From Caryophanales bacterium (GTDB lineage Bacteria; Bacillota; Bacilli; Bacillales; Bacillaceae_J): a stretch of 64,000 nt of DNA. The stretch covers positions 1-64,000 of the forward strand of contig DULJ01000059.1 of assembly GCA_012840465.1 (NCBI GenBank). Reading direction: 5' to 3'. The translations under genes were made by a program, and so were the position numbers. Below, piece after piece: positions 1-64,000 of the stretch (positions within the stretch are counted from its first letter, which is position 1; each line of letters starts with the position of its first letter). The notes under the pieces are model-generated. The model worked only from the letters and a program-made list of their open reading frames with translations. It did not search any database and was not told the origin of the DNA.

Positions 1-12
1 CACCTATCCTGT

Positions 13-143
13 CCTCAATCCAATCGATTGAGGCCAGAAGCCGTGCTCTAAACACCAATCTTGTCCTCAAAGGCATTGTTTGAGGACAACGCCAGCGTTT
101 GACTCATATATGCTGTCCCCAATCCCTTTGGATTAGGCATAGC
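13..143. repeat. Tandem array of three related hairpins at the left edge
   Basis: Three palindromes follow one another at a spacing of about 52 bases. The first pairs 13-20 with 26-33 (8 bp). The second pairs 61-71 with 79-89 (11 bp, perfect). The third pairs 112-125 with 130-143 with a few mismatches. Each 5' arm begins with GTCCTCAA or GTCCCCAA (at 11, 63 and 115). No reading frame crosses the array. The rest of 1-352 is AT-rich and I see no gene in it. The array could be the 3' end of something outside the window or a dispersed repeat. Confidence 0.6.
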
Positions 144-352
144 GTATTCATTAATTCCAACCCTCTGACCGAAATTATCTGTATTCTGAATTAAGCACGA
201 ACATTATTACTGCACAACAATCCTCTATTGTTCACCAAACAATTCCATAATAATTTCCAAGGGTATACAAAAAGAGTAATATAAAGGTTTTTTCAGAAAA
301 CATGCTAGTCATGTGACGTCAAAGAATTTAAAAACATCTCTATACTAATCCA

Positions 353-1246
353 TCACAAAACCATATCTCCCTTTTCCTCCTTGAACTTATGTTTATTTGC
401 CCGAAATAATTCTCCAAATGCTGCGCCACCTAAAATCAACACAGCCCCGGCTATTTGCACAAGACTTAATTTTTCTCCTAAAAGGGCAGCTGAAAAAATC
501 AATGCCGAAAGTGGCTCCAAATATCCAAGGATTGACACTGTCTGCACGGGCAGAGCGCCGATAGAAGAAAAATAAAAATAGCAACCGATACCAGTATTTA
601 CAACGCCTAATAGTAGTATAGGCAAGAGATTGCCCTGCGCAATGTCGATTGAAAATCCTTGCTTAAAACCCATAAAAATAGCAACCGTTATAAAGCTCGT
701 AATTAACTGACACATAGAATTTTCAAGTCCTGTTATGCTTTTTGCTTTTTTATTAAAAATGACCATAAAGGCATACGTGATTGCTGATAGGATGCCGCAA
801 ATCATTCCCCAGGAGGATCCTCCCTGTGAAAATGCTTGCCCGTTTACGCACAGCATTCCGATAATTACAGCAAGAAATCCAAGTAGTTTGGCGGTAGTCA
901 TCTTTTCCCTGAATAAAAAAGGGGAAACGATCATGACAATCACAGGACCGCAATAATAGGCAAGGGTGGCAATGCTGACACCGATTTGTGCATATGCCTC
1001 ATATAAAAACATCCAGCTTGCCCCCATTGCCACGCCGGATATCACTAAATACAGAAAATGTGATTTGTTTTTCCAAAACTGGAATTTCTGCTTAGACAGT
1101 GCAAATACAGCAATTAGAAAAAGACTGCCAATCATAGTCCGCAAATAAACAATTTCATAGCTGTTTAATAAAATGTAACTGGCAACAATTCCGTTTGTAC
1201 CAAACATGAGCAATGCGGCTATATATTTGAAATATGCATGTTTCAT
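353..1246 (-). CDS. EamA/DMT-family membrane transporter
   Basis: This is a 297-residue, strongly hydrophobic protein with about ten membrane segments. It shows the internal two-fold organisation of the drug/metabolite transporter superfamily (two EamA domains, roughly residues 1-130 and 140-285). Family members export metabolites or amino acids; the substrate cannot be read from the sequence. I placed the start at 1246 because an AAGGATGG ribosome binding site lies just before this ATG; an in-frame start at 1273 has no such site. The gene is divergent from a LysR regulator, and such pairs commonly form a regulator and its target. It ends without a clear terminator before the hairpin array at the left edge. 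Confidence 0.85.
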   Translation of the reverse strand: MKHAYFKYIAALLMFGTNGIVASYILLNSYEIVYLRTMIGSLFLIAVFALSKQKFQFWKNKSHFLYLVISGVAMGASWMFLYEAYAQIGVSIATLAYYCGPVIVMIVSPFLFREKMTTAKLLGFLAVIIGMLCVNGQAFSQGGSSWGMICGILSAITYAFMVIFNKKAKSITGLENSMCQLITSFITVAIFMGFKQGFSIDIAQGNLLPILLLGVVNTGIGCYFYFSSIGALPVQTVSILGYLEPLSALIFSAALLGEKLSLVQIAGAVLILGGAAFGELFRANKHKFKEEKGDMVL

Positions 1247-1296
1247 TTTACTACCATCCTTCCACATGCCCAACTTGAATTTTTAATATAAATAGC

Positions 1297-1342
1297 ATAT
1301 CATGACCCCATATATTACAAAATTGAATGTTTCTCATGATAT
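1297..1342. promoter_or_regulatory. Inverted repeat between the transporter and lysR, candidate LysR operator
   Basis: ATATCATGA (1297-1305) and its exact reverse complement TCATGATAT (1334-1342) are separated by 28 bases. They lie in the 130-base gap between the divergent transporter and lysR genes. LysR proteins often bind such dyads and control both themselves and the divergent gene. Binding is inferred. Confidence 0.4.
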
Positions 1343-1376
1343 CCATGATAAAACTAGATGCGAAAGGAAAAGCGTT

Positions 1377-2246
1377 ATGAATATCCATAAATATTTGGCA
1401 TTTGTCAAAGCAGTCGAATATGGGAGTTTTACAAAAGCTGCTCAAAGCTTGAACTATACACAGTCTGGTATCAGCCGCATGATTAACGATTTAGAAACGG
1501 AATGGGGAGTGCTCCTTTTTGAAAGAGGACGTGCCGGTATTAGTTTAACTTCAGATGGCTTAAAATTACTGCCCCAGTTAAAGCGAATCTGTAATGAGCA
1601 TGAAATCTTAATGAGGCAAATTGAGGACTTACACGACATGCAGTCCGGGATGATTCGGATTGGGACATTCTCCAGTGCAGCAACCCATTGGCTCCCCAAT
1701 ATGATTAAGATCTTTAAGAAGGATTATCCCAAGATTGATTTTGAACTGCTGTTAGGCGATTATACGGAAATTGAAAACTGGATTATAGAAGGACGTGTTG
1801 ACTTTGGTTTTTTGCGGCTGCCGGTAAAAGCAGAGCTTGAAACGATTTTTTTGGAGAAAGACCGTTTGCTGGTAGTCCTTCCGCAAGATCATCCGCTTGC
1901 GCATTGTGATAAGTTTCCAATCAACGAATTATTGAACAATCCGTTTATGCTATTGGAAAAGGGCGCAAAAGCAGAAATCTCTGAAATCTTTGAGAAACAC
2001 CATATTTCACCGCAAGTCCATTTTACGACATGGGATGACTATGCCATCATGTCCATGGTAGAAAACGGGCTTGGAATCAGTATATTACCGGAATTGATTT
2101 TACAACGTATTCCTTACCAAATTATCGTGAAAGAACTTGAAGTTCCTGCTTATAGAAATATCGGTATTGCTATGAGAGAGCAAAAGTCACTTTCTCTTGC
2201 GTCTAGGAGGTTTTTGGAATATTTATCTTATAGAAAAAGAGAGTGA
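1377..2246 (+). CDS. LysR-family transcriptional regulator
   Basis: This 289-residue protein has the standard LysR layout. An N-terminal winged helix-turn-helix (about residues 4-62) contains the typical run SFTKAAQSLNYTQSGISRMI, and an effector-binding domain follows from about residue 90. The start at 1377 has a GAAAGGA ribosome binding site; the frame is open further upstream, but that extension does not look like LysR sequence. The gene is divergent from the EamA transporter and probably regulates it. The C-terminal domain gives no clear hint of the ligand. Confidence 0.9.
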   Translation: MNIHKYLAFVKAVEYGSFTKAAQSLNYTQSGISRMINDLETEWGVLLFERGRAGISLTSDGLKLLPQLKRICNEHEILMRQIEDLHDMQSGMIRIGTFSSAATHWLPNMIKIFKKDYPKIDFELLLGDYTEIENWIIEGRVDFGFLRLPVKAELETIFLEKDRLLVVLPQDHPLAHCDKFPINELLNNPFMLLEKGAKAEISEIFEKHHISPQVHFTTWDDYAIMSMVENGLGISILPELILQRIPYQIIVKELEVPAYRNIGIAMREQKSLSLASRRFLEYLSYRKRE

Positions 2247-2321
2247 CTGGGTCGATACCAACATTGTAATCTTTTAACCAATACTAAAATGTATTAAAAT
2301 TTATTCTTTAATTTTGTTTTG

Positions 2322-2359
2322 TTATATGTTAACTTTATTTAAAATGAGTTAACATATAA
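2322..2359. promoter_or_regulatory. BirA-type biotin operator upstream of bioY
   Basis: A perfect 13-bp inverted repeat (2322-2334 and 2347-2359) contains the core TGTTAAC-N14-GTTAACA, which matches the known BirA box of Firmicute biotin genes. Its right arm ends one base before the GGAGG ribosome binding site of bioY. Bound BirA would therefore cover the region just ahead of the start codon. The site directly supports biotin-dependent repression of bioY. Confidence 0.85.
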
Positions 2360-2371
2360 GGAGGAATTTTC

Positions 2372-2941
2372 ATGGAGACAAGAAATGAGCGTTTAAGAAC
2401 GGTAATCTTATGTTCCTTGTTCGCTGCTATTACAGCTGTACTTGCACAAGTGAATATACCATTACCAATTGTTCCGATTAGTGGACAAACACTTGCAGTA
2501 GGTTTAACTGCAACTATTTTGGGAAGTAAGCGTGGCACCATTGCAATCCTTTGTTATATTGCTTTAGGAGCAATCGGACTACCGGTATTCGCAGAAATGA
2601 AAGGAGGGGCCCAAATATTAGTTGGTCCAACTGGTGGCTACATAACCGGGTTCGTTATTACAGCTTTTGTAACTGGATATATTTTGGAGAAAACAAAGTT
2701 TTCTCTTAAAATGGCTTTAGTTGCTAATATTATTGGTATGTTTATTACATTAATTATTGGTACAGTGCAATTAAAATATGTACTTGATATGGCATGGTCA
2801 GCTGCTTTAGCCGCAGGTGTATATCCATTCATCGTTGTTGGTCTTATCAAGGCATTTTTAGCGAGCTGGATTGGTATTATCGTAAGACAACGATTAATTC
2901 AGGCTAATTTACTTAGAAATGAGAAGCAGACAGCTGCATAA
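2372..2941 (+). CDS. bioY: BioY, biotin transporter substrate-binding component
   Basis: This 189-residue integral membrane protein of the BioY family is the substrate-capture (S) component of an ECF-type biotin transporter. About six membrane helices are visible. The family signature appears around residues 27-45 (LPIVPISGQTLAVGL) and in the GPTGGYITG segment near residue 86. The ATG follows a perfect GGAGG site. The ECF energising components (EcfA, EcfA', EcfT) are not nearby and are presumably shared from elsewhere. The gene stands alone, with a BirA box before it and a strong terminator after it, so it is most likely a single-gene, biotin-repressed unit. Confidence 0.93.
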   Translation: METRNERLRTVILCSLFAAITAVLAQVNIPLPIVPISGQTLAVGLTATILGSKRGTIAILCYIALGAIGLPVFAEMKGGAQILVGPTGGYITGFVITAFVTGYILEKTKFSLKMALVANIIGMFITLIIGTVQLKYVLDMAWSAALAAGVYPFIVVGLIKAFLASWIGIIVRQRLIQANLLRNEKQTAA

Positions 2942-3011
2942 TCGGAATAAGTTGAAACAGTAGAAGCATCTTCAAACAATATTCAGTTGCTAGGACAATG
3001 CAACTAAATAT

Positions 3012-3049
3012 AAAAGGCTACCGAAAAATGATAGAATGGTAGCCTTTTT
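3012..3049 (+). terminator. Rho-independent terminator of bioY
   Basis: An 11-bp stem (3012-3022 with 3038-3048) closes a 15-base loop and ends in a run of T. Confidence 0.85.
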
Positions 3050-3104
3050 CATTTTGTGAATATTTGATAATTATAAGATAAGGGTATATTATTAAAAATA
3101 CTAT

Positions 3105-3118
3105 ACTGACTGGTTAGT
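3105..3118. promoter_or_regulatory. CTGAC-NN-GTCAG-type operator, thioesterase gene
   Basis: ACTGACTGGTTAGT lies 65 bases upstream of the thioesterase start. It matches the palindrome found before tetR, fadN and the ligase gene, with one change in the right arm (GTTAG for GTCAG). It is probably a binding site of the nearby TetR regulator. Confidence 0.6.
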
Positions 3119-3183
3119 GTAATAATATCAGGGCATATTTATCAAAATTTTGATTAAAAAACCATTAAAAGAGGTTGAAGCTA

Positions 3184-3582
3184 TTGGAACATCATTCATT
3201 TATCCGAACAAGGTTTTGTGAATCGGATGCTTTTGGACATATCAATAATGTTAGTTTTTTTATCTATCTGGAACAAGCAAGAGTTGATTTCTTTGTTGAT
3301 AGCCACATCCTAGATGCAACGAAGGATTGGTCCTTTGTTGTCGCCTCTCAACGGTGTGATTACATTAAGCAGGCCTATATTACCCAAAATCTTGTCGTTA
3401 AAACAGGGGTCAGTAATATTGGTAACACTAGTGTCAGTTTAAAACATAAAATCGTTGACCAATCAAGTGAGGAATTGATTGCAAAAGGTGAGGTTGTACT
3501 AGTAGCTTTTGATTTTACACGACAGCAAAGTCAACCACTGAATGAGCGGATGATAGAAAAACTGAAACAATATACATTATGA
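3184..3582 (+). CDS. Acyl-CoA thioesterase, hotdog fold (4HBT family)
   Basis: This protein of about 132 residues has the 4-hydroxybenzoyl-CoA thioesterase hotdog signature. Near the N-terminus the run RFCESDAFGHINNVSF holds the catalytic-type Asp and the HINN motif. Such enzymes hydrolyse acyl-CoA thioesters in the cytoplasm. I prefer the TTG at 3184, nine bases after AAGAGG; a TTG at 3175 overlaps that site. The gene shares an operator-like palindrome with the downstream tetR and fad genes, so a role in trimming or salvaging acyl-CoA during fatty-acid breakdown is likely. The exact substrate is unknown. Confidence 0.82.
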   Translation: MEHHSFIRTRFCESDAFGHINNVSFFIYLEQARVDFFVDSHILDATKDWSFVVASQRCDYIKQAYITQNLVVKTGVSNIGNTSVSLKHKIVDQSSEELIAKGEVVLVAFDFTRQQSQPLNERMIEKLKQYTL

Positions 3583-3628
3583 GGATTTGTTAGAACCCGG
3601 AATTGTATCATAGAATAGATTATAGTAT

Positions 3629-3642
3629 ACTGACCGGTAGGT
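3629..3642. promoter_or_regulatory. CTGAC-NN-GTCAG-type operator, tetR
   Basis: ACTGACCGGTAGGT lies 20 bases before the tetR start. The left arm is perfect and the right arm is degenerate. It suggests autoregulation. Confidence 0.5.
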
Positions 3643-3661
3643 TTGGTTTAACAGGAGAGGG

Positions 3662-4264
3662 ATGAATAATTTGGCGACCAAGAAAGACCAGATCTACAAA
3701 GCAGCATTAAAGGCTTTCTCGCAAAATGAGTTCAGTGAAGCGAGAATGGATGATATTGCAGAAATGGCTTCCGTCGCAAAAGGAACACTGTACTATCATT
3801 TTAAAACAAAAGAAGAGCTGTTTTTATATGTAATGGAAAAGGGAATGGATAAGTTTCTTAAAAAGATAGATGATGTTACTCAAAGTAATTTATCCAGAGA
3901 TCATATGCTTTATGGTCTATTAAAAGTCCATTTGGAATTTTTTGCAGAAGAGAAAGAGTTTTGCCAATTATTGGTCAATAAAGCATGGGGATCGCAGAAT
4001 CTTCATCCCCAGGTACAGAAGATTACGACAAGATACTTCGAAAAGGTTGAAGCATTTTTTGGCCTTTTGCAGAAAGAGGGGTTTATTAACTCTACTGTTG
4101 ATATTCCAACCCTTGCAAGCTCTCTTTTTGGAATGATTTTATTTACAGCTCTAAGGCAGATTGAATGTGGGAAGGAAGTTAACACCAGAGAGATTAGATG
4201 GAGCCTAAGGATGTTATGCAATGGTGTGATTAAAGCGGGTGAATTTGACCAGAAAATTCAATAA
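3662..4264 (+). CDS. TetR-family regulator, probable repressor of the fad genes
   Basis: This 200-residue protein has an N-terminal TetR DNA-binding domain (about residues 8-55, with ARMDDIAEMASVAKGTLYYHF as the helix-turn-helix) and a helical ligand domain. It plays the role that FadR (YsiA) plays in B. subtilis, but its sequence differs clearly from FadR as I know it, so I give no symbol. TetR fatty-acid repressors normally release DNA when acyl-CoA binds. The operator palindrome recurs at its own promoter and at the neighbouring thioesterase, fadN and ligase promoters. The start is uncertain: the AGGAGAGG site sits very close to the ATG at 3662, and a TTG at 3671 is the alternative. Confidence 0.85.
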   Translation: MNNLATKKDQIYKAALKAFSQNEFSEARMDDIAEMASVAKGTLYYHFKTKEELFLYVMEKGMDKFLKKIDDVTQSNLSRDHMLYGLLKVHLEFFAEEKEFCQLLVNKAWGSQNLHPQVQKITTRYFEKVEAFFGLLQKEGFINSTVDIPTLASSLFGMILFTALRQIECGKEVNTREIRWSLRMLCNGVIKAGEFDQKIQ

Positions 4265-4296
4265 GGTACTATCAATGGTAGTACCGGATGATTAAT

Positions 4297-4341
4297 AAAG
4301 GGTTGTTCAAAAGTCGATTTTTGATTTTTGAGCGGCCCTTT
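4297..4341 (+). terminator. Stem-loop after tetR, weak terminator
   Basis: AAAGGG (4297-4302) pairs with CCCTTT (4336-4341), and TTCAAAA pairs further in with TTTTGAG. No T-run follows. A smaller perfect hairpin lies at 4265-4285 just behind the stop codon. Confidence 0.4.
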
Positions 4342-4396
4342 AAGCGTTTATGAGTTTTGATTCATCAATGTTATTGATTTTTACTTAAATAATAGG

Positions 4397-4450
4397 TTGA
4401 CAATCTTTGGGAACAAGAATACTATAAAATATATGTACTGACCAGTCAGT
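4397..4450 (+). promoter_or_regulatory. fadN promoter with overlapping operator
   Basis: A sigma-A-type promoter is visible: TTGACA at 4397-4402, 17 bases, then TACTAT at 4420-4425. The palindrome ACTGACCAGTCAGT at 4437-4450, with both arms perfect, lies where transcription should begin. A repressor bound there would block initiation of fadN-fadA-fadE. Confidence 0.7.
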
Positions 4451-4496
4451 TATCAAATGCTTGCTAAACTAAAAACAATGGAATGAGGAGGTTTTT

Positions 4497-6899
4497 ATGC
4501 AAAAAAAGATTCGCAAAGCAGTAGTTATCGGAGCGGGAGTTATGGGTTCTGGTATTGCCGCTCATCTGGCTAATGCTGGGATTTCCACTTACCTGCTGGA
4601 CATTGTACCACCTACACTTACTGAAGATGATAAAAAAAGAGGATGGGACGAAAACAGCCCAAACTTCCGCAATAAATTTGCTCAAACGGCTAAAGAGCGA
4701 ATGGCCAAGGCCAAGCCAAGCCCTCTATATTGTAAAGAAGATCTAAAGCTTATTTCAGTTGGAAACATTGAAGATGATTTGCGGCTAATTTCTGAAGTCG
4801 ATTGGGTCATAGAAGTGATTGTGGAGAATTTGGAAGCAAAAAGAAGCCTTTTTGAAAAAGTGGAGGCCTATTGGAAGTGGGGGACAATTGTTAGTTCGAA
4901 TACTTCAGGCGTTCCCATTAATGAAATGGTGGAGGGGCGTTCGGACGAGTTTCGAAAACATTTCCTTGGTACTCATTTCTTTAATCCGCCAAGGTATATG
5001 AAGCTTATGGAAATTATTCCGGCAAAAGAAACAGACCCAGATCTTCTTTCTTTTATGGAACGGTTCTGTGAAAAAGATTTGGGGAAGGGTGTAGTGCTGG
5101 CGAAAGACACCCCTAATTTTATTGGAAATCGCATCGGTGTGTATTCTCTTATGGCTACACTCCAAGAAATGATTAAACATGAAATGTCTATTGAAGAGGT
5201 AGATACAATCACAGGATCTGCATTAGGTCGCCCTAATACGGCTACATTCCGAACCATTGACCTAGTTGGATTGGATGTTTTAGCGAGCGCCTCGTGGAAT
5301 GTCTTTGGGAAATTAGAAGACCCTGCTGAAAAAGAGATCTTTAAAATTCCCAACTTTTTAGAAGAAATGATCCAGAAAAAGTGGCTTGGAAATAAGGCGG
5401 GTCAAGGATTTTACCGGAAAGTCAAAGGCGAAAAAGGTGTGGAAACATTTACGCTCGATTATCGCACGCTGGAATACAGACCGAGCAATAAGCCGGTGTT
5501 TGCCTCTTTGGAAGTGGCTAAAGCTCACAGAGATTTGAAAGAAAGGCTTTGTTCACTCCTTTACGCCGATGACAAGGCTGGAAAATTTGCATGGAATATA
5601 ACGAAGAAAATGTTGCTTTATTCAGCCAGCAAGATTCCTGAGATTACTGATAACATTGTGGCAATCGACCGGGCATTAAAGTGGGGCTTTAATTGGGAGA
5701 TGGGACCATTTGAACTTTGGGATGCAATCGGGGTGGAAAGATCAGTTGCCCTTATGAAAGAGGAGGGAGAAGAAATACCACCGATTGTTCTGCATGTATT
5801 GAAAAGTGATACAAAGTCGTTTTACGAAAAAAGGAAAGCGCAAACATTATACATGACCATGGCAGGTGAACAAACCCCAGTGCCAGAATCGAAAGAATGG
5901 GTTAATATAGCCCGCTTAAAGAAAAATGGTAAAGTCATTTTTCAGAATAATGAATCATCTCTGATTGATATTGGTGATGAAGTGGCTTGTTTAGAATTCC
6001 ATTCACCTAATAATGCAATCGGCATGGAATTGATACAAGCAATCTACCATGCATTGGAGGTAGTGGATAAAAATTACCGTGGACTAGTAATTGGAAACCA
6101 AGGGAGTAATTTCTGTGTTGGGGCAAACCTCAAGCTGGTCCTGAGTCATGCTCAAGCGAAAGATTGGGAATACATAGAAAAACTCACCAAGGATTTTCAG
6201 AACGCCACGATGGCCATTAAGTACTTCGATAAGCCAATTGTAGCAGCTCCGTTCGGGACAACGCTGGGAGGAGGAGCTGAACTATGTTTTCCTGCTTCGA
6301 AAATCCAAGCCGCTGCGGAAACATACATGGGGTTAGTTGAAGTAGGAGTTGGGGTTATTCCAGCTGGTGGTGGAACGAAAGAAGTCTTGGTTCGCAATAT
6401 TGCAGGTGCAGATGTGGATGGAAAAGTAGACTTGCAGCCGTATGTCAATCGAGCTTTTGAAACGATTGTAAGGGCAAAGGTTTCAACCAGTGGCAAGGAT
6501 GGAAAAAATCTCAGCTTCCTCAGGGAGACGGACAGTATTTCTATGAACAAGGATTATTTGATTCATGATGCGAAGCAAGCTGTCATTTCCCTTTCTTCAA
6601 ATGGATATAGGGCAAAGAACCAGAAAAAAATCCGTGTGGTTGGGGAACCGGGATTAGCCGTCCTTAAGCTTGGTATTTATTCAATGCAGTGCAGTGGATA
6701 CTTAAGCGAACATGATGCGAAGATTGCGAAAAAACTGGCGTATATCTTATCTTGTGGTGACGTACCAGCCAATACCCTCGTTTCCGAGCAGTATGTACTT
6801 GATTTAGAACGAGAAGCATTTTTAAGTCTTTGCGGGGAAGAAAAGAGCTTAGCAAGGATTCAGCATATGTTGCTGAAAGGAAAACCATTAAGAAACTAG
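4497..6899 (+). CDS. fadN: FadN, 3-hydroxyacyl-CoA dehydrogenase / enoyl-CoA hydratase
   Basis: This 800-residue bifunctional beta-oxidation enzyme hydrates trans-2-enoyl-CoA and oxidises the 3-hydroxyacyl-CoA with NAD. The N-terminal dehydrogenase half begins with a Rossmann motif (GAGVMGSGIAAHLANAG, about residues 13-29) and continues to about 400. The C-terminal crotonase-like half includes GSNFCVGANL and GTTLGGGAEL, which form the oxyanion region. Domain order and length agree with B. subtilis FadN (about 790 residues). The ATG follows GAGGAGG, and fadA begins 12 bases after the stop. It is the first gene of the fadNAE operon. Confidence 0.95.
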   Translation: MQKKIRKAVVIGAGVMGSGIAAHLANAGISTYLLDIVPPTLTEDDKKRGWDENSPNFRNKFAQTAKERMAKAKPSPLYCKEDLKLISVGNIEDDLRLISEVDWVIEVIVENLEAKRSLFEKVEAYWKWGTIVSSNTSGVPINEMVEGRSDEFRKHFLGTHFFNPPRYMKLMEIIPAKETDPDLLSFMERFCEKDLGKGVVLAKDTPNFIGNRIGVYSLMATLQEMIKHEMSIEEVDTITGSALGRPNTATFRTIDLVGLDVLASASWNVFGKLEDPAEKEIFKIPNFLEEMIQKKWLGNKAGQGFYRKVKGEKGVETFTLDYRTLEYRPSNKPVFASLEVAKAHRDLKERLCSLLYADDKAGKFAWNITKKMLLYSASKIPEITDNIVAIDRALKWGFNWEMGPFELWDAIGVERSVALMKEEGEEIPPIVLHVLKSDTKSFYEKRKAQTLYMTMAGEQTPVPESKEWVNIARLKKNGKVIFQNNESSLIDIGDEVACLEFHSPNNAIGMELIQAIYHALEVVDKNYRGLVIGNQGSNFCVGANLKLVLSHAQAKDWEYIEKLTKDFQNATMAIKYFDKPIVAAPFGTTLGGGAELCFPASKIQAAAETYMGLVEVGVGVIPAGGGTKEVLVRNIAGADVDGKVDLQPYVNRAFETIVRAKVSTSGKDGKNLSFLRETDSISMNKDYLIHDAKQAVISLSSNGYRAKNQKKIRVVGEPGLAVLKLGIYSMQCSGYLSEHDAKIAKKLAYILSCGDVPANTLVSEQYVLDLEREAFLSLCGEEKSLARIQHMLLKGKPLRN

Positions 6900-6911
6900 G
6901 AGGGTTGGTTA

Positions 6912-8096
6912 ATGAACGAAGCAGTCATTGTATCTGCTGTAAGAACGGCTGTCGGGAAGGCGAATAAAGGTTCTTTACGTCATGTGAGACCTGAGGATCT
7001 TGGAGGTCTTGTTGTTAGTGAAAGTATTGGTAGGGTGGAAGGGCTATCTCCAGACCAAGTTGAGGACGTCATCATTGGTTGCGCTTTTCCCGAAGGAGAG
7101 CAAGGAATGAACCTAGGGAGAATTGTCGCTTTGCGCGCCGGCCTTCCAGACAGCGTTCCGGGATATGTTATTAATCGCTTTTGCTCTTCTGGACTACAGG
7201 CAATAGCGAATGCTGCCGAGCGAATTATGGCTGGGTTTGCTGATGTAATTGTCGCAGGCGGTGTGGAAAGCATGAGTCATGTACCGATGAATGGTTATAA
7301 ACTAGCACCGAACCCTTACTTGATGGAGCATGCACCACAAATCTACAGTTCAATGGGTCATACGGCCGAACTGGTTGCCAAGCGGTATGGTATTACTAGG
7401 GAAGTACAGGATTCCTTTGCTGTTCGTAGCCACGAGCGCACGACTGCAGCCATTCAAGCTGGAAAATTTAAAGAAGAGATTGTTCCTGTAAAAGTGACGA
7501 ACAAATCTTTATCCGTCGATGGAAAGCTTCAAACAAACGAATTCATGTTTGATACTGACGAGGGAGTGCGTCCAGGTACGACGCTGGAAACATTAGCCCA
7601 ATTGAAGCCGGCTTTCCATGTACAAGGGTCGGTAACTGCGGGTAATGCTTCTCAGACTAGTGATGGAGCAGCTGCTGTCGTAGTGATGTCTCGGAAGAAA
7701 GCCGAAAGCTTGGGATTAAAACCGTTAGCGATTTTCAGATCATTTGCCGTAGGCGGAGTAGATCCGGAGGTAATGGGCATTGGACCGATTGTTGCTATTC
7801 CTAAGGCGTTAAAAATGGCGGGGATTTCTAAAGACGATGTTGACTTATTTGAAATTAATGAAGCGTTTGCTTCTCAGTGTAAGTATGTCGTTGACTATCT
7901 AGAACTTGCCGAAGAGAAGGTAAACGTCAACGGCGGTGCTATTGCTCTCGGCCATCCATTGGGTTGTACAGGCGCAAAATTAACGGTTTCCATCATCCAT
8001 GAAGCGAAAAGAAGAGGAAGTAAGTATGGGGTTGTGTCCATGTGTATTGGAGGAGGCATGGGAGCGGCGGGCGTATTTGAATTTCCAACGAATTAG
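6912..8096 (+). CDS. fadA: FadA, acetyl-CoA C-acyltransferase (3-ketoacyl-CoA thiolase)
   Basis: This 394-residue thiolase performs the cleavage step of beta-oxidation, giving acetyl-CoA and a shortened acyl-CoA. The nucleophile Cys91 is in NRFCSSGL, the catalytic His348 in GHPLGCTG and Cys378 in the C-terminal [10 protein letters not shown] motif. It lies between fadN and fadE with gaps of about 12 and 17 bases, so the three genes are one transcript. Two further thiolases occur in the window (15150 and 38981). The one at 38981 has the same active-site wording ([26 protein letters not shown]) and appears the closer paralogue. Confidence 0.95.
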
Positions 8097-8113
8097 ATAA
8101 GGGGGATATAGTG

Positions 8114-9892
8114 ATGACAATGAAGCAAGAAATTATTAAGGGTGGAAGCTTTTTGCTTAGTGAAATAGGACCAAAGGATGTATTTACACCTGAAGATTTT
8201 ACAGAGGAACATAAAATGATTGCAAAAATGACAGCAGATTTTATTGCAGGTGAAGTGGTTCCCTACGATGATGAAATTGAGCATCAGAACTTGGACGTTA
8301 TCGTTCGCTTACTCAAGCAGGCCGGTGAGCTAGGGCTGCTAGGTGCAGATATTCCAGAAGAATATGGTGGTACAGGGCTTGATAAAGTAAGCTCGTTGTT
8401 GATTGGAGAGAATTTTGCTAGAAGTTCCTCACTGGCCGTTAGCCATACATGTCATGTAGGTATTGGAAGCTTACCGATCAGCATGTTTGGAACGGAGCAG
8501 CAGAAAAAGCGCTTTCTAGCCGGGTTAGCCACGGGAGAATTGTTAGGCGCTTATTGCTTGACTGAGCCTTCTTCCGGGTCAGATGCTTTAGGAGCGAAGA
8601 CAACTGCCGTCCTAAGTGATGATGGAAGCTATTATATTTTGAACGGGGCAAAGCAATTTATCACCAATGCCGGCTTTGCTGATCTTTTTATCGTTTATGC
8701 CAAAATTGATGGGGAAAAGTTTACTGCTTTTATTGTAGAAAAGGATTTTCCGGGTGTATCTACAGGAGCTGAAGAAAAGAAGATGGGGATTAAGGGATCA
8801 TCAACCCGCTCACTTATTTTGGAGGATTGCCGAGTTCCTGTCGAAAATGTTCTTGGGGAGATTGGCAAAGGCCATGTGATTGCATTCAATATTTTAAACA
8901 TTGGGCGATACAAACTGGGTGGAAACTGTGTTGGGGCTTCGAAGTGGGCCATCGAATTGTCCGTTAAATATGCCAAAGAGCGGAAACAATTCGGTAAGCC
9001 AATTGCCGACTTTCCGCTAATTCAAAAAAAGCTCGCAGATATGGCTATACGAACGTATGCGGCAGAAAGTATGTCCTATCGTACTGCTGGTCTGATTGAA
9101 GAGGGATTAGCAAGGTTGGACCAGGTTCCCTCTGAAAAGGGGCGGCAAGTGGGTGATGCTATTGCTGAATATGCAATAGAATGCTCAATTAATAAAGTAT
9201 TTGGTTCGGAATGCCTTGATTTTGTGGCGGATGAAGGCGTACAGATTCATGGTGGATATGGTTTTACGCAGGAATATAAAATTGAACGTATTTACCGTGA
9301 CTCCCGAATCAACCGTCTGTTCGAAGGGACAAATGAAATCAATCGCTTGTTGATTCCAGGCACTTTACTAAAAAAGGCTGTCAAGGGGGAACTTTCCTTT
9401 ATGGATGCGGTTGTTAATCTGCAAAAGGAATTAATCTCTTACAAGTCACCATCCATTGATGATAATGATCCATTAGCTTTTGAGAAAGCCTTAATCAGAG
9501 CAGCCAAACAGGTCTTCCTGCTAGTTGGAGGGGAGTCAGTCCAGAAATATCAAAAGCAATTGGATGGAGAACAGGAGATTCTGGAAGCGTTAGCCAATAT
9601 CACCATTGATATCTTTGCCATGGAAAGTGTTTTATTACGAACTGAGAAAGCTTTAAAAAGAGCCGATAAGAACGCCGAACATCTGGAAGACATGACAAAA
9701 GTGTATGTACGGGAAGCTTTTACAAGAATTGAAAACATGGCTTTTGAGGCTTTGACGGCTATAGAAAGTGAAACAGCATTATTAACCGTTAAGCAATTAA
9801 TAAATTTTGGTTTCACTAATACTATTTCTTTAAAACGCCGAATTGCTGCCCGGATGATTGAGGCAGAAAAGTATGTAACAGTAAGAAGCTGA
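8114..9892 (+). CDS. fadE: FadE, acyl-CoA dehydrogenase
   Basis: This 592-residue FAD enzyme performs the first oxidation of beta-oxidation. The N-terminal helical domain, the middle beta domain (with CLTEPSSGSDA near residue 155) and the C-terminal helical domain (ERKQFGKPI; GYGFTQEYKIERIYRD; LFEGTNEINR) are all visible. An extension of about 170 residues follows the standard fold, as in the long Bacillus FadE. The start at 8114 lies eight bases after AAGGGGG; a GTG at 8111 is an alternative. It is the last gene of the operon, and no clear terminator follows before the ligase promoter. Confidence 0.94.
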   Translation: MTMKQEIIKGGSFLLSEIGPKDVFTPEDFTEEHKMIAKMTADFIAGEVVPYDDEIEHQNLDVIVRLLKQAGELGLLGADIPEEYGGTGLDKVSSLLIGENFARSSSLAVSHTCHVGIGSLPISMFGTEQQKKRFLAGLATGELLGAYCLTEPSSGSDALGAKTTAVLSDDGSYYILNGAKQFITNAGFADLFIVYAKIDGEKFTAFIVEKDFPGVSTGAEEKKMGIKGSSTRSLILEDCRVPVENVLGEIGKGHVIAFNILNIGRYKLGGNCVGASKWAIELSVKYAKERKQFGKPIADFPLIQKKLADMAIRTYAAESMSYRTAGLIEEGLARLDQVPSEKGRQVGDAIAEYAIECSINKVFGSECLDFVADEGVQIHGGYGFTQEYKIERIYRDSRINRLFEGTNEINRLLIPGTLLKKAVKGELSFMDAVVNLQKELISYKSPSIDDNDPLAFEKALIRAAKQVFLLVGGESVQKYQKQLDGEQEILEALANITIDIFAMESVLLRTEKALKRADKNAEHLEDMTKVYVREAFTRIENMAFEALTAIESETALLTVKQLINFGFTNTISLKRRIAARMIEAEKYVTVRS

Positions 9893-9937
9893 AGTTTGTA
9901 AGGCTAAACAAATATTCTGAATATTCCTAAATTAATA

Positions 9938-10039
9938 TTGACATTTATAAATGAATTGTCGTATGATAAATTCACAAATGTACTGACTGGTCAGATGTAG
10001 GAAAATATAATTTTATTTTGCTAGTTGATGACTAGTCAG
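9938..10039 (+). promoter_or_regulatory. Acyl-CoA ligase promoter with two operators
   Basis: TTGACA (9938-9943) and TATGAT (9962-9967), 18 bases apart, form a good promoter. Downstream lie two palindromes of the shared type. ACTGACTGGTCAGA is at 9982-9995 (arms CTGAC and GTCAG perfect). ATGACTAGTCAG is at 10028-10039, its core TGACTAGTCA an exact palindrome. Two sites 46 bases apart suggest tighter control than at the other genes. Confidence 0.7.
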
Positions 10040-10064
10040 CCATTTTAAAGGAGGAGAAGTATAC

Positions 10065-11570
10065 ATGGGATGGAACTTAAATGATAATTTGATTAATACC
10101 GCAAGAAAGTATCCAAACAGGAATGCTTATTTGTTTATGAATGAAAGCGTTACCTATAATGAGTTTAATCACAAGGTCAATTCTTTTGCATCTGCTTTGT
10201 CGTCTCGTGGGGTGGGAAAAGGGGACACTGTTGCCCTCTTGTTAGGTAATTCGCCCGAGTTTTTAATTGCTTACTATGGAATACTTCGTTCTGGGGCTGC
10301 GGCTGTGCCTATGAACCCTCTTTATACAGCGGAAGAAGTTACTTATATCCTTTCGGACTGCAAGGCGAAGGTAGTAGTTGCCGTTCCTTCTCAAAGAACG
10401 ACTCTATCAGGTTTACTGGAGAAACTTGAGCATTTGGAATTCATTATATATACCGAAACAAACGATTCTTCATTATCGTTTGATCAGCTGCTTGAACAAG
10501 CCCAGCGGGATTTTGAAAGCCCTTCCTTAAGTGAAGACGACTTAGCGATTATCTTATACACTTCCGGAACAACGGGCAAACCAAAAGGGGCAATGTTATC
10601 GCATCGTAATATGGCTTCCAATGCAGAGTCGACCGTATCATTCCTAAAGATTAATAGCGAGGATCTTGTGATCGCTGTTCTTCCCATGTTTCATGTGTTT
10701 TGCATGACGGTATGCATAAATGCTCCTATTTTGAATGGTGCGACAATTGTTATTCTTCCTAAATTTAGTCCGTCCGAAGTTATTCAAACGATTCGAGATT
10801 GTCAAGCTACGGTGTTTGTTGGGGTTCCTACGATGTATAACTTTATGCTGCATCTTCCAGATGTTTCTAGCGCTGATTTAGCCTCTTTGAGGGTATGTAT
10901 TTCCGGAGGTGCTGCTTTGCCTGTAGAACTTCTTCATAAATTTCAGAATTACTTTAGGACTTTCATCTTGGAAGGATATGGTCTTACTGAATCCTCACCT
11001 GTTACCGCCTTCAATCCTTTAGAAGGAGTTCGTAAACCTGGTTCAATCGGTAAGGATATTCCTAGAGTAAAGAATAAAGTAGTCGACCCCAATGGCATTG
11101 AGGTGCCCCGTGGTGAGGTGGGCGAGCTGATTGTGCAGGGTCCCAATGTCATGCTTGGTTATTTAGGTAATCCTGAAGCCACTGCGTTGGCTTTGCGCGG
11201 GGGATGGCTATATACAGGTGATATGGCAACAATGGACGAGGATGGATATATTTTCATTGTTGACCGTAAAAAGGATATGATTTCCGTTGGAGGTTTCAAT
11301 GTGTATCCGAGAGAAGTGGAGGAAGTACTGTATCAACATCCGTTTGTTCTAGAAGCAGCAGTTATCGGCGTTCCGGATGAAGAATATGGGGAAAGAGTGA
11401 AGGCCTACATAGTGAAAAAAGTAGAAGATGTGTCCGTACCTGAAATCCTTGCCTTCTGCCAGGAAAGACTAGTCAAATATAAAATCCCTAAAGAAGTGGA
11501 GTTTCTGGAGGAATTGCCTAAAAATAGAACAGGTAAAATTTTGCGAAGAGCTTTAAGAGCGACAAACTAA
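10065..11570 (+). CDS. lcfB: Fatty-acid-CoA ligase (AMP-forming), LcfB-like
   Basis: This 501-residue adenylate-forming enzyme activates fatty acids to acyl-CoA. The ANL-family motifs occur in order: the P-loop YTSGTTGKPKGAMLSH (about residue 166), GYGLTESSPV (near 305), TGD followed by DGYIFIVDRKKDMI (near 385-410), and the lysine motif PKNRTGKILRR at the end. The length fits the shorter B. subtilis LcfB (about 510) rather than LcfA (560). The ATG follows AAAGGAGGAG. With its own double-operator promoter it feeds acyl-CoA into the fadNAE pathway just upstream. Confidence 0.9.
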   Translation: MGWNLNDNLINTARKYPNRNAYLFMNESVTYNEFNHKVNSFASALSSRGVGKGDTVALLLGNSPEFLIAYYGILRSGAAAVPMNPLYTAEEVTYILSDCKAKVVVAVPSQRTTLSGLLEKLEHLEFIIYTETNDSSLSFDQLLEQAQRDFESPSLSEDDLAIILYTSGTTGKPKGAMLSHRNMASNAESTVSFLKINSEDLVIAVLPMFHVFCMTVCINAPILNGATIVILPKFSPSEVIQTIRDCQATVFVGVPTMYNFMLHLPDVSSADLASLRVCISGGAALPVELLHKFQNYFRTFILEGYGLTESSPVTAFNPLEGVRKPGSIGKDIPRVKNKVVDPNGIEVPRGEVGELIVQGPNVMLGYLGNPEATALALRGGWLYTGDMATMDEDGYIFIVDRKKDMISVGGFNVYPREVEEVLYQHPFVLEAAVIGVPDEEYGERVKAYIVKKVEDVSVPEILAFCQERLVKYKIPKEVEFLEELPKNRTGKILRRALRATN

Positions 11571-11573
11571 AAT

Positions 11574-11603
11574 GTAGCATGTAATCTCGTAGCATGTAAT
11601 CTC
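11574..11603 (+). repeat. Exact 15-bp tandem duplication
   Basis: GTAGCATGTAATCTC occurs twice in direct succession (11574-11588, 11589-11603) just behind the ligase stop codon. It looks like a replication-slippage duplication. No function is evident. Confidence 0.7.
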
Positions 11604-11608
11604 AATGA

Positions 11609-11639
11609 GTAGAGGGATAGGTTCACCCAATCCCTCTAC
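11609..11639. terminator. Stem-loop between the convergent ligase and atoC genes
   Basis: A perfect 10-bp stem (11609-11618 with 11630-11639) closes an 11-base loop between convergent genes. Neither side has a strong T-run, so it is a probable but not textbook bidirectional terminator. Confidence 0.55.
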
Positions 11640-11649
11640 ATATATGGGA

Positions 11650-13065
11650 TTATTCATCAATCCCGTATTCCTGTATTTTATATAAAAGAGCCCGACGGCT
11701 TATTCCAAGTTCTTTGGCTGTTTTCATCCGATTTCCTTCGTTCTTTTGAAGTTTTAATCCAATAACATGTTTCTCTATTTGTTTAATTAAATCTTTTAAG
11801 GTTATTCCTTTGTCCATTTGTAATAGGTATTCTTCTATAGATTTTTTAAAATTGGACGAAATAGTGTCTGAAGAAGGGCCCTGTGTAATTTTTAATTCTG
11901 ACAATGAAATGTCTTCTGGAAATATAATTGTTCCTGGATTCATAATAACTGCTCGTTCAATAATATTAGACAATTCCCGAACATTTCCTGGCCAAGAATA
12001 ATTCTCTAAAAGCATTTTTGTACTTTCGTCAAATCCAGCTATTTCTTTATCATTTTCGTTTGAGAACTTTTGCAGAAAATAATTTGATAACAGAATGATA
12101 TCTTCTTTCCTCTCTCTTAGAGGAGGAACATTTAAAGGTACAACATTTAATCTATAGTATAAATCCTCTCTAAATTCCCCTTGTGCCACCATACTTTTCA
12201 GATCCCTATTAGTTGCGGCGATGACCCGAAAATCTGCTTTAATAGTTTCAGTTCCACCAACCCGTTCAAATTCATGTTCCTGTAAAACTCTAAGCAATTT
12301 CACCTGTAACCCCTGGGATACTTCACCAATCTCATCCAAAAAGATTGTCCCCTGTTTTGCTAGTTCGAAGCGGCCAAGCTTTCTGTGAATAGCGCCAGTA
12401 AATGCACCTTTTTCGTGTCCAAAAAGTTCACTTTCCAAAAGCCCTTCAGGTAAGGCACCACAATTAATTTTTATAAAAGGTCCCATACGCCGATTGCTGT
12501 TATAATGGATAGTATTTGCAACCAGTTCCTTTCCAGTTCCGCTTTCTCCGGTAACAAGAACAGTTGCATTGGTTTGTGCCACTTTTCCAATAAGCTTATA
12601 TAACTGCATCATTTTTGCGCTATTTGTTAATAATTTATCTAATCGATGATTATAACTTAATTCTCGGTGAAGCACTTTAACTTCTTCTTTTAAACTTTGA
12701 ACTTGCAAAGCTCGTTTGGCTAGTATCTTAACCTCATCATTATTAAAGGGCTTGATGATATAATCATAGGCCCCAACCATCATCGCCTTTATAGCGGTTT
12801 CAACAGCAGCATAGGCGGTGATCATAATAACATTAATATCCTTATTTATTTCACGGATTTCCTGCAAAGCCTCTATTCCATCCTTCTTCGGCATCCGAAT
12901 ATCCATAATCACTAGGGCAGGTTGTAGCGTTTTCACTAGCGAAACAGCTTCTTCACCATTGGAAGCTGTTTCAACCTCATATCCTTCTCTTTTAAGTAGG
13001 GCCTTTAAAGCAGTGCGAACACTAATCTCATCATCGACTACAAGAATTAATTGTTGATTCTTCAC
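11650..13065 (-). CDS. atoC: Sigma-54-dependent response regulator, AtoC-like
   Basis: This protein of about 471 residues has three parts. A receiver domain carries the phosphorylation site Asp55 (in LVIMDIRMPKKDG). An AAA+ sigma-54 activation domain has Walker A GESGTGKE (173-180) and the sigma-54 contact motif GAFTGA (220-225). A Fis-type helix-turn-helix closes the C-terminus (about 446-467). The GTG start overlaps the kinase stop as GTGA and follows AAGGGAAG. The partner kinase, the divergent acetoacetate operon and its -24/-12 promoter all support an AtoC-like role. The symbol is by analogy with E. coli atoSC; the inducer is unproven. Confidence 0.9.
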   Translation of the reverse strand: MKNQQLILVVDDEISVRTALKALLKREGYEVETASNGEEAVSLVKTLQPALVIMDIRMPKKDGIEALQEIREINKDINVIMITAYAAVETAIKAMMVGAYDYIIKPFNNDEVKILAKRALQVQSLKEEVKVLHRELSYNHRLDKLLTNSAKMMQLYKLIGKVAQTNATVLVTGESGTGKELVANTIHYNSNRRMGPFIKINCGALPEGLLESELFGHEKGAFTGAIHRKLGRFELAKQGTIFLDEIGEVSQGLQVKLLRVLQEHEFERVGGTETIKADFRVIAATNRDLKSMVAQGEFREDLYYRLNVVPLNVPPLRERKEDIILLSNYFLQKFSNENDKEIAGFDESTKMLLENYSWPGNVRELSNIIERAVIMNPGTIIFPEDISLSELKITQGPSSDTISSNFKKSIEEYLLQMDKGITLKDLIKQIEKHVIGLKLQKNEGNRMKTAKELGISRRALLYKIQEYGIDE

Positions 13066-14903
13066 ATCATCACTTCCCTTTTTGAAAAATGTATTGGAAT
13101 TTGAATGGTGACTCTGACCCCTCCTGACTGAATATTTTGCAACCACACATCTCCTTTATGAGATGTGATAATTCGTTGAACTACTGCTAATCCGAGACCG
13201 GTTCCTTCTATTTTAGATGTATAAAAGGGGTCGAATATTTTATCGAGGTTTTCTTCCTTAATTCCGCATCCTGTATCGGTGAAGTGGAGAACAACCATTC
13301 CTTGTTCGGTATCTAACAACGACTCTATCGTTATTTCCCCTGAATTTTCGATCGCTTGGATAGAATTAAACAATATATTTAAGAATACTTGTTTAAATTG
13401 CTCGGGATCAATTTCTATATTTGGCAAGTTTTCTTCAAATTTTAAATGATATTTCACTTTATTTTTTGCAAGACTTTTCGTAAAGTCAATGCTTTCTTTA
13501 ATTAATTGATTCACATCGACAGGCAAGATATGGGCATCACTTGGACGGGCAAAATATAATAATTCTTCAATAATTTTGTTAGCCCGATTAACCTCTTTAA
13601 TAATTAATGGGTAAAATTCCTTTCTTTCGTCCTCTGTATTTCCCTCTTGTAGGTACTGAATTAAACTTTTGATTGCTGTAAGGGGATTCCGAATTTCATG
13701 AGCCACACCAGCCATCATTACTCCTAATGCAGACAGTTTATCCGCTCTATATACCTGTTGTTCCAGTCTTTTCTTTTCAGTAATGTCTTTAAATGTCAGA
13801 ACGGCTCCAATAAAATTCCCGGCACTATCAAACAATCGAGAGCTACTGGAACTGATATATAAATGTTTCCCGTTAGCGGGATATTCCATTTCTACACCAA
13901 CGTAATTTGCTCCTGTTTCCAGTGTCTTCATTAGAAAACTTTTAAAAACACCGTCATTAAACATACTTTTCAAGTAGGGCTTGTCAATTACTTCGTCTAA
14001 ATTGACTTCCAGCAAATTAATAACCGCTTTATTCATAAAAGTAATATTTCCGTTAATATCCACCGTAATGACGCTGTCTATCATACTATCCATCACGTTT
14101 TCGGAAAGCGAGCGAGCATTTAGAATTCCTTCGGCCATTTTATTTACCTCATCTGCAATTTCGCCAATTTCACCATGAATACCAACTATTCTTTCGTTTA
14201 AATTATATTTCATCTTCTGTAAACCTTGTTTGACAAGTTCAATATCTACGAGAACTTTATTCCAAAATTTTAATAATAAAACTATAATAAGCAGCATGCC
14301 AAGACCTAAGCAGATGTAAATAATTCTATCCATTTTGGCTAACTGATTTTCTATATCCATTGTTAATTCGTTTGCCCAAGCATAACCAATAACTTCCCCA
14401 TTTCTAATGACTGGATGCATCGCATTCATAATTTGCCCGCGAACCTGTTTTCCAACTACAATTTGATCTTTCCCAGTTTTTAATACTAGATTACCTGGAT
14501 GTGCTGGTTCAATGGCTTTTCCTACCTTATCACTATGTTCTGAGCTTGGCCCATAAGTGACAATTGCCTGCAAGTCCTTTACATAATACCCCACACCGAT
14601 ACCGGGATAGGCTGTTGCTAATGAATCGGTATAATGGCCTAATGCTTCGTTTAATATTTTTATTTTTGTCTGCCTATTCGCATGAAGTGCTCCTTTTTCC
14701 TTTAATATTGCATTAAAATCCTGCTGTAAATACTGGTCGAGGATGTTTGTGACTCCATATAATTTCTTTTCCTTTTCGTTTAACAAACTTTCTTCTGCTA
14801 TTAACTTTGTAAAATATCCAAAAATTAATATAGGAACAGTTATGAAGATGATGGTCATAACTATCACTTTTAACCTGAAATTTTCCTTTATCTTTTTGAT
14901 CAA
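13062..14903 (-). CDS. atoS: Membrane sensor histidine kinase, AtoS-like
   Basis: This 613-residue kinase has an N-terminal membrane segment (about 12-32), an extracytoplasmic sensor of about 160 residues, a second membrane segment (about 194-213), a linker, a PAS domain (about 270-375), a HisKA domain with phosphoacceptor His402 (GVAHEIRNPL) and an ATPase domain (N513, DTGCGI, GTGLGL). It begins with TTG after AAGGAAGGGG and overlaps the downstream atoC by four bases, so the two are co-translated. The outside sensor suggests detection of an extracellular compound, plausibly acetoacetate or a short-chain acid given the divergent operon. That ligand is inference. Confidence 0.9.
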   Translation of the reverse strand: MIKKIKENFRLKVIVMTIIFITVPILIFGYFTKLIAEESLLNEKEKKLYGVTNILDQYLQQDFNAILKEKGALHANRQTKIKILNEALGHYTDSLATAYPGIGVGYYVKDLQAIVTYGPSSEHSDKVGKAIEPAHPGNLVLKTGKDQIVVGKQVRGQIMNAMHPVIRNGEVIGYAWANELTMDIENQLAKMDRIIYICLGLGMLLIIVLLLKFWNKVLVDIELVKQGLQKMKYNLNERIVGIHGEIGEIADEVNKMAEGILNARSLSENVMDSMIDSVITVDINGNITFMNKAVINLLEVNLDEVIDKPYLKSMFNDGVFKSFLMKTLETGANYVGVEMEYPANGKHLYISSSSSRLFDSAGNFIGAVLTFKDITEKKRLEQQVYRADKLSALGVMMAGVAHEIRNPLTAIKSLIQYLQEGNTEDERKEFYPLIIKEVNRANKIIEELLYFARPSDAHILPVDVNQLIKESIDFTKSLAKNKVKYHLKFEENLPNIEIDPEQFKQVFLNILFNSIQAIENSGEITIESLLDTEQGMVVLHFTDTGCGIKEENLDKIFDPFYTSKIEGTGLGLAVVQRIITSHKGDVWLQNIQSGGVRVTIQIPIHFSKREVMM

Positions 14904-15004
14904 GGTTCCGCACCCCTTCCTTCTTCTATTTTACCTTTTGTATAAAAAGTAGTCACTATGCGCAAAAAATGGCTCGTAAAATATTGTTCAAAATCCCTTT
15001 TCAG

Positions 15005-15054
15005 GCTGAAAAACATAATATTTCAGCATTTTTAATGTTGGCATGGTTCTTGCA
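15005..15054 (+). promoter_or_regulatory. Sigma-54 (-24/-12) promoter of the acetoacetate operon
   Basis: TTGGCAT (15038-15044) and TTGCA (15050-15054) give the sigma-54 pattern, with ten bases between the GG and GC pairs. It lies about 95 bases before the thiolase gene. An inverted repeat GCTGAAA/TTTCAGC (15005-15011, 15021-15027) just upstream may bind a regulator, although enhancer sites usually lie further away. The adjacent sigma-54 activator strongly supports the promoter. Confidence 0.85.
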
Positions 15055-15149
15055 TATTAAATAGGTGTGAAGCTTTAAGGGGTGGGTACAACCTTTTGGT
15101 ACACGTAAATGAGGATAAATCAAATAAACAAGTTTAGGAGGACAAAAAT

Positions 15150-16334
15150 ATGCGTGAAGTTGTAATTGTAAGTGCGGTACGAACTGCTATTGGTAGTTTT
15201 ATGGGAACTTTAAGTAATACCCCTGCAGTTGAGTTAGGTGCAGTTGTCATTAAAGAAGCGCTGAATCGTGCTGGCATAAGAGGAGAGCAAGTAGATGAAG
15301 TTATCATGGGCAATGTTCTTCAAGCTGGTATTGGTCAGGGGTCTGCCCGCCAAGCATCGATTCAAGCAGGTTTACCTACTGAAGTTCCTGCTATGACGAT
15401 TAACAAACTTTGTGGTTCAGGATTAAAAGCAGTCCATTTAGCAACACAAGCAATTTGGGCTGGAGAAGCGGATATCATTGTTGCAGGTGGCATGGAGAAT
15501 ATGAGTTTAGCCCCTTATCTCTTGCCAAAAGGCCGGACTGGTTATCGTATGGGCGATGGAAAAATCATCGACAGCTTGATTCAAGATGGACTCCAAGATG
15601 CTTTCTATCATTATCACATGGGAATTACAGCTGAAAATATTGCTGAAAAATATGCTATAAAACGTGAAGAACAAGATAATTTTGCAGCGTGGAGCCAACA
15701 AAAAGCAGAGAAAGCCATTAAGGAAGGGAAATTCAAGGATGAGATTGTTCCAGTTGAAATTCGACAACGAAAAGGCGAACCCATTATCTTTGAAACAGAT
15801 GAATTCCCACGCACTGATATAACTGCTGAAAAGCTATCAAAACTAATGCCAGCATTTAAAGAGGATGGTACTGTTACAGCTGGAAACGCCTCTGGTATCA
15901 ACGACGGAGCAGCTGCATTAATTCTCATGAGCAGAGAAAAGGCTGAAAATCTAGGCATCAAACCACTGGCAGTAATTCGCGGTAACGGAATAGCTGCTGT
16001 TGACCCACAAATTATGGGAATTGGCCCGGTTCCAGCAAGCAATATTGCGTTGAAAAAGGCAAATCTTTGTATGGATGATCTCGACCTAATTGAAGCAAAT
16101 GAAGCGTTTGCTGTACAATCTTTAGCGGTTGGTAGAGATTTGCAAATACCAAATGAAAAACTCAACGTAAATGGTGGAGCGGTTGCCTTAGGTCATCCAA
16201 TCGGTGCAAGTGGAGCACGTATTCTCGTCACATTATTGCATGAAATGAAACGTAGGGAAGCACGTTACGGGCTGGCAACGCTTTGCATCGGTGGTGGTCA
16301 GGGTGTTGCAACAATCGTTGAAAGAGAAAAGTAA
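15150..16334 (+). CDS. atoB: Acetyl-CoA acetyltransferase (thiolase), AtoB-like
   Basis: This 394-residue biosynthetic/degradative thiolase interconverts acetoacetyl-CoA and two acetyl-CoA. The active-site residues are Cys88 (NKLCGSG), His349 (GHPIGASG) and Cys379 (CIGGGQG). The GHPIGASG form is typical of acetoacetyl-CoA thiolases, in contrast to GHPLGCTG in the two FadA-like enzymes of the window. It is the first gene behind the sigma-54 promoter and is followed by a short-chain fatty acid permease and CoA transferase. The operon thus takes up acetoacetate or butyrate, activates it and splits it. The same enzyme could work backwards to supply PHB synthesis from the nearby pha genes. Confidence 0.93.
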
Positions 16335-16418
16335 ATAACATGTAATGTATATCCAGTTGTTCGTTTCTATACAACCAAATTAATAGAAATCTTAAAAAAA
16401 TTATAATGGAGGAAATAA

Positions 16419-17741
16419 ATGATAGGATCATTATCAAAGTTTTTTACAAAAGTGGTTGACCGTTATTTACCAGATCCGCTCGTTTTTGCAATGATTTTAA
16501 CTTTAATTGTTTTTGTAGCAGGCTTTGCATTTACTCCAAGTACTCCAATTGATATGGTTGGAATGTGGGGCGATGGGTTTTGGGGGTTATTAGCCTTTTC
16601 TATGCAAATGGCACTGGTTGTTGTAACTGGCCATGCTTTGGCGAGTTCTCCACTATTACGCAGAGGGATGGGGAAAATTGCTTCTATTGCAAAAACCCGA
16701 ACTCAGGGTGTGATGCTTGTTACATTTATGGCTGCACTTTGTTCTATTATAAACTGGGGCTTTGGGCTAGTAATGGGTGCACTATTTGCTCGGGAGGTTG
16801 CACGACGAGTTCCAAAATCAGATTATAGATTATTGATAGCTAGTGCATATATTGGTTTTTTAACATGGCATGGGGGTATTTCAGGCTCAATTCCTTTAGC
16901 TGCTGCTACACCTGGAAATCCCATGGAAAAGATTGCTGGTATTATACCGATATCTGCAACCTTACTGTCACCCTATAATATTTTTATAACGCTTACTTTA
17001 TTAATTACTTTACCATTTCTAACTAAGATGATGATGCGTCCTGAAAGTGAAATTGTTGAAGTGGATCCTGAGTTATTAAAAGAAGAACCTTCTATGGCTA
17101 GAATATTACCAGCGAATGCTTCGTTTGCTGAAAAACTTGAAGAAAGCAAAATTCTTGCTTTTATTATTGGTGCACTTGGAGTAGCCTATTTAATCTATTA
17201 TTTTGCTACAAATGGACCCAAAATTGATATCAACATCCTTAATCTTACTTTCATTGTGCTTGGTATTATACTTCATGGAACACCCATGTCTTATATGCGC
17301 GCCGTTAAGGCAGCAATAGGTGGGACAGCAGGTATTGTGGCGCAATTTCCTTTTTATGCCGGTATCCAACTGATGATGGAACATTCAGGTCTTGGTGGCC
17401 TTATTACTCAATTGTTTGTAGATATTTCAAACGTGAAAACATTCCCTATTTTAACCTTCTTAAGTTCTGGCCTTGTTAATTTAGCAGTTCCATCTGGCGG
17501 CGGTCACTGGGTTGTTCAAGGACCGTTTGTAATCCCGGCCGCACAGGCATTAGGAGCAGATATAGGGAAATCCGCAATGGCAATTGCTTACGGGGAGGCT
17601 TGGATGAATATGGCACAGCCTTTCTGGGCTTTACCTGCATTAGCTATTGCAGGGCTCAAAGCTAGGGATATTATGGGATTCTGTATAACTGCATTGTTAT
17701 ACTCTGGAATCATCTTTATGGTAGGATTGTACTTCTTCTAA
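16419..17741 (+). CDS. atoE: Short-chain fatty acid permease, AtoE family
   Basis: This 440-residue polytopic membrane protein has about twelve hydrophobic segments. It matches the AtoE family of short-chain fatty acid transporters, including the conserved stretch VNLAVPSGGGHWVVQGPF near residue 350. It probably imports acetoacetate, butyrate or similar acids. The ATG follows GGAGG. It lies between the thiolase and the CoA-transferase subunits, as expected for an ato-type catabolic operon. No separate promoter is evident, so expression should depend on the sigma-54 promoter upstream. Confidence 0.92.
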   Translation: MIGSLSKFFTKVVDRYLPDPLVFAMILTLIVFVAGFAFTPSTPIDMVGMWGDGFWGLLAFSMQMALVVVTGHALASSPLLRRGMGKIASIAKTRTQGVMLVTFMAALCSIINWGFGLVMGALFAREVARRVPKSDYRLLIASAYIGFLTWHGGISGSIPLAAATPGNPMEKIAGIIPISATLLSPYNIFITLTLLITLPFLTKMMMRPESEIVEVDPELLKEEPSMARILPANASFAEKLEESKILAFIIGALGVAYLIYYFATNGPKIDINILNLTFIVLGIILHGTPMSYMRAVKAAIGGTAGIVAQFPFYAGIQLMMEHSGLGGLITQLFVDISNVKTFPILTFLSSGLVNLAVPSGGGHWVVQGPFVIPAAQALGADIGKSAMAIAYGEAWMNMAQPFWALPALAIAGLKARDIMGFCITALLYSGIIFMVGLYFF

Positions 17742-17801
17742 TATTTTTCACAAAATATTGATGAAAAGCTTTAAAGAAAATCTGGTAAGGAGATAGATAG
17801 A

Positions 17802-18491
17802 ATGAAACCGATACTTACATCATTTATTGAGGCTGTAAAAGATATAAAAGATGGGGCAACTATCATGGTAGGGGGCTTTGGTTTATCAGGGATTCCTGAA
17901 AATTTAATTCTTGCTTTAGCCGAAACAAAAGTTAAGAATCTTACCGTAATTTCAAACAACTGTGGGGTGGACGATTGGGGTCTTGGCTTACTTTTGAAAA
18001 ATAAACAGATCAAAAAAATGATTGGTTCTTATGTTGGCGAAAACAAAGAATTTGAACGCCAAGTACTCTCAGGTGAAATGGAAGTGGAGCTTGTCCCCCA
18101 AGGAACGCTGGCAGAGAGAATTCGTGCAGGTGGTGCTGGAATTCCGGCCTTTTATACACCGGCTGGGGTAGGAACTCCAATTGCAGAAGGAAAAGAAATC
18201 CGTGAATTTGATGGAAAAGCGTATTTACTTGAAAGAGGGATGACCGCAGACTTTTCATTAGTGCGTGCACTTAAAGGCGACAAAATGGGAAATCTTATCT
18301 ACAACAAGACCGCAAGAAATTTTAATCCGATGATTTCAGCTGCTGGAAAAGTAACCATTGCTGAGGTTGAAGAATTAGTGGAAATTGGAGAGTTAGATCC
18401 GGATCAAATCCATACACCAAGTATTTATGTTCAAAAAATCATAGTTGGGAAACAACAGAAAAAGATTGAAAGATTAACAATTCAAAAGTAA
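17802..18491 (+). CDS. scoA: 3-oxoacid CoA-transferase, subunit A
   Basis: This 229-residue alpha subunit of a two-subunit CoA transferase (ScoA/AtoD type) moves CoA from succinyl-CoA or acetyl-CoA onto acetoacetate or a short-chain acid. The N-terminal glycine-rich run [15 protein letters not shown] and the [17 protein letters not shown] motif (about residues 108-124) are characteristic of the family. It forms the active enzyme with the subunit encoded 22 bases downstream. The start ATG follows AAGGAG. Whether the CoA donor is succinyl-CoA or acetyl-CoA cannot be told from the sequence. Confidence 0.93.
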
Positions 18492-18513
18492 TCATTAAGA
18501 GAGGAGAAAAGAC

Positions 18514-19185
18514 ATGACCACTACAAATAAAGTATCAACAAGGGAAATCATTGCTAGACGCGCTGAAAAAGAAATCGAAAGTGGTTCCTATGTTAATTTA
18601 GGAATTGGAATGCCAACGATGGTTGCAAACTTTATTTCGGACGGGAAGCAAGTCGTTTTACAATCCGAAAATGGCCTACTTGGAATTGGACCCTATCCAA
18701 AAGAAAATGAAGTTAATCCTGATTTAATCAATGCTGGAAAAGAAACAGTTACAGCAATTAAGGGTGCCTCCTACTTTGATAGTTCTGAATCATTCGCAAT
18801 GATTCGCGGTGGACATATTGATATAGCTATTCTGGGTGGAATGGAGGTTTCTGCGAAAGGAGACCTTTCCAATTGGATGATTCCAGGGAAAATGATTAAA
18901 GGTATGGGAGGTGCCATGGATCTCGTTCATGGTGCCAAAAAGGTTATTGTCATTATGGAACATGTAAGTAAAGATGGTAGCCCTAAAATTGTAAATGAAT
19001 GCGCTCTTCCATTAACAGGAGTAAAAGTTGTAAGCCGTATCATTACGGATCGTGCTGTGATTGACGTAACGGATGATGGTTTAAAATTAGTAGAAATAGC
19101 AAAAGGTTACACTATTGAAGATATCCTTACAGTTACAGAATCACCACTTGAAATTTCTGAAAATATTAAGTTAGATGCTTTTTAA
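18514..19185 (+). CDS. scoB: 3-oxoacid CoA-transferase, subunit B
   Basis: This 223-residue beta subunit has the catalytic-glutamate motif [12 protein letters not shown] (about residues 50-61), whose Glu forms the glutamyl-CoA thioester intermediate, and the family segment [15 protein letters not shown]. The start ATG follows GAGAGGAG. It is the last gene of the acetoacetate operon; a bidirectional terminator follows at 19199. Pairing with subunit A is by adjacency and family knowledge. Confidence 0.93.
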
Positions 19186-19194
19186 CCTTACAAA

Positions 19195-19228
19195 ATAAAA
19201 AATCTTCCAAGCTGGAAGATTTTTTATT
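19195..19228. terminator. Bidirectional terminator, scoB and trmL
   Basis: An 11-bp stem (19199-19209 with 19213-19223) with a three-base loop is flanked by an A-run on the left and a T-run on the right. It can therefore end transcription of both convergent genes. The last codons of trmL lie inside it. Confidence 0.85.
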
Positions 19229-19694
19229 TTAAATTAGGATATCCCTGCTGGCGCAAAGCCTCATACACCAATAGTGCAGCTGTATTCGAAAGATTCAGTG
19301 ATCGAACATGATCACTCATTGGTATTCTTAAAAAGTGGTCTTTATTATTTGTAAGTAAATCTTTTGGTAAACCGGTTGTTTCTTTTCCAAACATAAAATA
19401 ATGTTCCTTTGATCCATCGCTGAAATCAGAGGATGAATGTGTTTTTTCACCAAACGTCTCAATATAGTAAAATTCACCTTGGTTTTTTGAAAAAAGATCA
19501 TCCAATGAGTCATAATACGTTATGTTTACAGACTGCCAGAAATCTAAACCTGCTCGTTTTATCATTTCTTCGTCTGTTGAAAAGCCAAGCGGTCGGATTA
19601 AATGTAGGGCTGTATCCGTTGCGGCACAAGTGCGTGCAATATTCATTGTATTAGCCGGAATTTCTGGTTGATATAGTACAATATGTATAGCCAA
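19224..19694 (-). CDS. trmL: tRNA (cytidine/uridine-34 2'-O)-methyltransferase TrmL
   Basis: This SPOUT-family methyltransferase of 156 residues (TrmL, called CspR in B. subtilis) methylates the ribose of the wobble base in certain leucine tRNAs. The N-terminus IHIVLYQPEIPANT, the FGKETTGLP motif and the C-terminal IPMSDHVRSLNLSNTAALLVYEALRQ knot region are diagnostic. The best start is a TTG at 19694 after AGAGGTGA; the longer open frame to 19781 is not family-like. Residue 17 is Met where Gly is usual (NTGN), which is either a real variant or a sequencing matter. It stands alone between convergent neighbours. Confidence 0.9.
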   Translation of the reverse strand: MAIHIVLYQPEIPANTMNIARTCAATDTALHLIRPLGFSTDEEMIKRAGLDFWQSVNITYYDSLDDLFSKNQGEFYYIETFGEKTHSSSDFSDGSKEHYFMFGKETTGLPKDLLTNNKDHFLRIPMSDHVRSLNLSNTAALLVYEALRQQGYPNLK

Positions 19695-19807
19695 GAAGGT
19701 CACCTCTATCTTCATTTTACCTTCTAAATTATAGCATACAGATTGCGAGTTGCTACAACAGCCAAATCCTAATAACTCCATTCATTTTAGTTCGTATTCA
19801 TAGTGGC

Positions 19808-21262
19808 TTAAAATATTGGAAATTCGCGGTAACCGCATTGCACCCCGATCCACTTTACCGTTGTGAATTTGTCAATCGCCCATTCTCCATTAAAACGACC
19901 AATACCAGAGTTTTTTTCGCCTCCAAATGGAACGTGGGCTTCATCGTTTACAGATTGATCGTTTATATGGATCATACCTGTTTCAATTTTCATGGCTAAT
20001 TCAACACCGTGATGACGATCTTCTGTAAAAATGGAACCACTTAATCCGTATGGTGAATCATTGGCAATTTTAATCGCTTCATTTTCATTTTCTGCTATTA
20101 TAATCGCAGCGACTGGACCAAAGATTTCATTTTGGGCGATCGGCATATCATTTTTTACATTTTTTAAAACAGTTGGTTGCATCAAGCACCTTTCTATTTT
20201 CCCTCCGTAGATAACTTCTGCACCCTGTTCTATGCTTTCTTTCAAATCTGTTTGAATTCTTTCGATTTGTTCTTTATTGATAACAGGACCTACAAATGTT
20301 GACTCATCAGCCGGATCACCGTATTTTAATTGACTTACTAATTTTACAAAGTCGTTCACAAATTCATCGTGAATCTCCTTGGCCACAATAATTCGATTTA
20401 AAGCCATACAAATTTGGCCTTGGTGAAGAAACTTACCAAAGACAGCTGCTTTTGCTGCCTGTTCTATATTGGCATCCTTTAAAACAACCATCGCGTTATT
20501 CCCGCCCAGTTCAAGTGCAACGTCTTTTAAATTCCTACCTGCATTTTCACCAATTCGTCTACCTACCTCTGTTGAACCTGTGAAAGAAATGAGTTTCGGA
20601 ATGGGATGAATAACAAATTCATCTCCAATTTCAGAACCTTTTCCAACCACAACATTCACAAGACCGTTGGGAAATCCCGCCTTTTCAAATAGCATTCCAA
20701 AGATGAGCCCTGATGTTACAGGTGTATCCGAAGCGGGTTTAATCACAACACTGTTTCCTGTTGCTAATGCTGGTGCAACGGAACGCATCGTTAAATGGAA
20801 AGGAAAATTCCAAGGACCAATAACCCCTATAACCCCTTTAGGTATTCGATATATTCGATTTTCTTTATTCGGAAAAATGGAAGGGAGAATGCTGCCTGCC
20901 ATTCTTGTTGTGAAAGACATGGATTCTTTTACAATCCCTAATGCCGAATCAAATTCAATACTGGCCTTTAAACGAGCGCTTCCTGATTCTTTTATCAGCC
21001 AATCAATAATCGCATCTTTCTCTGCCATCATTACATCTACAAGTTTTTGGAAATATCCTTGTTTTTCAGCTATTGTCATATTGGCCCATTTAGGTTGGGC
21101 TTCTTTAGCTGCTTGAAAGGCTTCGTCTAAATCCTTCTTATTCGCTGATTGAATTGTTAAAATTTTTTCTCCTGTATAAGGATTGAGGTTTTCAATGCTT
21201 TTTTCACTTGAACCTAGCTTCCAAGTGCCATTAATATATTGCTTTGTGAATGGTCCTACCAT
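19808..21262 (-). CDS. NAD(P)-dependent aldehyde dehydrogenase, benzaldehyde/vanillin-type
   Basis: This 484-residue aldehyde dehydrogenase oxidises an aldehyde to the acid. Visible motifs are GPWNFPFHLTMRSVAPALATGN (Asn of the oxyanion hole), FTGSTEVG, the general-base region ELGGNNAMVV, and the catalytic Cys in HQGQICMA. The N-terminus (YINGTWKLGSS) resembles B. subtilis YfmT, a vanillin/benzaldehyde dehydrogenase, so aromatic aldehydes are plausible substrates. The start at 21262 has GAGGAGG before it. It follows an alcohol dehydrogenase gene with a gap of about 47 bases, so the pair would turn an alcohol into its acid. Confidence 0.88.
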   Translation of the reverse strand: MVGPFTKQYINGTWKLGSSEKSIENLNPYTGEKILTIQSANKKDLDEAFQAAKEAQPKWANMTIAEKQGYFQKLVDVMMAEKDAIIDWLIKESGSARLKASIEFDSALGIVKESMSFTTRMAGSILPSIFPNKENRIYRIPKGVIGVIGPWNFPFHLTMRSVAPALATGNSVVIKPASDTPVTSGLIFGMLFEKAGFPNGLVNVVVGKGSEIGDEFVIHPIPKLISFTGSTEVGRRIGENAGRNLKDVALELGGNNAMVVLKDANIEQAAKAAVFGKFLHQGQICMALNRIIVAKEIHDEFVNDFVKLVSQLKYGDPADESTFVGPVINKEQIERIQTDLKESIEQGAEVIYGGKIERCLMQPTVLKNVKNDMPIAQNEIFGPVAAIIIAENENEAIKIANDSPYGLSGSIFTEDRHHGVELAMKIETGMIHINDQSVNDEAHVPFGGEKNSGIGRFNGEWAIDKFTTVKWIGVQCGYREFPIF

Positions 21263-21309
21263 CGCTCGTTTCCTCCTCATTCTTTATGACTGTCCATATC
21301 GGTTATGCT

Positions 21310-22398
21310 CTAGCTAATTTTGACAATTGGTTTGATGGCCAACCCTTTTTTGGAATCTTCAAATGCCTCGTTTATTTCAGCAAAGTCATAGAATTTCACT
21401 AATTTATCAAATGGAAACATTCCGTTTTTATAGTACTCAACTAATTCAGGAATAAACAATTGTGGTACTGCATCTCCTTCTATAACCCCAACCATTGTTT
21501 TTCCTTCTGCCATAATTTCTTCATGAACATTAATATTCATCTCAGGTGTTACACCAACAATCGCTAGTTGACCAAGGGGACGAAGGGCACGAAGACCTTG
21601 CCGAACTACAATGGGCACACCTGTAGTATCAAGACCATAATGTGTACCGACATTCGTAATTTCTTTTATTCTTGCCACTACGTCTTCATTTTTACTGTTA
21701 ATTACATGAGTTGCTCCTAATTCTTTCGCAATTTCTAAACGACTGTCATGGATATCTACCGCAATAATATTTTTACATCCTGTTATTTTAGCTGCCATGA
21801 TTGCACTCAAACCTACTGCCCCCGTACCATAAATGGCAATGGAAGTTCCAAACTCTGGTTTAAGCTTATTTAATACTGTTCCACTACCTGTTTGAATCCC
21901 ACATCCTAAAGGTCCCAATAAGGCTAAATCAACATCCTTGTCCACTTTTACTACATTTCTTTCATTTGCAACTGCATATGTACCAAAAGAAGATTGGCCA
22001 AAGAATGTAGAAAGTTCTTGATCATGTTGATGTAATCGATGTGTCTTATCTTCCATTTTACCGCCAAAGTTTAGGTCATTAAACTCCATACAAACCGTTG
22101 GATGACCTGTCAAGCAATTTTCACAATGTCCACAAGAAGCAAAAGATAAAACAACATGGTCTCCTGGGTGAAGCGTTTTAACCCCTTCTCCAACTTTTTC
22201 AACGATTCCAGACCCTTCATGTCCTAATACTACTGGATATGGTGTTGTTCCCAGATCACGAGCAACCGCATCAGTATGACATACACCAGAAGCTACTATT
22301 TTAATTAGGACCTCATTTGCTTTTGGTTCGGCTAATTCCACTTCTTCAATTTTGAATTCTTCTCCCTTACCATGAGTAACAGCTGCTTTAATTTTCAT
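21310..22398 (-). CDS. Zinc-dependent alcohol dehydrogenase, aryl-alcohol type
   Basis: This 362-residue medium-chain dehydrogenase has catalytic zinc ligands in SGVCHTD and GHEGSG, a four-Cys structural zinc loop (CGHCENCLTGHPTVC, about residues 87-101) and the NAD-binding motif GTGAVGLSAIMAA. The overall wording resembles aryl-alcohol (benzyl alcohol) dehydrogenases. I chose the start at 22398, downstream of AGGGGG; an upstream ATG at 22419 lacks a ribosome binding site. It is the first gene of a two-gene operon with the aldehyde dehydrogenase. A plain aliphatic alcohol substrate is the alternative. Confidence 0.87.
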   Translation of the reverse strand: MKIKAAVTHGKGEEFKIEEVELAEPKANEVLIKIVASGVCHTDAVARDLGTTPYPVVLGHEGSGIVEKVGEGVKTLHPGDHVVLSFASCGHCENCLTGHPTVCMEFNDLNFGGKMEDKTHRLHQHDQELSTFFGQSSFGTYAVANERNVVKVDKDVDLALLGPLGCGIQTGSGTVLNKLKPEFGTSIAIYGTGAVGLSAIMAAKITGCKNIIAVDIHDSRLEIAKELGATHVINSKNEDVVARIKEITNVGTHYGLDTTGVPIVVRQGLRALRPLGQLAIVGVTPEMNINVHEEIMAEGKTMVGVIEGDAVPQLFIPELVEYYKNGMFPFDKLVKFYDFAEINEAFEDSKKGLAIKPIVKIS

Positions 22399-22529
22399 AA
22401 GATCTATATCCCCCTGCATTCATAGAATAGACGGACCATTTGATGCTTACTATTATTATTCCCCTAAATCTCGTTTGCTATGTTTTAAAATATAAATAAG
22501 TCTCGCTCTATTATCTGGAATGAAGGAAA

Positions 22530-22570
22530 CAAAAAATCCTAAATCCTCTGCATTCAAAGGATTTAGGATT
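22530..22570 (-). terminator. Terminator of phaC
   Basis: A perfect 13-bp stem (22535-22547 with 22558-22570) is followed, on the minus strand, by a T-run. It ends the phaR-phaB-phaC transcript. Confidence 0.85.
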
Positions 22571-22580
22571 AATTTTAATT

Positions 22581-23663
22581 TTAATTCGAACGCTCTGCCA
22601 ACCAGTTTCCGATTTCCGGAAATGTCAAAGAGACTGCTTTAGGTCCAAATGTAACAGATACATGACCTGTTGGCACACATACGTATTTCTTATCTTTACT
22701 TGAAACTTTATTCATTAATGCTTCGACCTGGTGAGGCATTGCAATAAGATCGCGCTCACCGGAAATGTTAAGGACATTGGCACTAATTGTACTTAAGTCC
22801 ACCTTGCGTCCACGGATAACAAGTTCATCTTTGATTAATTTATTTTGCTGATAAAATTCACGAATCCACTGACGATAGGCCTCACCAGGGAATGGAATCC
22901 CATCTTGCAACCATTTTTGCATTAATCTCCAGCTTTCTACGAATTTCGGATTTTCAGAGCGGTCATATAATGTAACATATGGACCAATGAAATTCGAAAG
23001 TGGATCTAGCATTTTATTCCCAAAATCAATCATTTCAGGAGGTACATTTCCTAATGTTTCTACTACTTTATCAACATCAAAGAAACGGTCATCTAGGAAA
23101 CTACCATATAAACCTGTATTTTCGAAATCAAATGGACTTGTCATAAATACTAGATTTTTAATTGGTAATTCAGGATGAAGGGAAGCAAAGATTGATGTCA
23201 TTGTGCCCCCCATACAATACCCTAACATTGAGATCGAATCTGCTTTTGAAGTACGTAAAACCTTCTTAACGGCTCTAGGGATATAATCTAGTATATAGTC
23301 ATCAAGTTTCATATTACGATCTTCGTAGCCAGGTGTACCCCAATCAAGCATATACACATCAAAACCTTGGTCAAGAAGGTACTCAACAAGACTGGACCCT
23401 TTTGTAATATCAAGGATATAAGGCTTGTTGATTAGCGCATAAACTATCAGAAGAGGAGTACTGTGTTTTTTAGGTTTATCTGAAATATAACGATATAATT
23501 TTGTTTTGTTTCTTGTCCAAATGACTTCTTTCGGTGTTAACCCTACTTCCGGTTCTGGATCTTTCGTTAATACTTCTAGCGTTCTTTTAAATCGGCGATA
23601 GGATTGCTTTGCCTCATCGGGCATTACATCTATCATTTCCTCTAATTGTTTTTCTAAGATCAA
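22581..23663 (-). CDS. phaC: Class IV poly(3-hydroxyalkanoate) synthase, PhaC
   Basis: This 360-residue catalytic subunit polymerises (R)-3-hydroxybutyryl-CoA into PHB at the granule surface. The lipase-like box GYCMGG carries the nucleophile Cys150; Asp305 (ERDLIAMP) and His334 (GHVSVTFG) complete the triad. The length and the presence of phaR place it in class IV, the Bacillus type. It starts with TTG after AAGGATG. A 69-base hairpin element lies between phaB and phaC, directly behind the phaB stop, and may modulate read-through into phaC. Confidence 0.95.
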   Translation of the reverse strand: MILEKQLEEMIDVMPDEAKQSYRRFKRTLEVLTKDPEPEVGLTPKEVIWTRNKTKLYRYISDKPKKHSTPLLIVYALINKPYILDITKGSSLVEYLLDQGFDVYMLDWGTPGYEDRNMKLDDYILDYIPRAVKKVLRTSKADSISMLGYCMGGTMTSIFASLHPELPIKNLVFMTSPFDFENTGLYGSFLDDRFFDVDKVVETLGNVPPEMIDFGNKMLDPLSNFIGPYVTLYDRSENPKFVESWRLMQKWLQDGIPFPGEAYRQWIREFYQQNKLIKDELVIRGRKVDLSTISANVLNISGERDLIAMPHQVEALMNKVSSKDKKYVCVPTGHVSVTFGPKAVSLTFPEIGNWLAERSN

Positions 23664-23710
23664 TCTTTACACATCCTTCTTGGAAGATCAGAAAATATAG
23701 AATTTAGCGC

Positions 23711-23779
23711 TTTTCTATTGTCTAGCTCCAGCGCCCAGCGACTCGTAAACTTCGCTTAACGGGCGCTCCCGCTTTTCTA
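23711..23779 (-). repeat. Stop-adjacent hairpin element, copy 1 (phaB-phaC)
   Basis: Read on the minus strand, the element begins directly after the phaB stop codon. A 7-bp stem AGCGCCC/GGGCGCT (23730-23736 with 23761-23767) encloses a second stem AGCGA/TCGCT (23737-23741 with 23752-23756). It ends with the family tail GGAGCTAGACA. GCTTTTCTATT is repeated directly at both edges (23709-23719, 23771-23781). Related copies are at 35784, 48020 and 63535. Confidence 0.75.
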
Positions 23780-24523
23780 TTACATTGCAAGTCCGCCGTT
23801 AATATTCAACTGCTGACCAGTGATATATGCTCCGTCTTTACATAGGAATAGCACACCTTTTGCAATTTCTTCCGGATGACCAAAACGCTTTTGAGGAATT
23901 TTAGCCACGATTTGTCCGCGAATGTCCTCAGGGATTTCTAGAACCATACTTGTTTCAATAAATCCAGGGCAAATTGCATTTACAGTTATATTGGTTTTAG
24001 CTAATTCAAGTGCAAGAGATTTTGTAAATCCAATCAAACCAGCCTTAGCTGCTGAATAGTTTGTTTGACCAAAAGCACCTGTTTGGCCAATTATAGATGA
24101 AATATTAATGATTCTACCTGCTTCAGATTCAGAAAGATGCGGTAATGCAGGAGAAATAGTGTTATAAGAGCTATTTAAGTTTACATCAATAACTTTTCTC
24201 CAATTTTCTTCAGAAAGCCTTTTAAATGAGCTGTCTCTAGTAATACCAGCGTTATTCACTAAGATATCAAGGCACCCGTATTTTTCAACTGCAGCATTTA
24301 CTAGTTTAGTAGCTTCTTCAGAAACAGAAACATCCGCTTGAACAGCATAAGCTTCCCCGCCGTTTGCTTGAATTTGTGCTACAAGATCTTCAGCTGCCTT
24401 GCTGCTGCTATTATAATTTAACACTACTTTTACACCATTGCTTGCTAATTCTTTTGAAATAGCAGCTCCAATTCCAACAGCTCCTCCAGTAACGATTGCA
24501 ACTTTTCCATTTAAATTAATCAT
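23780..24523 (-). CDS. phaB: Acetoacetyl-CoA reductase, PhaB
   Basis: This 247-residue short-chain dehydrogenase reduces acetoacetyl-CoA to (R)-3-hydroxybutyryl-CoA, the PHB monomer. It has the nucleotide motif TGGAVGIGAAIS (12-23), NNAG (90-93) and the catalytic Ser143, Tyr156 and Lys160 (NYSAAK). The ATG at 24523 follows GGGGAGG. It is the middle gene of the phaR-phaB-phaC operon. FabG-type ketoacyl-ACP reductases look very similar; the operon context decides for PhaB. Confidence 0.93.
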   Translation of the reverse strand: MINLNGKVAIVTGGAVGIGAAISKELASNGVKVVLNYNSSSKAAEDLVAQIQANGGEAYAVQADVSVSEEATKLVNAAVEKYGCLDILVNNAGITRDSSFKRLSEENWRKVIDVNLNSSYNTISPALPHLSESEAGRIINISSIIGQTGAFGQTNYSAAKAGLIGFTKSLALELAKTNITVNAICPGFIETSMVLEIPEDIRGQIVAKIPQKRFGHPEEIAKGVLFLCKDGAYITGQQLNINGGLAM

Positions 24524-24567
24524 AATTAGTAGTCCTCCCCTAATTTATGTAAGTTTTTAGTTCGCGA

Positions 24568-25023
24568 TTATTTTGCGTTTGCTTTTTCGACGTTTGGATC
24601 CTTTTTACCCTTTAAATCCTCTTTAAGGAAATTTAGAACTTCATCCAGTTTGCTGCCAATTTCTTTTACTTCTTTCTTTAATGAAACCATGTCCTTTTTT
24701 AAAGCATCTGGTGTAATCTGTTTTTCCAGGCTGTCTTCCAATTGCTCTTCCATATCATCTATTTTTTTATCCACATTGATAATAAGAGAAGAAAGACTAG
24801 ATAAATCCTCACGAGTAGGTAGGTTCATTTGTTCAAGGAATTGCTTTGTGTTTTTATCAGTCATATTTCTAAAAAGCAAATTTCCCTCTAAAACCTTTCC
24901 CATCCATTCAGAAAACTCCTCAGTTCCCACTTTTTCATTAATAGATGGACCCCAATAATTTTGGACGTTTTTATAATAATCCTGCCACATGGCAAATGGA
25001 TCATACGTTTTTTGATTAGACAT
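24568..25023 (-). CDS. phaR: PHA synthase subunit PhaR
   Basis: This PhaR protein of about 151 residues is the non-catalytic partner that class IV PhaC needs for activity. It starts with the family-like NQKTYDPFAMWQDYYKNV and has a long amphipathic, probably coiled-coil stretch in the second half (about residues 75-140). I chose the ATG at 25023, just behind GGAAGGGAG; a GTG at 25032 is possible. It is the first gene of the phaRBC operon, divergent from phaQ. Confidence 0.9.
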   Translation of the reverse strand: MSNQKTYDPFAMWQDYYKNVQNYWGPSINEKVGTEEFSEWMGKVLEGNLLFRNMTDKNTKQFLEQMNLPTREDLSSLSSLIINVDKKIDDMEEQLEDSLEKQITPDALKKDMVSLKKEVKEIGSKLDEVLNFLKEDLKGKKDPNVEKANAK

Positions 25024-25322
25024 GTTTTCCACTCCCTTCCTTCTTTCGCTCCCACATGTAGTTTAAACATGATTTTTGTCTGAAACAATTTAAATAATTC
25101 CAAAAGTTTCTACATTCTCCGCAGAAAAATTGCATAGTAATGTCGAACGTGAAATTTGTTATTCCCTAAAACACAAATGTATCAAGGAAGAGAAAACGCT
25201 ATCAAAAAAAGACAAAAATTGCGACAGAGGAGTAGAAGGGCGGTAAAATCATAAATAGTAAAAGTTGACAATTGGAACACATAGGTGTAAATTACACATA
25301 TAGTCAAAAACAGGTGATGAAT
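25024..25322. other. Divergent control region, phaR and phaQ
   Basis: About 300 AT-rich bases separate the divergent phaR and phaQ genes and must hold both promoters. PhaQ would be expected to bind here or before phaP. I could not find a convincing operator palindrome or a clear promoter by eye. Confidence 0.4.
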
Positions 25323-25739
25323 ATGGCAGAAAACTCAAATCAAAAAAGTAATATGGAAAAGGGAATAGGAGGCTCACCCAAAAATTTAATGGTGCCGTTT
25401 TTATTGTTAAGTTTGCGGGGGGGATTTGGTCTACATGGATACAAACTGATTCAACAGTTAACCCAGCTTGGCTTCTCTTCTATTGATCAAGGTAATGTCT
25501 ATCGGTTACTTAGACAGTTAGAAAAGGATAATTTAGTGAAATCCGAGTGGGATACAACCAGCAGTGGACCCGCTAAACGAATCTATTCTATAACCGATGT
25601 TGGCCATGAATATCTTGATTTATGGGCCGAATCTCTGGGGCAATATCAAACAATGTTGGATCACTTTTTTACAATGTATTCCAATATGTTCATGCCTCTC
25701 GTGCCAAAGGATAAAAAGGAAGACCTTGATGAAAAGTGA
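25323..25739 (+). CDS. phaQ: PhaQ, PHB-responsive PadR-family repressor
   Basis: This PadR-type winged-helix protein of about 138 residues has the segment SLRGGFGLHGYKLIQQL followed by QGNVYRLLRQLEKDNLV and the wing TTSSGPAKRIYSITD. In B. megaterium PhaQ represses phaQ-phaP and is released by PHB itself. The start ATG at 25323 follows AGGTGA; the longer open frame to 25272 lacks a site. The gene lies directly upstream of phaP as in other Bacillus pha clusters. Confidence 0.9.
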   Translation: MAENSNQKSNMEKGIGGSPKNLMVPFLLLSLRGGFGLHGYKLIQQLTQLGFSSIDQGNVYRLLRQLEKDNLVKSEWDTTSSGPAKRIYSITDVGHEYLDLWAESLGQYQTMLDHFFTMYSNMFMPLVPKDKKEDLDEK

Positions 25740-25793
25740 TCCTGCAGTTTTGCAGCCACATACAAAATTAATTTATTTAAAGGAGATGTTTTC

Positions 25794-26342
25794 ATGTTTA
25801 CAACGGTGGATCAAACGAAAAAGATTATGGATACAATGTGGGTGAGTTGGGAAAATGGAGTTCAACAAGTATATCGAACTCAAGAAAAAATTGGAGAGTT
25901 CTCTTTAGATGCTCTGAAAAAACAGCAAGATATGATTTCTTCAATTGCTTTAAACCAAAAGCAAGTAGAAGAAGAAATTAAAAATTCATTAAATGAAACA
26001 GTAAAGTTATTTAAAGAAAATAATGTATATGGCAAAAACGATGAATTTGTTCAGCTATTTGATACTTGGAATGAGAAAATGATGGGCATCGTTAATCAAA
26101 TTCAACAACTAACATCAACTCCGTCTAAAGCATTGTTAACTTTGGCTGAACAATCTCATGAGAGAATGTACGAAGCTGTAAAACAGACTCTGGAAAATCA
26201 AAATAAATTGCATATGGAAACAACTGAGAAAATTGAAAAGTTCATGGCACAAATTAAAGAATCTCAAAACAATTTCGTTGGTGCGATTGAAGAACAAACA
26301 ACAAAGACAACAGAGAAAAGTCAGGCTAAAAAAAAGAACTAG
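25794..26342 (+). CDS. phaP: Phasin PhaP, PHB granule-coating protein
   Basis: This 182-residue, highly charged, Gln-rich helical protein has no cysteine and no membrane segment. It matches the Bacillus PhaP type in length and position. Phasins coat PHB granules and control their size and number. AAAGGAGATG precedes the ATG. A small CTGCAG/CTGCAG hairpin lies in the gap after phaQ. The lysine-rich C-terminus is followed by phaJ after only 23 bases. Confidence 0.88.
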   Translation: MFTTVDQTKKIMDTMWVSWENGVQQVYRTQEKIGEFSLDALKKQQDMISSIALNQKQVEEEIKNSLNETVKLFKENNVYGKNDEFVQLFDTWNEKMMGIVNQIQQLTSTPSKALLTLAEQSHERMYEAVKQTLENQNKLHMETTEKIEKFMAQIKESQNNFVGAIEEQTTKTTEKSQAKKKN

Positions 26343-26365
26343 AATTAATTGAAAAATCAAAACAT

Positions 26366-26788
26366 GTGAAAGAGCGCCTTTTCGCTGAAATTGAGATTGG
26401 AGATTCCGCTTCTTTCACGCGAAGAGTAACCAATGAGGATCTTTTTGACTTTGCAGCATTAACAGGAGATGTAAATCCGATTCATCTTGATAACGACTAT
26501 GCATCCCAAACAATGTTCAAAGGCAGAATTGCTCATGGGGCTTTAACAGTAGGCTTTATTTCTACGCTACTTGGCACAATTTTGCCTGGTAAAAATGTGA
26601 TTTATTTATCTCAAAATTGCAGGTTTACAGCGCCAGTACGTATTGGGGACACAATTAGGGTAGTGGGAAAGGTAATAGATAAGCGCCAAGATAAAAAAAT
26701 AGTAACTATAGAAACAAATGTCTATAATGATCGGGACGAGCTGGTACTTGAAGGAAGTGCTGTAGTCATGAAAAAGGAGCAATCATAA
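26366..26788 (+). CDS. phaJ: (R)-specific enoyl-CoA hydratase PhaJ (MaoC-like)
   Basis: This hotdog-fold hydratase of about 140 residues carries the MaoC signature: FAALTGDVNPIHLDNDYA with the catalytic Asp and His, followed by GRIAHGALTVGF. It turns trans-2-enoyl-CoA from beta-oxidation into (R)-3-hydroxyacyl-CoA for PHA synthase, linking the fad genes to storage. The start is uncertain. The first usable codon in frame is a GTG without a visible ribosome binding site, so it may depend on translation of phaP. Confidence 0.85.
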   Translation: MKERLFAEIEIGDSASFTRRVTNEDLFDFAALTGDVNPIHLDNDYASQTMFKGRIAHGALTVGFISTLLGTILPGKNVIYLSQNCRFTAPVRIGDTIRVVGKVIDKRQDKKIVTIETNVYNDRDELVLEGSAVVMKKEQS

Positions 26789-26850
26789 GCTTCTTTTTTT
26801 TTGTTCTTTTTTTCGGGTACATATTCCAAATTGTGAAGCACTGACAGCTA

Positions 26851-27195
26851 ATGATAGGGAATGTGGCGGAACATAAGCCGGATTTGATTATTTTAGAGCT
26901 ATTAATGCCTATTTTGAACGGTTAGGAAATGTTGACAAAGGGATTTGAAATTGACACAATAAAAATCGATCGCTCTTTTACCAGTGGGATAGGGAAAAGT
27001 TTTGAAGATAATGCATTGGTGCAGACGATCATCGACATTGCTCAAAATTTATGACTCAACTTAGTGGCAGAAGGAATCGAAACAGAAGGACAGTTTGATT
27101 TTCTTTCTGAAAGTCAATGTGCGGAAGGGTATTTGTTTAGTCCTCCCGTAACAAGTGAAGAAATAAAGAAAATGATAAGGGAAAGGGTATCCTAA
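26851..27195 (+). pseudogene. Remnant of a receiver-EAL (c-di-GMP phosphodiesterase) gene
   Basis: One frame over 115 codons reads first as a receiver fragment (EHKPDLIILELLMPILNG), then a stop at 26923, then the last third of an EAL domain (IDTIKIDRSF, a stop at 27052, LVAEGIETEGQFDFL, CAEGYLFSPP) and the natural stop at 27193. The middle of the gene is missing and two stops interrupt it. It once encoded a response regulator that degrades cyclic di-GMP. It ends one base before the next chemoreceptor gene and contributes that gene's ribosome binding site. Confidence 0.8.
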
Positions 27196-27196
27196 C

Positions 27197-28894
27197 ATGA
27201 AGATGACCATTGGCAAAAAACTCTTTGCAGGCTTTTTGGGGATATTGATTATTTTGGCAGCAACAGTTGCAATCAGTTATATTGAGATTCAAACTGTTGA
27301 TAAAACGTATACCAATTTAATTGACGACAAGGCAAACAAACTAATCATGATTAAGGAATTGGATGTAAGGGTAAAAAAAGAACAATCGTCCCTTCGTGGC
27401 TATTTACTAATAGGGGATGAGGCATCATTAAATAGTTTTAAAAAAGCACATGACCAATACTTATCTGAAAGTAAGGGATTGGAGAGCGCCATCACTCATC
27501 CAGATGCGAAAAAGATCCTACAAGAGCTTGATCAAATTGAAAATGAATATAATAGATTTTCAGAATCAGTGTTTCAACTGAAAAAACAAAATAAAACGGA
27601 TGAGTATACAAAGCTTGTCTCTACAGTAGAGCGTGAACTTCTTAGTAGATTTGACCAAAAGATTAACGATTTAAATAAATTTCAACAAAATTTATTGGAT
27701 CAAGGCAATAAAGAAACCAACGCGAAAGTTCAATCAGTCATCAACATCGTACTAACTTTAGGGATAATAGCAATCGTAATGGGTGTTATCATCGCCATAT
27801 ATATGGGACGAATCATTTCTACACCGGTTACATTGATTGCGAATTCAGCTGAACAAATTGCCGCGGGTGATTTAACAATTGAGGAAATTAACATTAAAAA
27901 CAGAGATGAAATTGGAAATTTGGCAAAATCCTTTAATCAAATGGCGCAAAGCATTCGTGATATGATCTACCAAGTTGGGGCTAACGCAAATCAGGTAGCT
28001 GCTTCAGCAGAAGAATTAACGGCAAGTTCAGATCAGGCAACCCAAGCAGCTGAACAAATTGACAATGCCATGCATGAAGTATCTGTAGGCGTTGACAAAC
28101 AGGTTCAAAATGTGGAAGAAACATCTCAAACAATTAATGAAATGGCTAAAAATATCCAACACATTGCCAATGTCGCTCATGGTGTTTCTACGTCTGCGGT
28201 TGATGCTTCTGAAAAAACAACGGAAGGTGGACATGCAATTAAATCTGCGTTTCAACAAATGGATTCAATTAATCAAACCTTCACTGAGTTATCTAATGTT
28301 ATCAAAAGTTTAGGCGGTCGCTCTGAGGAAATTGGCCAAATTATAATGGTTATTACCGCTATTGCTGACCAAACCAATCTTCTTGCACTCAATGCTGCAA
28401 TTGAGGCAGCGAGGGCTGGTGATCATGGAAAAGGCTTCGCTGTTGTAGCGGATGAGGTCCGAAAGTTGGCTGAACAATCCTCACAATCAGCCCAGCAAAT
28501 ATCTCAATTAATATCCACAACTCAAGATGAAACAAACCAAGCCATTCAAACTATGGAGGTTGTAACGAAGGAAGTCTTATCAGGTATTGGCGTTGTCAAT
28601 ATAGCGGGAACGTCTTTTAAACAAATTCAAGGCTCCATAACAGAAGTTACTAACCAAATCCAAGAGGTTTCAGCTGCGGTCCAACAAATGGCTGCTGGAT
28701 CAGAACAAATCGTTCAAGCTATGAATTTCATAATTCAAACATCTGAGTCTTCCGCTTCAGCTGTACAAGAGGTATCTGCTTCAACTGAGGAACAATTGGC
28801 ATCAATGGAGGAAGTCTCATCCTCTGCCACCGCTCTAACCCAGATGGCAGTAGAATTGCAACAAATCATTGGGAAATTTAAAATAGAAAAATAA
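27197..28894 (+). CDS. Methyl-accepting chemotaxis protein
   Basis: This 565-residue chemoreceptor has a first membrane segment at about residues 9-30, a four-helix-bundle type sensor outside the membrane, a second membrane segment at about 180-203, a HAMP linker (about 205-258) and a long signalling coiled coil. The kinase-contact tip [20 protein letters not shown] is conserved. A second receptor of the same architecture follows at 29386, so the two look like diverged tandem copies. No chemotaxis kinase genes are nearby. The ligand is unknown. Confidence 0.93.
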
Positions 28895-29128
28895 TAAGGC
28901 AGAAGGCTTAATTCAAAAATTTAAATTGCATTATTCTACAAATAGTTACATGATTATACAAAGAGGTGATTTGAATCTCGGAATCAAACTACTAAAAGTG
29001 CTATTAATTAATCTCGTCAATGTAAAAAATACGGGAATGTAGTTAATATGAAAAGTTTCAAAATGATAAGTGGCTTAGATTAGGCTTTTCCCGTAGATAA
29101 AATCATGAAAGGAAGATGAAATTGAAAA

Positions 29129-29340
29129 ATGTCAATTCACAATTCAATTGAAAGAGGAAGCCTTTTTCACTATTTTCAAGGTTTATCCAGTACAAAGAAT
29201 TGGGAAAGAACAGGTGAAAAGGTATTACTTTGTTCTGAATTAGGTACACCCGAAGTGATTTTAAAAAAAACGTAAACAGTAAAGAAACTTTATAATTAGA
29301 AACGATGTCGATTTCTAAACTATTAAATACATATAACCTC
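29129..29340 (+). pseudogene. Remnant of a second EAL-domain gene
   Basis: The frame from 29129 reads IERGSLFHYFQGLSSTKNW and then EKVLLCSELGTPEVIL, resembling the start of EAL domains of the kind FHYFQPI...GYEALLRS...PE. A stop follows at 29273. After a frameshift the text continues near 29287-29338 as KKLYN and then LETMSISKLLNTYN, matching the usual LYELDTMSI segment. Only this N-terminal part remains. The rest of 28895-29385 is AT-rich and no gene was seen in it. It lies just before a chemoreceptor gene, as does the other EAL remnant. Confidence 0.6.
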
Positions 29341-29385
29341 CTGGAATCCACGTTAAAAAAGTTAATTATAGAGGTGAAATAAGGA

Positions 29386-31074
29386 ATGAAATTAACAGTA
29401 GCAAAGAAAATGTATTTAGGGTTTGGTGCCATTTTACTTCTTTTACTAACAATGGTCGGATATTCCTATTACGAAATCACTAAAACTAAAAATACTTATG
29501 AAAATTTACTTAATGACCGTGTTAAAAAAATAAAGATGATAGAGGAATTAATTCTAGTTTCCAAGGATAGTCAATTGGCTAACCGTGGTTATTTACTTTT
29601 TGGAAATGAAGTCTCCTTAACGACATTTCAGGAATCGGTAGGTAAATATAAGGAATTAAGTAAGGAATTGGAATCTACTCTTAAACAAGAAAGAGATAAA
29701 AAATTATTACAAGAACTTAATAATCTTACGTTCCAATATTTCGAATTAGCTGAAGAAACGATTTCCTTAAAAAATGAAAATAACTCCTTTGCGGTGGATG
29801 TTGTATCGGAAAAAGGATACCCATTGGTTCGTGCTATTCTTGATAAGGCTGATGAGATGATTGCTTTTCAAAATGCAGAATTGGAAAAAGTTCGTAATGA
29901 AGCGAAAGAATCAGTAAAAGATATCCAACGAGGTCTTTTGATCATCAGTGTGATTGCTTTGTTATTAGGAACAATTATTGCCACTTTTATAAGCCGAATG
30001 ATTTCAAAACCAGTACACGATATGGCGATTGCAGCAGAAAAAATTGCGAGCGGGGACTTAACACAAGATGCAATAAAAATTAAATCGAAGGATGAAATCG
30101 GTGATTTAGCCCGTGCTTTTAACGATATGGCTAAAAGTCTAAGAGGGGTTATTCAGCAAATTAACATAAGTGCAGAACAAGTGGCGGCTTCTTCTGAAGA
30201 ACTTCAAGCAACTAGTGAACAAGCCACTCAAGCAACCGTACAAATTGCTTCAGCGATTCAGGAAGTTGCCAGTGGGTCAGAAACCCAGGTTTCTAGTTCT
30301 GAACAAAGTGCTGTAGCAATGGAGGAAGTATCAATGGGAATCCAACGAATTGCTGAATCTTCGACCACCGTTAGGGATTCTGCCCAGGAAGCAACGGTTT
30401 TATCTGAACAGGGATATGAATCCCTTAAAGCGGCAATTGATCAGATGGAATCTATTGAAACCGGAACACAAAATACGACGATCGCCATTAAAAATTTAAA
30501 TGAACGTTCAAAAGAAATCGGAAAAATTATTGATGTGATCACAGGTATTTCTGAACAAACCAATTTATTAGCGTTAAATGCTGCAATTGAAGCAGCAAGA
30601 GCGGGAGAGCATGGAAGAGGCTTTACTGTAGTAGCTGAAGAAGTGAGGAAATTGGCTGACCAATCACGCGAATCGGCTTCCCAAATTGTATTATTAGTAC
30701 AAGAAATTCAGAAAGATACAGAAACAGCTAATAAAGAGATGATTCAAAATAGTAAAGAAGTAGATACTGGGAAAGACGTTATCAAAAAGACAGGCGTAGC
30801 TTTCCAACAAGTATTAAACGCTATCCAACAGGTAAATTTCCAAATTCAAGAGGTATCGGCGGCATCCGAACAAATCTCAGCTAACACTGAACAGGTGACA
30901 ACCTCCGTCGAGCAATTAGCCCAAATTGCAAAAGATGCATCCGCACAATCCCAAGGGGTGGCTGCCGCTTCCGAAGAACAATTAGCATCCATGGAAGAAA
31001 TTAGTGCGTCAAGTGAAGCGTTAAGCAAGTTAGCTCAAGAACTTCAGAAATTGATTGCAAGATTTAAAGAATAA
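29386..31074 (+). CDS. Methyl-accepting chemotaxis protein
   Basis: This 562-residue receptor has the same layout as the gene at 27197: membrane segment 1 (about 10-31), a helical sensor with the same [10 protein letters not shown]-type stretch, membrane segment 2 (about 183-206), HAMP and a signalling domain with the tip [20 protein letters not shown]. The sensor halves are related but clearly diverged, suggesting different or shifted ligands. The start ATG follows GAGGTGA. A terminator lies directly downstream. Confidence 0.93.
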
Positions 31075-31093
31075 CCCCGTATCCCCAATTATT

Positions 31094-31146
31094 AAAAGCC
31101 GAAAATATGCAAATTCCTTTCACTTTATGCATGTTCTCGGCTTTTT
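31094..31146 (+). terminator. Terminator after the second chemoreceptor gene
   Basis: AAAAGCCGA (31094-31102) pairs with TCGGCTTTT (31137-31145) around an inner partial stem, and a T-run follows. Confidence 0.8.
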
Positions 31147-31180
31147 CAAATGTTAGAAACATACGTCATAAACAACATTT

Positions 31181-32500
31181 TTAATTTACTCCAATTTTTT
31201 CATCCACTTCATTCGCTTTTTTCAGAATTAAATTCTCATCGCCGGGCATAAGTCTCCAGCCTTTGTTCACTACTATTCGGAGCCACGTACCGGGCATCCA
31301 AGAAGTAACCAATGCGAGCATCACAAGGATAGCGAAAAATTCTTGGTTGATGATCCCGGCAGTATAGGCAACTGAGGAAAGAACGATCCCGGGGCCGCCG
31401 CGGTCATTAATAGCAATTCCTAAATTTAAACTTGTGAAATGGTCCTGTTTCATAGCACGAGATGTGATATAAACAGCCAAAGTTTGTGTCAGTGTTGCAA
31501 ATAATAAATAGCCCATGAAAAAAAGCAGATTAAAGTGTCTTACTAGATCTAATTGCAGCCCCACTGTTGCAAAATATATAGGGATGAACCAAGAAAATGA
31601 AATATTAGATACGCCTTGCTCGACCCGTTCAGAAAGGGTTCTCGGCAAAGCCACTTTAGCCACAATTCCTGCTAATAGGGCACCAAAAATCGTTTCAACA
31701 TGGAGATTACCTGCGATGGAAGCAAGAATAAACATAATAAATAGGAAGTAGCCTAAATTCGAAGATCTATATAGTAGATTTTGCTTAGTAATGGTTAAGT
31801 GTTTAAATAAGAAATACCCAAGTAGAAAAGTACCTACTATAAAGGCAATGGATGTTCCGAAACTTGCCATTGCTGAGCCAACTGTAAATATACCGTTCTG
31901 ACTGACAATTGTTGTCGCAAAACCTAAGGCAACCCAGAGCAAGATGTCATGAATTCCCGCACATGCAACAACAATTTTAGCGAATCGAGAATGCATAATG
32001 CCAAGATCATTAAATATTTTGGAAATAACAGGAATAGAGGTTATAGCGATCGAGATGGCTATGACAATTTTCATTGCTAAAGGATTATTTGCCGAACCTA
32101 TAAAGGGGGTTATATTAAGAAGATCTGCTGCTAACCAACCTACAATGAAAGCCGGTATAGTTGCTCCTATTACTAAACCGGACGTTAATTTAATATCTTC
32201 CTTATTAAAATTGGTTTGGAACTTCAAACCGGAGGTAAACATTAGCATGAGCAAGCCAAATTGGTAAAGCAACCCAAACAATTTATCCTCAGTTTCAAAT
32301 CCTAGAAATAACCATTGAAAGGCATCCGGGAAGAAGTGCCCTAATAAAGTCGGACCTAACACTAAGCCAGCTGCTACTTCACCTATGACACGTGGTATGA
32401 AAATTCGTTCTGCAAGAAATCCCAATATATGTGCAGTTGCTAGCAAACACCCCATCGCTAACAAAAAATGACTAATTTCAGCACTTGTTAAACTAAACAA
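31181..32500 (-). CDS. Cation:proton antiporter, CPA2 (Kef/NapA) family
   Basis: This 439-residue membrane protein has about twelve hydrophobic helices and the CPA2 sequence pattern (RVIGEVAAGLVLGPTLLG near residue 37; GLMLMFTSGLKF; GIAINDRGGPGIVLSSVAY near 370). It should exchange sodium or potassium for protons. There is no C-terminal TrkA-N domain, so it is shorter than KefB/KefC. It starts with TTG after GAAGGAG. No partner gene is adjacent, and the ion cannot be assigned from sequence. Confidence 0.88.
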   Translation of the reverse strand: MFSLTSAEISHFLLAMGCLLATAHILGFLAERIFIPRVIGEVAAGLVLGPTLLGHFFPDAFQWLFLGFETEDKLFGLLYQFGLLMLMFTSGLKFQTNFNKEDIKLTSGLVIGATIPAFIVGWLAADLLNITPFIGSANNPLAMKIVIAISIAITSIPVISKIFNDLGIMHSRFAKIVVACAGIHDILLWVALGFATTIVSQNGIFTVGSAMASFGTSIAFIVGTFLLGYFLFKHLTITKQNLLYRSSNLGYFLFIMFILASIAGNLHVETIFGALLAGIVAKVALPRTLSERVEQGVSNISFSWFIPIYFATVGLQLDLVRHFNLLFFMGYLLFATLTQTLAVYITSRAMKQDHFTSLNLGIAINDRGGPGIVLSSVAYTAGIINQEFFAILVMLALVTSWMPGTWLRIVVNKGWRLMPGDENLILKKANEVDEKIGVN

Positions 32501-32652
32501 CAGTTTTCACTCCTTCGTTTGATTTTTTCTTCCTTTAATTACACTATGACAGGCTTACATAATAGCTTGGGTAAAGAACATGGAAAAGAATAATCTTTCA
32601 TAATAATTTTCAACTAAATTTAACAAACTAAAGGTAAGAAGGAGGAGTGTAA

Positions 32653-32964
32653 ATGTTGAAAAAAGTCACTACTGTTATATTGCTGTTAACCCTATTCAGT
32701 TTTAATCTGCTAGCTGTCAGTGCCCAAGGGGTCAAACCTGAAGGGATAAGTATGGAAAAGGCAAAACAAATTGCGTTAGAGCAGGTAAAAGGAGAAATTC
32801 TTTATGCCCACTTGGAGCATGACGATGGAAGGACCAAATATGAGATCATCATCCAAGCAAAGGATGGAAAGTATGAAGTAGAAATAGATAAATCTACTGG
32901 CAAAGTGTTAGAAGTGGAAAAAGAAGGCGAGGGAGAGGATAACGGTGAACCCTATGATGACTGA
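32653..32964 (+). CDS. Secreted PepSY-domain protein
   Basis: This 103-residue protein has a signal peptide (about residues 1-25, cleavage plausible after VSA) and one PepSY domain (about 33-92: ISMEKAKQIALEQV, then YEIIIQAKDGKYEVEIDKSTGKVLEVE). It ends in an acidic tail rich in Glu and Asp. PepSY domains are found in extracytoplasmic proteins and often modulate peptidases or bind at the cell surface. AAGGAGGAG precedes the ATG. A second small exported protein follows after 31 bases, so the two probably form an operon. The specific role is unknown. Confidence 0.85.
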   Translation: MLKKVTTVILLLTLFSFNLLAVSAQGVKPEGISMEKAKQIALEQVKGEILYAHLEHDDGRTKYEIIIQAKDGKYEVEIDKSTGKVLEVEKEGEGEDNGEPYDD

Positions 32965-32995
32965 AGAAATTTACGTTAAAGAGGTTCTCTAAAGA

Positions 32996-33352
32996 ATGTT
33001 AAAAGTATTGATGATTTCCGGGCTTTTATTTGGGGCACTTAGCTCCACACCAGTTGTCCCAAATGACAAAGAATTGAATGATCCAGAAATGAATTGTACA
33101 AAAAAAGTGAAACTAACCCCGGAACAACGCAATCAACTGGAGCAAATTTATCTTAGGATTCACAAAGATTATAGCGATTTAATTCACGCCTACTCTCAGG
33201 CAGGGGCATTGACACCGTATCAAACCAAGATAAGACATATCATGCTGAATAACTATATTAAAACCTTTTACAAACGAGGTTATCGCTGGTGCTCAGAGCA
33301 TGAATCCGATGAATGGGAAGAAGAATGGTATAACAATGATAAAGATGAGTAA
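32996..33352 (+). CDS. Small exported protein, DUF2680-like
   Basis: This 118-residue protein has a short hydrophobic N-terminus (about 1-18, signal-peptide-like) and a helical domain starting LTPEQRNQLEQIYLRIHKDY, with GALTPYQ further on. That pattern resembles DUF2680/YckD proteins of Bacillus. Two cysteines (in MNCTK and RWCSEH) and a very acidic Trp-rich C-terminus (SDEWEEEWYNNDKDE) are notable. It is probably co-transcribed with the PepSY gene. No function is known to me. A terminator follows directly. Confidence 0.72.
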   Translation: MLKVLMISGLLFGALSSTPVVPNDKELNDPEMNCTKKVKLTPEQRNQLEQIYLRIHKDYSDLIHAYSQAGALTPYQTKIRHIMLNNYIKTFYKRGYRWCSEHESDEWEEEWYNNDKDE

Positions 33353-33365
33353 GACGATGGAAATT

Positions 33366-33394
33366 GAATCAGAGTATAGATCTGATTCTTTTTT
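33366..33394 (+). terminator. Terminator of the PepSY/DUF2680 pair
   Basis: GAATCAGA (33366-33373) pairs with TCTGATTC (33381-33388), followed by six T. Confidence 0.85.
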
Positions 33395-33417
33395 CATTCT
33401 TATCTGACTAATTTCCC

Positions 33418-33825
33418 TTATAAAATGAGTTTAAACCGTCCAAAAGACAGTTTATATTCACTGAAAACTTCAATTTTATAATCTTCCCCATTAGGTATAT
33501 TCTCTATAGTTATTTGAAACCCCTTGGAATCGTTATAATTTCCGTGGATAAGACAATGGGCATAAACAGTTCTTTTTCCCCACGAACTCATTTTTACCAG
33601 TGAATAACAAATGGGACTTTTATCGTCAATAATCTCCTGAATCCCGTAAATGGTGATGCATTGATTGGTGACGGTAAAGGGCTTGCTGTAAAAGTAGCCA
33701 TTGTCTACACTTAAAGCCCATCTGATAAATTGCTCGCCTCTGTTTTGCTCCCTTCTTTCTAAATGAATCGACCATAACAAATAAAAGAAGACACAAGCAA
33801 CGGTAATCAAAATAAAAACACTCAT
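33418..33825 (-). CDS. Membrane-anchored protein of unknown function
   Basis: This 135-residue protein has one N-terminal membrane segment (about residues 3-20, with Leu-Trp-Ser after it) followed by a soluble, beta-rich domain. Two cysteines are present, in NQCITIYG and AHCLIHG. I recognise no family. The AGAAAGG-like purine run before the ATG at 33825 is acceptable. It is convergent with the small exported-protein operon and stands alone. Confidence 0.6.
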   Translation of the reverse strand: MSVFILITVACVFFYLLWSIHLERREQNRGEQFIRWALSVDNGYFYSKPFTVTNQCITIYGIQEIIDDKSPICYSLVKMSSWGKRTVYAHCLIHGNYNDSKGFQITIENIPNGEDYKIEVFSEYKLSFGRFKLIL

Positions 33826-34034
33826 TTAACCTTTCTCACCCCCTTTGTTCTATCTTAATGTTCACTTGGTTATGATCGTAACGGCGAATGACTTTCTGCT
33901 TTCGGTTATTCACTATTGATAATGGAACCTCAATTATAAGGAGGCTAACTGTAACATGGCAGCAAATTTTTTTTCATAATATAACACTTGTCCCAATATA
34001 CTAAAGTGAAGAAGCTCTAGGGGGAGTAGTAATA

Positions 34035-34139
34035 GTGGAAAAGGAAGAATTCGAAGAACTGTTCATAATGGCTTATCTCCATTTAGCATTGATTCTTGTA
34101 ATCTGTGTAATCGGAAAGTTTGTTGGTAGTTATTTTTGA
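34035..34139 (+). CDS. Possible 34-residue single-span membrane protein
   Basis: A GTG-started frame of 34 codons lies eight bases behind an AGGGGGAG ribosome binding site. It encodes an acidic N-terminus (EKEEFEELF) followed by a hydrophobic helix (AYLHLALILVICVIG) and a short basic/aromatic end. Charge pattern, hydrophobic span and ribosome binding site all suit a real small membrane protein. The remaining parts of 33826-34238 show no other convincing gene. Confidence 0.5.
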   Translation: MEKEEFEELFIMAYLHLALILVICVIGKFVGSYF

Positions 34140-34238
34140 ACCCATCTCCAATTTTATGATAATGGCCTAGGCCCATAACACTCCCAAATCACTTGCATAT
34201 CTTACCCTATAGGATATTAACTGATTGAAGGTGTTAGG

Positions 34239-35018
34239 ATGAGCGTTATCAGAACGGATCAGTGGCTATTGGATTCCTATCATCAACCAATAGACATTTG
34301 TGAACAGCTTAAAGGTTATTTTCCCAAGGTGCCGGCAGCTGAGATTTATGAATATTTGAAAATGCACGGTATGTATCGCCCGCTAAAGCGAGGATTGGAG
34401 CAGGTTGCTGCCTTGCGAAAAAACAAAGTATGGGAAATCGTGGAGAAGGATTATCTTACCTTGCGGAAATCTTGGGACGGACCCGATATCCCCATTTTTA
34501 TCTTTCCATCTGATGTTACAAATCGAAAAATTCAGCGGGATTTTAACGGCAAATCAGGTTTAGCGTTTAAGGATAAGTTATTTTTATTTTTTACAGAACA
34601 AAATATGGAGAAAGAAATACGAGCCGTGCTGACACATGAATACAATCATGTTTGCCGCTTGGCTAAGTTTCGAAAAAGTGAAGACTTCTATGTATTGTTG
34701 GATACGATTATATTAGAAGGGTTAGCCGAAAATGCCGTTCGAGAACGATTTGGTAGCGGTTATCTGTCCAATTGGACGTCTTACTACACAGATCAGGAAT
34801 TGGAAAAGATGTGGATGGTATTGCTTCATCCGAATAAAAATATTAAGAAAACGGATCGAAAGCATATGGAGCTATTGTACGGTTTGCGGCGAACCTATCC
34901 GAAAATGCTCGGCTACTGTGTCGGCTATTACTTAGTCAGAAAGTATATGGAGGAAAAAAAACTAAGTAGTAAAGAATTATTTACACTGCCAACACATCTT
35001 ATTGCCCAAATTGAATAA
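34239..35018 (+). CDS. YjaZ-like DUF2268 metallopeptidase
   Basis: This 259-residue protein carries a zinc-peptidase motif HEYNH (HExxH type, in LTHEYNHVCRLAKF near residue 135) and a downstream LDTIILEGLAENAVRERFG segment with the likely third ligand Glu. This arrangement is typical of the DUF2268 family that includes B. subtilis YjaZ. No signal peptide is visible, so it is probably cytoplasmic. The ATG follows GAAGGTG. The substrate is unknown. Confidence 0.83.
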   Translation: MSVIRTDQWLLDSYHQPIDICEQLKGYFPKVPAAEIYEYLKMHGMYRPLKRGLEQVAALRKNKVWEIVEKDYLTLRKSWDGPDIPIFIFPSDVTNRKIQRDFNGKSGLAFKDKLFLFFTEQNMEKEIRAVLTHEYNHVCRLAKFRKSEDFYVLLDTIILEGLAENAVRERFGSGYLSNWTSYYTDQELEKMWMVLLHPNKNIKKTDRKHMELLYGLRRTYPKMLGYCVGYYLVRKYMEEKKLSSKELFTLPTHLIAQIE

Positions 35019-35125
35019 AAATGGTAGGAGTTTGAGTTGCCTCTTACTCCTTTTTCTCTTGCCTCAAAAAGGGACGACTGTTAAAGTAGATATAGTTATT
35101 TCTATGAAAAAAATAGGTAGGGTGT

Positions 35126-35743
35126 ATGATGGAAAATTGGTTAATTAGTATAATGAATGAATGTGGGTACATAGGGATTTTATTATTGATTGCACTTGAA
35201 AATATTTTTCCACCGATTCCTTCTGAGGTTATTTTGACATTTGGTGGCTTTATGACGACTACTACTAATTTAACGATAACAGGTGTTGTGATTGCTTCAA
35301 CAATTGGAGCTGTCTTAGGTGCGGTTGTGCTTTATGGGATTGGTTTACTTTTGGATGTTGAAAATTTGGAGAAAATCATTGATCGATGGGGACATATTTT
35401 ACGTTTAACGAAGGATGATCTTCATAAAGCTGATGCCTGGTTTGATAAATATGGTCCTTGGACGGTCTTTTTCTGTCGATTTGTACCATTAATAAGAAGT
35501 TTGATTTCGATTCCAGCCGGGATGTCGAATATGAATTTCTTCCTATTTCTTCTTTTAACAACGGTCGGAACATTCATCTGGAATATTGTCCTTATCAGTC
35601 TGGGTGCCTCTGTAGGCGATTCATGGGATTCCATTGTCGTTTATATGGATATTTACTCTAATATTGTTTATGTTATACTGGCTCTTCTTTTTGTTTTATT
35701 TATTTTCATCTATATAAAAACAAGAAAACCAAGACGACGTTAA
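35126..35743 (+). CDS. DedA-family membrane protein
   Basis: This 205-residue protein of the DedA (SNARE-associated, VTT) family has four to five membrane helices. It shows the family marks ENIFPPIPSEVILTFGGF near residue 27 and the FCRFVPLIRSLISIPAGMSNM segment near residue 116, which includes the conserved Arg and Gly-Met. DedA proteins act in lipid carrier or phospholipid movement and in envelope stress tolerance. The family is usually multicopy, so the exact paralogue cannot be named. Confidence 0.9.
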   Translation: MMENWLISIMNECGYIGILLLIALENIFPPIPSEVILTFGGFMTTTTNLTITGVVIASTIGAVLGAVVLYGIGLLLDVENLEKIIDRWGHILRLTKDDLHKADAWFDKYGPWTVFFCRFVPLIRSLISIPAGMSNMNFFLFLLLTTVGTFIWNIVLISLGASVGDSWDSIVVYMDIYSNIVYVILALLFVLFIFIYIKTRKPRRR

Positions 35744-35748
35744 TAAAA

Positions 35749-35774
35749 GAGGCTGACTCTATGGGGTCAGCCTC
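35749..35774. terminator. Terminator between dedA and the TerC gene
   Basis: GAGGCTGAC (35749-35757) pairs with GTCAGCCTC (35766-35774). The minus-strand side is followed by TTTTATT, so it best serves the TerC gene. It may also stop dedA. Confidence 0.75.
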
Positions 35775-35783
35775 GTAATCTAT

Positions 35784-35800
35784 GTCTAGCTCCCGCTTGT
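35784..35800 (-). repeat. Stop-adjacent element, copy 2 (hairpin lost)
   Basis: Behind the TerC-gene stop codon the minus strand reads ACAAGCGGGAGCTAGAC. This is the start and end of the element seen at 23711, but the hairpin core is missing, as by an internal deletion. Confidence 0.55.
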
Positions 35801-36469
35801 CTATTCCATCGCAAATTCTCCTTTTTTGATGCTTTTTCTTTTCTTAAGTACACCGGCTCCAACAACAGTAGCAACAATGAAAAGTTCAAAGCCGTATTTC
35901 AAAATTTCATTTTCAAAGAATGGTTTCATGAAAGCCTCGCCGACAATCATTTTGGAAGCGGTCCAAGCTAGGATACCTGCCCCGATTGTGATAAAAATCG
36001 GGTAGCGCTCCATCCACTTAATAACAATTGTACTTCCCCAAACGACGATGGGGACTGAAATCGTTAAGCCTAAAATAACTAGTAAAATGCTTCCGTGTGC
36101 TGCACCAGCAACAGCCAAGACATTATCTAAGCCCATTGCCGCATCTGCAATAATAATGGTGCGGATCGCTGCCCAAGTACTTTCACTTGCTTTTACATCA
36201 TGCCCTTTTTCTTCAACTAATAGCTTGTATGCAATCCAGATAAGAAGGGCGCCGCCGACTAACAATAATCCTGGAACTTTTAACAGCCATACTACAGCAA
36301 TTGTTGCGAGAACTCGGATTAGTACAGCACCCAGCGTCCCCCATAATATAACTGTTTTTTGTTTTTCCTTTGGTAAATTTCGAGCTGCAAGTCCGATTAC
36401 AATTGCATTATCTCCTGCCAAAACTAGATCGATCATAACAATTGCTAACAGTGCCGTAAGAAATTCCAT
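35801..36469 (-). CDS. TerC-family manganese exporter (YkoY/YceF-like)
   Basis: This 222-residue TerC-family protein has about seven membrane helices and the acidic metal-site motifs LAGDNAIVIGLA (about residue 18) and DAAMGLDNVLAVAG (about residue 110). In B. subtilis the related YkoY and YceF are involved in manganese export or metalation of secreted enzymes. The start at 36469 follows GGAGGT; an upstream ATG overlaps that site. A yybP-ykoY riboswitch precedes the gene, which strongly supports a manganese role. Confidence 0.92.
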   Translation of the reverse strand: MEFLTALLAIVMIDLVLAGDNAIVIGLAARNLPKEKQKTVILWGTLGAVLIRVLATIAVVWLLKVPGLLLVGGALLIWIAYKLLVEEKGHDVKASESTWAAIRTIIIADAAMGLDNVLAVAGAAHGSILLVILGLTISVPIVVWGSTIVIKWMERYPIFITIGAGILAWTASKMIVGEAFMKPFFENEILKYGFELFIVATVVGAGVLKKRKSIKKGEFAME

Positions 36470-36504
36470 GCTTTTTAATACCTCCATTTTTTGATTTTTA
36501 GAAA

Positions 36505-36645
36505 TAAAAAAGACCTTTGCCTAGTGTTTACTTAGGCAAAGGTCTTGCTAAACATGTATCATGTTAACAAAGCCGATGGATAGCACTCCATGAAATGACG
36601 ACTTTGTTTCAGGTTAAAAACCTGACGCTACTCCCCTTTGAGAAG
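36505..36645 (-). ncRNA. yybP-ykoY manganese riboswitch
   Basis: On the minus strand the leader holds the conserved AAAGGGGAGTAGC start (near 36640), the GGCTTTGTT segment (near 36575) and GCAAGACCTTTGCC at the base. A perfect 14-bp terminator stem (36510-36523 with 36533-36546) with a U-run follows. The aptamer's closing strand overlaps this stem, so metal binding should prevent termination and turn on the TerC gene. Confidence 0.93.
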
Positions 36646-36649
36646 GAAT

Positions 36650-36952
36650 ATTTTATTATTATATCTATCATAATAGAATATTTGTAATTTTGTCAACAAC
36701 TAAATCGTAAATAATACAAAGTTAACTTTAAATGAAACTTTTGGTGGTTTGTATTCGTCTAATATATATGATTAAATAGATATGATGAGGAAGTAATAGG
36801 CAAAATATGTATATTTTTTCAAGATTATAACAAAAATACAATAGATAGTAGTTGCAACTTAAATTAGAAAGTAGTAAGATACTTTTCATTGATTCCTTTT
36901 TTATAGAGATAGAAATGGTTATAAGGTATTAGATAAGGGGGATTTATTAATC
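36650..36952. other. AT-rich promoter region between the TerC gene and ltaS
   Basis: About 300 bases between divergent genes contain no frame of note. They should hold the riboswitch-gene promoter and the ltaS promoter. I could not single out either with confidence. Confidence 0.3.
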
Positions 36953-38836
36953 ATGAAAGGATTACTTACCAAAGTAAAAAACTTTCGACCAAGCTCTGAA
37001 GAAAAGTTTTTAATTGCTACAGTACTTTTATTGTGGCTAAAATCTTATTTTATTAGCCGCTTTGTTTTCGACTTATCAATAGAAAATGCTGTTGAGGAAT
37101 TTATTTTATTCCTAAATCCATTAGGTCCGATTTTAATATTATTTCTGTTTGCTTTTGCTTTTAGAAGAAAATTAAGTAGAAGAGGAATCTTAATAAGCAG
37201 CTTTATTTTCACATTTGTTATGTATGCGAATTTAGTGTACTATCGCTTTTTCAATGACTTTATTACCATCCCAGTATTGTTCCAGGTGAAGAACTTTGGA
37301 GATATCGGTGGTAGTGCTTTTGAATTAATGAAAGGTACAGATCTTCTGTTTTTTGCTGATATTTTTGTTCTGGCTTTTTTTGCTAGAAAAAAAGATATTA
37401 AGATTGTATCCTTTAAGAAGCCGGTACAACGTATACTAATGCTTGCAGCTGCAGGCTTACTTATTTTCAACGTATTATTAGCTGAAACACAAAGACCGCA
37501 ACTATTAACTAGAACATTTGACCGCGAAATGTTAGTTAAATACCTAGGAATTTACAACTACCATGTTTACGATTTATTTATGCATTCAAAGGCGTCAGCG
37601 CAACGTGCATTTGCTGAAGGCAGTGATATTATTGAAGTTGAGAACTACTTAAATGATGGAATTGAAAAAGGAAATGAAATGACCGGTGTTGCTAAAGGGA
37701 AAAACGTCATTTTAATTTCATTAGAGTCATTCCAAAACTGGCTTATTGATTATGAAGTAGAAGGACAGCCAGTTACGCCATTTTTGAATGAATTAGTTAA
37801 GGACAGCCTATACTTTGATAATTTCTATCATCAAACAGGTCAAGGTAAAACATCGGATGCAGAGTTTTTAAATGATAACTCTTTATATCCATTACCTAGT
37901 GGGGCGGTATTTACTCAAAATGCTCAAAATAAGTTCTACGCCCTTCCGGATATTTTAAGAAACAACGGTTATACAACAGCGTCATTGCATGGTAACAATA
38001 AGAGTTTCTGGAATCGTGATTTAATGTATAAAGCTTTGGGCTATGATCACTTTTTTGATGAAAAATATTTCGATGTAACAGCTGAAAATTCAATTAACTA
38101 TGGGTTGAAGGATATTCCATTCTTTGAACAATCCATACCATTATTACAAAGTTTGCCACAGCCGTTCCATGCTAAGATGATTACATTGACAAATCACTTC
38201 CCGTATCTTCTTGATGACCAAGATGTCATGATTCCACGTTTACAAACGGGAGATGGATCAGTGGACCGTTATGTGCAAACAGCTAGATATTTAGATGAAT
38301 CACTTAAATTATTCTTTGAACAATTAAAAACAAGTGGCTTATATGATAACACAATTGTGGTCATGTATGGTGATCATTATGGTATTTCAGAAAATCATAA
38401 TAAAGCAATGGCTCAAGTTATTGGCAAGGAAATAACACCGGATGTTCATGTTGAATTACAGAAGGTTCCGTTCATCGTTCATATTCCAGGTGTGGAAGGA
38501 AAAACTATTCATACATTAGGCGGCCAAATTGACGTTAAACCAACAATTCTAGATGTGCTCGGCATTGATTCTGGAAAAGATATTGAATTTGGCGATAGCT
38601 TATTTAGTAAAACAAGAAAAGATTATATTGCGTTCCGTGATGGAGGCTTCATAACTAAAAACTTTATTTATACAAAAGGTACATGTTATACAAAGGGCAC
38701 AGGGTTACCAGCGGATCCGCTTTTCTGTGAACCGCAAAAGGAAACAGTTCAATATGAACTTGGTTTATCAGATAAAGTAATTCAACGCGACCTGCTCCGT
38801 TTTCTTAACGAGCCAATTGAAAATCTTAAAAAATAG
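36953..38836 (+). CDS. ltaS: Lipoteichoic acid synthase, LtaS type
   Basis: This 627-residue enzyme has five N-terminal membrane helices (to about residue 180), a possible signal-peptidase site near SKASAQRA, and a large extracellular sulfatase-fold domain. ISLESF (metal-binding Glu), GQGKTSDAEF (nucleophile Thr), TLTNHFPY and VMYGDHYG (metal-binding Asp and His) are all visible. It transfers glycerol phosphate from phosphatidylglycerol to build lipoteichoic acid, using manganese. A neighbouring manganese exporter under a manganese riboswitch fits. Bacillus has several paralogues (LtaS, YqgS, YfnI), so the exact one is not certain. Confidence 0.9.
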   Translation: MKGLLTKVKNFRPSSEEKFLIATVLLLWLKSYFISRFVFDLSIENAVEEFILFLNPLGPILILFLFAFAFRRKLSRRGILISSFIFTFVMYANLVYYRFFNDFITIPVLFQVKNFGDIGGSAFELMKGTDLLFFADIFVLAFFARKKDIKIVSFKKPVQRILMLAAAGLLIFNVLLAETQRPQLLTRTFDREMLVKYLGIYNYHVYDLFMHSKASAQRAFAEGSDIIEVENYLNDGIEKGNEMTGVAKGKNVILISLESFQNWLIDYEVEGQPVTPFLNELVKDSLYFDNFYHQTGQGKTSDAEFLNDNSLYPLPSGAVFTQNAQNKFYALPDILRNNGYTTASLHGNNKSFWNRDLMYKALGYDHFFDEKYFDVTAENSINYGLKDIPFFEQSIPLLQSLPQPFHAKMITLTNHFPYLLDDQDVMIPRLQTGDGSVDRYVQTARYLDESLKLFFEQLKTSGLYDNTIVVMYGDHYGISENHNKAMAQVIGKEITPDVHVELQKVPFIVHIPGVEGKTIHTLGGQIDVKPTILDVLGIDSGKDIEFGDSLFSKTRKDYIAFRDGGFITKNFIYTKGTCYTKGTGLPADPLFCEPQKETVQYELGLSDKVIQRDLLRFLNEPIENLKK

Positions 38837-38843
38837 TGTTATC

Positions 38844-38882
38844 AAAGCTGATCAGTAGAAGTTAAACTGGTCGGCTTTTTTT
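38844..38882 (+). terminator. Terminator of ltaS
   Basis: A 12-bp stem with two wobble pairs (38844-38855 with 38867-38878) is followed by a T-run. Confidence 0.8.
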
Positions 38883-38980
38883 CTGATCGTTCGTAATATT
38901 GAAGGGATTTCGAGAATAACTTATAGTAAAAGGCACATCCTGTGGGCCTAAAAAATCTGGGAGCAAAAGGAGGGGAGCTT

Positions 38981-40156
38981 GTGAAGGAAGCCGTTATTGT
39001 GGCCGGTGCAAGAACACCAGTTGGTAAAGCGAAAAAGGGTGCACTCGCCAATACGCGCCCCGATGATTTGGCGGCGTTGACGCTTAAGGAAACATTAAAA
39101 CGTGCGGGCAATTATAATGGTACGATCGATGATGTTATTATTGGCTGTGCCGTCCCTGAAGCAGAACAAGGGCTGAATATAGCTAGGCAAATTGCGGCAC
39201 TAGCTGGTTTGTCTTATGAAATTCCTGCGATTACGATTAATCGATATTGTTCATCAGGATTACAATCGATTGCCTACGGTGCCGAGCGGATCATGCTTGG
39301 GTTTGCAGACACGATTATTGCTGGCGGAACTGAGTCAATGAGTCTGATTCCGATTACTGGTCATGTTGTTAAACCGAATGTGAAACTCGTTGAAAATGCG
39401 CCTGAATACTATATGGCAATGGGGCATACGGCAGAGGCGGTTGCCCATAAATACAAGATTAGTAGGGAGGATCAAGATGCTTTTGCGGCACGAAGCCACG
39501 CTAAGGCTGCAAGGGCACTGGCGGCAGGAAAGTTTACTAAAGAAATTGTTCCTGTTGAAGTAATTTGCCGCTCAGTCGGTGCTGGTAATAAAGTGGAAGA
39601 AGAAACACTTTTGTTTCAACAGGATGAAGGAGTCAGGGCAGAAACAACCCCGGCAATACTTAGTAAGTTAAAGCCAGCTTTCCAGGAAACAGGTACAGTA
39701 ACAGCGGGCAACTCCTCACAAATGAGTGATGGTGCTGCCACCGTCTTGCTAATGGACCGGGAAAAAGCAGTGAGTGAAGGGTTGCAGCCTTTGGCAAAAT
39801 TCCGTTCCTTTGCAGTGGGTGGCGTACCTCCCGAAATTATGGGAGTGGGACCGGTGGTTGCTATTCCTAAAGCATTGAAGCTCGCTGGACTGAAATTATC
39901 CGACATCGGTTTGATTGAGTTAAACGAGGCCTTTGCATCACAAGCGATCCAAGTGATCCGTGAACTTGGATTGGATGAAGATAAAGTAAATGTTAATGGT
40001 GGTGGCATTGCTTTAGGGCATCCGCTTGGCTGTACAGGTACAAAGCTGACACTAAGTTTAATTCACGAAATGAAGTGGCGGGGCATCCAGTTTGGAATCG
40101 TCACTATGTGCATCGGCGGCGGTATGGGTGCGGCTGGGGTGTTTGAACTACTTTAG
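38981..40156 (+). CDS. Acetyl-CoA C-acyltransferase (FadA-like thiolase)
   Basis: This 391-residue thiolase has Cys90 (NRYCSSGL), His347 (GHPLGCTG) and Cys377 ([10 protein letters not shown]), closely resembling the FadA enzyme at 6912. The GTG start at 38981 follows AAAGGAGGGG. It is a single gene without the shared CTGAC-NN-GTCAG operator. It lies just before yusI and gcvH, where B. subtilis has the fadNAE operon, so it may be a leftover or replacement at the ancestral fad position. It could serve beta-oxidation under other conditions. Confidence 0.9.
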   Translation: MKEAVIVAGARTPVGKAKKGALANTRPDDLAALTLKETLKRAGNYNGTIDDVIIGCAVPEAEQGLNIARQIAALAGLSYEIPAITINRYCSSGLQSIAYGAERIMLGFADTIIAGGTESMSLIPITGHVVKPNVKLVENAPEYYMAMGHTAEAVAHKYKISREDQDAFAARSHAKAARALAAGKFTKEIVPVEVICRSVGAGNKVEEETLLFQQDEGVRAETTPAILSKLKPAFQETGTVTAGNSSQMSDGAATVLLMDREKAVSEGLQPLAKFRSFAVGGVPPEIMGVGPVVAIPKALKLAGLKLSDIGLIELNEAFASQAIQVIRELGLDEDKVNVNGGGIALGHPLGCTGTKLTLSLIHEMKWRGIQFGIVTMCIGGGMGAAGVFELL

Positions 40157-40210
40157 CTACTGAGCGCCTATATTTTGTTCATTTGTTCATATTTATACAT
40201 CGTATAGGAA

Positions 40211-40240
40211 AAAAAGCTCCTATTCAATTAGGAGCTTTTT
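40211..40240 (+). terminator. Terminator of the thiolase gene
   Basis: A perfect 12-bp stem (40211-40222 with 40229-40240) ends in TTTTT. Confidence 0.88.
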
Positions 40241-40316
40241 GCGCATCTCCTTAAAAAGAATGAAATCCCGAAAAGGATATGATAAACTATTCTTAAAAAT
40301 GAAAAGGAGGGAACGA

Positions 40317-40673
40317 ATGGGCATTTCTTTTTATTGGTATCCCAAATGCGGGACATGCCGTAAAGCGAAGCAATGGTTGGAAAGTCATAAAATTGATTTT
40401 AATGAAATACATATCGTTGAAAATCCACCCTCAAGAGAACAACTGAAAGATTTTTATAAAACAAGCGGGCTGGAACTAAAAAAGTTTTTTAATACAAGTG
40501 GTCAAAAATATCGGGAGTTAGGCTTAAAGGATAAAGTAAAGACAGCAAGCGAAGATGAGCTGCTGGATCTTTTGGCATCAGATGGAATGCTGATTAAACG
40601 CCCGCTCGTAACTGACGGTGAAAAGGTTACAGTTGGTTTTAACGAACAACAATTTAATGAAACATGGCAATAG
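40317..40673 (+). CDS. yusI: YusI, ArsC/Spx-family protein
   Basis: This 118-residue thioredoxin-fold protein of the ArsC/Spx family has CGTC near the N-terminus (WYPKCGTCRKAKQWL), the conserved RPLV segment near residue 96, and the ending GFNEQQFNETW. Family members are arsenate reductases or redox-active regulators. By synteny with gcvH and yusF it is the B. subtilis YusI counterpart, whose function is not established. The start at 40317 follows AAAAGGAGGG; the longer frame to 40239 runs through the upstream terminator. Confidence 0.88.
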   Translation: MGISFYWYPKCGTCRKAKQWLESHKIDFNEIHIVENPPSREQLKDFYKTSGLELKKFFNTSGQKYRELGLKDKVKTASEDELLDLLASDGMLIKRPLVTDGEKVTVGFNEQQFNETWQ

Positions 40674-40750
40674 TATAAACTTATCTTTTATTAGTTAGGA
40701 TTCAAGGCGCATTTGATTAAAATATAATAATGGACCATGGAGGGATTATC

Positions 40751-41134
40751 TTGAGTATTCCAAAGGATTTACGCTATTCAAAAGAGCATGAATGGGCAAA
40801 ATTAGAAGGAGATAAAGTCCGTGTAGGGATTACGGATTTTGCACAATCAGAATTAGGAGATATCGTGTTTGTTGAGCTTCCTGAGGTTGGTTCAGAAGTA
40901 AATACCGGTGAACCATTTGGAAGTGTTGAATCAGTAAAAACAGTTTCTGAGCTTTATGCACCAATCAGCGGGAAAGTTGTTGAAATCAATAGTGACCTTG
41001 AAGATAGTCCTGAATTAGTAAATGAATCATCGTATGAAAAAGCATGGATGATTGTGATGGAGCCATCTAACGCTTCAGAATTAGATCAATTAATGACTGC
41101 AGAGCAATACGAAGAAATGATCAAGAAAGATTAA
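40751..41134 (+). CDS. gcvH: Glycine cleavage system H protein
   Basis: This 127-residue lipoyl carrier protein shuttles the aminomethyl group of glycine between the P and T proteins. In Bacillus it also passes octanoyl/lipoyl groups to other enzymes (via LipM, LipL and LipA). The lipoylated Lys63 is in [10 protein letters not shown]. The TTG start at 40751 lies six bases behind GGAGGG. The P and T protein genes are not here; gcvH is normally separate from them in Bacillus. lipA is found at 59110 in the same window. Confidence 0.95.
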
Positions 41135-41158
41135 AAAAATAAAGTGAATTCTAGAAAA

Positions 41159-41195
41159 AGGCTGACCCATTGTTAATGAGTCAGCTTATTTTTCG
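41159..41195 (+). terminator. Terminator of gcvH
   Basis: GCTGAC (41161-41166) pairs with GTCAGC (41180-41185), with an inner CATT/AATG stem and a trailing T-rich stretch. Confidence 0.75.
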
Positions 41196-41286
41196 TATTT
41201 CAAAAATAAACAAATAATAAAAAATAGAATATAATATAAGGTAACCCTTTTAACTACTTACCGAAAAGACTAAGGTGGAGAGCGTA

Positions 41287-41646
41287 TTGGAACAAATGGA
41301 TACAGAGAAAGTTATCATAGTTGAAGGAAAATCAGATAAGAAAAGACTCGAGCCATTGATTTGTGATTCGGTTGAAATCATTTGTACAAATGGAACGGTA
41401 AGCGTACAGAAAATCGAAGCACTTGTTGATGAATTTGACCTTGATCATAAAGACGTCTATATACTAGCTGATGCTGATTATGCCGGTGAAAAACTAAGAA
41501 AACAACTAAAAAGAGAACTTCCAAATGCAAATCATATCTATATTGATAAAGTATATCGTGAGGTAGCCACAACCCCTGAATACCAGCTGGCAACAGCTTT
41601 GCTTAGCAAAAATATAAATGTAGATCCAAAATATCTAATTAAATAA
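41287..41646 (+). CDS. yusF: YusF, Toprim-domain protein
   Basis: This protein of about 119 residues consists of a single Toprim domain. It has the catalytic-type Glu in KVIIVEGKSDKKRL and an acidic DADYAG motif near residue 60. Toprim domains occur in primases, topoisomerases and small nucleases such as the RNase M5 type. The gene order yusI-gcvH-yusF follows B. subtilis (yusG is missing). The TTG start at 41287 sits six bases after AAGGTGGAG; a GTG at 41275 overlaps that site. The function is unknown. Confidence 0.82.
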   Translation: MEQMDTEKVIIVEGKSDKKRLEPLICDSVEIICTNGTVSVQKIEALVDEFDLDHKDVYILADADYAGEKLRKQLKRELPNANHIYIDKVYREVATTPEYQLATALLSKNINVDPKYLIK

Positions 41647-41735
41647 GGTTTTATTATCCAGACGGAGTGCCATTCATTTATTTTTATTTCGTTCCGCACA
41701 TCTATGATAGTATGAATAGCTATTTGTAACTTTGT

Positions 41736-41764
41736 GTCCTTCATCCCAGTGGTGAAGGGCTTTT
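41736..41764 (+). terminator. Terminator of yusF
   Basis: An 8-bp stem with one wobble pair (41736-41743 with 41753-41760) is followed by TTTT. Confidence 0.65.
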
Positions 41765-41844
41765 ACATGTTTATGGAAAAAAGTTTTGGTCCCAAGACAC
41801 CTTCATTTATGTTATAAGTATGTATGCAGGAAAAATCTGAGTAT

Positions 41845-41871
41845 ACCCCAAAAATAAAAAGAACATTCGAA
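41845..41871 (+). promoter_or_regulatory. Candidate sigma-I promoter of sigI-rsgI
   Basis: ACCCC followed by an A-run (from 41845) and CGAA (41868-41871) are separated by 18 bases. They match the known sigma-I pattern (ACCCCC and CGAA) and lie 26 bases before sigI. Autoregulation of sigI is known in B. subtilis. Confidence 0.6.
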
Positions 41872-41896
41872 TGTATATAGGGATCGAGGTGGAAAT

Positions 41897-42646
41897 ATGA
41901 AGCCTATACGTATAAAAACATGGTTCAATAATAAGCTTTCAAAATCAGATGGGGAAATTCAAAAACTGGTTTTAAAAGCACAAGGCGGAGATGAGCAGAT
42001 ACGTTACGATCTTCTTGAACAATACAAGCCATTCGTGAAAAAAGTCGTATCTAAAGCGTGCAAACGATATATTTCCGAATCCATGGACGAATATAGTATC
42101 GGTTTACTTGCTCTGAATGAGGCGATTGACCAGTTTAATAAAGAGCAAGGCGGTAAATTTCTATCCTTTGCAAGTATCGTAATTAATAGAAGGATAATTG
42201 ATCATATTCGTAAAGAAAGCAGACATAATCATATCCTTTTTTCAGATGAAGAGGATGAGGAAGGCAATATTCAAGAAAATTATATCGAACGAAAAATCTC
42301 TATAGAAAAATACGTAATGGAAGAAGAACGTATACAGAGGGTAGAGGAAATAAAAGCTTATCAAAAGCTCCTGTATAGTTATGGCATCACCTTTGAAGTG
42401 CTCAAAAGTGAATGTCCGAAGCATATTGATGCGCGGGAAAATGCCAAAACCGTTGCTAAAACAATTGCGGATGATGTGGACCTCCGGAATGCATTGGTAG
42501 AAAAAAAACGGTTGCCAATTAAAGAGCTAGAAGGACGGGTCTCGTGCAGTCGAAAAACAATTGAACGGAATCGAAAGTATATTATTGCTATCGCTTTAAT
42601 TTATATTGGAGGATTTAATGCACTAAAATCATATATCGCACCTTAG
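41897..42646 (+). CDS. sigI: RNA polymerase sigma factor SigI
   Basis: This 249-residue sigma factor of the SigI group has a sigma region 2 (about residues 30-100, with LLEQYKPFVKKVV, MDEYSIGLLALNEAI and FLSFASIVINRRIIDHIR) and the divergent C-terminal SigI domain (about 150-245) in place of a usual region 4. In B. subtilis SigI serves heat and cell-wall stress responses; in Clostridium relatives it controls polysaccharide degradation. The ATG follows GAGGTGG. The anti-sigma factor gene begins 20 bases downstream. Its position between yusF and a yusD-like gene differs from B. subtilis. Confidence 0.93.
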   Translation: MKPIRIKTWFNNKLSKSDGEIQKLVLKAQGGDEQIRYDLLEQYKPFVKKVVSKACKRYISESMDEYSIGLLALNEAIDQFNKEQGGKFLSFASIVINRRIIDHIRKESRHNHILFSDEEDEEGNIQENYIERKISIEKYVMEEERIQRVEEIKAYQKLLYSYGITFEVLKSECPKHIDARENAKTVAKTIADDVDLRNALVEKKRLPIKELEGRVSCSRKTIERNRKYIIAIALIYIGGFNALKSYIAP

Positions 42647-42666
42647 TAGGGGAGGGGCATACGGGA

Positions 42667-43905
42667 ATGAATCAAGGAATTGTAATGGAGATAAAAAGTA
42701 AAAAAGCGATTGTTTTAACAAAAGAAGGTGCTTTCGAAACGGTCATTCTAAAGAAAGGGCAACATGTTGAAATAGGCTCGGAAATTGACATCCCTGTGTC
42801 TAAAAGTTATTTCAACTCCAATACAAAGTGGATTTCCACGATCGTAGCAGCTGCCGCCGTTCTTGTTTTACTCTTCACTCAATATCCATTTTTACAGAAT
42901 CGTAATTTAGCAGTAGCGGCCTATGTGGGAGTAGACATCAACCCAAGCATCGAGGTTGGGGTTAATGAAAAGTTGAATGTTGTTGAAGTCATTCCAATTA
43001 ATGATGATGGAAAAATAATAGTCGATCAAATCACCGACGACTACCGCAATAAACCCCTATCTGAATTCATTGATGACACAATTGAACTGGCAAAAGCAGA
43101 TGGATATTTAACGAAAAATAAAGAGGTCCTACTAACAACTACAACAATCAATAAAGACACCCAAGTAAAAATCGAAGAGAAAGTGAATGTAATAAAAAAA
43201 GAAATCGAACAAAGAGGAGTGGTCGTCACTTCATTAAAAGGTGACGAAAATACAAGAAAAGAAGCGAAAGACTTAGGGGTTTCGACAGGCAAGTACATGA
43301 TTTACAAGGAAGCTAAAGAGAACCTAACAATTGAAGAAACGAAGGAACTTTCAGTCACACAAATCTATGAAAAATTAGATAAGGGCAAAAAGCAAAAAGA
43401 CAATGAAAAGAAGAATAATCAAATAGAGAAAAATAATAAAGAAGAGAAAAATAATAATAAACAAGAAAAAATTGATGAAGAAATAAAAAAAGAACAACAT
43501 GCTGACAATAAACAACAGAAATTTGAAGATAAAAAGAACAATAAAAAAACAGACAATGCTAATGTCAAAGCAGATCAAAATAAAAACAACGAAAGTGATT
43601 CCAGTAATGAGCCACCCGGTAAAAACAAAGTAAAGGAAAATGGCGGTAATAATGGGAAAGTGAATAAAAATAATGACAAAGATAAAGATGAAGACGAAGA
43701 CAAAGACAAAGACAGCTCTTTCAGTAATTGGAAATCAAATAATAAAATAAAGGAATCCAACGATGACAAGTCATCAAAAAACAAAAAGGATGACTTTGAA
43801 AAACATGATAAACAAGGCGACAAAAAGTCAAAATCAAAAGAAAAAGAAAAAGATAATCATGACAATCAAAAGGGTAAGAATAATGGCAACAAAAGGGGAG
43901 ATTAG
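42667..43905 (+). CDS. rsgI: Anti-sigma-I factor RsgI
   Basis: This 412-residue membrane anti-sigma factor has a cytoplasmic RsgI N-terminal domain that binds SigI (about 1-52), one membrane helix (about 55-74), an extracytoplasmic domain (about 85-235) and a long tail. The extracytoplasmic domain includes VDINPSIEVGVN. The Asn92-Pro93 bond corresponds to the position reported to undergo self-cleavage in other RsgI proteins. From about residue 237 to the end the chain is low complexity (Lys, Asn, Asp, Glu, Gln), possibly wall-spanning. The ATG follows AGGGGAGGGG. Confidence 0.9.
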   Translation: MNQGIVMEIKSKKAIVLTKEGAFETVILKKGQHVEIGSEIDIPVSKSYFNSNTKWISTIVAAAAVLVLLFTQYPFLQNRNLAVAAYVGVDINPSIEVGVNEKLNVVEVIPINDDGKIIVDQITDDYRNKPLSEFIDDTIELAKADGYLTKNKEVLLTTTTINKDTQVKIEEKVNVIKKEIEQRGVVVTSLKGDENTRKEAKDLGVSTGKYMIYKEAKENLTIEETKELSVTQIYEKLDKGKKQKDNEKKNNQIEKNNKEEKNNNKQEKIDEEIKKEQHADNKQQKFEDKKNNKKTDNANVKADQNKNNESDSSNEPPGKNKVKENGGNNGKVNKNNDKDKDEDEDKDKDSSFSNWKSNNKIKESNDDKSSKNKKDDFEKHDKQGDKKSKSKEKEKDNHDNQKGKNNGNKRGD

Positions 43906-43924
43906 ACAATATTTCCCGGTGAAT

Positions 43925-43969
43925 AAAGACAAACTTTACATGTGACTGTAAAGTTTGTCTTTTTTTGAT
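43925..43969 (+). terminator. Terminator of sigI-rsgI
   Basis: A perfect 16-bp stem (43925-43940 with 43947-43962) closes a six-base loop and runs into T. Confidence 0.92.
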
Positions 43970-44070
43970 ACACAAAACATTGCCAATGTCGAACTAATAT
44001 TCAAGGGGAATGACCCTATTTATAGAATACGTAAAAGGAGAGAAAAATGCGTTGAATAGGGTGTGAAAAG

Positions 44071-44427
44071 ATGGGAGAGAAGGAATTTAATAAAGCGTTG
44101 TATAATTTTATTAGTTGCCTAAAGTATGCTTCTCATGTTGTGCCTTTACTGGAAAATGACAGTTTATCAGTAAAGTTTTGTTCACCTGATTACAATGGAA
44201 TTACAATGTTTATTAATAAACAGGATGTCTGGCTTGATTATAATAACTCGGAGAGACCGTCGTTAATTATTAGCGGTGATGTCTCAAATCTATTAGAGCT
44301 TGTCGAGGGTAGAACAAGGCTACAGGTTCTAAAGAAAAGAGGGGAAATAAATGTTGAAGGGAAGTTCCGTAACATTTTACAATTGGAGTCTCTAATCTAT
44401 TGTTGTTCTTTTGCAAAAACATCATAA
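44071..44427 (+). CDS. yusD: YusD-like protein, possible SCP-2-type fold
   Basis: This 118-residue cytoplasmic protein has mixed alpha/beta character. The pattern MFINKQDVWLDYN followed by RPSLIISGDVSNLLELVEGRTRL and LKKRGEINVEGKFRNILQLESLI resembles sterol-carrier-type (SCP-2) lipid-binding domains. It occupies the yusD position between the yusF block and the met genes. The ribosome binding site is weak (GGGTGTGAAAAG). Both the symbol and the lipid-binding idea rest on synteny and fold resemblance only. Confidence 0.6.
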   Translation: MGEKEFNKALYNFISCLKYASHVVPLLENDSLSVKFCSPDYNGITMFINKQDVWLDYNNSERPSLIISGDVSNLLELVEGRTRLQVLKKRGEINVEGKFRNILQLESLIYCCSFAKTS

Positions 44428-44510
44428 AAAAGTTTGGAAAAGTATTTGACAGAGATTTAAAACGGTGTTAGGATTATGTTAATCAATTATTATAAATTTT
44501 ATAAGTTTTC

Positions 44511-44662
44511 TTATCCAGAGAGGTGGAGGGACTGGCCCTATGAAACCCGGCAACCGATTTTTTTATAAAACACGGTGCCAATTCCATCAGAGCGTATTGC
44601 TCTGAAAGATAAGGTGAGAGTTTAATTATGGACCCCTCTTCTTATCACGAAGAGGGGTTTTC
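44511..44662 (+). ncRNA. SAM-I (S-box) riboswitch upstream of metY
   Basis: The leader contains TTATCCAGAGAGGTGGAGGG, ATGAAACCCGGCAACC and GGTGCCAATTCC, the invariant SAM-I segments, in order. The terminator stem ACCCCTCTTC/GAAGAGGGGT (44632-44641 with 44649-44658) with a T-run follows. S-adenosylmethionine binding should end transcription before the sulfhydrylase gene. Confidence 0.95.
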
Positions 44663-44695
44663 TGATTTTTAAAAATAAAAAAGGGGTTGTTAGTA

Positions 44696-46015
44696 ATGAG
44701 TGGACAAAAAAATTATCGTATCGAAACATTAGGAATTCATGGTGGATTACAATTAGATGAAGGGACTCGTGCACAAGGAACTGCTATCTACCCTTCTAAT
44801 GCCTATTTATTTAAAGATGCTGATCATGCTGCCAATTTATTCAACTTATCAGAACCTGGCTACATATATACAAGAATCGCTAACCCTACTTGCACGGTTT
44901 TCGAGGAAAGAATGGCTCTATTAGAAGGCGGAGTTGGAGCACTTTCTGTAGCAAGTGGTTCTTCAGCTATCACATTAGCGATTCTAAATATCGCTGGTGC
45001 AGGCGATGAGATTGTTGCAGCATCCAATCTTTATGGTGGAACTTACAATCTGTTTACGCAAACATTACCGAAATACGGAATTACTGTGAATCTAGTTGAC
45101 CCAACAGATCCGGAAAATTTCAAAGCAGCTATCACAGATAAAACAAAAGCGGTTTTCGCTGAAACAATCGGAAATCCAAGCTTACATGTACTAGATATCG
45201 AAGCGGTGGCCAATGTTGCCCATGAAGCCGGTATTCCTTTAATCGTGGATAATACATTTGCTACACCATACCTTTTAAGACCAATCGAATTTGGAGCTGA
45301 TATCGTTGTTCATTCAGCAACAAAATGGATCGGTGGGAATGGCACTACATTAGGCGGTGTCATTGTTGATGGCGGTAAATTTGATTGGAATTCACCGAAA
45401 TTCCCAGGCTTTACCGAGCCAGACCCAAGCTATCATGGCCTTGTCTATGCAGAAGCAATCGGTGCTGCTGCTTATATTATTAAAGCTAGAGTTCAATTAT
45501 TACGTGACATTGGTCCAGCATTAAGTCCATTCAATGCATTCCAACTAAGTTTAGGTTTAGAAACTTTACATGTCCGTATGAAAGAGCATATTGCGAACAC
45601 TAGAAAAGTAGTGGAATACTTACAAAACCATCCAGCTGTGGAGTGGGTACTATATCCAGAGCTTGAAAATCACCCTTCCCATGCTTATGTTTCAAAATAC
45701 TTACCAAAGGGTGCTGGTTCAGTGGTTGTGTTTGGGATTAAAGGTGGACGTGAGGCAGGAAGAACGTTAATTAATAACGTAGAACTTTGGTCACACGTAG
45801 CAAACGTTGGCGATGCTAAGAGTTTAATTATCCATCCAGCAAGCACTACACATTCACAATTAAATGAAGAAGACTTGAAAAAGTCTGGTGTTTCTGAAGA
45901 CTTAATCCGTCTATCCATTGGGATTGAAAATATTGATGATATTTTAGAAGATTTAGAGCAAGCAATTGAAAAAGCAACAGGAGTTACGTCAGGCCTTACT
46001 AGCACTGCAAAATAA
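44696..46015 (+). CDS. metY: O-acetylhomoserine aminocarboxypropyltransferase (sulfhydrylase)
   Basis: This 439-residue PLP enzyme of the Cys/Met metabolism family joins O-acetylhomoserine and sulfide to give homocysteine. It has the PLP-lysine region VHSATKWIGGNGTTLGG (about residue 205-221), the TRIANPTCTVFEERMALLEGG segment, and the C-terminal HPASTTHSQL. The length (about 430) and wording fit the MetY/Cys-D type rather than the shorter MetB/MetC. The ATG at 44696 follows AAGGGG. The S-box leader places it in the methionine regulon. Confidence 0.92.
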   Translation: MSGQKNYRIETLGIHGGLQLDEGTRAQGTAIYPSNAYLFKDADHAANLFNLSEPGYIYTRIANPTCTVFEERMALLEGGVGALSVASGSSAITLAILNIAGAGDEIVAASNLYGGTYNLFTQTLPKYGITVNLVDPTDPENFKAAITDKTKAVFAETIGNPSLHVLDIEAVANVAHEAGIPLIVDNTFATPYLLRPIEFGADIVVHSATKWIGGNGTTLGGVIVDGGKFDWNSPKFPGFTEPDPSYHGLVYAEAIGAAAYIIKARVQLLRDIGPALSPFNAFQLSLGLETLHVRMKEHIANTRKVVEYLQNHPAVEWVLYPELENHPSHAYVSKYLPKGAGSVVVFGIKGGREAGRTLINNVELWSHVANVGDAKSLIIHPASTTHSQLNEEDLKKSGVSEDLIRLSIGIENIDDILEDLEQAIEKATGVTSGLTSTAK

Positions 46016-46121
46016 TAAAAAGATGATTACTCTATGGCAACAGTTCACATTGACATAAAGCGGTTATCGATGCTAAACTTTCAAACATGCTAATATTTTA
46101 ATATAATAAATCTTTTGAACT

Positions 46122-46251
46122 CTTATCAAGAGAGGTGGAGGGATGTGCCCGATGAAACCCGGCAACCGTCAATGGACATGGTGCCAATTCACATAGATGA
46201 GAGAAAGGAATCTACTAAGCCTTTCTGCCCGTCTGCAGAAGGGCTTTTTAT
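46122..46251 (+). ncRNA. SAM-I (S-box) riboswitch upstream of metNPQ
   Basis: CTTATCAAGAGAGGTGGAGG, GATGAAACCCGGCAACC and GGTGCCAATTC are present in the right order and spacing. A 12-bp terminator stem (46217-46228 with 46235-46246) with a T-run follows. It controls the methionine ABC transporter. Together with the leader at 44511 it gives two S-box switches within 1.7 kb. Confidence 0.95.
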
Positions 46252-46332
46252 TAATGGTTCTTTAAGTTGTATTTTAGTATTATAAGTGTTGAAAGGTGTA
46301 TAATAGCATTTGGAAGAAGGTGAACGTTTAGC

Positions 46333-47358
46333 ATGATAACTCTTAAAAAGGTCGAAAAGGTTTTTAAAACAAAAAGTGGAGAAGTTAAAGCCGTTGATCA
46401 TGTTGATTTACAAATCAACCAAGGCGAAATTTATGGAATTATCGGATACAGCGGTGCCGGAAAAAGTACGTTAATTCGCTTGTTAAATAGACTTGAACAA
46501 GCAACATCTGGTTCAGTAGAAGTTGCTGGACAGGATTTGACAAAAATAAGAGGAGCTCAATTGCGAAAAGCTCGTCAGGAAATCGGAATGATTTTTCAGC
46601 ATTTCAATTTGTTATGGTCAAGAACTGTAAGAGAAAACATTGCATTCCCGCTTGAAATAGCGGGTGTGGAAAAAGCTGAACGAATGAAAAGAGTAGATGA
46701 ACTGATCAAGTTGGTTGGTTTAGAAGGAAGGGAAGATGCGTATCCGTCGCAGCTAAGTGGAGGTCAAAAACAAAGAGTTGGGATCGCCAGGGCTTTAGCC
46801 AATCGTCCAAAGGTTCTACTTTGTGATGAAGCAACCTCTGCACTAGACCCACAAACAACGGACCAAATCTTAGACTTACTCGTGGATATTAATAAAAAAC
46901 TAGGGCTAACAATCGTTCTCATTACCCATGAAATGCATGTAATTCGTAAAATCTGCCATAATGTGTCAGTTATGGAGAATGGAAAAGTTGTTGAGCAAGG
47001 GTCTGTTATGGAGGTCTTCCGTAAACCGCAACAGCCGATTACGAAACGTTTTGTTAATCAAGTGACAGAACCAGAGGAAACAAAAGAAACAATTGAACAC
47101 TTATTAAAAAAATATCCGGATGGTCAAGTTATCCAGTTAACATTTGTTGGGGATGACGCCGAGCAGCCGCTGATCAATCAATTAATTCGTAAATTTACGA
47201 TTAATATAAACATTCTTCAAGGTAAAATTTCACAAACGCGAAGTGGTGCATATGGGACATTGTTTATCCACCTTAATGGAAGTCCGAGTGAAATCGAAGA
47301 AGCGATCACCTTTATAAGAAGTCATCAGGTTGATGTGGAGGTGATTGACCATGCTTGA
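46333..47358 (+). CDS. metN: Methionine ABC transporter ATP-binding protein MetN
   Basis: This 341-residue ABC ATPase has Walker A GYSGAGKST (about 38-46), the signature LSGGQKQRVGIARAL (about 140) and Walker B VLLCDEATSALD. A C-terminal NIL (ACT-like) domain from about residue 265 binds methionine and inhibits transport. AGAAGGTG precedes the ATG. The last codons overlap metP by eight bases. The S-box leader and the following permease and binding-protein genes establish D-/L-methionine uptake. Confidence 0.95.
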   Translation: MITLKKVEKVFKTKSGEVKAVDHVDLQINQGEIYGIIGYSGAGKSTLIRLLNRLEQATSGSVEVAGQDLTKIRGAQLRKARQEIGMIFQHFNLLWSRTVRENIAFPLEIAGVEKAERMKRVDELIKLVGLEGREDAYPSQLSGGQKQRVGIARALANRPKVLLCDEATSALDPQTTDQILDLLVDINKKLGLTIVLITHEMHVIRKICHNVSVMENGKVVEQGSVMEVFRKPQQPITKRFVNQVTEPEETKETIEHLLKKYPDGQVIQLTFVGDDAEQPLINQLIRKFTININILQGKISQTRSGAYGTLFIHLNGSPSEIEEAITFIRSHQVDVEVIDHA

Positions 47359-48019
47359 GACATTACTTCCAAATGTAAAATGGCCTAAAATGTGGGAGGC
47401 AACTGTCGAAACATTATATATGACAGGTATTTCAGTAGTTGCTACCTTTATTATTGGAATGTTTCTTGGTTTGCTGCTATTTTTAACTGCGAAGGGAAAT
47501 ATTTGGGAGAATAAGACGGTTAACACGATCGTAGCTGCATTAGTTAATATATTTAGATCGATACCGTTTATTATCCTTATTATATTACTAATTCCTTTTA
47601 CAACGTTTTTAATTGGTACAATGCTTGGTGCGAACGCTGCCTTGCCAGCCCTTATCATTGGTGCAGCACCGTTCTATGCAAGGATGGTGGAAATTGCCCT
47701 ACGTGAAATTGATAAAGGGGTTCTAGAAGCCGCGCGGGCAATGGGGGCAAAAACAAGTACGATCATTTTTAAGGTATTATTACCGGAATCAATGCCAGCG
47801 CTTGTATCAGGGATTACAGTAACTGCAATTGCACTAGTTGGCTATACAGCAATGGCTGGAGTTGTAGGTGCTGGTGGTCTTGGAAACCTTGCCTATTTAG
47901 AAGGATTTCAACGCAATCATAATGATGTTATTATTTTTTCAACTATTTTAATTTTAGTAATCGTGTTTATCATTCAGTTTATTGGTGACGCAGTCACTTC
48001 TAAAATAGATAAAAGGTAA
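47351..48019 (+). CDS. metP: Methionine ABC transporter permease MetP
   Basis: This 222-residue permease has five to six membrane helices and the EAA-type cytoplasmic loop (EAARAMGAKTSTIIFKVLLPES, about residues 125-146) that docks on MetN. The ATG at 47351 lies inside the end of metN behind GGAGGTGA, so translation is coupled. A short hairpin element directly after the stop codon separates it from metQ. In other species the same protein is called MetI. Confidence 0.94.
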   Translation: MLETLLPNVKWPKMWEATVETLYMTGISVVATFIIGMFLGLLLFLTAKGNIWENKTVNTIVAALVNIFRSIPFIILIILLIPFTTFLIGTMLGANAALPALIIGAAPFYARMVEIALREIDKGVLEAARAMGAKTSTIIFKVLLPESMPALVSGITVTAIALVGYTAMAGVVGAGGLGNLAYLEGFQRNHNDVIIFSTILILVIVFIIQFIGDAVTSKIDKR

Positions 48020-48059
48020 GAAAGGCGTAAGCGCCCGTTGCTAGGCGCTGGAGCTAGAT
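48020..48059 (+). repeat. Stop-adjacent hairpin element, copy 3 (metP-metQ)
   Basis: Directly after the metP stop codon comes GAAAGGCGTAAGCGCC, an eight-base loop and GGCGCTGGAGCTAGATA. The stem is AGCGCC/GGCGCT (48030-48035 with 48044-48049). Orientation relative to the gene is the same as in the other copies. It sits inside an operon, so it cannot be a full terminator. Confidence 0.75.
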
Positions 48060-48081
48060 AAAATAATAGGAGGAAAATTAG

Positions 48082-48951
48082 ATGAAGAAATTTTTACTTT
48101 TAGTAACAACACTGTTTGTAGTGTTTGCCCTTGCTGCTTGTGGTGGAGGCAATGCGAAGGAAGATGCAACACAAAAAAATCAAGAAGGTACATCAGAACA
48201 AACTGAAACAACAGAACCTGTAAAATTGGTTGTTGGTGCATCAAGCACCCCACATGCTGAAATTTTAGAAGAGGCAGAACCTCTCTTAGCTAAAAAAGGA
48301 ATTGAATTAAAAATCGTTCCGTTCCAAGATTATATTTTGCCTAATAAAGCGTTAAATGATAAAGAGATCGACGCAAACTATTTTCAACACATTCCATATT
48401 TAGAAGCACAAAAGGAAAAATTCAGCTATGACTTCGTAAATGCCGGCGGTGTTCATATCGAACCAATTGGTATTTATTCTAAAAAATATAAGTCACTTGA
48501 AGAGCTTCCAGAAGGCGCAAAAATTATCATGAGTAACTCGATCCCTGACCATGGCCGCATTTTATCAATGCTTGAAGAAAAAGGTTTAATTAAGTTAAAA
48601 GAAGGCGTTGAGAAAACAACAGCAACATTGGACGATATTGTTGAAAATCCCAAAAAATTAGCGTTCGTGGCTGATGTAGACCCAGGTCTTTTACCACAAG
48701 TGTATAACAATGGTGAAGGGGATGCTGCGTTAATCAATTCAAACTATGCAATAGATGCTGGTTTAGACCCTGCTAAAGACCCAATTGCCGTTGAATCATC
48801 AGAAAACAACCCTTACATTAACGTGATTGCTGTTCGTAGCGGCGATGAAAATCGTGAAGAAATCAAAACTTTAATAGAAGTTCTACAATCAAAAGAAATC
48901 ACTGATTTTATTAATGAAAAATACCAAGGTGCAGTTATTCCTGCTAAATAA
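48082..48951 (+). CDS. metQ: Methionine-binding lipoprotein MetQ
   Basis: This 289-residue NlpA-family solute-binding lipoprotein has a signal peptide ending in the lipobox LAAC (lipidated Cys20), a short Gly/Asn/Thr-rich linker, and a binding domain from about residue 48 (VKLVVGASSTPHAEILE). It captures methionine outside the membrane for MetN-MetP. AGGAGG precedes the ATG. Its expression follows from the S-box leader through metN and metP, possibly tuned by the hairpin in front. Confidence 0.95.
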   Translation: MKKFLLLVTTLFVVFALAACGGGNAKEDATQKNQEGTSEQTETTEPVKLVVGASSTPHAEILEEAEPLLAKKGIELKIVPFQDYILPNKALNDKEIDANYFQHIPYLEAQKEKFSYDFVNAGGVHIEPIGIYSKKYKSLEELPEGAKIIMSNSIPDHGRILSMLEEKGLIKLKEGVEKTTATLDDIVENPKKLAFVADVDPGLLPQVYNNGEGDAALINSNYAIDAGLDPAKDPIAVESSENNPYINVIAVRSGDENREEIKTLIEVLQSKEITDFINEKYQGAVIPAK

Positions 48952-48970
48952 TAAATAAACAGGTATTAAT

Positions 48971-49004
48971 AGGCATGAGGATGCTGCTAACGCTCCTCAT
49001 GTCT
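48971..49004 (+). terminator. Stem-loop after metQ
   Basis: An 11-bp stem with one wobble (48971-48981 with 48994-49004) follows metQ. Only a short T-stretch comes after it, so termination may be incomplete. Confidence 0.6.
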
Positions 49005-49233
49005 ATTTGCGTTTGATTACGCATGTTTTGTCGAATACTACAAAAACTAGAAAGAATAGTGGAAATATACTTTCTAAACATTTTTATATAAAAAGTATTG
49101 TTAACAAAATAACTCATGGTTGATAAGTATTTTCTTTTGGTATAGAATTAGAATGAGAATAGATTGAGAATGAAAGCTCCTTTTACAAAAATCGTTGTAA
49201 ATAAAGGGACTAGTATAATATGGAGGTATGAAA

Positions 49234-50016
49234 ATGTCATCTACTTTATCAATTAAAGATCTATATGTTGAGATTGAGGGGAAAGAAATCTTAAAAGGTG
49301 TGAACCTTGAAGTGAAGGGCGGAGAGATCCATGCGATCATGGGTCCAAACGGAACAGGTAAATCAACCCTTGCCTCATCCATCATGGGACATCCCAAATA
49401 TACAGTAACTAAAGGTAGTATAACATTAGATGGACAAAATGTGCTAGAGATGGCAGTGGATGAGCGGGCTCGTGCAGGCTTGTTTTTAGCAATGCAATAC
49501 CCAAGTGAGATTACTGGTGTTACAAATTCCGACTTTTTAAGATCTGCTATAAATGCACGCCGTGGTGAAGGAAATGAAATTTCATTAATGAAATTTATCC
49601 GTTTAATGGATCAAAAAATGCAATTCTTAGACATGGATTTAAATATGGCGCAGCGTTATTTAAATGAAGGTTTCTCTGGTGGAGAGAAAAAGCGAAATGA
49701 AATTTTACAATTGATGATGCTAGAGCCTAAAATTGCAATTTTGGACGAAATTGACTCTGGTTTAGATATTGATGCGTTAAAGGTTGTTTCAAAAGGAATT
49801 AACGAAATGCGCGGAGAAAACTTTGGCTGTCTAATGATTACCCACTATCAGCGCTTATTAAACTATATTACGCCTGATGTAGTTCATGTCATGATGCAAG
49901 GTCGTGTTGTTAAAACTGGTGGTGCAGAACTTGCTGAGCGTTTGGAAGCAGAAGGATACGATTGGATCAAAAAGGAATTAGGAATCGAAGACGAAACAGT
50001 CGAACAAGAAGCGTAA
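49234..50016 (+). CDS. sufC: Fe-S cluster assembly ATPase SufC
   Basis: This 260-residue ABC-type ATPase works with SufB and SufD in Fe-S cluster assembly. It has Walker A GPNGTGKST (about 34-42), the signature FSGGEKKRNEILQL, and Walker B AILDEIDSGLD. The start at 49234 lies seven bases after GGAGG; an ATG at 49228 is too close to it. It is the first gene of sufC-sufD-sufS-sufU-sufB, with 21 bases to sufD. No upstream repressor site was recognised. Confidence 0.95.
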   Translation: MSSTLSIKDLYVEIEGKEILKGVNLEVKGGEIHAIMGPNGTGKSTLASSIMGHPKYTVTKGSITLDGQNVLEMAVDERARAGLFLAMQYPSEITGVTNSDFLRSAINARRGEGNEISLMKFIRLMDQKMQFLDMDLNMAQRYLNEGFSGGEKKRNEILQLMMLEPKIAILDEIDSGLDIDALKVVSKGINEMRGENFGCLMITHYQRLLNYITPDVVHVMMQGRVVKTGGAELAERLEAEGYDWIKKELGIEDETVEQEA

Positions 50017-50037
50017 TAGTAGTGAGGAGGAATTTTG

Positions 50038-53022
<2,985 letters not shown>

Positions 53023-53066
53023 GAATCAGCTTTTGTCTTACACCCAATTTAGGAGGGGATATTAAG

Positions 53067-54464
53067 ATGGCAAAGAAAATGCCGGAAATCGGCGATTATA
53101 AATATGGTTTTAAAGATAAGGACGTTTCTATTTTTAGATCAAAGCGCGGATTAACAAAAGAAATCGTAACTGAAATTTCTAAAATGAAACAAGAACCCCA
53201 GTGGATGTTAGATTTCCGTTTAAAATCTCTTGATTTATTCTACAAAATGCCTATGCCACAATGGGGCGGGGATTTAAGCGAATTAAACTTTGATGAAATT
53301 ACGTATTATGTTAAGCCTTCAGAGAAGTCCGAGAAATCCTGGGATGAGGTTCCTGAAGAAATTAAGAGTACATTTGATAAACTAGGTATTCCTGAAGCTG
53401 AGCAAAAATATTTAGCTGGGGTATCTGCCCAATATGAATCAGAAGTTGTTTATCATAATATGAAGGAAGACCTTGAAAAACTAGGCATAGTTTTTAAAGA
53501 TACAGATTCTGCATTAAGAGAGAATGAGGATATTTTTAAAAAGTATTTTGGGACAGTTGTTCCGCCTGCCGATAATAAATTTGCAGCCCTTAATTCAGCT
53601 GTATGGTCTGGCGGTTCCTTCATTTATGTACCAAAAGGCGTGAAAGTAGATACACCGCTGCAAGCGTACTTCCGTATTAACTCTGAGAATATGGGACAAT
53701 TCGAACGTACACTTATTATTGTTGATGATGATGCATCTGTTCATTATGTAGAGGGCTGTACTGCTCCTGTTTATACAACACACTCCCTTCATAGTGCGGT
53801 TGTAGAAATTATCGTCGGCAAAAATGCATACTGTCGCTATTCAACCATTCAAAACTGGGCAAATAATGTATTCAACCTTGTTACAAAGCGTACAACGGTT
53901 GATGCGTACGGTACAATGGAATGGATTGATGGCAACATCGGTTCTAAGCTGACAATGAAATATCCAGCTTGTATTTTAAAAGGTGAGGGCGCACGTGGTC
54001 TAACGCTTTCAATTGCAATTGCCGGTAAAGGGCAGCATCAAGATGCAGGTGCAAAGATGATTCACTTGGCACCAAACACATCATCAACCATTGTTTCTAA
54101 ATCAATTTCTAAACAAGGCGGAAACGTCACATACCGTGGCATCGTACGTTTTGGTAAGCAAGCTGATGGCTCCCGTTCAAATGTGGAATGTGACACATTG
54201 ATTATGGATAATAAATCAAAATCAGATACAGTTCCATATAACGAGGTTCATACTGAAAATATCTCGCTTGAACACGAAGCAAAAGTTTCGAAAGTATCAG
54301 AAGAACAACTCTTCTACTTAATGAGCAGAGGTATTTCAGAACAAGAAGCTACGGAAATGATCGTAATGGGCTTTATCGAACCATTTACCCGTGAACTTCC
54401 AATGGAATATGCGGTTGAAATGAATCGTTTAATTAAGTTTGAAATGGAAGGCTCTATCGGCTAA
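53067..54464 (+). CDS. sufB: Fe-S cluster assembly scaffold SufB
   Basis: This 465-residue SufB is the main scaffold of the SufBC2D complex. Characteristic runs are [46 protein letters not shown] and [43 protein letters not shown] lies before the ATG. It is the last gene of the suf operon, 44 bases after sufU, with a strong terminator behind it. Confidence 0.95.
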
Positions 54465-54481
54465 ACTAAATATGATTAACG

Positions 54482-54525
54482 ATAACAAGACTCGAGGTTA
54501 TTTCATTAGCCTCGAGTTTTGTTAT
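54482..54525 (+). terminator. Terminator of the suf operon
   Basis: A 16-bp stem with a wobble (54482-54497 with 54510-54525) ends in a T-rich arm. Confidence 0.85.
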
Positions 54526-54530
54526 GGTTT

Positions 54531-54591
54531 GGTGCCTGTCCCCGTGTGGCAGTTGGTACACCAGCAGTGCTGTCAGTAGTGCCTGTCCCCC
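54531..54591 (+). repeat. Two GTGCCTGTCCCC repeats before yunE
   Basis: GGTGCCTGTCCCC (54531-54543) and AGTGCCTGTCCCCC (54578-54591) lie 47 bases apart in the gap after the suf terminator. A related inverted copy, GGACAGACACCC (55438-55449), sits behind yunE, so the gene is bracketed. They may be remains of a small dispersed repeat. Confidence 0.5.
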
Positions 54592-54607
54592 AAAAAGGTG
54601 GTGAAGT

Positions 54608-55423
54608 ATGATGGAATGGATTATTTTGTTTTTGCTAGGGTTGTTTTCGGGTGTTGTTGGGAGTTTAGTTGGTTTAGGTGGAGGTATCATTATTGTTCCA
54701 TCGCTATTGTTCCTTGGCACTTATACAGACTGGATTAGTAATGTAACTCCACAAATTACGGTTGGAACCTCTTCGTTAGTTATTATTTTTACTGGTTTAT
54801 CGTCGACGTTAATGTTTATGAAGCATAAAACAGTCGATTATATCAGTGGTTTACTCTTTTTTATTGGGAGTGCTCCAGGATCAATTATTGGGGCGATGAC
54901 GAACAAGTATTTAAATGCAGAAGAGTTTAGTCTATATTTTGGTCTATTTATGATATTTATTTCGTTTACTTTAATGATTCGGGGGAAATTGAAGCCTGTC
55001 GCCGTTTCTACGAGCCGCTTTAGGATTAGTAGAACAAATGTGGATGTAAAAGGGAATAGGGATACATATGGATTTAATATCTTTTTTGGAATTTTTATAG
55101 CATTTGTCGTTGGATTTTTAGGAGGTATTTTTGGAATCGGCGGAGGTTCATTAATGGTTCCGGCCATGCTGTTAATATTCCGATTTCCTGCGCATATTGC
55201 GGTTGCAACATCGATGTTTCTCATTTTTCTTTCGTCAACGGTTAGTTCATATACCCATTTTACGCTTGGAAATATCGACTGGATGATTGCAATGGCATTA
55301 ATACCGGGAGCCTGGATTGGTGCGAAAGTAGGGGCGATTATAAATCAACATTTAAAAGCTGAAACGTTAGTTAAAGTTTTGCGTGTTACTCTAATTGTGA
55401 TTGGCATCCGATTAATTTTATAA
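54608..55423 (+). CDS. yunE: YunE, TauE/SafE-family permease
   Basis: This 271-residue membrane protein has about eight helices and the TauE/SafE pattern of two glycine-rich repeats (SLVGLGGGIIIVPSLLFL near residue 20 and GIFGIGGGSLMVPAMLLIFR near residue 178). Family members export or import sulfur-containing or organic anions. It lies between the suf operon and yunC, matching the B. subtilis yun order. AAGGTGGTG precedes the ATG. The substrate is not known. Confidence 0.88.
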   Translation: MMEWIILFLLGLFSGVVGSLVGLGGGIIIVPSLLFLGTYTDWISNVTPQITVGTSSLVIIFTGLSSTLMFMKHKTVDYISGLLFFIGSAPGSIIGAMTNKYLNAEEFSLYFGLFMIFISFTLMIRGKLKPVAVSTSRFRISRTNVDVKGNRDTYGFNIFFGIFIAFVVGFLGGIFGIGGGSLMVPAMLLIFRFPAHIAVATSMFLIFLSSTVSSYTHFTLGNIDWMIAMALIPGAWIGAKVGAIINQHLKAETLVKVLRVTLIVIGIRLIL

Positions 55424-55451
55424 TCCTTGAAGGAAAGGACAGACACCCATA

Positions 55452-55494
55452 CACATCCTTTCATTTATCATAAATTGATAATGGAAAGGATGTG
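55452..55494 (+). promoter_or_regulatory. Long hairpin overlapping the yunC ribosome binding site
   Basis: CACATCCTTTC (55452-55462) pairs perfectly with GAAAGGATGTG (55484-55494). A further 6-bp stem lies inside (55465-55470 with 55476-55481). The 3' arm contains the only AAAGGA-like ribosome binding site before yunC, so folding would hide it. Confidence 0.55.
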
Positions 55495-55502
55495 GTATTG
55501 GG

Positions 55503-55805
55503 ATGATTAATACAGAGCTTATTACGATAAATGATCACCAATTTACAGCTATTACAATTGCGCTGCCGAAAACGAACTTTATGGCGGTGACAAGCGAAAA
55601 AGGATATATTATGTGCGGTGCTTTAGATGTCGCTTTATTGAATGAAAAGCTGAAGGAAAGAGGGATTATTGCCGCTAGGGCAGTTGGGGTTCGGACGATT
55701 GAACAGCTGTTGGAAGCCCCGCTTGAATCCGTTACGTTCGAGGCGGAAAACCGCGGTATTACTGTTGGCATGAAAGGCAAGGAGGCTTTGCTTAAAATGA
55801 TCTGA
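55503..55805 (+). CDS. yunC: YunC, DUF1805 protein
   Basis: This 100-residue protein of the DUF1805 family is the B. subtilis YunC counterpart. The run VTSEKGYIMCGALDVALLNEKLKERGIIAARAVGVRTIEQLLEA is typical, with a Cys in MCGALD. No function is established. The ATG lies about twelve bases behind AAAGGA, a rather long spacing, and that site is in a hairpin. It is a single gene with its own terminator. Confidence 0.85.
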   Translation: MINTELITINDHQFTAITIALPKTNFMAVTSEKGYIMCGALDVALLNEKLKERGIIAARAVGVRTIEQLLEAPLESVTFEAENRGITVGMKGKEALLKMI

Positions 55806-55817
55806 AATGCTTGAATG

Positions 55818-55856
55818 AAGTGTCTGATACTTACCCCAGGCACTTTTCTTTTTTTT
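55818..55856 (+). terminator. Terminator of yunC
   Basis: A 9-bp stem (55818-55826 with 55837-55845) is followed by a long T-rich tail. Confidence 0.8.
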
Positions 55857-55980
55857 TAAAACCCTCCTTTTTCCTTATCGGCAAAATTCGATAAAATTCT
55901 ATTGCTCTCGACTAAACTTTGGTATGATAATAATCAGTGAGAAGTATTACCTTTAAGTTAGATAGGGGAATGGTAGTCTT

Positions 55981-57105
55981 ATGAGATTATTATCAACTAG
56001 GTCATTACAAAAGAATATGACACTTGCCAAACCTATCTATAACGGAAAGGGACAGGTATTGGTAAGTGAGGGAGTGCCACTTACTCCTCGAATAATCGAT
56101 CGTCTTCTTGAGTTAGGAATAACATACGTTTACATAAGCGATCCTTTTACAAATGATATTGATCTAAAATCGCCAATTTCGGAAAGAACTAAAAAGGAAG
56201 CTGTTCAGACGATTGAGCAAACATTTGAGATTGTAAAAAAAAGAAAATCACTTTCCGATGTATTTCTTTTCGAACAGCTTGGTAAAAAGTTTTCATTTGT
56301 TGTTCAAGATATTTTGGAACAAATAAAAAATCATAAAGATGTCATTTCGTTATTATCTGAAGTGTCGGCTTATGATCATTACATATTCACACATTCATTG
56401 AATGTTACGATATACAGCCTCGCACTCGGTGTAGAACTGAAGCTGCCTGAGCGGAAGCTAGAAGAGATTGGAATGGGAGCGATGCTTCATGATGTAGGAA
56501 AGATGCTCGTTCCATATGAAATTTTGACGAAGCCAGGGAAATTAACAAATGAAGAATTTTATGTGATTCAGAAGCATGCTGAGGATGGCTTTAATATTTT
56601 AAGGAATGTACCTAATTTGCCGTTAGTTGCGGCTCATTGTGCGTACCAGCATCATGAGCGGATGGATGGAAGTGGATATCCAAGGTCATTAGTTGGGGGA
56701 GATATTCATTATTATAGTCGGATCCTGGCGATTACGGATGTATATGATGCTGTAACATCCAATCGGGTGTACCGACAAGCGTTGCTGCCACATGAGGGTC
56801 TGGAAATTTTATATGCCGGTGCAGGAACGAAATTTGATTTAAATATGATTGAAGCCTTCCGAAGGTCTATTGCCGCCTATCCAACGGGGTTATCGGTTCA
56901 TCTAAATGATGGCCGAAAAGGGATTGTTATTAGACAAAATACCGGCACAAGTGATAGACCGGTGCTTAGAATTATTGAAGATAATGGCGCCCGTGTCGAA
57001 ACACCATATGAATTAGATTTAATGAAAGAACTCGCCGTGATTCTTGTTGAAACCGATACAACCTTATTAGGAAAAAATGAAATAGTCCCGCCTAAACAAA
57101 CATAG
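55981..57105 (+). CDS. HD-GYP domain protein, probable c-di-GMP phosphodiesterase
   Basis: This 374-residue cytoplasmic protein has an N-terminal region of about 120 residues without a clear family and an HD-GYP domain (about 128-310). The HD motif is in GAMLHDVGKMLVP, and the GYP-type motif is in HHERMDGSGYPRSL. Both metal-binding sets look intact, so hydrolysis of cyclic di-GMP is likely. A C-terminal beta-rich stretch follows. It lies between yunC and yunB, where B. subtilis has yunD, a metallophosphatase. The next gene begins 23 bases on, so it may be co-transcribed with yunB. Confidence 0.9.
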   Translation: MRLLSTRSLQKNMTLAKPIYNGKGQVLVSEGVPLTPRIIDRLLELGITYVYISDPFTNDIDLKSPISERTKKEAVQTIEQTFEIVKKRKSLSDVFLFEQLGKKFSFVVQDILEQIKNHKDVISLLSEVSAYDHYIFTHSLNVTIYSLALGVELKLPERKLEEIGMGAMLHDVGKMLVPYEILTKPGKLTNEEFYVIQKHAEDGFNILRNVPNLPLVAAHCAYQHHERMDGSGYPRSLVGGDIHYYSRILAITDVYDAVTSNRVYRQALLPHEGLEILYAGAGTKFDLNMIEAFRRSIAAYPTGLSVHLNDGRKGIVIRQNTGTSDRPVLRIIEDNGARVETPYELDLMKELAVILVETDTTLLGKNEIVPPKQT

Positions 57106-57128
57106 ATTGTTGTTAAGGGGGGATTTTT

Positions 57129-57875
57129 TTGGCTAAATTCAGGCGGCGTTTTCCTAGGAGAGGACCCTTACCTTTTAGAACTATTTTTATTATTACGTTT
57201 GTGATCTTTATCCTTTTTACCTTTCAAGGGTTATGGATTATTAATAAAGGCATTGAACCGACGTTAATGAGTATTGCTGAGAGCAAGGCAGAGCAATTTG
57301 CAACATTAGCCATTAACGAAGCATTAAGGGAAAAAATTGCCAAGAGTGATAAGCAAATTGAGGATTTAGTCATTATCGAGAAATCCGAGGACGGCAAAGT
57401 CTCAACTATCGGATGGGATACAGCGCAAATAAGACAGTTTTTATGGGAATCAACACAAGTGGTGCAGGATTATTTACATGCAATTGAAAGGGGAGAAATT
57501 CCCCCGTCTCGCTTAACAGGGGAACATATTACAATCGATCAAAAAGGGATTATTGCAGAAATTCCATTAGGGCAAGCAACTGGAAATGTGTTATTGGCAA
57601 ACTTAGGTCCAAAGATCCCAGTTCGGTTTTCAATGGTTGGTGAAGTAAATACAGATGTAAAAAATGAAATGACTGAATATGGAATTAATAATGTCTTAAT
57701 TAAGCTATTCGTTAATGTAATCGTAAAAATCCAAGTGATCATTCCATTTAAATCAAAAATGATAACCGTTTCAACTAATATTCCAATGGATATACGAAAT
57801 ATCAATGGAGAAGTACCCTACTTCTACAATAGTGGTAAAGGAGGAGTGCCTTCAATAGAAGCACCGCTGCCTTAA
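57129..57875 (+). CDS. yunB: Sporulation protein YunB
   Basis: This 248-residue protein has a basic N-terminus, one membrane helix (about residues 17-37, TIFIITFVIFILFTFQGLWII) and an extracytoplasmic domain with the YunB pattern (SIAESKAEQFATLAINEAL; GQATGNVLLANLGPKIPVRF). In B. subtilis YunB is made in the mother cell under sigma-E and is needed for normal spore formation. It starts with TTG after AAGGGGGG. The neighbouring lytH is also a sporulation gene, on the opposite strand. Confidence 0.88.
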   Translation: MAKFRRRFPRRGPLPFRTIFIITFVIFILFTFQGLWIINKGIEPTLMSIAESKAEQFATLAINEALREKIAKSDKQIEDLVIIEKSEDGKVSTIGWDTAQIRQFLWESTQVVQDYLHAIERGEIPPSRLTGEHITIDQKGIIAEIPLGQATGNVLLANLGPKIPVRFSMVGEVNTDVKNEMTEYGINNVLIKLFVNVIVKIQVIIPFKSKMITVSTNIPMDIRNINGEVPYFYNSGKGGVPSIEAPLP

Positions 57876-57947
57876 TATTATATTAATTTTGGGAGATGGC
57901 TGACCGCAAAAGAATTGCGGCAGCCCCTATTTTATTCTAATATTAAT

Positions 57948-58949
57948 TTATTTCTTCTTCCTCTGTTGTCTTTCCTGTCTCTCCCAGTTACGCAACGAAG
58001 GATAGGGATCAAAGGACCATTCCGTAATGCCGTTATCTTTGTAGATTCCGTAATGGAGGTGTGGTGGGAACTTTCCAGACGTTCCTGGTGGGCCGTAGCC
58101 GGAACTGCCGCAGTAGCCGATTACTTGTCCAGCCTCGACCAATTGACCAGCCTTTAATTTGCCCTCAAACCCAGATAAATGAGCATAGTAGTGATAATTA
58201 TTATTTAGATCACGAATGCCAACTCTCCAACCGCCATATTTATTCCAGCCTTTTAGCTCAATGACACCGTAACTTGTGGACCGGACTGGGGTACCATAGC
58301 CGGCAAAAATGTCGGTGCCTTCATGAATACGAATACCGCCCCACCCTCTTTTGTCGCCCCATGTACTTTTGTAGGAATAATTCAATCGTAGTGGAACCGG
58401 GAAAGCATGCTTATCAACGATATCTAAACCGTACTTTTCAAATAGACTGGCATTGTTTATGATAATGCCGACTGTCTTGTCCCGTTTATAATGCTCCCAA
58501 AGGGCAATTTTAATATTGTTCTTATCAAAACCAAAGTTAGCAATATAATTGGCAAATGTAAATAAAACATCTTCATCATCATGTTGGTCAGCTACCCCAT
58601 CACCATTTCCATCCAAGCCAATGCCACCGAAAAACTGAATAGTCTTTGCGTTCATGTCATTTAATTCCGGATTAAGAGGACCGGTCCATTGTCGAGGAGA
58701 AAAATAAATGCCTATTGCTCCCTGCTCTTTGGGGATATCCTTGCGTGCACGTCGGGTACTCCGTTCATATTGGTCGATGGCACCTAAGTAGTACCAAGGT
58801 ATTTGCGTGACAGCTTCTACCTTTTTATATAAGGCTAATCTTTCGTTATAAATATCTTCGGGTTTCTTTTGTGTATTTGCTTTTGTAAGGTCTGGGTCTA
58901 TACTCAGGCAAAATAAAAGTAAGAGTATAAAAATAATAGTCCGCTTCAC
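57948..58949 (-). CDS. lytH: LytH, sporulation L-Ala-D-Glu endopeptidase (M23)
   Basis: This secreted protein of about 333 residues has a signal sequence (about 3-22), a lysozyme-like helical region (about 50-190, with IDQYERSTRRA and EQGAIGIYFSPRQW) and a C-terminal LytM/M23 zinc-peptidase domain. That domain carries HEGTD (first His and Asp), HYYAHLSG and HLHYGIY (second pair of ligands). In B. subtilis LytH trims cortex peptidoglycan side chains during sporulation. I prefer the GTG at 58949 after AAAGGGG; the frame is open to 59006 but without a binding site there. Confidence 0.9.
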   Translation of the reverse strand: MKRTIIFILLLLFCLSIDPDLTKANTQKKPEDIYNERLALYKKVEAVTQIPWYYLGAIDQYERSTRRARKDIPKEQGAIGIYFSPRQWTGPLNPELNDMNAKTIQFFGGIGLDGNGDGVADQHDDEDVLFTFANYIANFGFDKNNIKIALWEHYKRDKTVGIIINNASLFEKYGLDIVDKHAFPVPLRLNYSYKSTWGDKRGWGGIRIHEGTDIFAGYGTPVRSTSYGVIELKGWNKYGGWRVGIRDLNNNYHYYAHLSGFEGKLKAGQLVEAGQVIGYCGSSGYGPPGTSGKFPPHLHYGIYKDNGITEWSFDPYPSLRNWERQERQQRKKK

Positions 58950-59109
58950 AACGTCAAATTCCCCTTTCGCAAATGAATTTCTATTTATAGTTTGCAAAAA
59001 ATCCAAAAATTAATAGGTGGAAAATGGAGTCAAATAATCGAAAGGTAGAAAAGGTGAGTTCTTTATGGTAAATTGAACACTATACAATCTATCGTTTGGA
59101 GTGATGTAG

Positions 59110-60015
59110 GTGCAAGATAATCGCGTTCCTAACAGAAAGCCTGAATGGTTAAAAATTAAGCTGAATACAAACGAAAACTATACGGAATTAAAAAAATTAA
59201 TGCGGAATAAAGAATTACATACAGTTTGTGAAGAGGCAAAATGCCCGAATATTCATGAATGCTGGGGCCAAAGAAGAACAGCAACTTTCATGATCCTTGG
59301 CGATGTGTGTACAAGAGCATGTCGATTTTGTGCAGTTAAAACAGGTCTTCCAACGGAAACAGACCTGGAAGAACCCAAAAGAGTTGCCGAATCAGTAAAA
59401 GTAATGAATTTGAAGCATGTTGTCATTACAGCCGTTGCCCGGGATGATTTAAATGACGGCGGTGCATTCATATTCGCAGAGACCATTAGGGAAATACGAA
59501 GAAGTTCACCATTAACATCAATAGAGGTTTTGCCTTCAGATTTAGGTGGGAATATAGAAAGCTTGAAGCTTTTAATGGATGCCAAGCCGGATATTTTAAA
59601 CCATAATATTGAAACGGTTCGTAGACTTTCTGATCGAGTTCGTTCGAAAGCGAAATATGACCGGTCATTGCAATTCCTCTATCATGCCAAACAATTTCAA
59701 CCGGGTGTCCCAACGAAATCAAGCATAATGATCGGATTAGGGGAAACAAAGGAAGAAATCATCGGGACCATGACAGATTTACGAATACATGATGTTGATA
59801 TTTTGACGATAGGTCAATACTTGCAGCCATCGAAAAAGCATCTGCTAGTGGAAAAGTATTATCATCCGGATGAATTTACAGAATTGAAAAAGATTGCCTT
59901 TGAAAAAGGCTTCAAGCATTGTGAAGCTGGTCCGCTTGTAAGGTCATCGTACCACGCCGATGAGCAGGTGGAAGCAGCTATTAAAAATGCAGAAAGTAAA
60001 GAAAACCTTGCCTAG
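59110..60015 (+). CDS. lipA: Lipoyl synthase LipA
   Basis: This 301-residue radical-SAM enzyme inserts two sulfurs into octanoyl groups on carrier proteins such as GcvH. The auxiliary cluster motif [12 protein letters not shown] (about residues 41-52) and the radical-SAM motif CTRACRFC (about 67-74) are complete, as is the C-terminal RSSYHADE with the conserved Ser. It starts with GTG after GGAGTGATG. It lies divergent from lytH and just before yutD, as in B. subtilis (where yutC lies between; that gene is absent here). Confidence 0.95.
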
Positions 60016-60048
60016 GATATGGTAAAATGAGGGATAAGAGGTGAGAGG

Positions 60049-60324
60049 ATGTTAATCAACGGGGTACAATATGAGCTCGTAGAGGATTACCGAGATGGAT
60101 TTAATGAAGACGCGATCAAAGAACGTTACAGTGATATTTTAAATAAATATGATTATATTGTTGGTGATTGGGGCTATAATCAATTGCGTTTAAAAGGATT
60201 TTTTGATGATTCCAATCAAAAGGCCACCCCTGATACGAAAATTAGTACATTATCCGAGTATCTTTATGAATATTGCAATTTTGGCTGTGCATATTTTGTT
60301 ATAAAAAAAGTGAAGAAGTCATAA
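60049..60324 (+). CDS. yutD: YutD family protein (DUF1027)
   Basis: This 91-residue acidic protein of the YutD family has the typical text NGVQYELVEDYRDGFNEDAIKERYSDIL and KYDYIVGDWGYNQLRLKGFFDD, then CNFGCAYFVIKK. The function is unknown. GTGAGAGG precedes the ATG, 33 bases after lipA, so the two are likely co-transcribed. Confidence 0.88.
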   Translation: MLINGVQYELVEDYRDGFNEDAIKERYSDILNKYDYIVGDWGYNQLRLKGFFDDSNQKATPDTKISTLSEYLYEYCNFGCAYFVIKKVKKS

Positions 60325-60480
60325 CTACCCCCATAATAGGGATTCCACAAACCGAATATCGCTCCTAATTGTGATCGGACAATTCATAACTTTTTAAAGA
60401 CTTGTGGATTGTATAAAATCATTAATTTATCCAATATTCGGTTCATGGAATTATTTGCGAAAACAATAACTCTGTATAAG

Positions 60481-60786
60481 TTACGGCGTTGTGTAAGGCA
60501 ACTCGTTCTCCGTGTCTGGATCATCATGTGTTGGATGGGCACCGGGATATTGCCTTGGTAAGTTTTGATGCAACGATTTGAATTCATAGTTGAAGGCACT
60601 ATATCTGCGCTGTCCTTCTTCCCAAGGGGTGCTTTTCAGTTCTACTGGTTCATCCTGCCTAATGGGAGAACCATAAGCCCCGTCCGGAAATTCTTCAGCA
60701 GTCAAAAAGTTCCTCATCGTTTCTACATTAGAAAAATCCGTATATTCCTCACGTTCTGTACCTTTTTTATTATCAAAATAACCCAA
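60481..60786 (-). CDS. Small conserved Bacillus protein of unknown function
   Basis: This 101-residue hydrophilic protein has an acidic N-terminus and a conserved-looking core EEFPDGAYGSPIRQDEPVE, then STPWEEGQRRYSAFNYEFKSLHQNLPRQYPGAHPTHDD. I know similar short cytosolic proteins in Bacillus but not a function. The TTG start at 60786 follows AGGAGGTGG; a GTG at 60795 overlaps that site. Convergent with yutD. A dyad in the gap (near 60350 and 60430) could be a terminator but lacks T-runs. Confidence 0.7.
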   Translation of the reverse strand: MGYFDNKKGTEREEYTDFSNVETMRNFLTAEEFPDGAYGSPIRQDEPVELKSTPWEEGQRRYSAFNYEFKSLHQNLPRQYPGAHPTHDDPDTENELPYTTP

Positions 60787-60853
60787 AGAAACCACCTCCT
60801 ATAGATAGGATGTTCTATAAAGGCTGGTTTCATGTGGTGAAACTTAATCCAAT

Positions 60854-61141
60854 TTAAACGGAAGTGACTTGCTTTAGAAACTGATAAAGTTCAGCTGCAT
60901 CTTCTTCATCTATATTGTAAATATGTTCAAGATACCCCGGTTCATCTAAATCGTCCTTCCCGATAATCGCAAAACGATGGCTTTGAATATCAAGAACTAT
61001 ATTTTTACCGTAAAAACGGTCCGTTTGGATGATCGCCAAATCAAATCGTTGCTTAGTTCCCATAAAACTTATAAATCGCGTTTTAGTTTCTTCTGTATCA
61101 TCATATAGATAGAAAAAATCTGTAATGATAATCCCCTCCAT
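60854..61141 (-). CDS. DUF3055-type small protein
   Basis: This protein of about 95 residues has the run LYDDTEETKTRFISFMG, then RFDLAIIQTDRFYGKNIVLDIQSHRFAIIGKDDLDEPGYLEHIY, which fits the DUF3055 family (about 90 residues). The function is unknown. The start is odd. The only in-frame ATG (61141) has no ribosome binding site before it, while a strong GGAGGGG lies inside the first three codons. That site is correctly spaced for an ATT codon at 61126, which would give the usual family length. Confidence 0.78.
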   Translation of the reverse strand: MEGIIITDFFYLYDDTEETKTRFISFMGTKQRFDLAIIQTDRFYGKNIVLDIQSHRFAIIGKDDLDEPGYLEHIYNIDEEDAAELYQFLKQVTSV

Positions 61142-61405
61142 TTTGATTCTTAGCTTTCTGTGGTATATTTTACAACAACCATCATCTCTTGTCGAAATTT
61201 GTGCTAAGATAAAAGTGAAGAAATCACGCTTATTGTTAAAACTAACGAAGAGGTTGATTCTCTTTTCAATATAGGGGATTATATAGAGGATATCATTTTT
61301 ACTGTTAGACAAAAGATGAAGTAAATCTTGATTTTTAAATCACTATAAAAGTCAAACATAAAAAATATAATAAATCAATTAATTAATATTAAGAGGTGTA
61401 TGACG

Positions 61406-61849
61406 GTGTATTTTGTAGATCGTAAATTTCTTGAAAAATTATTACAGCACATTGAAAAAAGTATTTCTATTTTAAAGGAAAATTCAAATTGGGATGGTCC
61501 GCTTGAAAAGCTTGCCCTTGAGCGAGTGGTGCACATCTTAATTGAGTCCATTTTAGACGTCGGTAATACATTAATTGATGGATTTATTATGAGGGACCCA
61601 GGAAGTTATGAGGATATCATTGATATTTTGTTAGATGAAAAAGTAGTGAAGGCTGAGGATGAAGATCCATTGAAAGCAATTGTTGCTTTTCGTAAAGTTC
61701 TAATTCAAAATTATTTAGAAATTGATCATGATCAAATTTTGCGAGGTTTAAAAGAAAATATTGAAAAAATCGAACAATTTCCTAATCAGGTCCGCGACTA
61801 CCTTGAAAATGAATTGGGGCCAATTAATGCCTTTAACGTTATTCAATAG
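61406..61849 (+). CDS. yutE: YutE, DUF86 (HepT-like HEPN) protein
   Basis: This all-helical DUF86 protein of about 147 residues resembles HepT toxins but stands without a nucleotidyltransferase (MntA) partner. The HepT active-site motif R-x4-H-x-Y is altered here to RKVLIQNY, with Gln for His, so RNase activity is doubtful. I chose the GTG at 61406 because the product then begins MYFVDR, as I recall for B. subtilis YutE, nine bases behind AGAGG; an ATG at 61400 is the alternative. The function is unknown. Confidence 0.82.
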   Translation: MYFVDRKFLEKLLQHIEKSISILKENSNWDGPLEKLALERVVHILIESILDVGNTLIDGFIMRDPGSYEDIIDILLDEKVVKAEDEDPLKAIVAFRKVLIQNYLEIDHDQILRGLKENIEKIEQFPNQVRDYLENELGPINAFNVIQ

Positions 61850-61995
61850 AAGTCTAACACCCAAAATGGTGGAATAGATACAAACTAGTACTTGATACAA
61901 TAAAAGTGTTAACAAAGTATTCAATATTATATAAATATAGAAGTATAAAAATGTCGAAATGTAAGTTATAATGGTGTCAAGGGTGGTGATGTATA

Positions 61996-62622
61996 ATGGC
62001 TAGTAATACGTCTTCAACAAGAGATGAAATATTAACGATGTTAAAATTGAACAAACGTATGACAGTCACTGAAATGGCTAATCAATTACAAATTACGGAG
62101 ATGGCGGTTCGGAGACATTTAAATACGTTGGAAAAGGACCGCTATGTTGAAACTATTCTTGTTCGACAAGCAATGGGACGTCCTTTAAATATTTATCAAC
62201 TTTCAGAAGCTGGGGAAGAACTTTTCCCACGAAACTATAAAAATATTATTCTAGAATTCATTGCTGATATTGAAGAATTAAACGGACAAGAATTGGTAGA
62301 CAAACTTTTTGAAAGACGTAAGGATCGGATGAAAGCGGCCCTTATGAAGCGGATAGATGGTAAGTCATTGGAAGAAAGACTTCAAACTCTTGTTCAAATT
62401 CAAAATGACAACGGCTATATGGCCGATATCCAACAAAATGAAGATGGAAGTTTTGAAATGTCTGAGCATAATTGTCCAATTTCATTAGTTGCTAATAAAT
62501 ATCAAACTGCATGTCATCGTGAGCTGGAATTATTTAAAGAAGTTCTTGGCACTGACAAAATTGTCAGACATGCATGCTTAAGTGATGGCGACGGATCTTG
62601 TCAATATCATATTAAGAAATAA
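61996..62622 (+). CDS. HTH regulator with C-terminal Cys cluster, SufR-like
   Basis: This 208-residue regulator has a DeoR/ArsR-type winged helix (about residues 7-75: MTVTEMANQLQITEMAVRRHLNTLEKDRYV) and a helical middle. The C-terminus has four cysteines spaced C-x12-C-x20-C-x7-C (about residues 158-201). Such regulators include SufR, an Fe-S sensor; the first spacing, x12, is the same as I recall for SufR, but the rest differs. The suf operon ends 7.5 kb upstream. GGGTGGTG precedes the ATG. Fe-S binding is inference. Confidence 0.82.
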   Translation: MASNTSSTRDEILTMLKLNKRMTVTEMANQLQITEMAVRRHLNTLEKDRYVETILVRQAMGRPLNIYQLSEAGEELFPRNYKNIILEFIADIEELNGQELVDKLFERRKDRMKAALMKRIDGKSLEERLQTLVQIQNDNGYMADIQQNEDGSFEMSEHNCPISLVANKYQTACHRELELFKEVLGTDKIVRHACLSDGDGSCQYHIKK

Positions 62623-62646
62623 AGTTAAAGCCTCTGGCGGATTATG

Positions 62647-62704
62647 AAGAGGCTGCCTTAAGAGTATCGAGCGGATCGGGATACTCTTAAGACAGCCTCT
62701 TTTT
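62647..62704 (+). terminator. Strong terminator after the SufR-like gene
   Basis: A stem of 9 bp plus 12 bp with one internal mismatch (62647-62668 with 62680-62701) is followed by TTT. It lies upstream of yutF. Confidence 0.9.
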
Positions 62705-62753
62705 GGATTTTACTGTTACACGTTGTATAATAGCGGTTGTTAGGAGTGATTTG

Positions 62754-63524
62754 ATGAAGAAGTATAATGCCTATTTAATTGACCTTGATGGCACCATGTA
62801 CCGTGGAACAGAACGGATCGAAGAAGCTGTTGATTTTGTTAAAGCGATACAAAAAAAGAAGATCCCTTATTTGTTCGTCACGAATAATTCTTCACGACGA
62901 CCAGACCAAATAGCTGAAAAATTAATATCCTTTGATATTCCTGCATCACCTGAACTCATTTTTACATCTAGTATGGCAGCGGCTGATTACATTGCAGATC
63001 AAAAGCAAGATGCCGCTATTTATATGATTGGCGAGGAAGGCTTACAGCATGCCCTTCAGGGAAAACAGTTCACCTTTGTTGAAGAGAATCCGGATTATGT
63101 CGTTGTTGGAATTGACAGGGAGCTTACGTATGAAAAATTGGCAAAAGGTTGTTTGGGGATTAGAAATGGGGCCGCTTTTTTGTCAACGAATGCGGATATC
63201 GCGATTCCGACAGAAAGAGGATTACTGCCTGGTAACGGTGCTTTGACCTCTGTATTTTCGGTTTCCACCGGGGTGAAGCCGATCTTTATCGGTAAACCTG
63301 AATCAATTATCATGGAGCAGGCTCTTCGCGTCCTTGGTGCCAATAAAGCCGAGACTTTGATGGTCGGTGATAATTATGATACGGATATTGCAGCGGGGAT
63401 GAGTGCAGGTTTAGACACATTGCTTGTCCATACAGGGGTGACCTCTAAAGAGAAATTGGCTGAATATAAAACTCAGCCAACCTATGTAGTCGACTCATTA
63501 TCTGAGTGGATAGACAAAATTTAA
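62754..63524 (+). CDS. yutF: YutF, HAD-family (NagD-like) phosphatase
   Basis: This 256-residue HAD hydrolase of the NagD/p-nitrophenyl phosphatase type has the nucleophile motif YLIDLDGTMYRG (DxD at about residues 10-12), VTNNSSR, the cap domain in the middle, and the C-terminal GKPESIIMEQAL and MVGDNYDTDIAAGMSAG. It dephosphorylates small sugar or nucleotide phosphates; the true substrate is unknown. TTAGGAGTG precedes the ATG at 62754. The upstream open frame to 62703 runs out of a terminator and is not used. Confidence 0.92.
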   Translation: MKKYNAYLIDLDGTMYRGTERIEEAVDFVKAIQKKKIPYLFVTNNSSRRPDQIAEKLISFDIPASPELIFTSSMAAADYIADQKQDAAIYMIGEEGLQHALQGKQFTFVEENPDYVVVGIDRELTYEKLAKGCLGIRNGAAFLSTNADIAIPTERGLLPGNGALTSVFSVSTGVKPIFIGKPESIIMEQALRVLGANKAETLMVGDNYDTDIAAGMSAGLDTLLVHTGVTSKEKLAEYKTQPTYVVDSLSEWIDKI

Positions 63525-63534
63525 CTTCATTATC

Positions 63535-63584
63535 TGTCTAGCTTCAGCCACCCAGCGCTAAACGGGTGGCTTGCGCTTTTCGTT
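63535..63584 (-). repeat. Stop-adjacent hairpin element, copy 4 (yutG end)
   Basis: On the minus strand the element starts directly behind the yutG stop: AACGAAAAGCGCA, stem AGCCACCC/GGGTGGCT (63546-63553 with 63564-63571), then GAAGCTAGACA. The stem bases differ from AGCGCC/GGCGCT of the other copies on both sides, and pairing is kept. Confidence 0.75.
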
Positions 63585-64000
63585 TTACTCCACATTTTTA
63601 GCGCGATGCGCCAGACGGCTTGAGGCAGCTGCCGCAATAGCTCCAACAATATCATCTAAAAATGTATTGCACACCCCTTCATGGTGCTCATTAATTTTTT
63701 CCAATATTCCCGGCTTCTGCTTATCAATATATCCATAGTTCGTAAATCCAATTGACCCATAGACATTAATAATGGAAAATGCGATGATTTCGTCTACACC
63801 GTATAAACCTTCATCATTTAATAATATAGTTAATAACGGCTCTGAGATTAGCTTCTTTTCCGTCAATATATCTAATTCGATTCCCGTTATAATTGCATTT
63901 TGAACCTCACGTTTTGATAAAACACGTTCTATGTTCTCTAAGCATGCTTCTATTTTTAAATTTTCGTGGTATTTATTTTGTAAATAATATACTAAATCGG
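63585..64000 (-). CDS. yutG: YutG, phosphatidylglycerophosphatase A-like (partial)
   Basis: The frame continues past the right edge, so the N-terminus is missing; 138 codons are visible. The text LNDEGLYGVDEIIAFSIINVYGSIGFTNYGYIDK, then HEGVCNTFLDDIVGAIAAAA, is typical of the PgpA/YutG family, which includes phosphatidylglycerophosphatase A. An apparent start at 63866 is internal: in-frame coding continues upstream (GIELDILTEKK). It is convergent with yutF, with hairpin element copy 4 between. Confidence 0.87.
   Translation of the reverse strand, partial: DLVYYLQNKYHENLKIEACLENIERVLSKREVQNAIITGIELDILTEKKLISEPLLTILLNDEGLYGVDEIIAFSIINVYGSIGFTNYGYIDKQKPGILEKINEHHEGVCNTFLDDIVGAIAAAASSRLAHRAKNVE

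Follow-up and report, generated by a model that had tools for sequence, protein, structure and literature searches.

The window analysed here, a 64 000-nucleotide stretch of DNA, carries a gene whose product is probably a SufR-type Fe–S sensor of Bacilli, which would bind as a dimer to the inverted repeat TTTTTAAAC-N6-GTTTAAAAA and has as predicted targets the gene that encodes it, the sufCDSUB operon and sodA. A SufR-like Fe–S sensor near suf had been proposed in an earlier sequence-only reading of this DNA, and the comparisons reported below support that proposal at the level of sequence; the predicted operator and the predicted link to sodA are new, the latter having gone unforeseen in that reading. 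In the relevant passages of a 2021 review (PMC8593673), the control of suf in most Gram-positive bacteria is given as unknown and SufR is described as dedicated to suf; a SufR in this group of bacteria is not anticipated there. An excerpt of PMC11631912 reports no apparent sufR in S. mutans. Among the matches listed in a search of titles and abstract openings in open-access PMC, none concerned SufR in Bacilli or control of sodA by SufR.

The regulator, its surroundings and its cysteines

The genes and RNA elements of the window that are referred to in this section, and the codons of the four cysteines, are as follows.

61996–62622, + strand: SufR-type regulator gene (ORF, full-length match to TIGR02702, relatives in many Bacilli)
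62014–62160, + strand: winged helix-turn-helix, about residues 7–55 (Pfam HTH_5, HTH_24 and HTH_34)
62473–62475, + strand: codon of Cys160, SufR Cys 1 position (71/71; equals C203 of Rv1460 by spacing)
62512–62514, + strand: codon of Cys173, SufR Cys 2 position (71/71; equals C216 of Rv1460 by spacing)
62575–62577, + strand: codon of Cys194, which replaces SufR Cys 3 (71/71 in Bacilli)
62599–62601, + strand: codon of Cys202, SufR Cys 4 position (71/71; equals C244 of Rv1460 within one residue)
49228–54464, + strand: sufCDSUB, predicted target operon (NCBIfam matches, ORFs)
40730–41134, strand not given: gcvH (recognized by eye)
44508–44615, strand not given: SAM riboswitch (Rfam), before an OAH/OAS sulfhydrylase-like gene recognized by eye
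46120–46203, strand not given: SAM riboswitch (Rfam), before metNIQ-like genes recognized by eye

The regulator ORF starts with ATG, encodes 208 amino acids and lies exactly where the sequence-only reading had placed it. A winged helix at its N-terminus, as had been claimed, is recognized by Pfam models (PF01022 HTH_5, E = 1.3e-8), and the suspected resemblance to SufR extends over the full length of the protein, with residues 7–206 aligning to positions 1–208 of the 208-position TIGR02702 profile (SufR_cyano; 139.6 bits, E = 1.1e-40). Because this score falls below the curated equivalog cut-off of 178.8 bits and the third cysteine is moved, the regulator does not, by these measures, belong to the curated SufR equivalog in the strict sense. 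The protein of Schinkia azotoformans LMG 9581 is 95% identical, and the window genome is close to Schinkia. Elsewhere in this genome, on the contig that carries sodA and ∼23 kb from that gene, a second, distant member of the family (G000:C51:213149-213775) scores 33.5 bits with TIGR02702 and keeps three of the four cysteines.

The regulator gene sits between yutE (HepT-like) and yutF (HAD hydrolase, TIGR01457) and is neither within the suf operon nor divergent from it: its start is 12.8 kb downstream of that of sufC, with about a dozen ORFs between. The neighbourhood of sufCDSUB, lipA and gcvH described in the sequence-only reading is present, sufCDSUB and lipA being identified by NCBIfam models and gcvH by eye, although 'next to' is a loose term for a distance of 12.8 kb from sufC. 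Both here and in many relatives, yutD and yutE (60049–60324 and 61400–61849 in the window; a putative antitoxin and a HepT-like protein, respectively, by Pfam) are located just upstream of the regulator. Elsewhere in the window, a sigma factor and membrane protein pair at 41897–43905 resembles SigI–RsgI by eye, and a search of 42000–64000 against Rfam at the gathering score returned nothing beyond the two SAM riboswitches.

C160, C173, C194 and C202 are the only cysteines of the regulator, and the C-x12-C-x20-C-x7-C pattern given for them previously is exact. The 99 loci found by tblastn (E of 1e-20 or better) yielded 71 distinct Bacilli proteins, including that of the window, and the comparison of orthologues that had been suggested as a check shows all four cysteines to be invariant in 71/71: 56/56 of a first type, to which the window protein belongs, and 15/15 of a second type without linkage to yutE, in which one protein (L053) was placed without reading its neighbourhood. 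An extra cysteine at position 175, present in 46 of the 56 proteins of the first type and 14 of the 15 others, is lacking in the window protein.

The spacing does depart from the SufR form, as the sequence-only reading had remarked. The formula C-X12-C-X13-C-X14-C, as stated for SufR in the passages of PMC8593673 that concern it, would place cysteines at 160, 173, 187 and 202 when counted from C160; position 187 is Asp in the regulator and C194 stands in as the third cysteine, such that Cys 1, 2 and 4 are in register and the full formula is not reproduced. Three cysteines, C203, C216 and C244, are given as required in Mycobacterium tuberculosis SufR (Rv1460), the first gene of the suf operon in that organism, in the corresponding part of PMC6034842. 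By published positions, this trio reads C-x12-C-x27-C, compared with C-x12-C-x28-C (span 42) for C160, C173 and C202, so that the pattern C-x12-C-x27/28-C is common to both; nothing in Rv1460 corresponds to C194 at that spacing, a dispensable C242 being present instead. Because three of the four cysteines occupy SufR ligand positions and the third is displaced, the odd spacing is best described, at the level of sequence, as the frame of SufR with one cysteine shifted, and C-x12-C-x20-C-x7-C was rejected as a new cluster motif for the same reason. We infer that C160, C173 and C202 are Fe–S ligands, and C194 is probably one as well.

The cyanobacterial SufR (Synechocystis sll0088), which was compared through the TIGR02702 profile and the published formula, thus shares with the regulator a winged helix followed by a C-terminal cysteine domain, a full-length profile match and the register of Cys 1, 2 and 4; the predicted operator has the published AAC-N6-GTT core in its consensus, and suf control and autoregulation are predicted for the regulator (see below). 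The cyanobacterial protein differs in the third cysteine (residue 194 here rather than 187), in its half-sites (CAAC rather than TTTTTAAAC) and in its gene position (divergent from sufB, compared with 12.8 kb from sufC); furthermore, sodA is an extra predicted target here, and the regulator scores below the TIGR02702 cut-off.

Distribution in Bacilli and plasmid-borne relatives

The regulator is carried by all seven genomes of the family as defined by the search tool, the window genome included. In an order-level draw, 98 of 299 genomes gave a match (E of 1e-5 or better), 67 of these being strong (E of 4e-46 or better) and the remainder distant relatives, and in a class-level draw 159 of 398 genomes did so. 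Bacillus subtilis 168 gave a weak hit in a model search. The regulator lies beside yutE in 25 of 39 neighbourhoods, with yutF on the far side in 21 of those. In the other 14 the gene is not beside yutE, and nine of them have an Mn-SOD gene near by, as recognized by eye (L136, L140, L147–L149, L152–L154 and L156), two of these neighbours being confirmed by a match to SodA. These nine often also have close by a gene for a small protein, which we take to be DUF1450/YuzB, a ferredoxin or an FMN reductase; at L146 and L151 a ferredoxin or DUF1450-like gene is near. Several of the genes not linked to yutE have a similar upstream palindrome, TTTTATAC-N6-GTATAAAA.

Homologues are also found on plasmids outside the Bacilli. 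Twelve of 37 matching plasmid records were opened, of which ten carry gene annotation and two do not. The proteobacterial proteins are ∼27–32% identical to the regulator among the matches listed, and several plasmid homologues are annotated as 'metalloregulator ArsR/SmtB family'; TIGR02702 scores for three of them are 114.0, 112.3 and 61.3 bits. C160, C173 and C202 are kept in 12/12 plasmid homologues of other phyla (two of them cyanobacterial), and His occupies the position of C194 in 11/12. An SOD gene is the direct divergent neighbour in five of the ten annotated regions (Ancylobacter, two Salipiger, Sulfitobacter and Azospirillum; L267, L270, L271, L272 and L274), with fdxA and a flavin reductase gene also present in two of these alphaproteobacterial cases. 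A dyad, [TA][CA][CA]AAG-N6-CTT[TG]G, was recognized by eye in six of seven plasmid intergenic regions (the five SOD-divergent ones and Klebsiella, Comamonas being without it), most instances of which were missing from the script's palindrome list.

A predicted operator before the regulator gene, sufC and sodA

The palindrome TTTTTAAAC-N6-GTTTAAAAA recurs upstream of the regulator gene, where it lies beside the predicted −35 element, upstream of sufC, about 150 bases before the gene, and upstream of sodA. A symmetric 24-base matrix was trained on 56 first-type regulator promoters only. Since its seed consensus was written after the regulator and sufC promoters had been viewed, sufC does not constitute a blind test. 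The predicted control elements in the window are as follows.

49071–49094, no strand: predicted sufC operator TTTCTAAACATTTTTATATAAAAA, right half degenerate (23.3 bits)
61928–61951, no strand: predicted operator at the regulator promoter, TATATAAATATAGAAGTATAAAAA, with a degenerate left half (15.6 bits, in-sample)
49120–49148, + strand: predicted sufC promoter TTGATA-17-TAGAAT, assigned by eye (similar layout in relatives)
49154–49171, + strand: TGAGAAT-N4-TGAGAAT, a direct repeat that spans the predicted sufC start (common to most of the Bacilli promoters read, L061–L120)

When the matrix was retrained without this bacterial family, 49071–49094 remained the best site in the window (23.5 bits) and 61928–61951 the second (14.9 bits), followed by a third at 12.1 bits; the region upstream of sufC that had been singled out for binding studies (48960–49233) thus contains the best operator match in the window. 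Fifty shuffles of the window gave no site of 20 bits and a mean of 0.08 sites of 15 bits or more. In both sites one half is degenerate, the half-sites being TTTCTAAAC-N6-ATATAAAAA at sufC and TATATAAAT-N6-GTATAAAAA at the regulator gene. The cyanobacterial SufR operator is given as CAAC-N6-GTTG in the part of PMC8593673 that describes it; the core AAC-N6-GTT of our consensus and its N6 spacing are identical to the published core, with the outer C/G replaced by A/T. A perfect palindrome before sufC (TTTACAA-N6-TTGTAAA, 49182–49201) was rejected as an operator, as it is not kept in relatives of the same genus.

The matrix was applied to 30 genomes with the regulator, chosen from high-scoring rows of the order- and class-level draws, and to 30 without it, taken from the unmatched rows listed. 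The sufC set includes one genome of the second type (G597); for sodA, three loci (L221, L228 and L234, of the second-type genomes G195 and G044) were set aside and G345 had no sodA match. Sites of at least 14 bits precede sufC in 19/30 genomes with the regulator (9/16 families) and 0/30 without (0/23 families), and precede sodA in 20/27 (11/14 families) and 0/30 (0/23 families), respectively; conversely, 11 of 30 regulator-bearing genomes have no such site before sufC and seven of 27 have none before sodA. The sodA site had first been noticed by a pattern scan in four genomes (G001 and G004–G006) and was then tested systematically; without these discovery genomes the count is 16/23. Mann–Whitney p values of 1.1e-4 for sufC (first run, 28 of the 30 controls) and 4.6e-9 for sodA (Fisher p = 7e-10) ignore relatedness; counts by family give a fairer picture. 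Judged against shuffles of each genome's own sequence at p = 0.05, sufC sites occur in 19/30 genomes with the gene and 2/28 without (13.1 and 9.0 bits), and sodA sites in 3/30 controls, the highest scoring 11.2 bits. In two families, members without the gene lack sites that are present in members with it, at sodA in one (f8) and at both sodA and sufC in the other (f13).

Further controls concerned the form of the site. When the centre of the matrix was made flat and the threshold set at 13 bits, a spacer of 6 alone gave the contrast, with sites in 19 and 17 genomes with the gene and in 0 and 0 without; spacers of 2–5 and 7–10 gave sites in at most five genomes of any set. The matrix reversed and not complemented found zero sites at 14 bits. 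All 13 sites of at least 16 bits in the 315 kb that surround 25 regulator genes are at the regulator promoter, an in-sample result. An unseeded count of 5-base dyads placed AAACA-N4-TGTTT, which has the same core, at the top for sodA in genomes with the gene (6/27, compared with 0.03 in shuffles), and this dyad is absent from the eight listed for the sodA set without the gene; for the regulator and sufC promoters the core was listed behind AT-rich dyads, with 3/42 and 3/28 (0.0 in shuffles). A genome-wide pattern scan allowing one mismatch is noisy, with 108 forward sites and 66 in the reversed control over 25 genomes, and six and two, respectively, in the window genome, all among the matches listed.

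The sodA gene of the window genome is on another contig (G000:C51:189600) and has a 15.3-bit site 67 bases upstream (p = 0.02 against 60 shuffles). Of the sites found by the pattern scan in this genome, one is that of sufC and another, on contig C75, precedes an MFS transporter gene, another predicted target; this site lies 45–63 bases upstream of the MFS gene in four Schinkia genomes, the window genome included (20.0–23.1 bits), and a HAD hydrolase gene follows next at all four loci (L187, L190, L193 and L196). A 16.5-bit site 203 bases before an ABC-transport gene (C60) and a 19.3-bit site 87 bases before a small gene (C114) could mark further targets; these two were left out of the target count, as were a site that overlaps a gene end (C72) and one within a gene (C122).

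All promoters were assigned by eye. In the predicted sufC promoter, TTGATA starts at 49120 and TAGAAT at 49143, and the operator centre (49082–49083) lies before the predicted −35 element and precedes the predicted start by ∼70 bases. Of the 20 sufC promoters whose site scores at least 10 bits, 17 have the operator centre 67–71 bases ahead of the TGAGAAT repeat; the distance is 60, 63 and 128 bases in the other three, the last being a weak site of 10.6 bits. The repeat itself was rejected as the regulator's site because genomes without the regulator have it too; it probably serves another regulator, possibly a Fur-like one. At sodA, the site follows the predicted −10 box (TAATGT) in Schinkia and Calidifontibacillus and is at or before the −35 element in several other families, and in front of the regulator gene it adjoins the predicted −35 element or overlaps with it. 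This geometry suggests repression at Schinkia sodA and at the regulator's own gene, and a sufC site at about −70 may be compatible with either activation or upstream repression. At two loci (L212 and L216) the sodA operator seems, by eye, to lie within a longer inverted repeat that could form a hairpin in the leader RNA.

Proposed mechanism and alternative explanations

The membership of the SufR family, the conservation of the cysteines, the common operator sequence and its occurrence together with the regulator are shown by sequence. On the mechanism that we infer from these comparisons, for the cluster, the DNA binding, the signal and the sign of control alike, the regulator would occupy its operator as long as the supply of clusters is intact; superoxide, oxidants or iron shortage would strip the cluster, and its loss would lead to a joint adjustment of superoxide dismutase and Fe–S assembly. 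The most economical version is a SufR-type repressor that would leave sodA and its own promoter upon cluster loss; at sufC, cluster loss could lift repression, or the regulator could act as an activator. The regulator would in this work like SoxR and IscR of Proteobacteria, as an Fe–S sensor tied to superoxide defence or to Fe–S assembly; those two belong to the MerR and Rrf2 families, respectively, and are unrelated to the SufR-type regulator.

The same regulator, with the same targets, might instead hold zinc in its four cysteines, which also fit this metal, or might sense thiol oxidation or an aromatic or quinone ligand, with no Fe–S cluster involved. The 'metalloregulator ArsR/SmtB family' label of several plasmid relatives is in keeping with this, as is the predicted structure, in so far as a low-confidence model allows. 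An AlphaFold model based on an alignment of five sequences (pLDDT 73, pTM 0.55) gave no PDB match below E = 1e-3 with Foldseek; its best rows were the aromatic sensor domains of MopR (E = 3.7e-3, TM about 0.4), and the MopR/DmpR-type fold gave a Z of about 7.5 over about 130 residues. Sensor domains of MopR hold zinc, and the low-confidence fold appears no less like sensor domains with zinc than like any other fold. Matches of this strength are weak, however, since the tool itself warns that Z values up to 8 are common, and the realigned C-terminal part matched BcsD, TRAPP, H-NOX and phenol-sensor domains with Z of about 7 to 9; with such mixed rows and no E value below 1e-3, the assignment of a function from fold matches was rejected. 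A sequence search of the PDB returned weak matches only, nearly all to winged helices (best E = 0.0065). The predicted targets, Fe–S assembly and superoxide dismutase, speak against a zinc or ligand sensor, as does the 160/173/202 frame, which, with its span of 42, is the frame of SufR; SufR is reported to hold a [4Fe–4S] cluster in the passage of PMC8593673 that deals with it. We consider a cluster-free sensor unlikely.

We give still less credence to the idea that some other transcription factor, gained and lost together with this gene, uses the operator, the regulator controlling its neighbours only. A correlation of presence and absence is indeed no proof of binding, and the place beside yutE is conserved (25 of 39 neighbourhoods). 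Nevertheless, a site at the regulator's own promoter is the usual mark of autoregulation, the gene-less members of the two families mentioned above lack the sites of their gene-bearing relatives (sodA in f8, both genes in f13), and the core equals that of the published SufR operator, as far as it is given in PMC8593673. The sign of control at sufC is a closer matter. With an operator upstream of the predicted −35 element and a centre so regularly placed before the start-site repeat (67–71 bases in 17 of 20 promoters), the regulator might activate sufC from about −70 and repress sodA and itself, a dual logic like that of IscR and unlike that of known SufR. This is a serious possibility that falls somewhat short of our preference: it rests on promoters assigned by eye, and the SufR proteins described in the relevant portions of PMC6034842, PMC7058544 and PMC8593673 are repressors.

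Returning to the SufR-type sensor that we favour, its predicted control of sodA exceeds the picture of a SufR dedicated to suf. In a wider and more tentative reading, which we do not quite endorse, one SufR-type Fe–S switch in many Bacilli would repress sodA at its start region and act on suf from a site near −70, perhaps as an activator; since the pairing with SOD is found in Proteobacteria too, control of SOD would, if this reading is true, be an old trait of the family, and the suf-only SufR a specialized branch. A single Fe–S protein would then govern the removal of superoxide as well as the rebuilding of the clusters that superoxide destroys. Now that a gene can be named and an operator and targets are predicted, the question of suf control in Gram-positive bacteria becomes testable, and many Bacillus-type bacteria may tune Fe–S repair and superoxide defence together.
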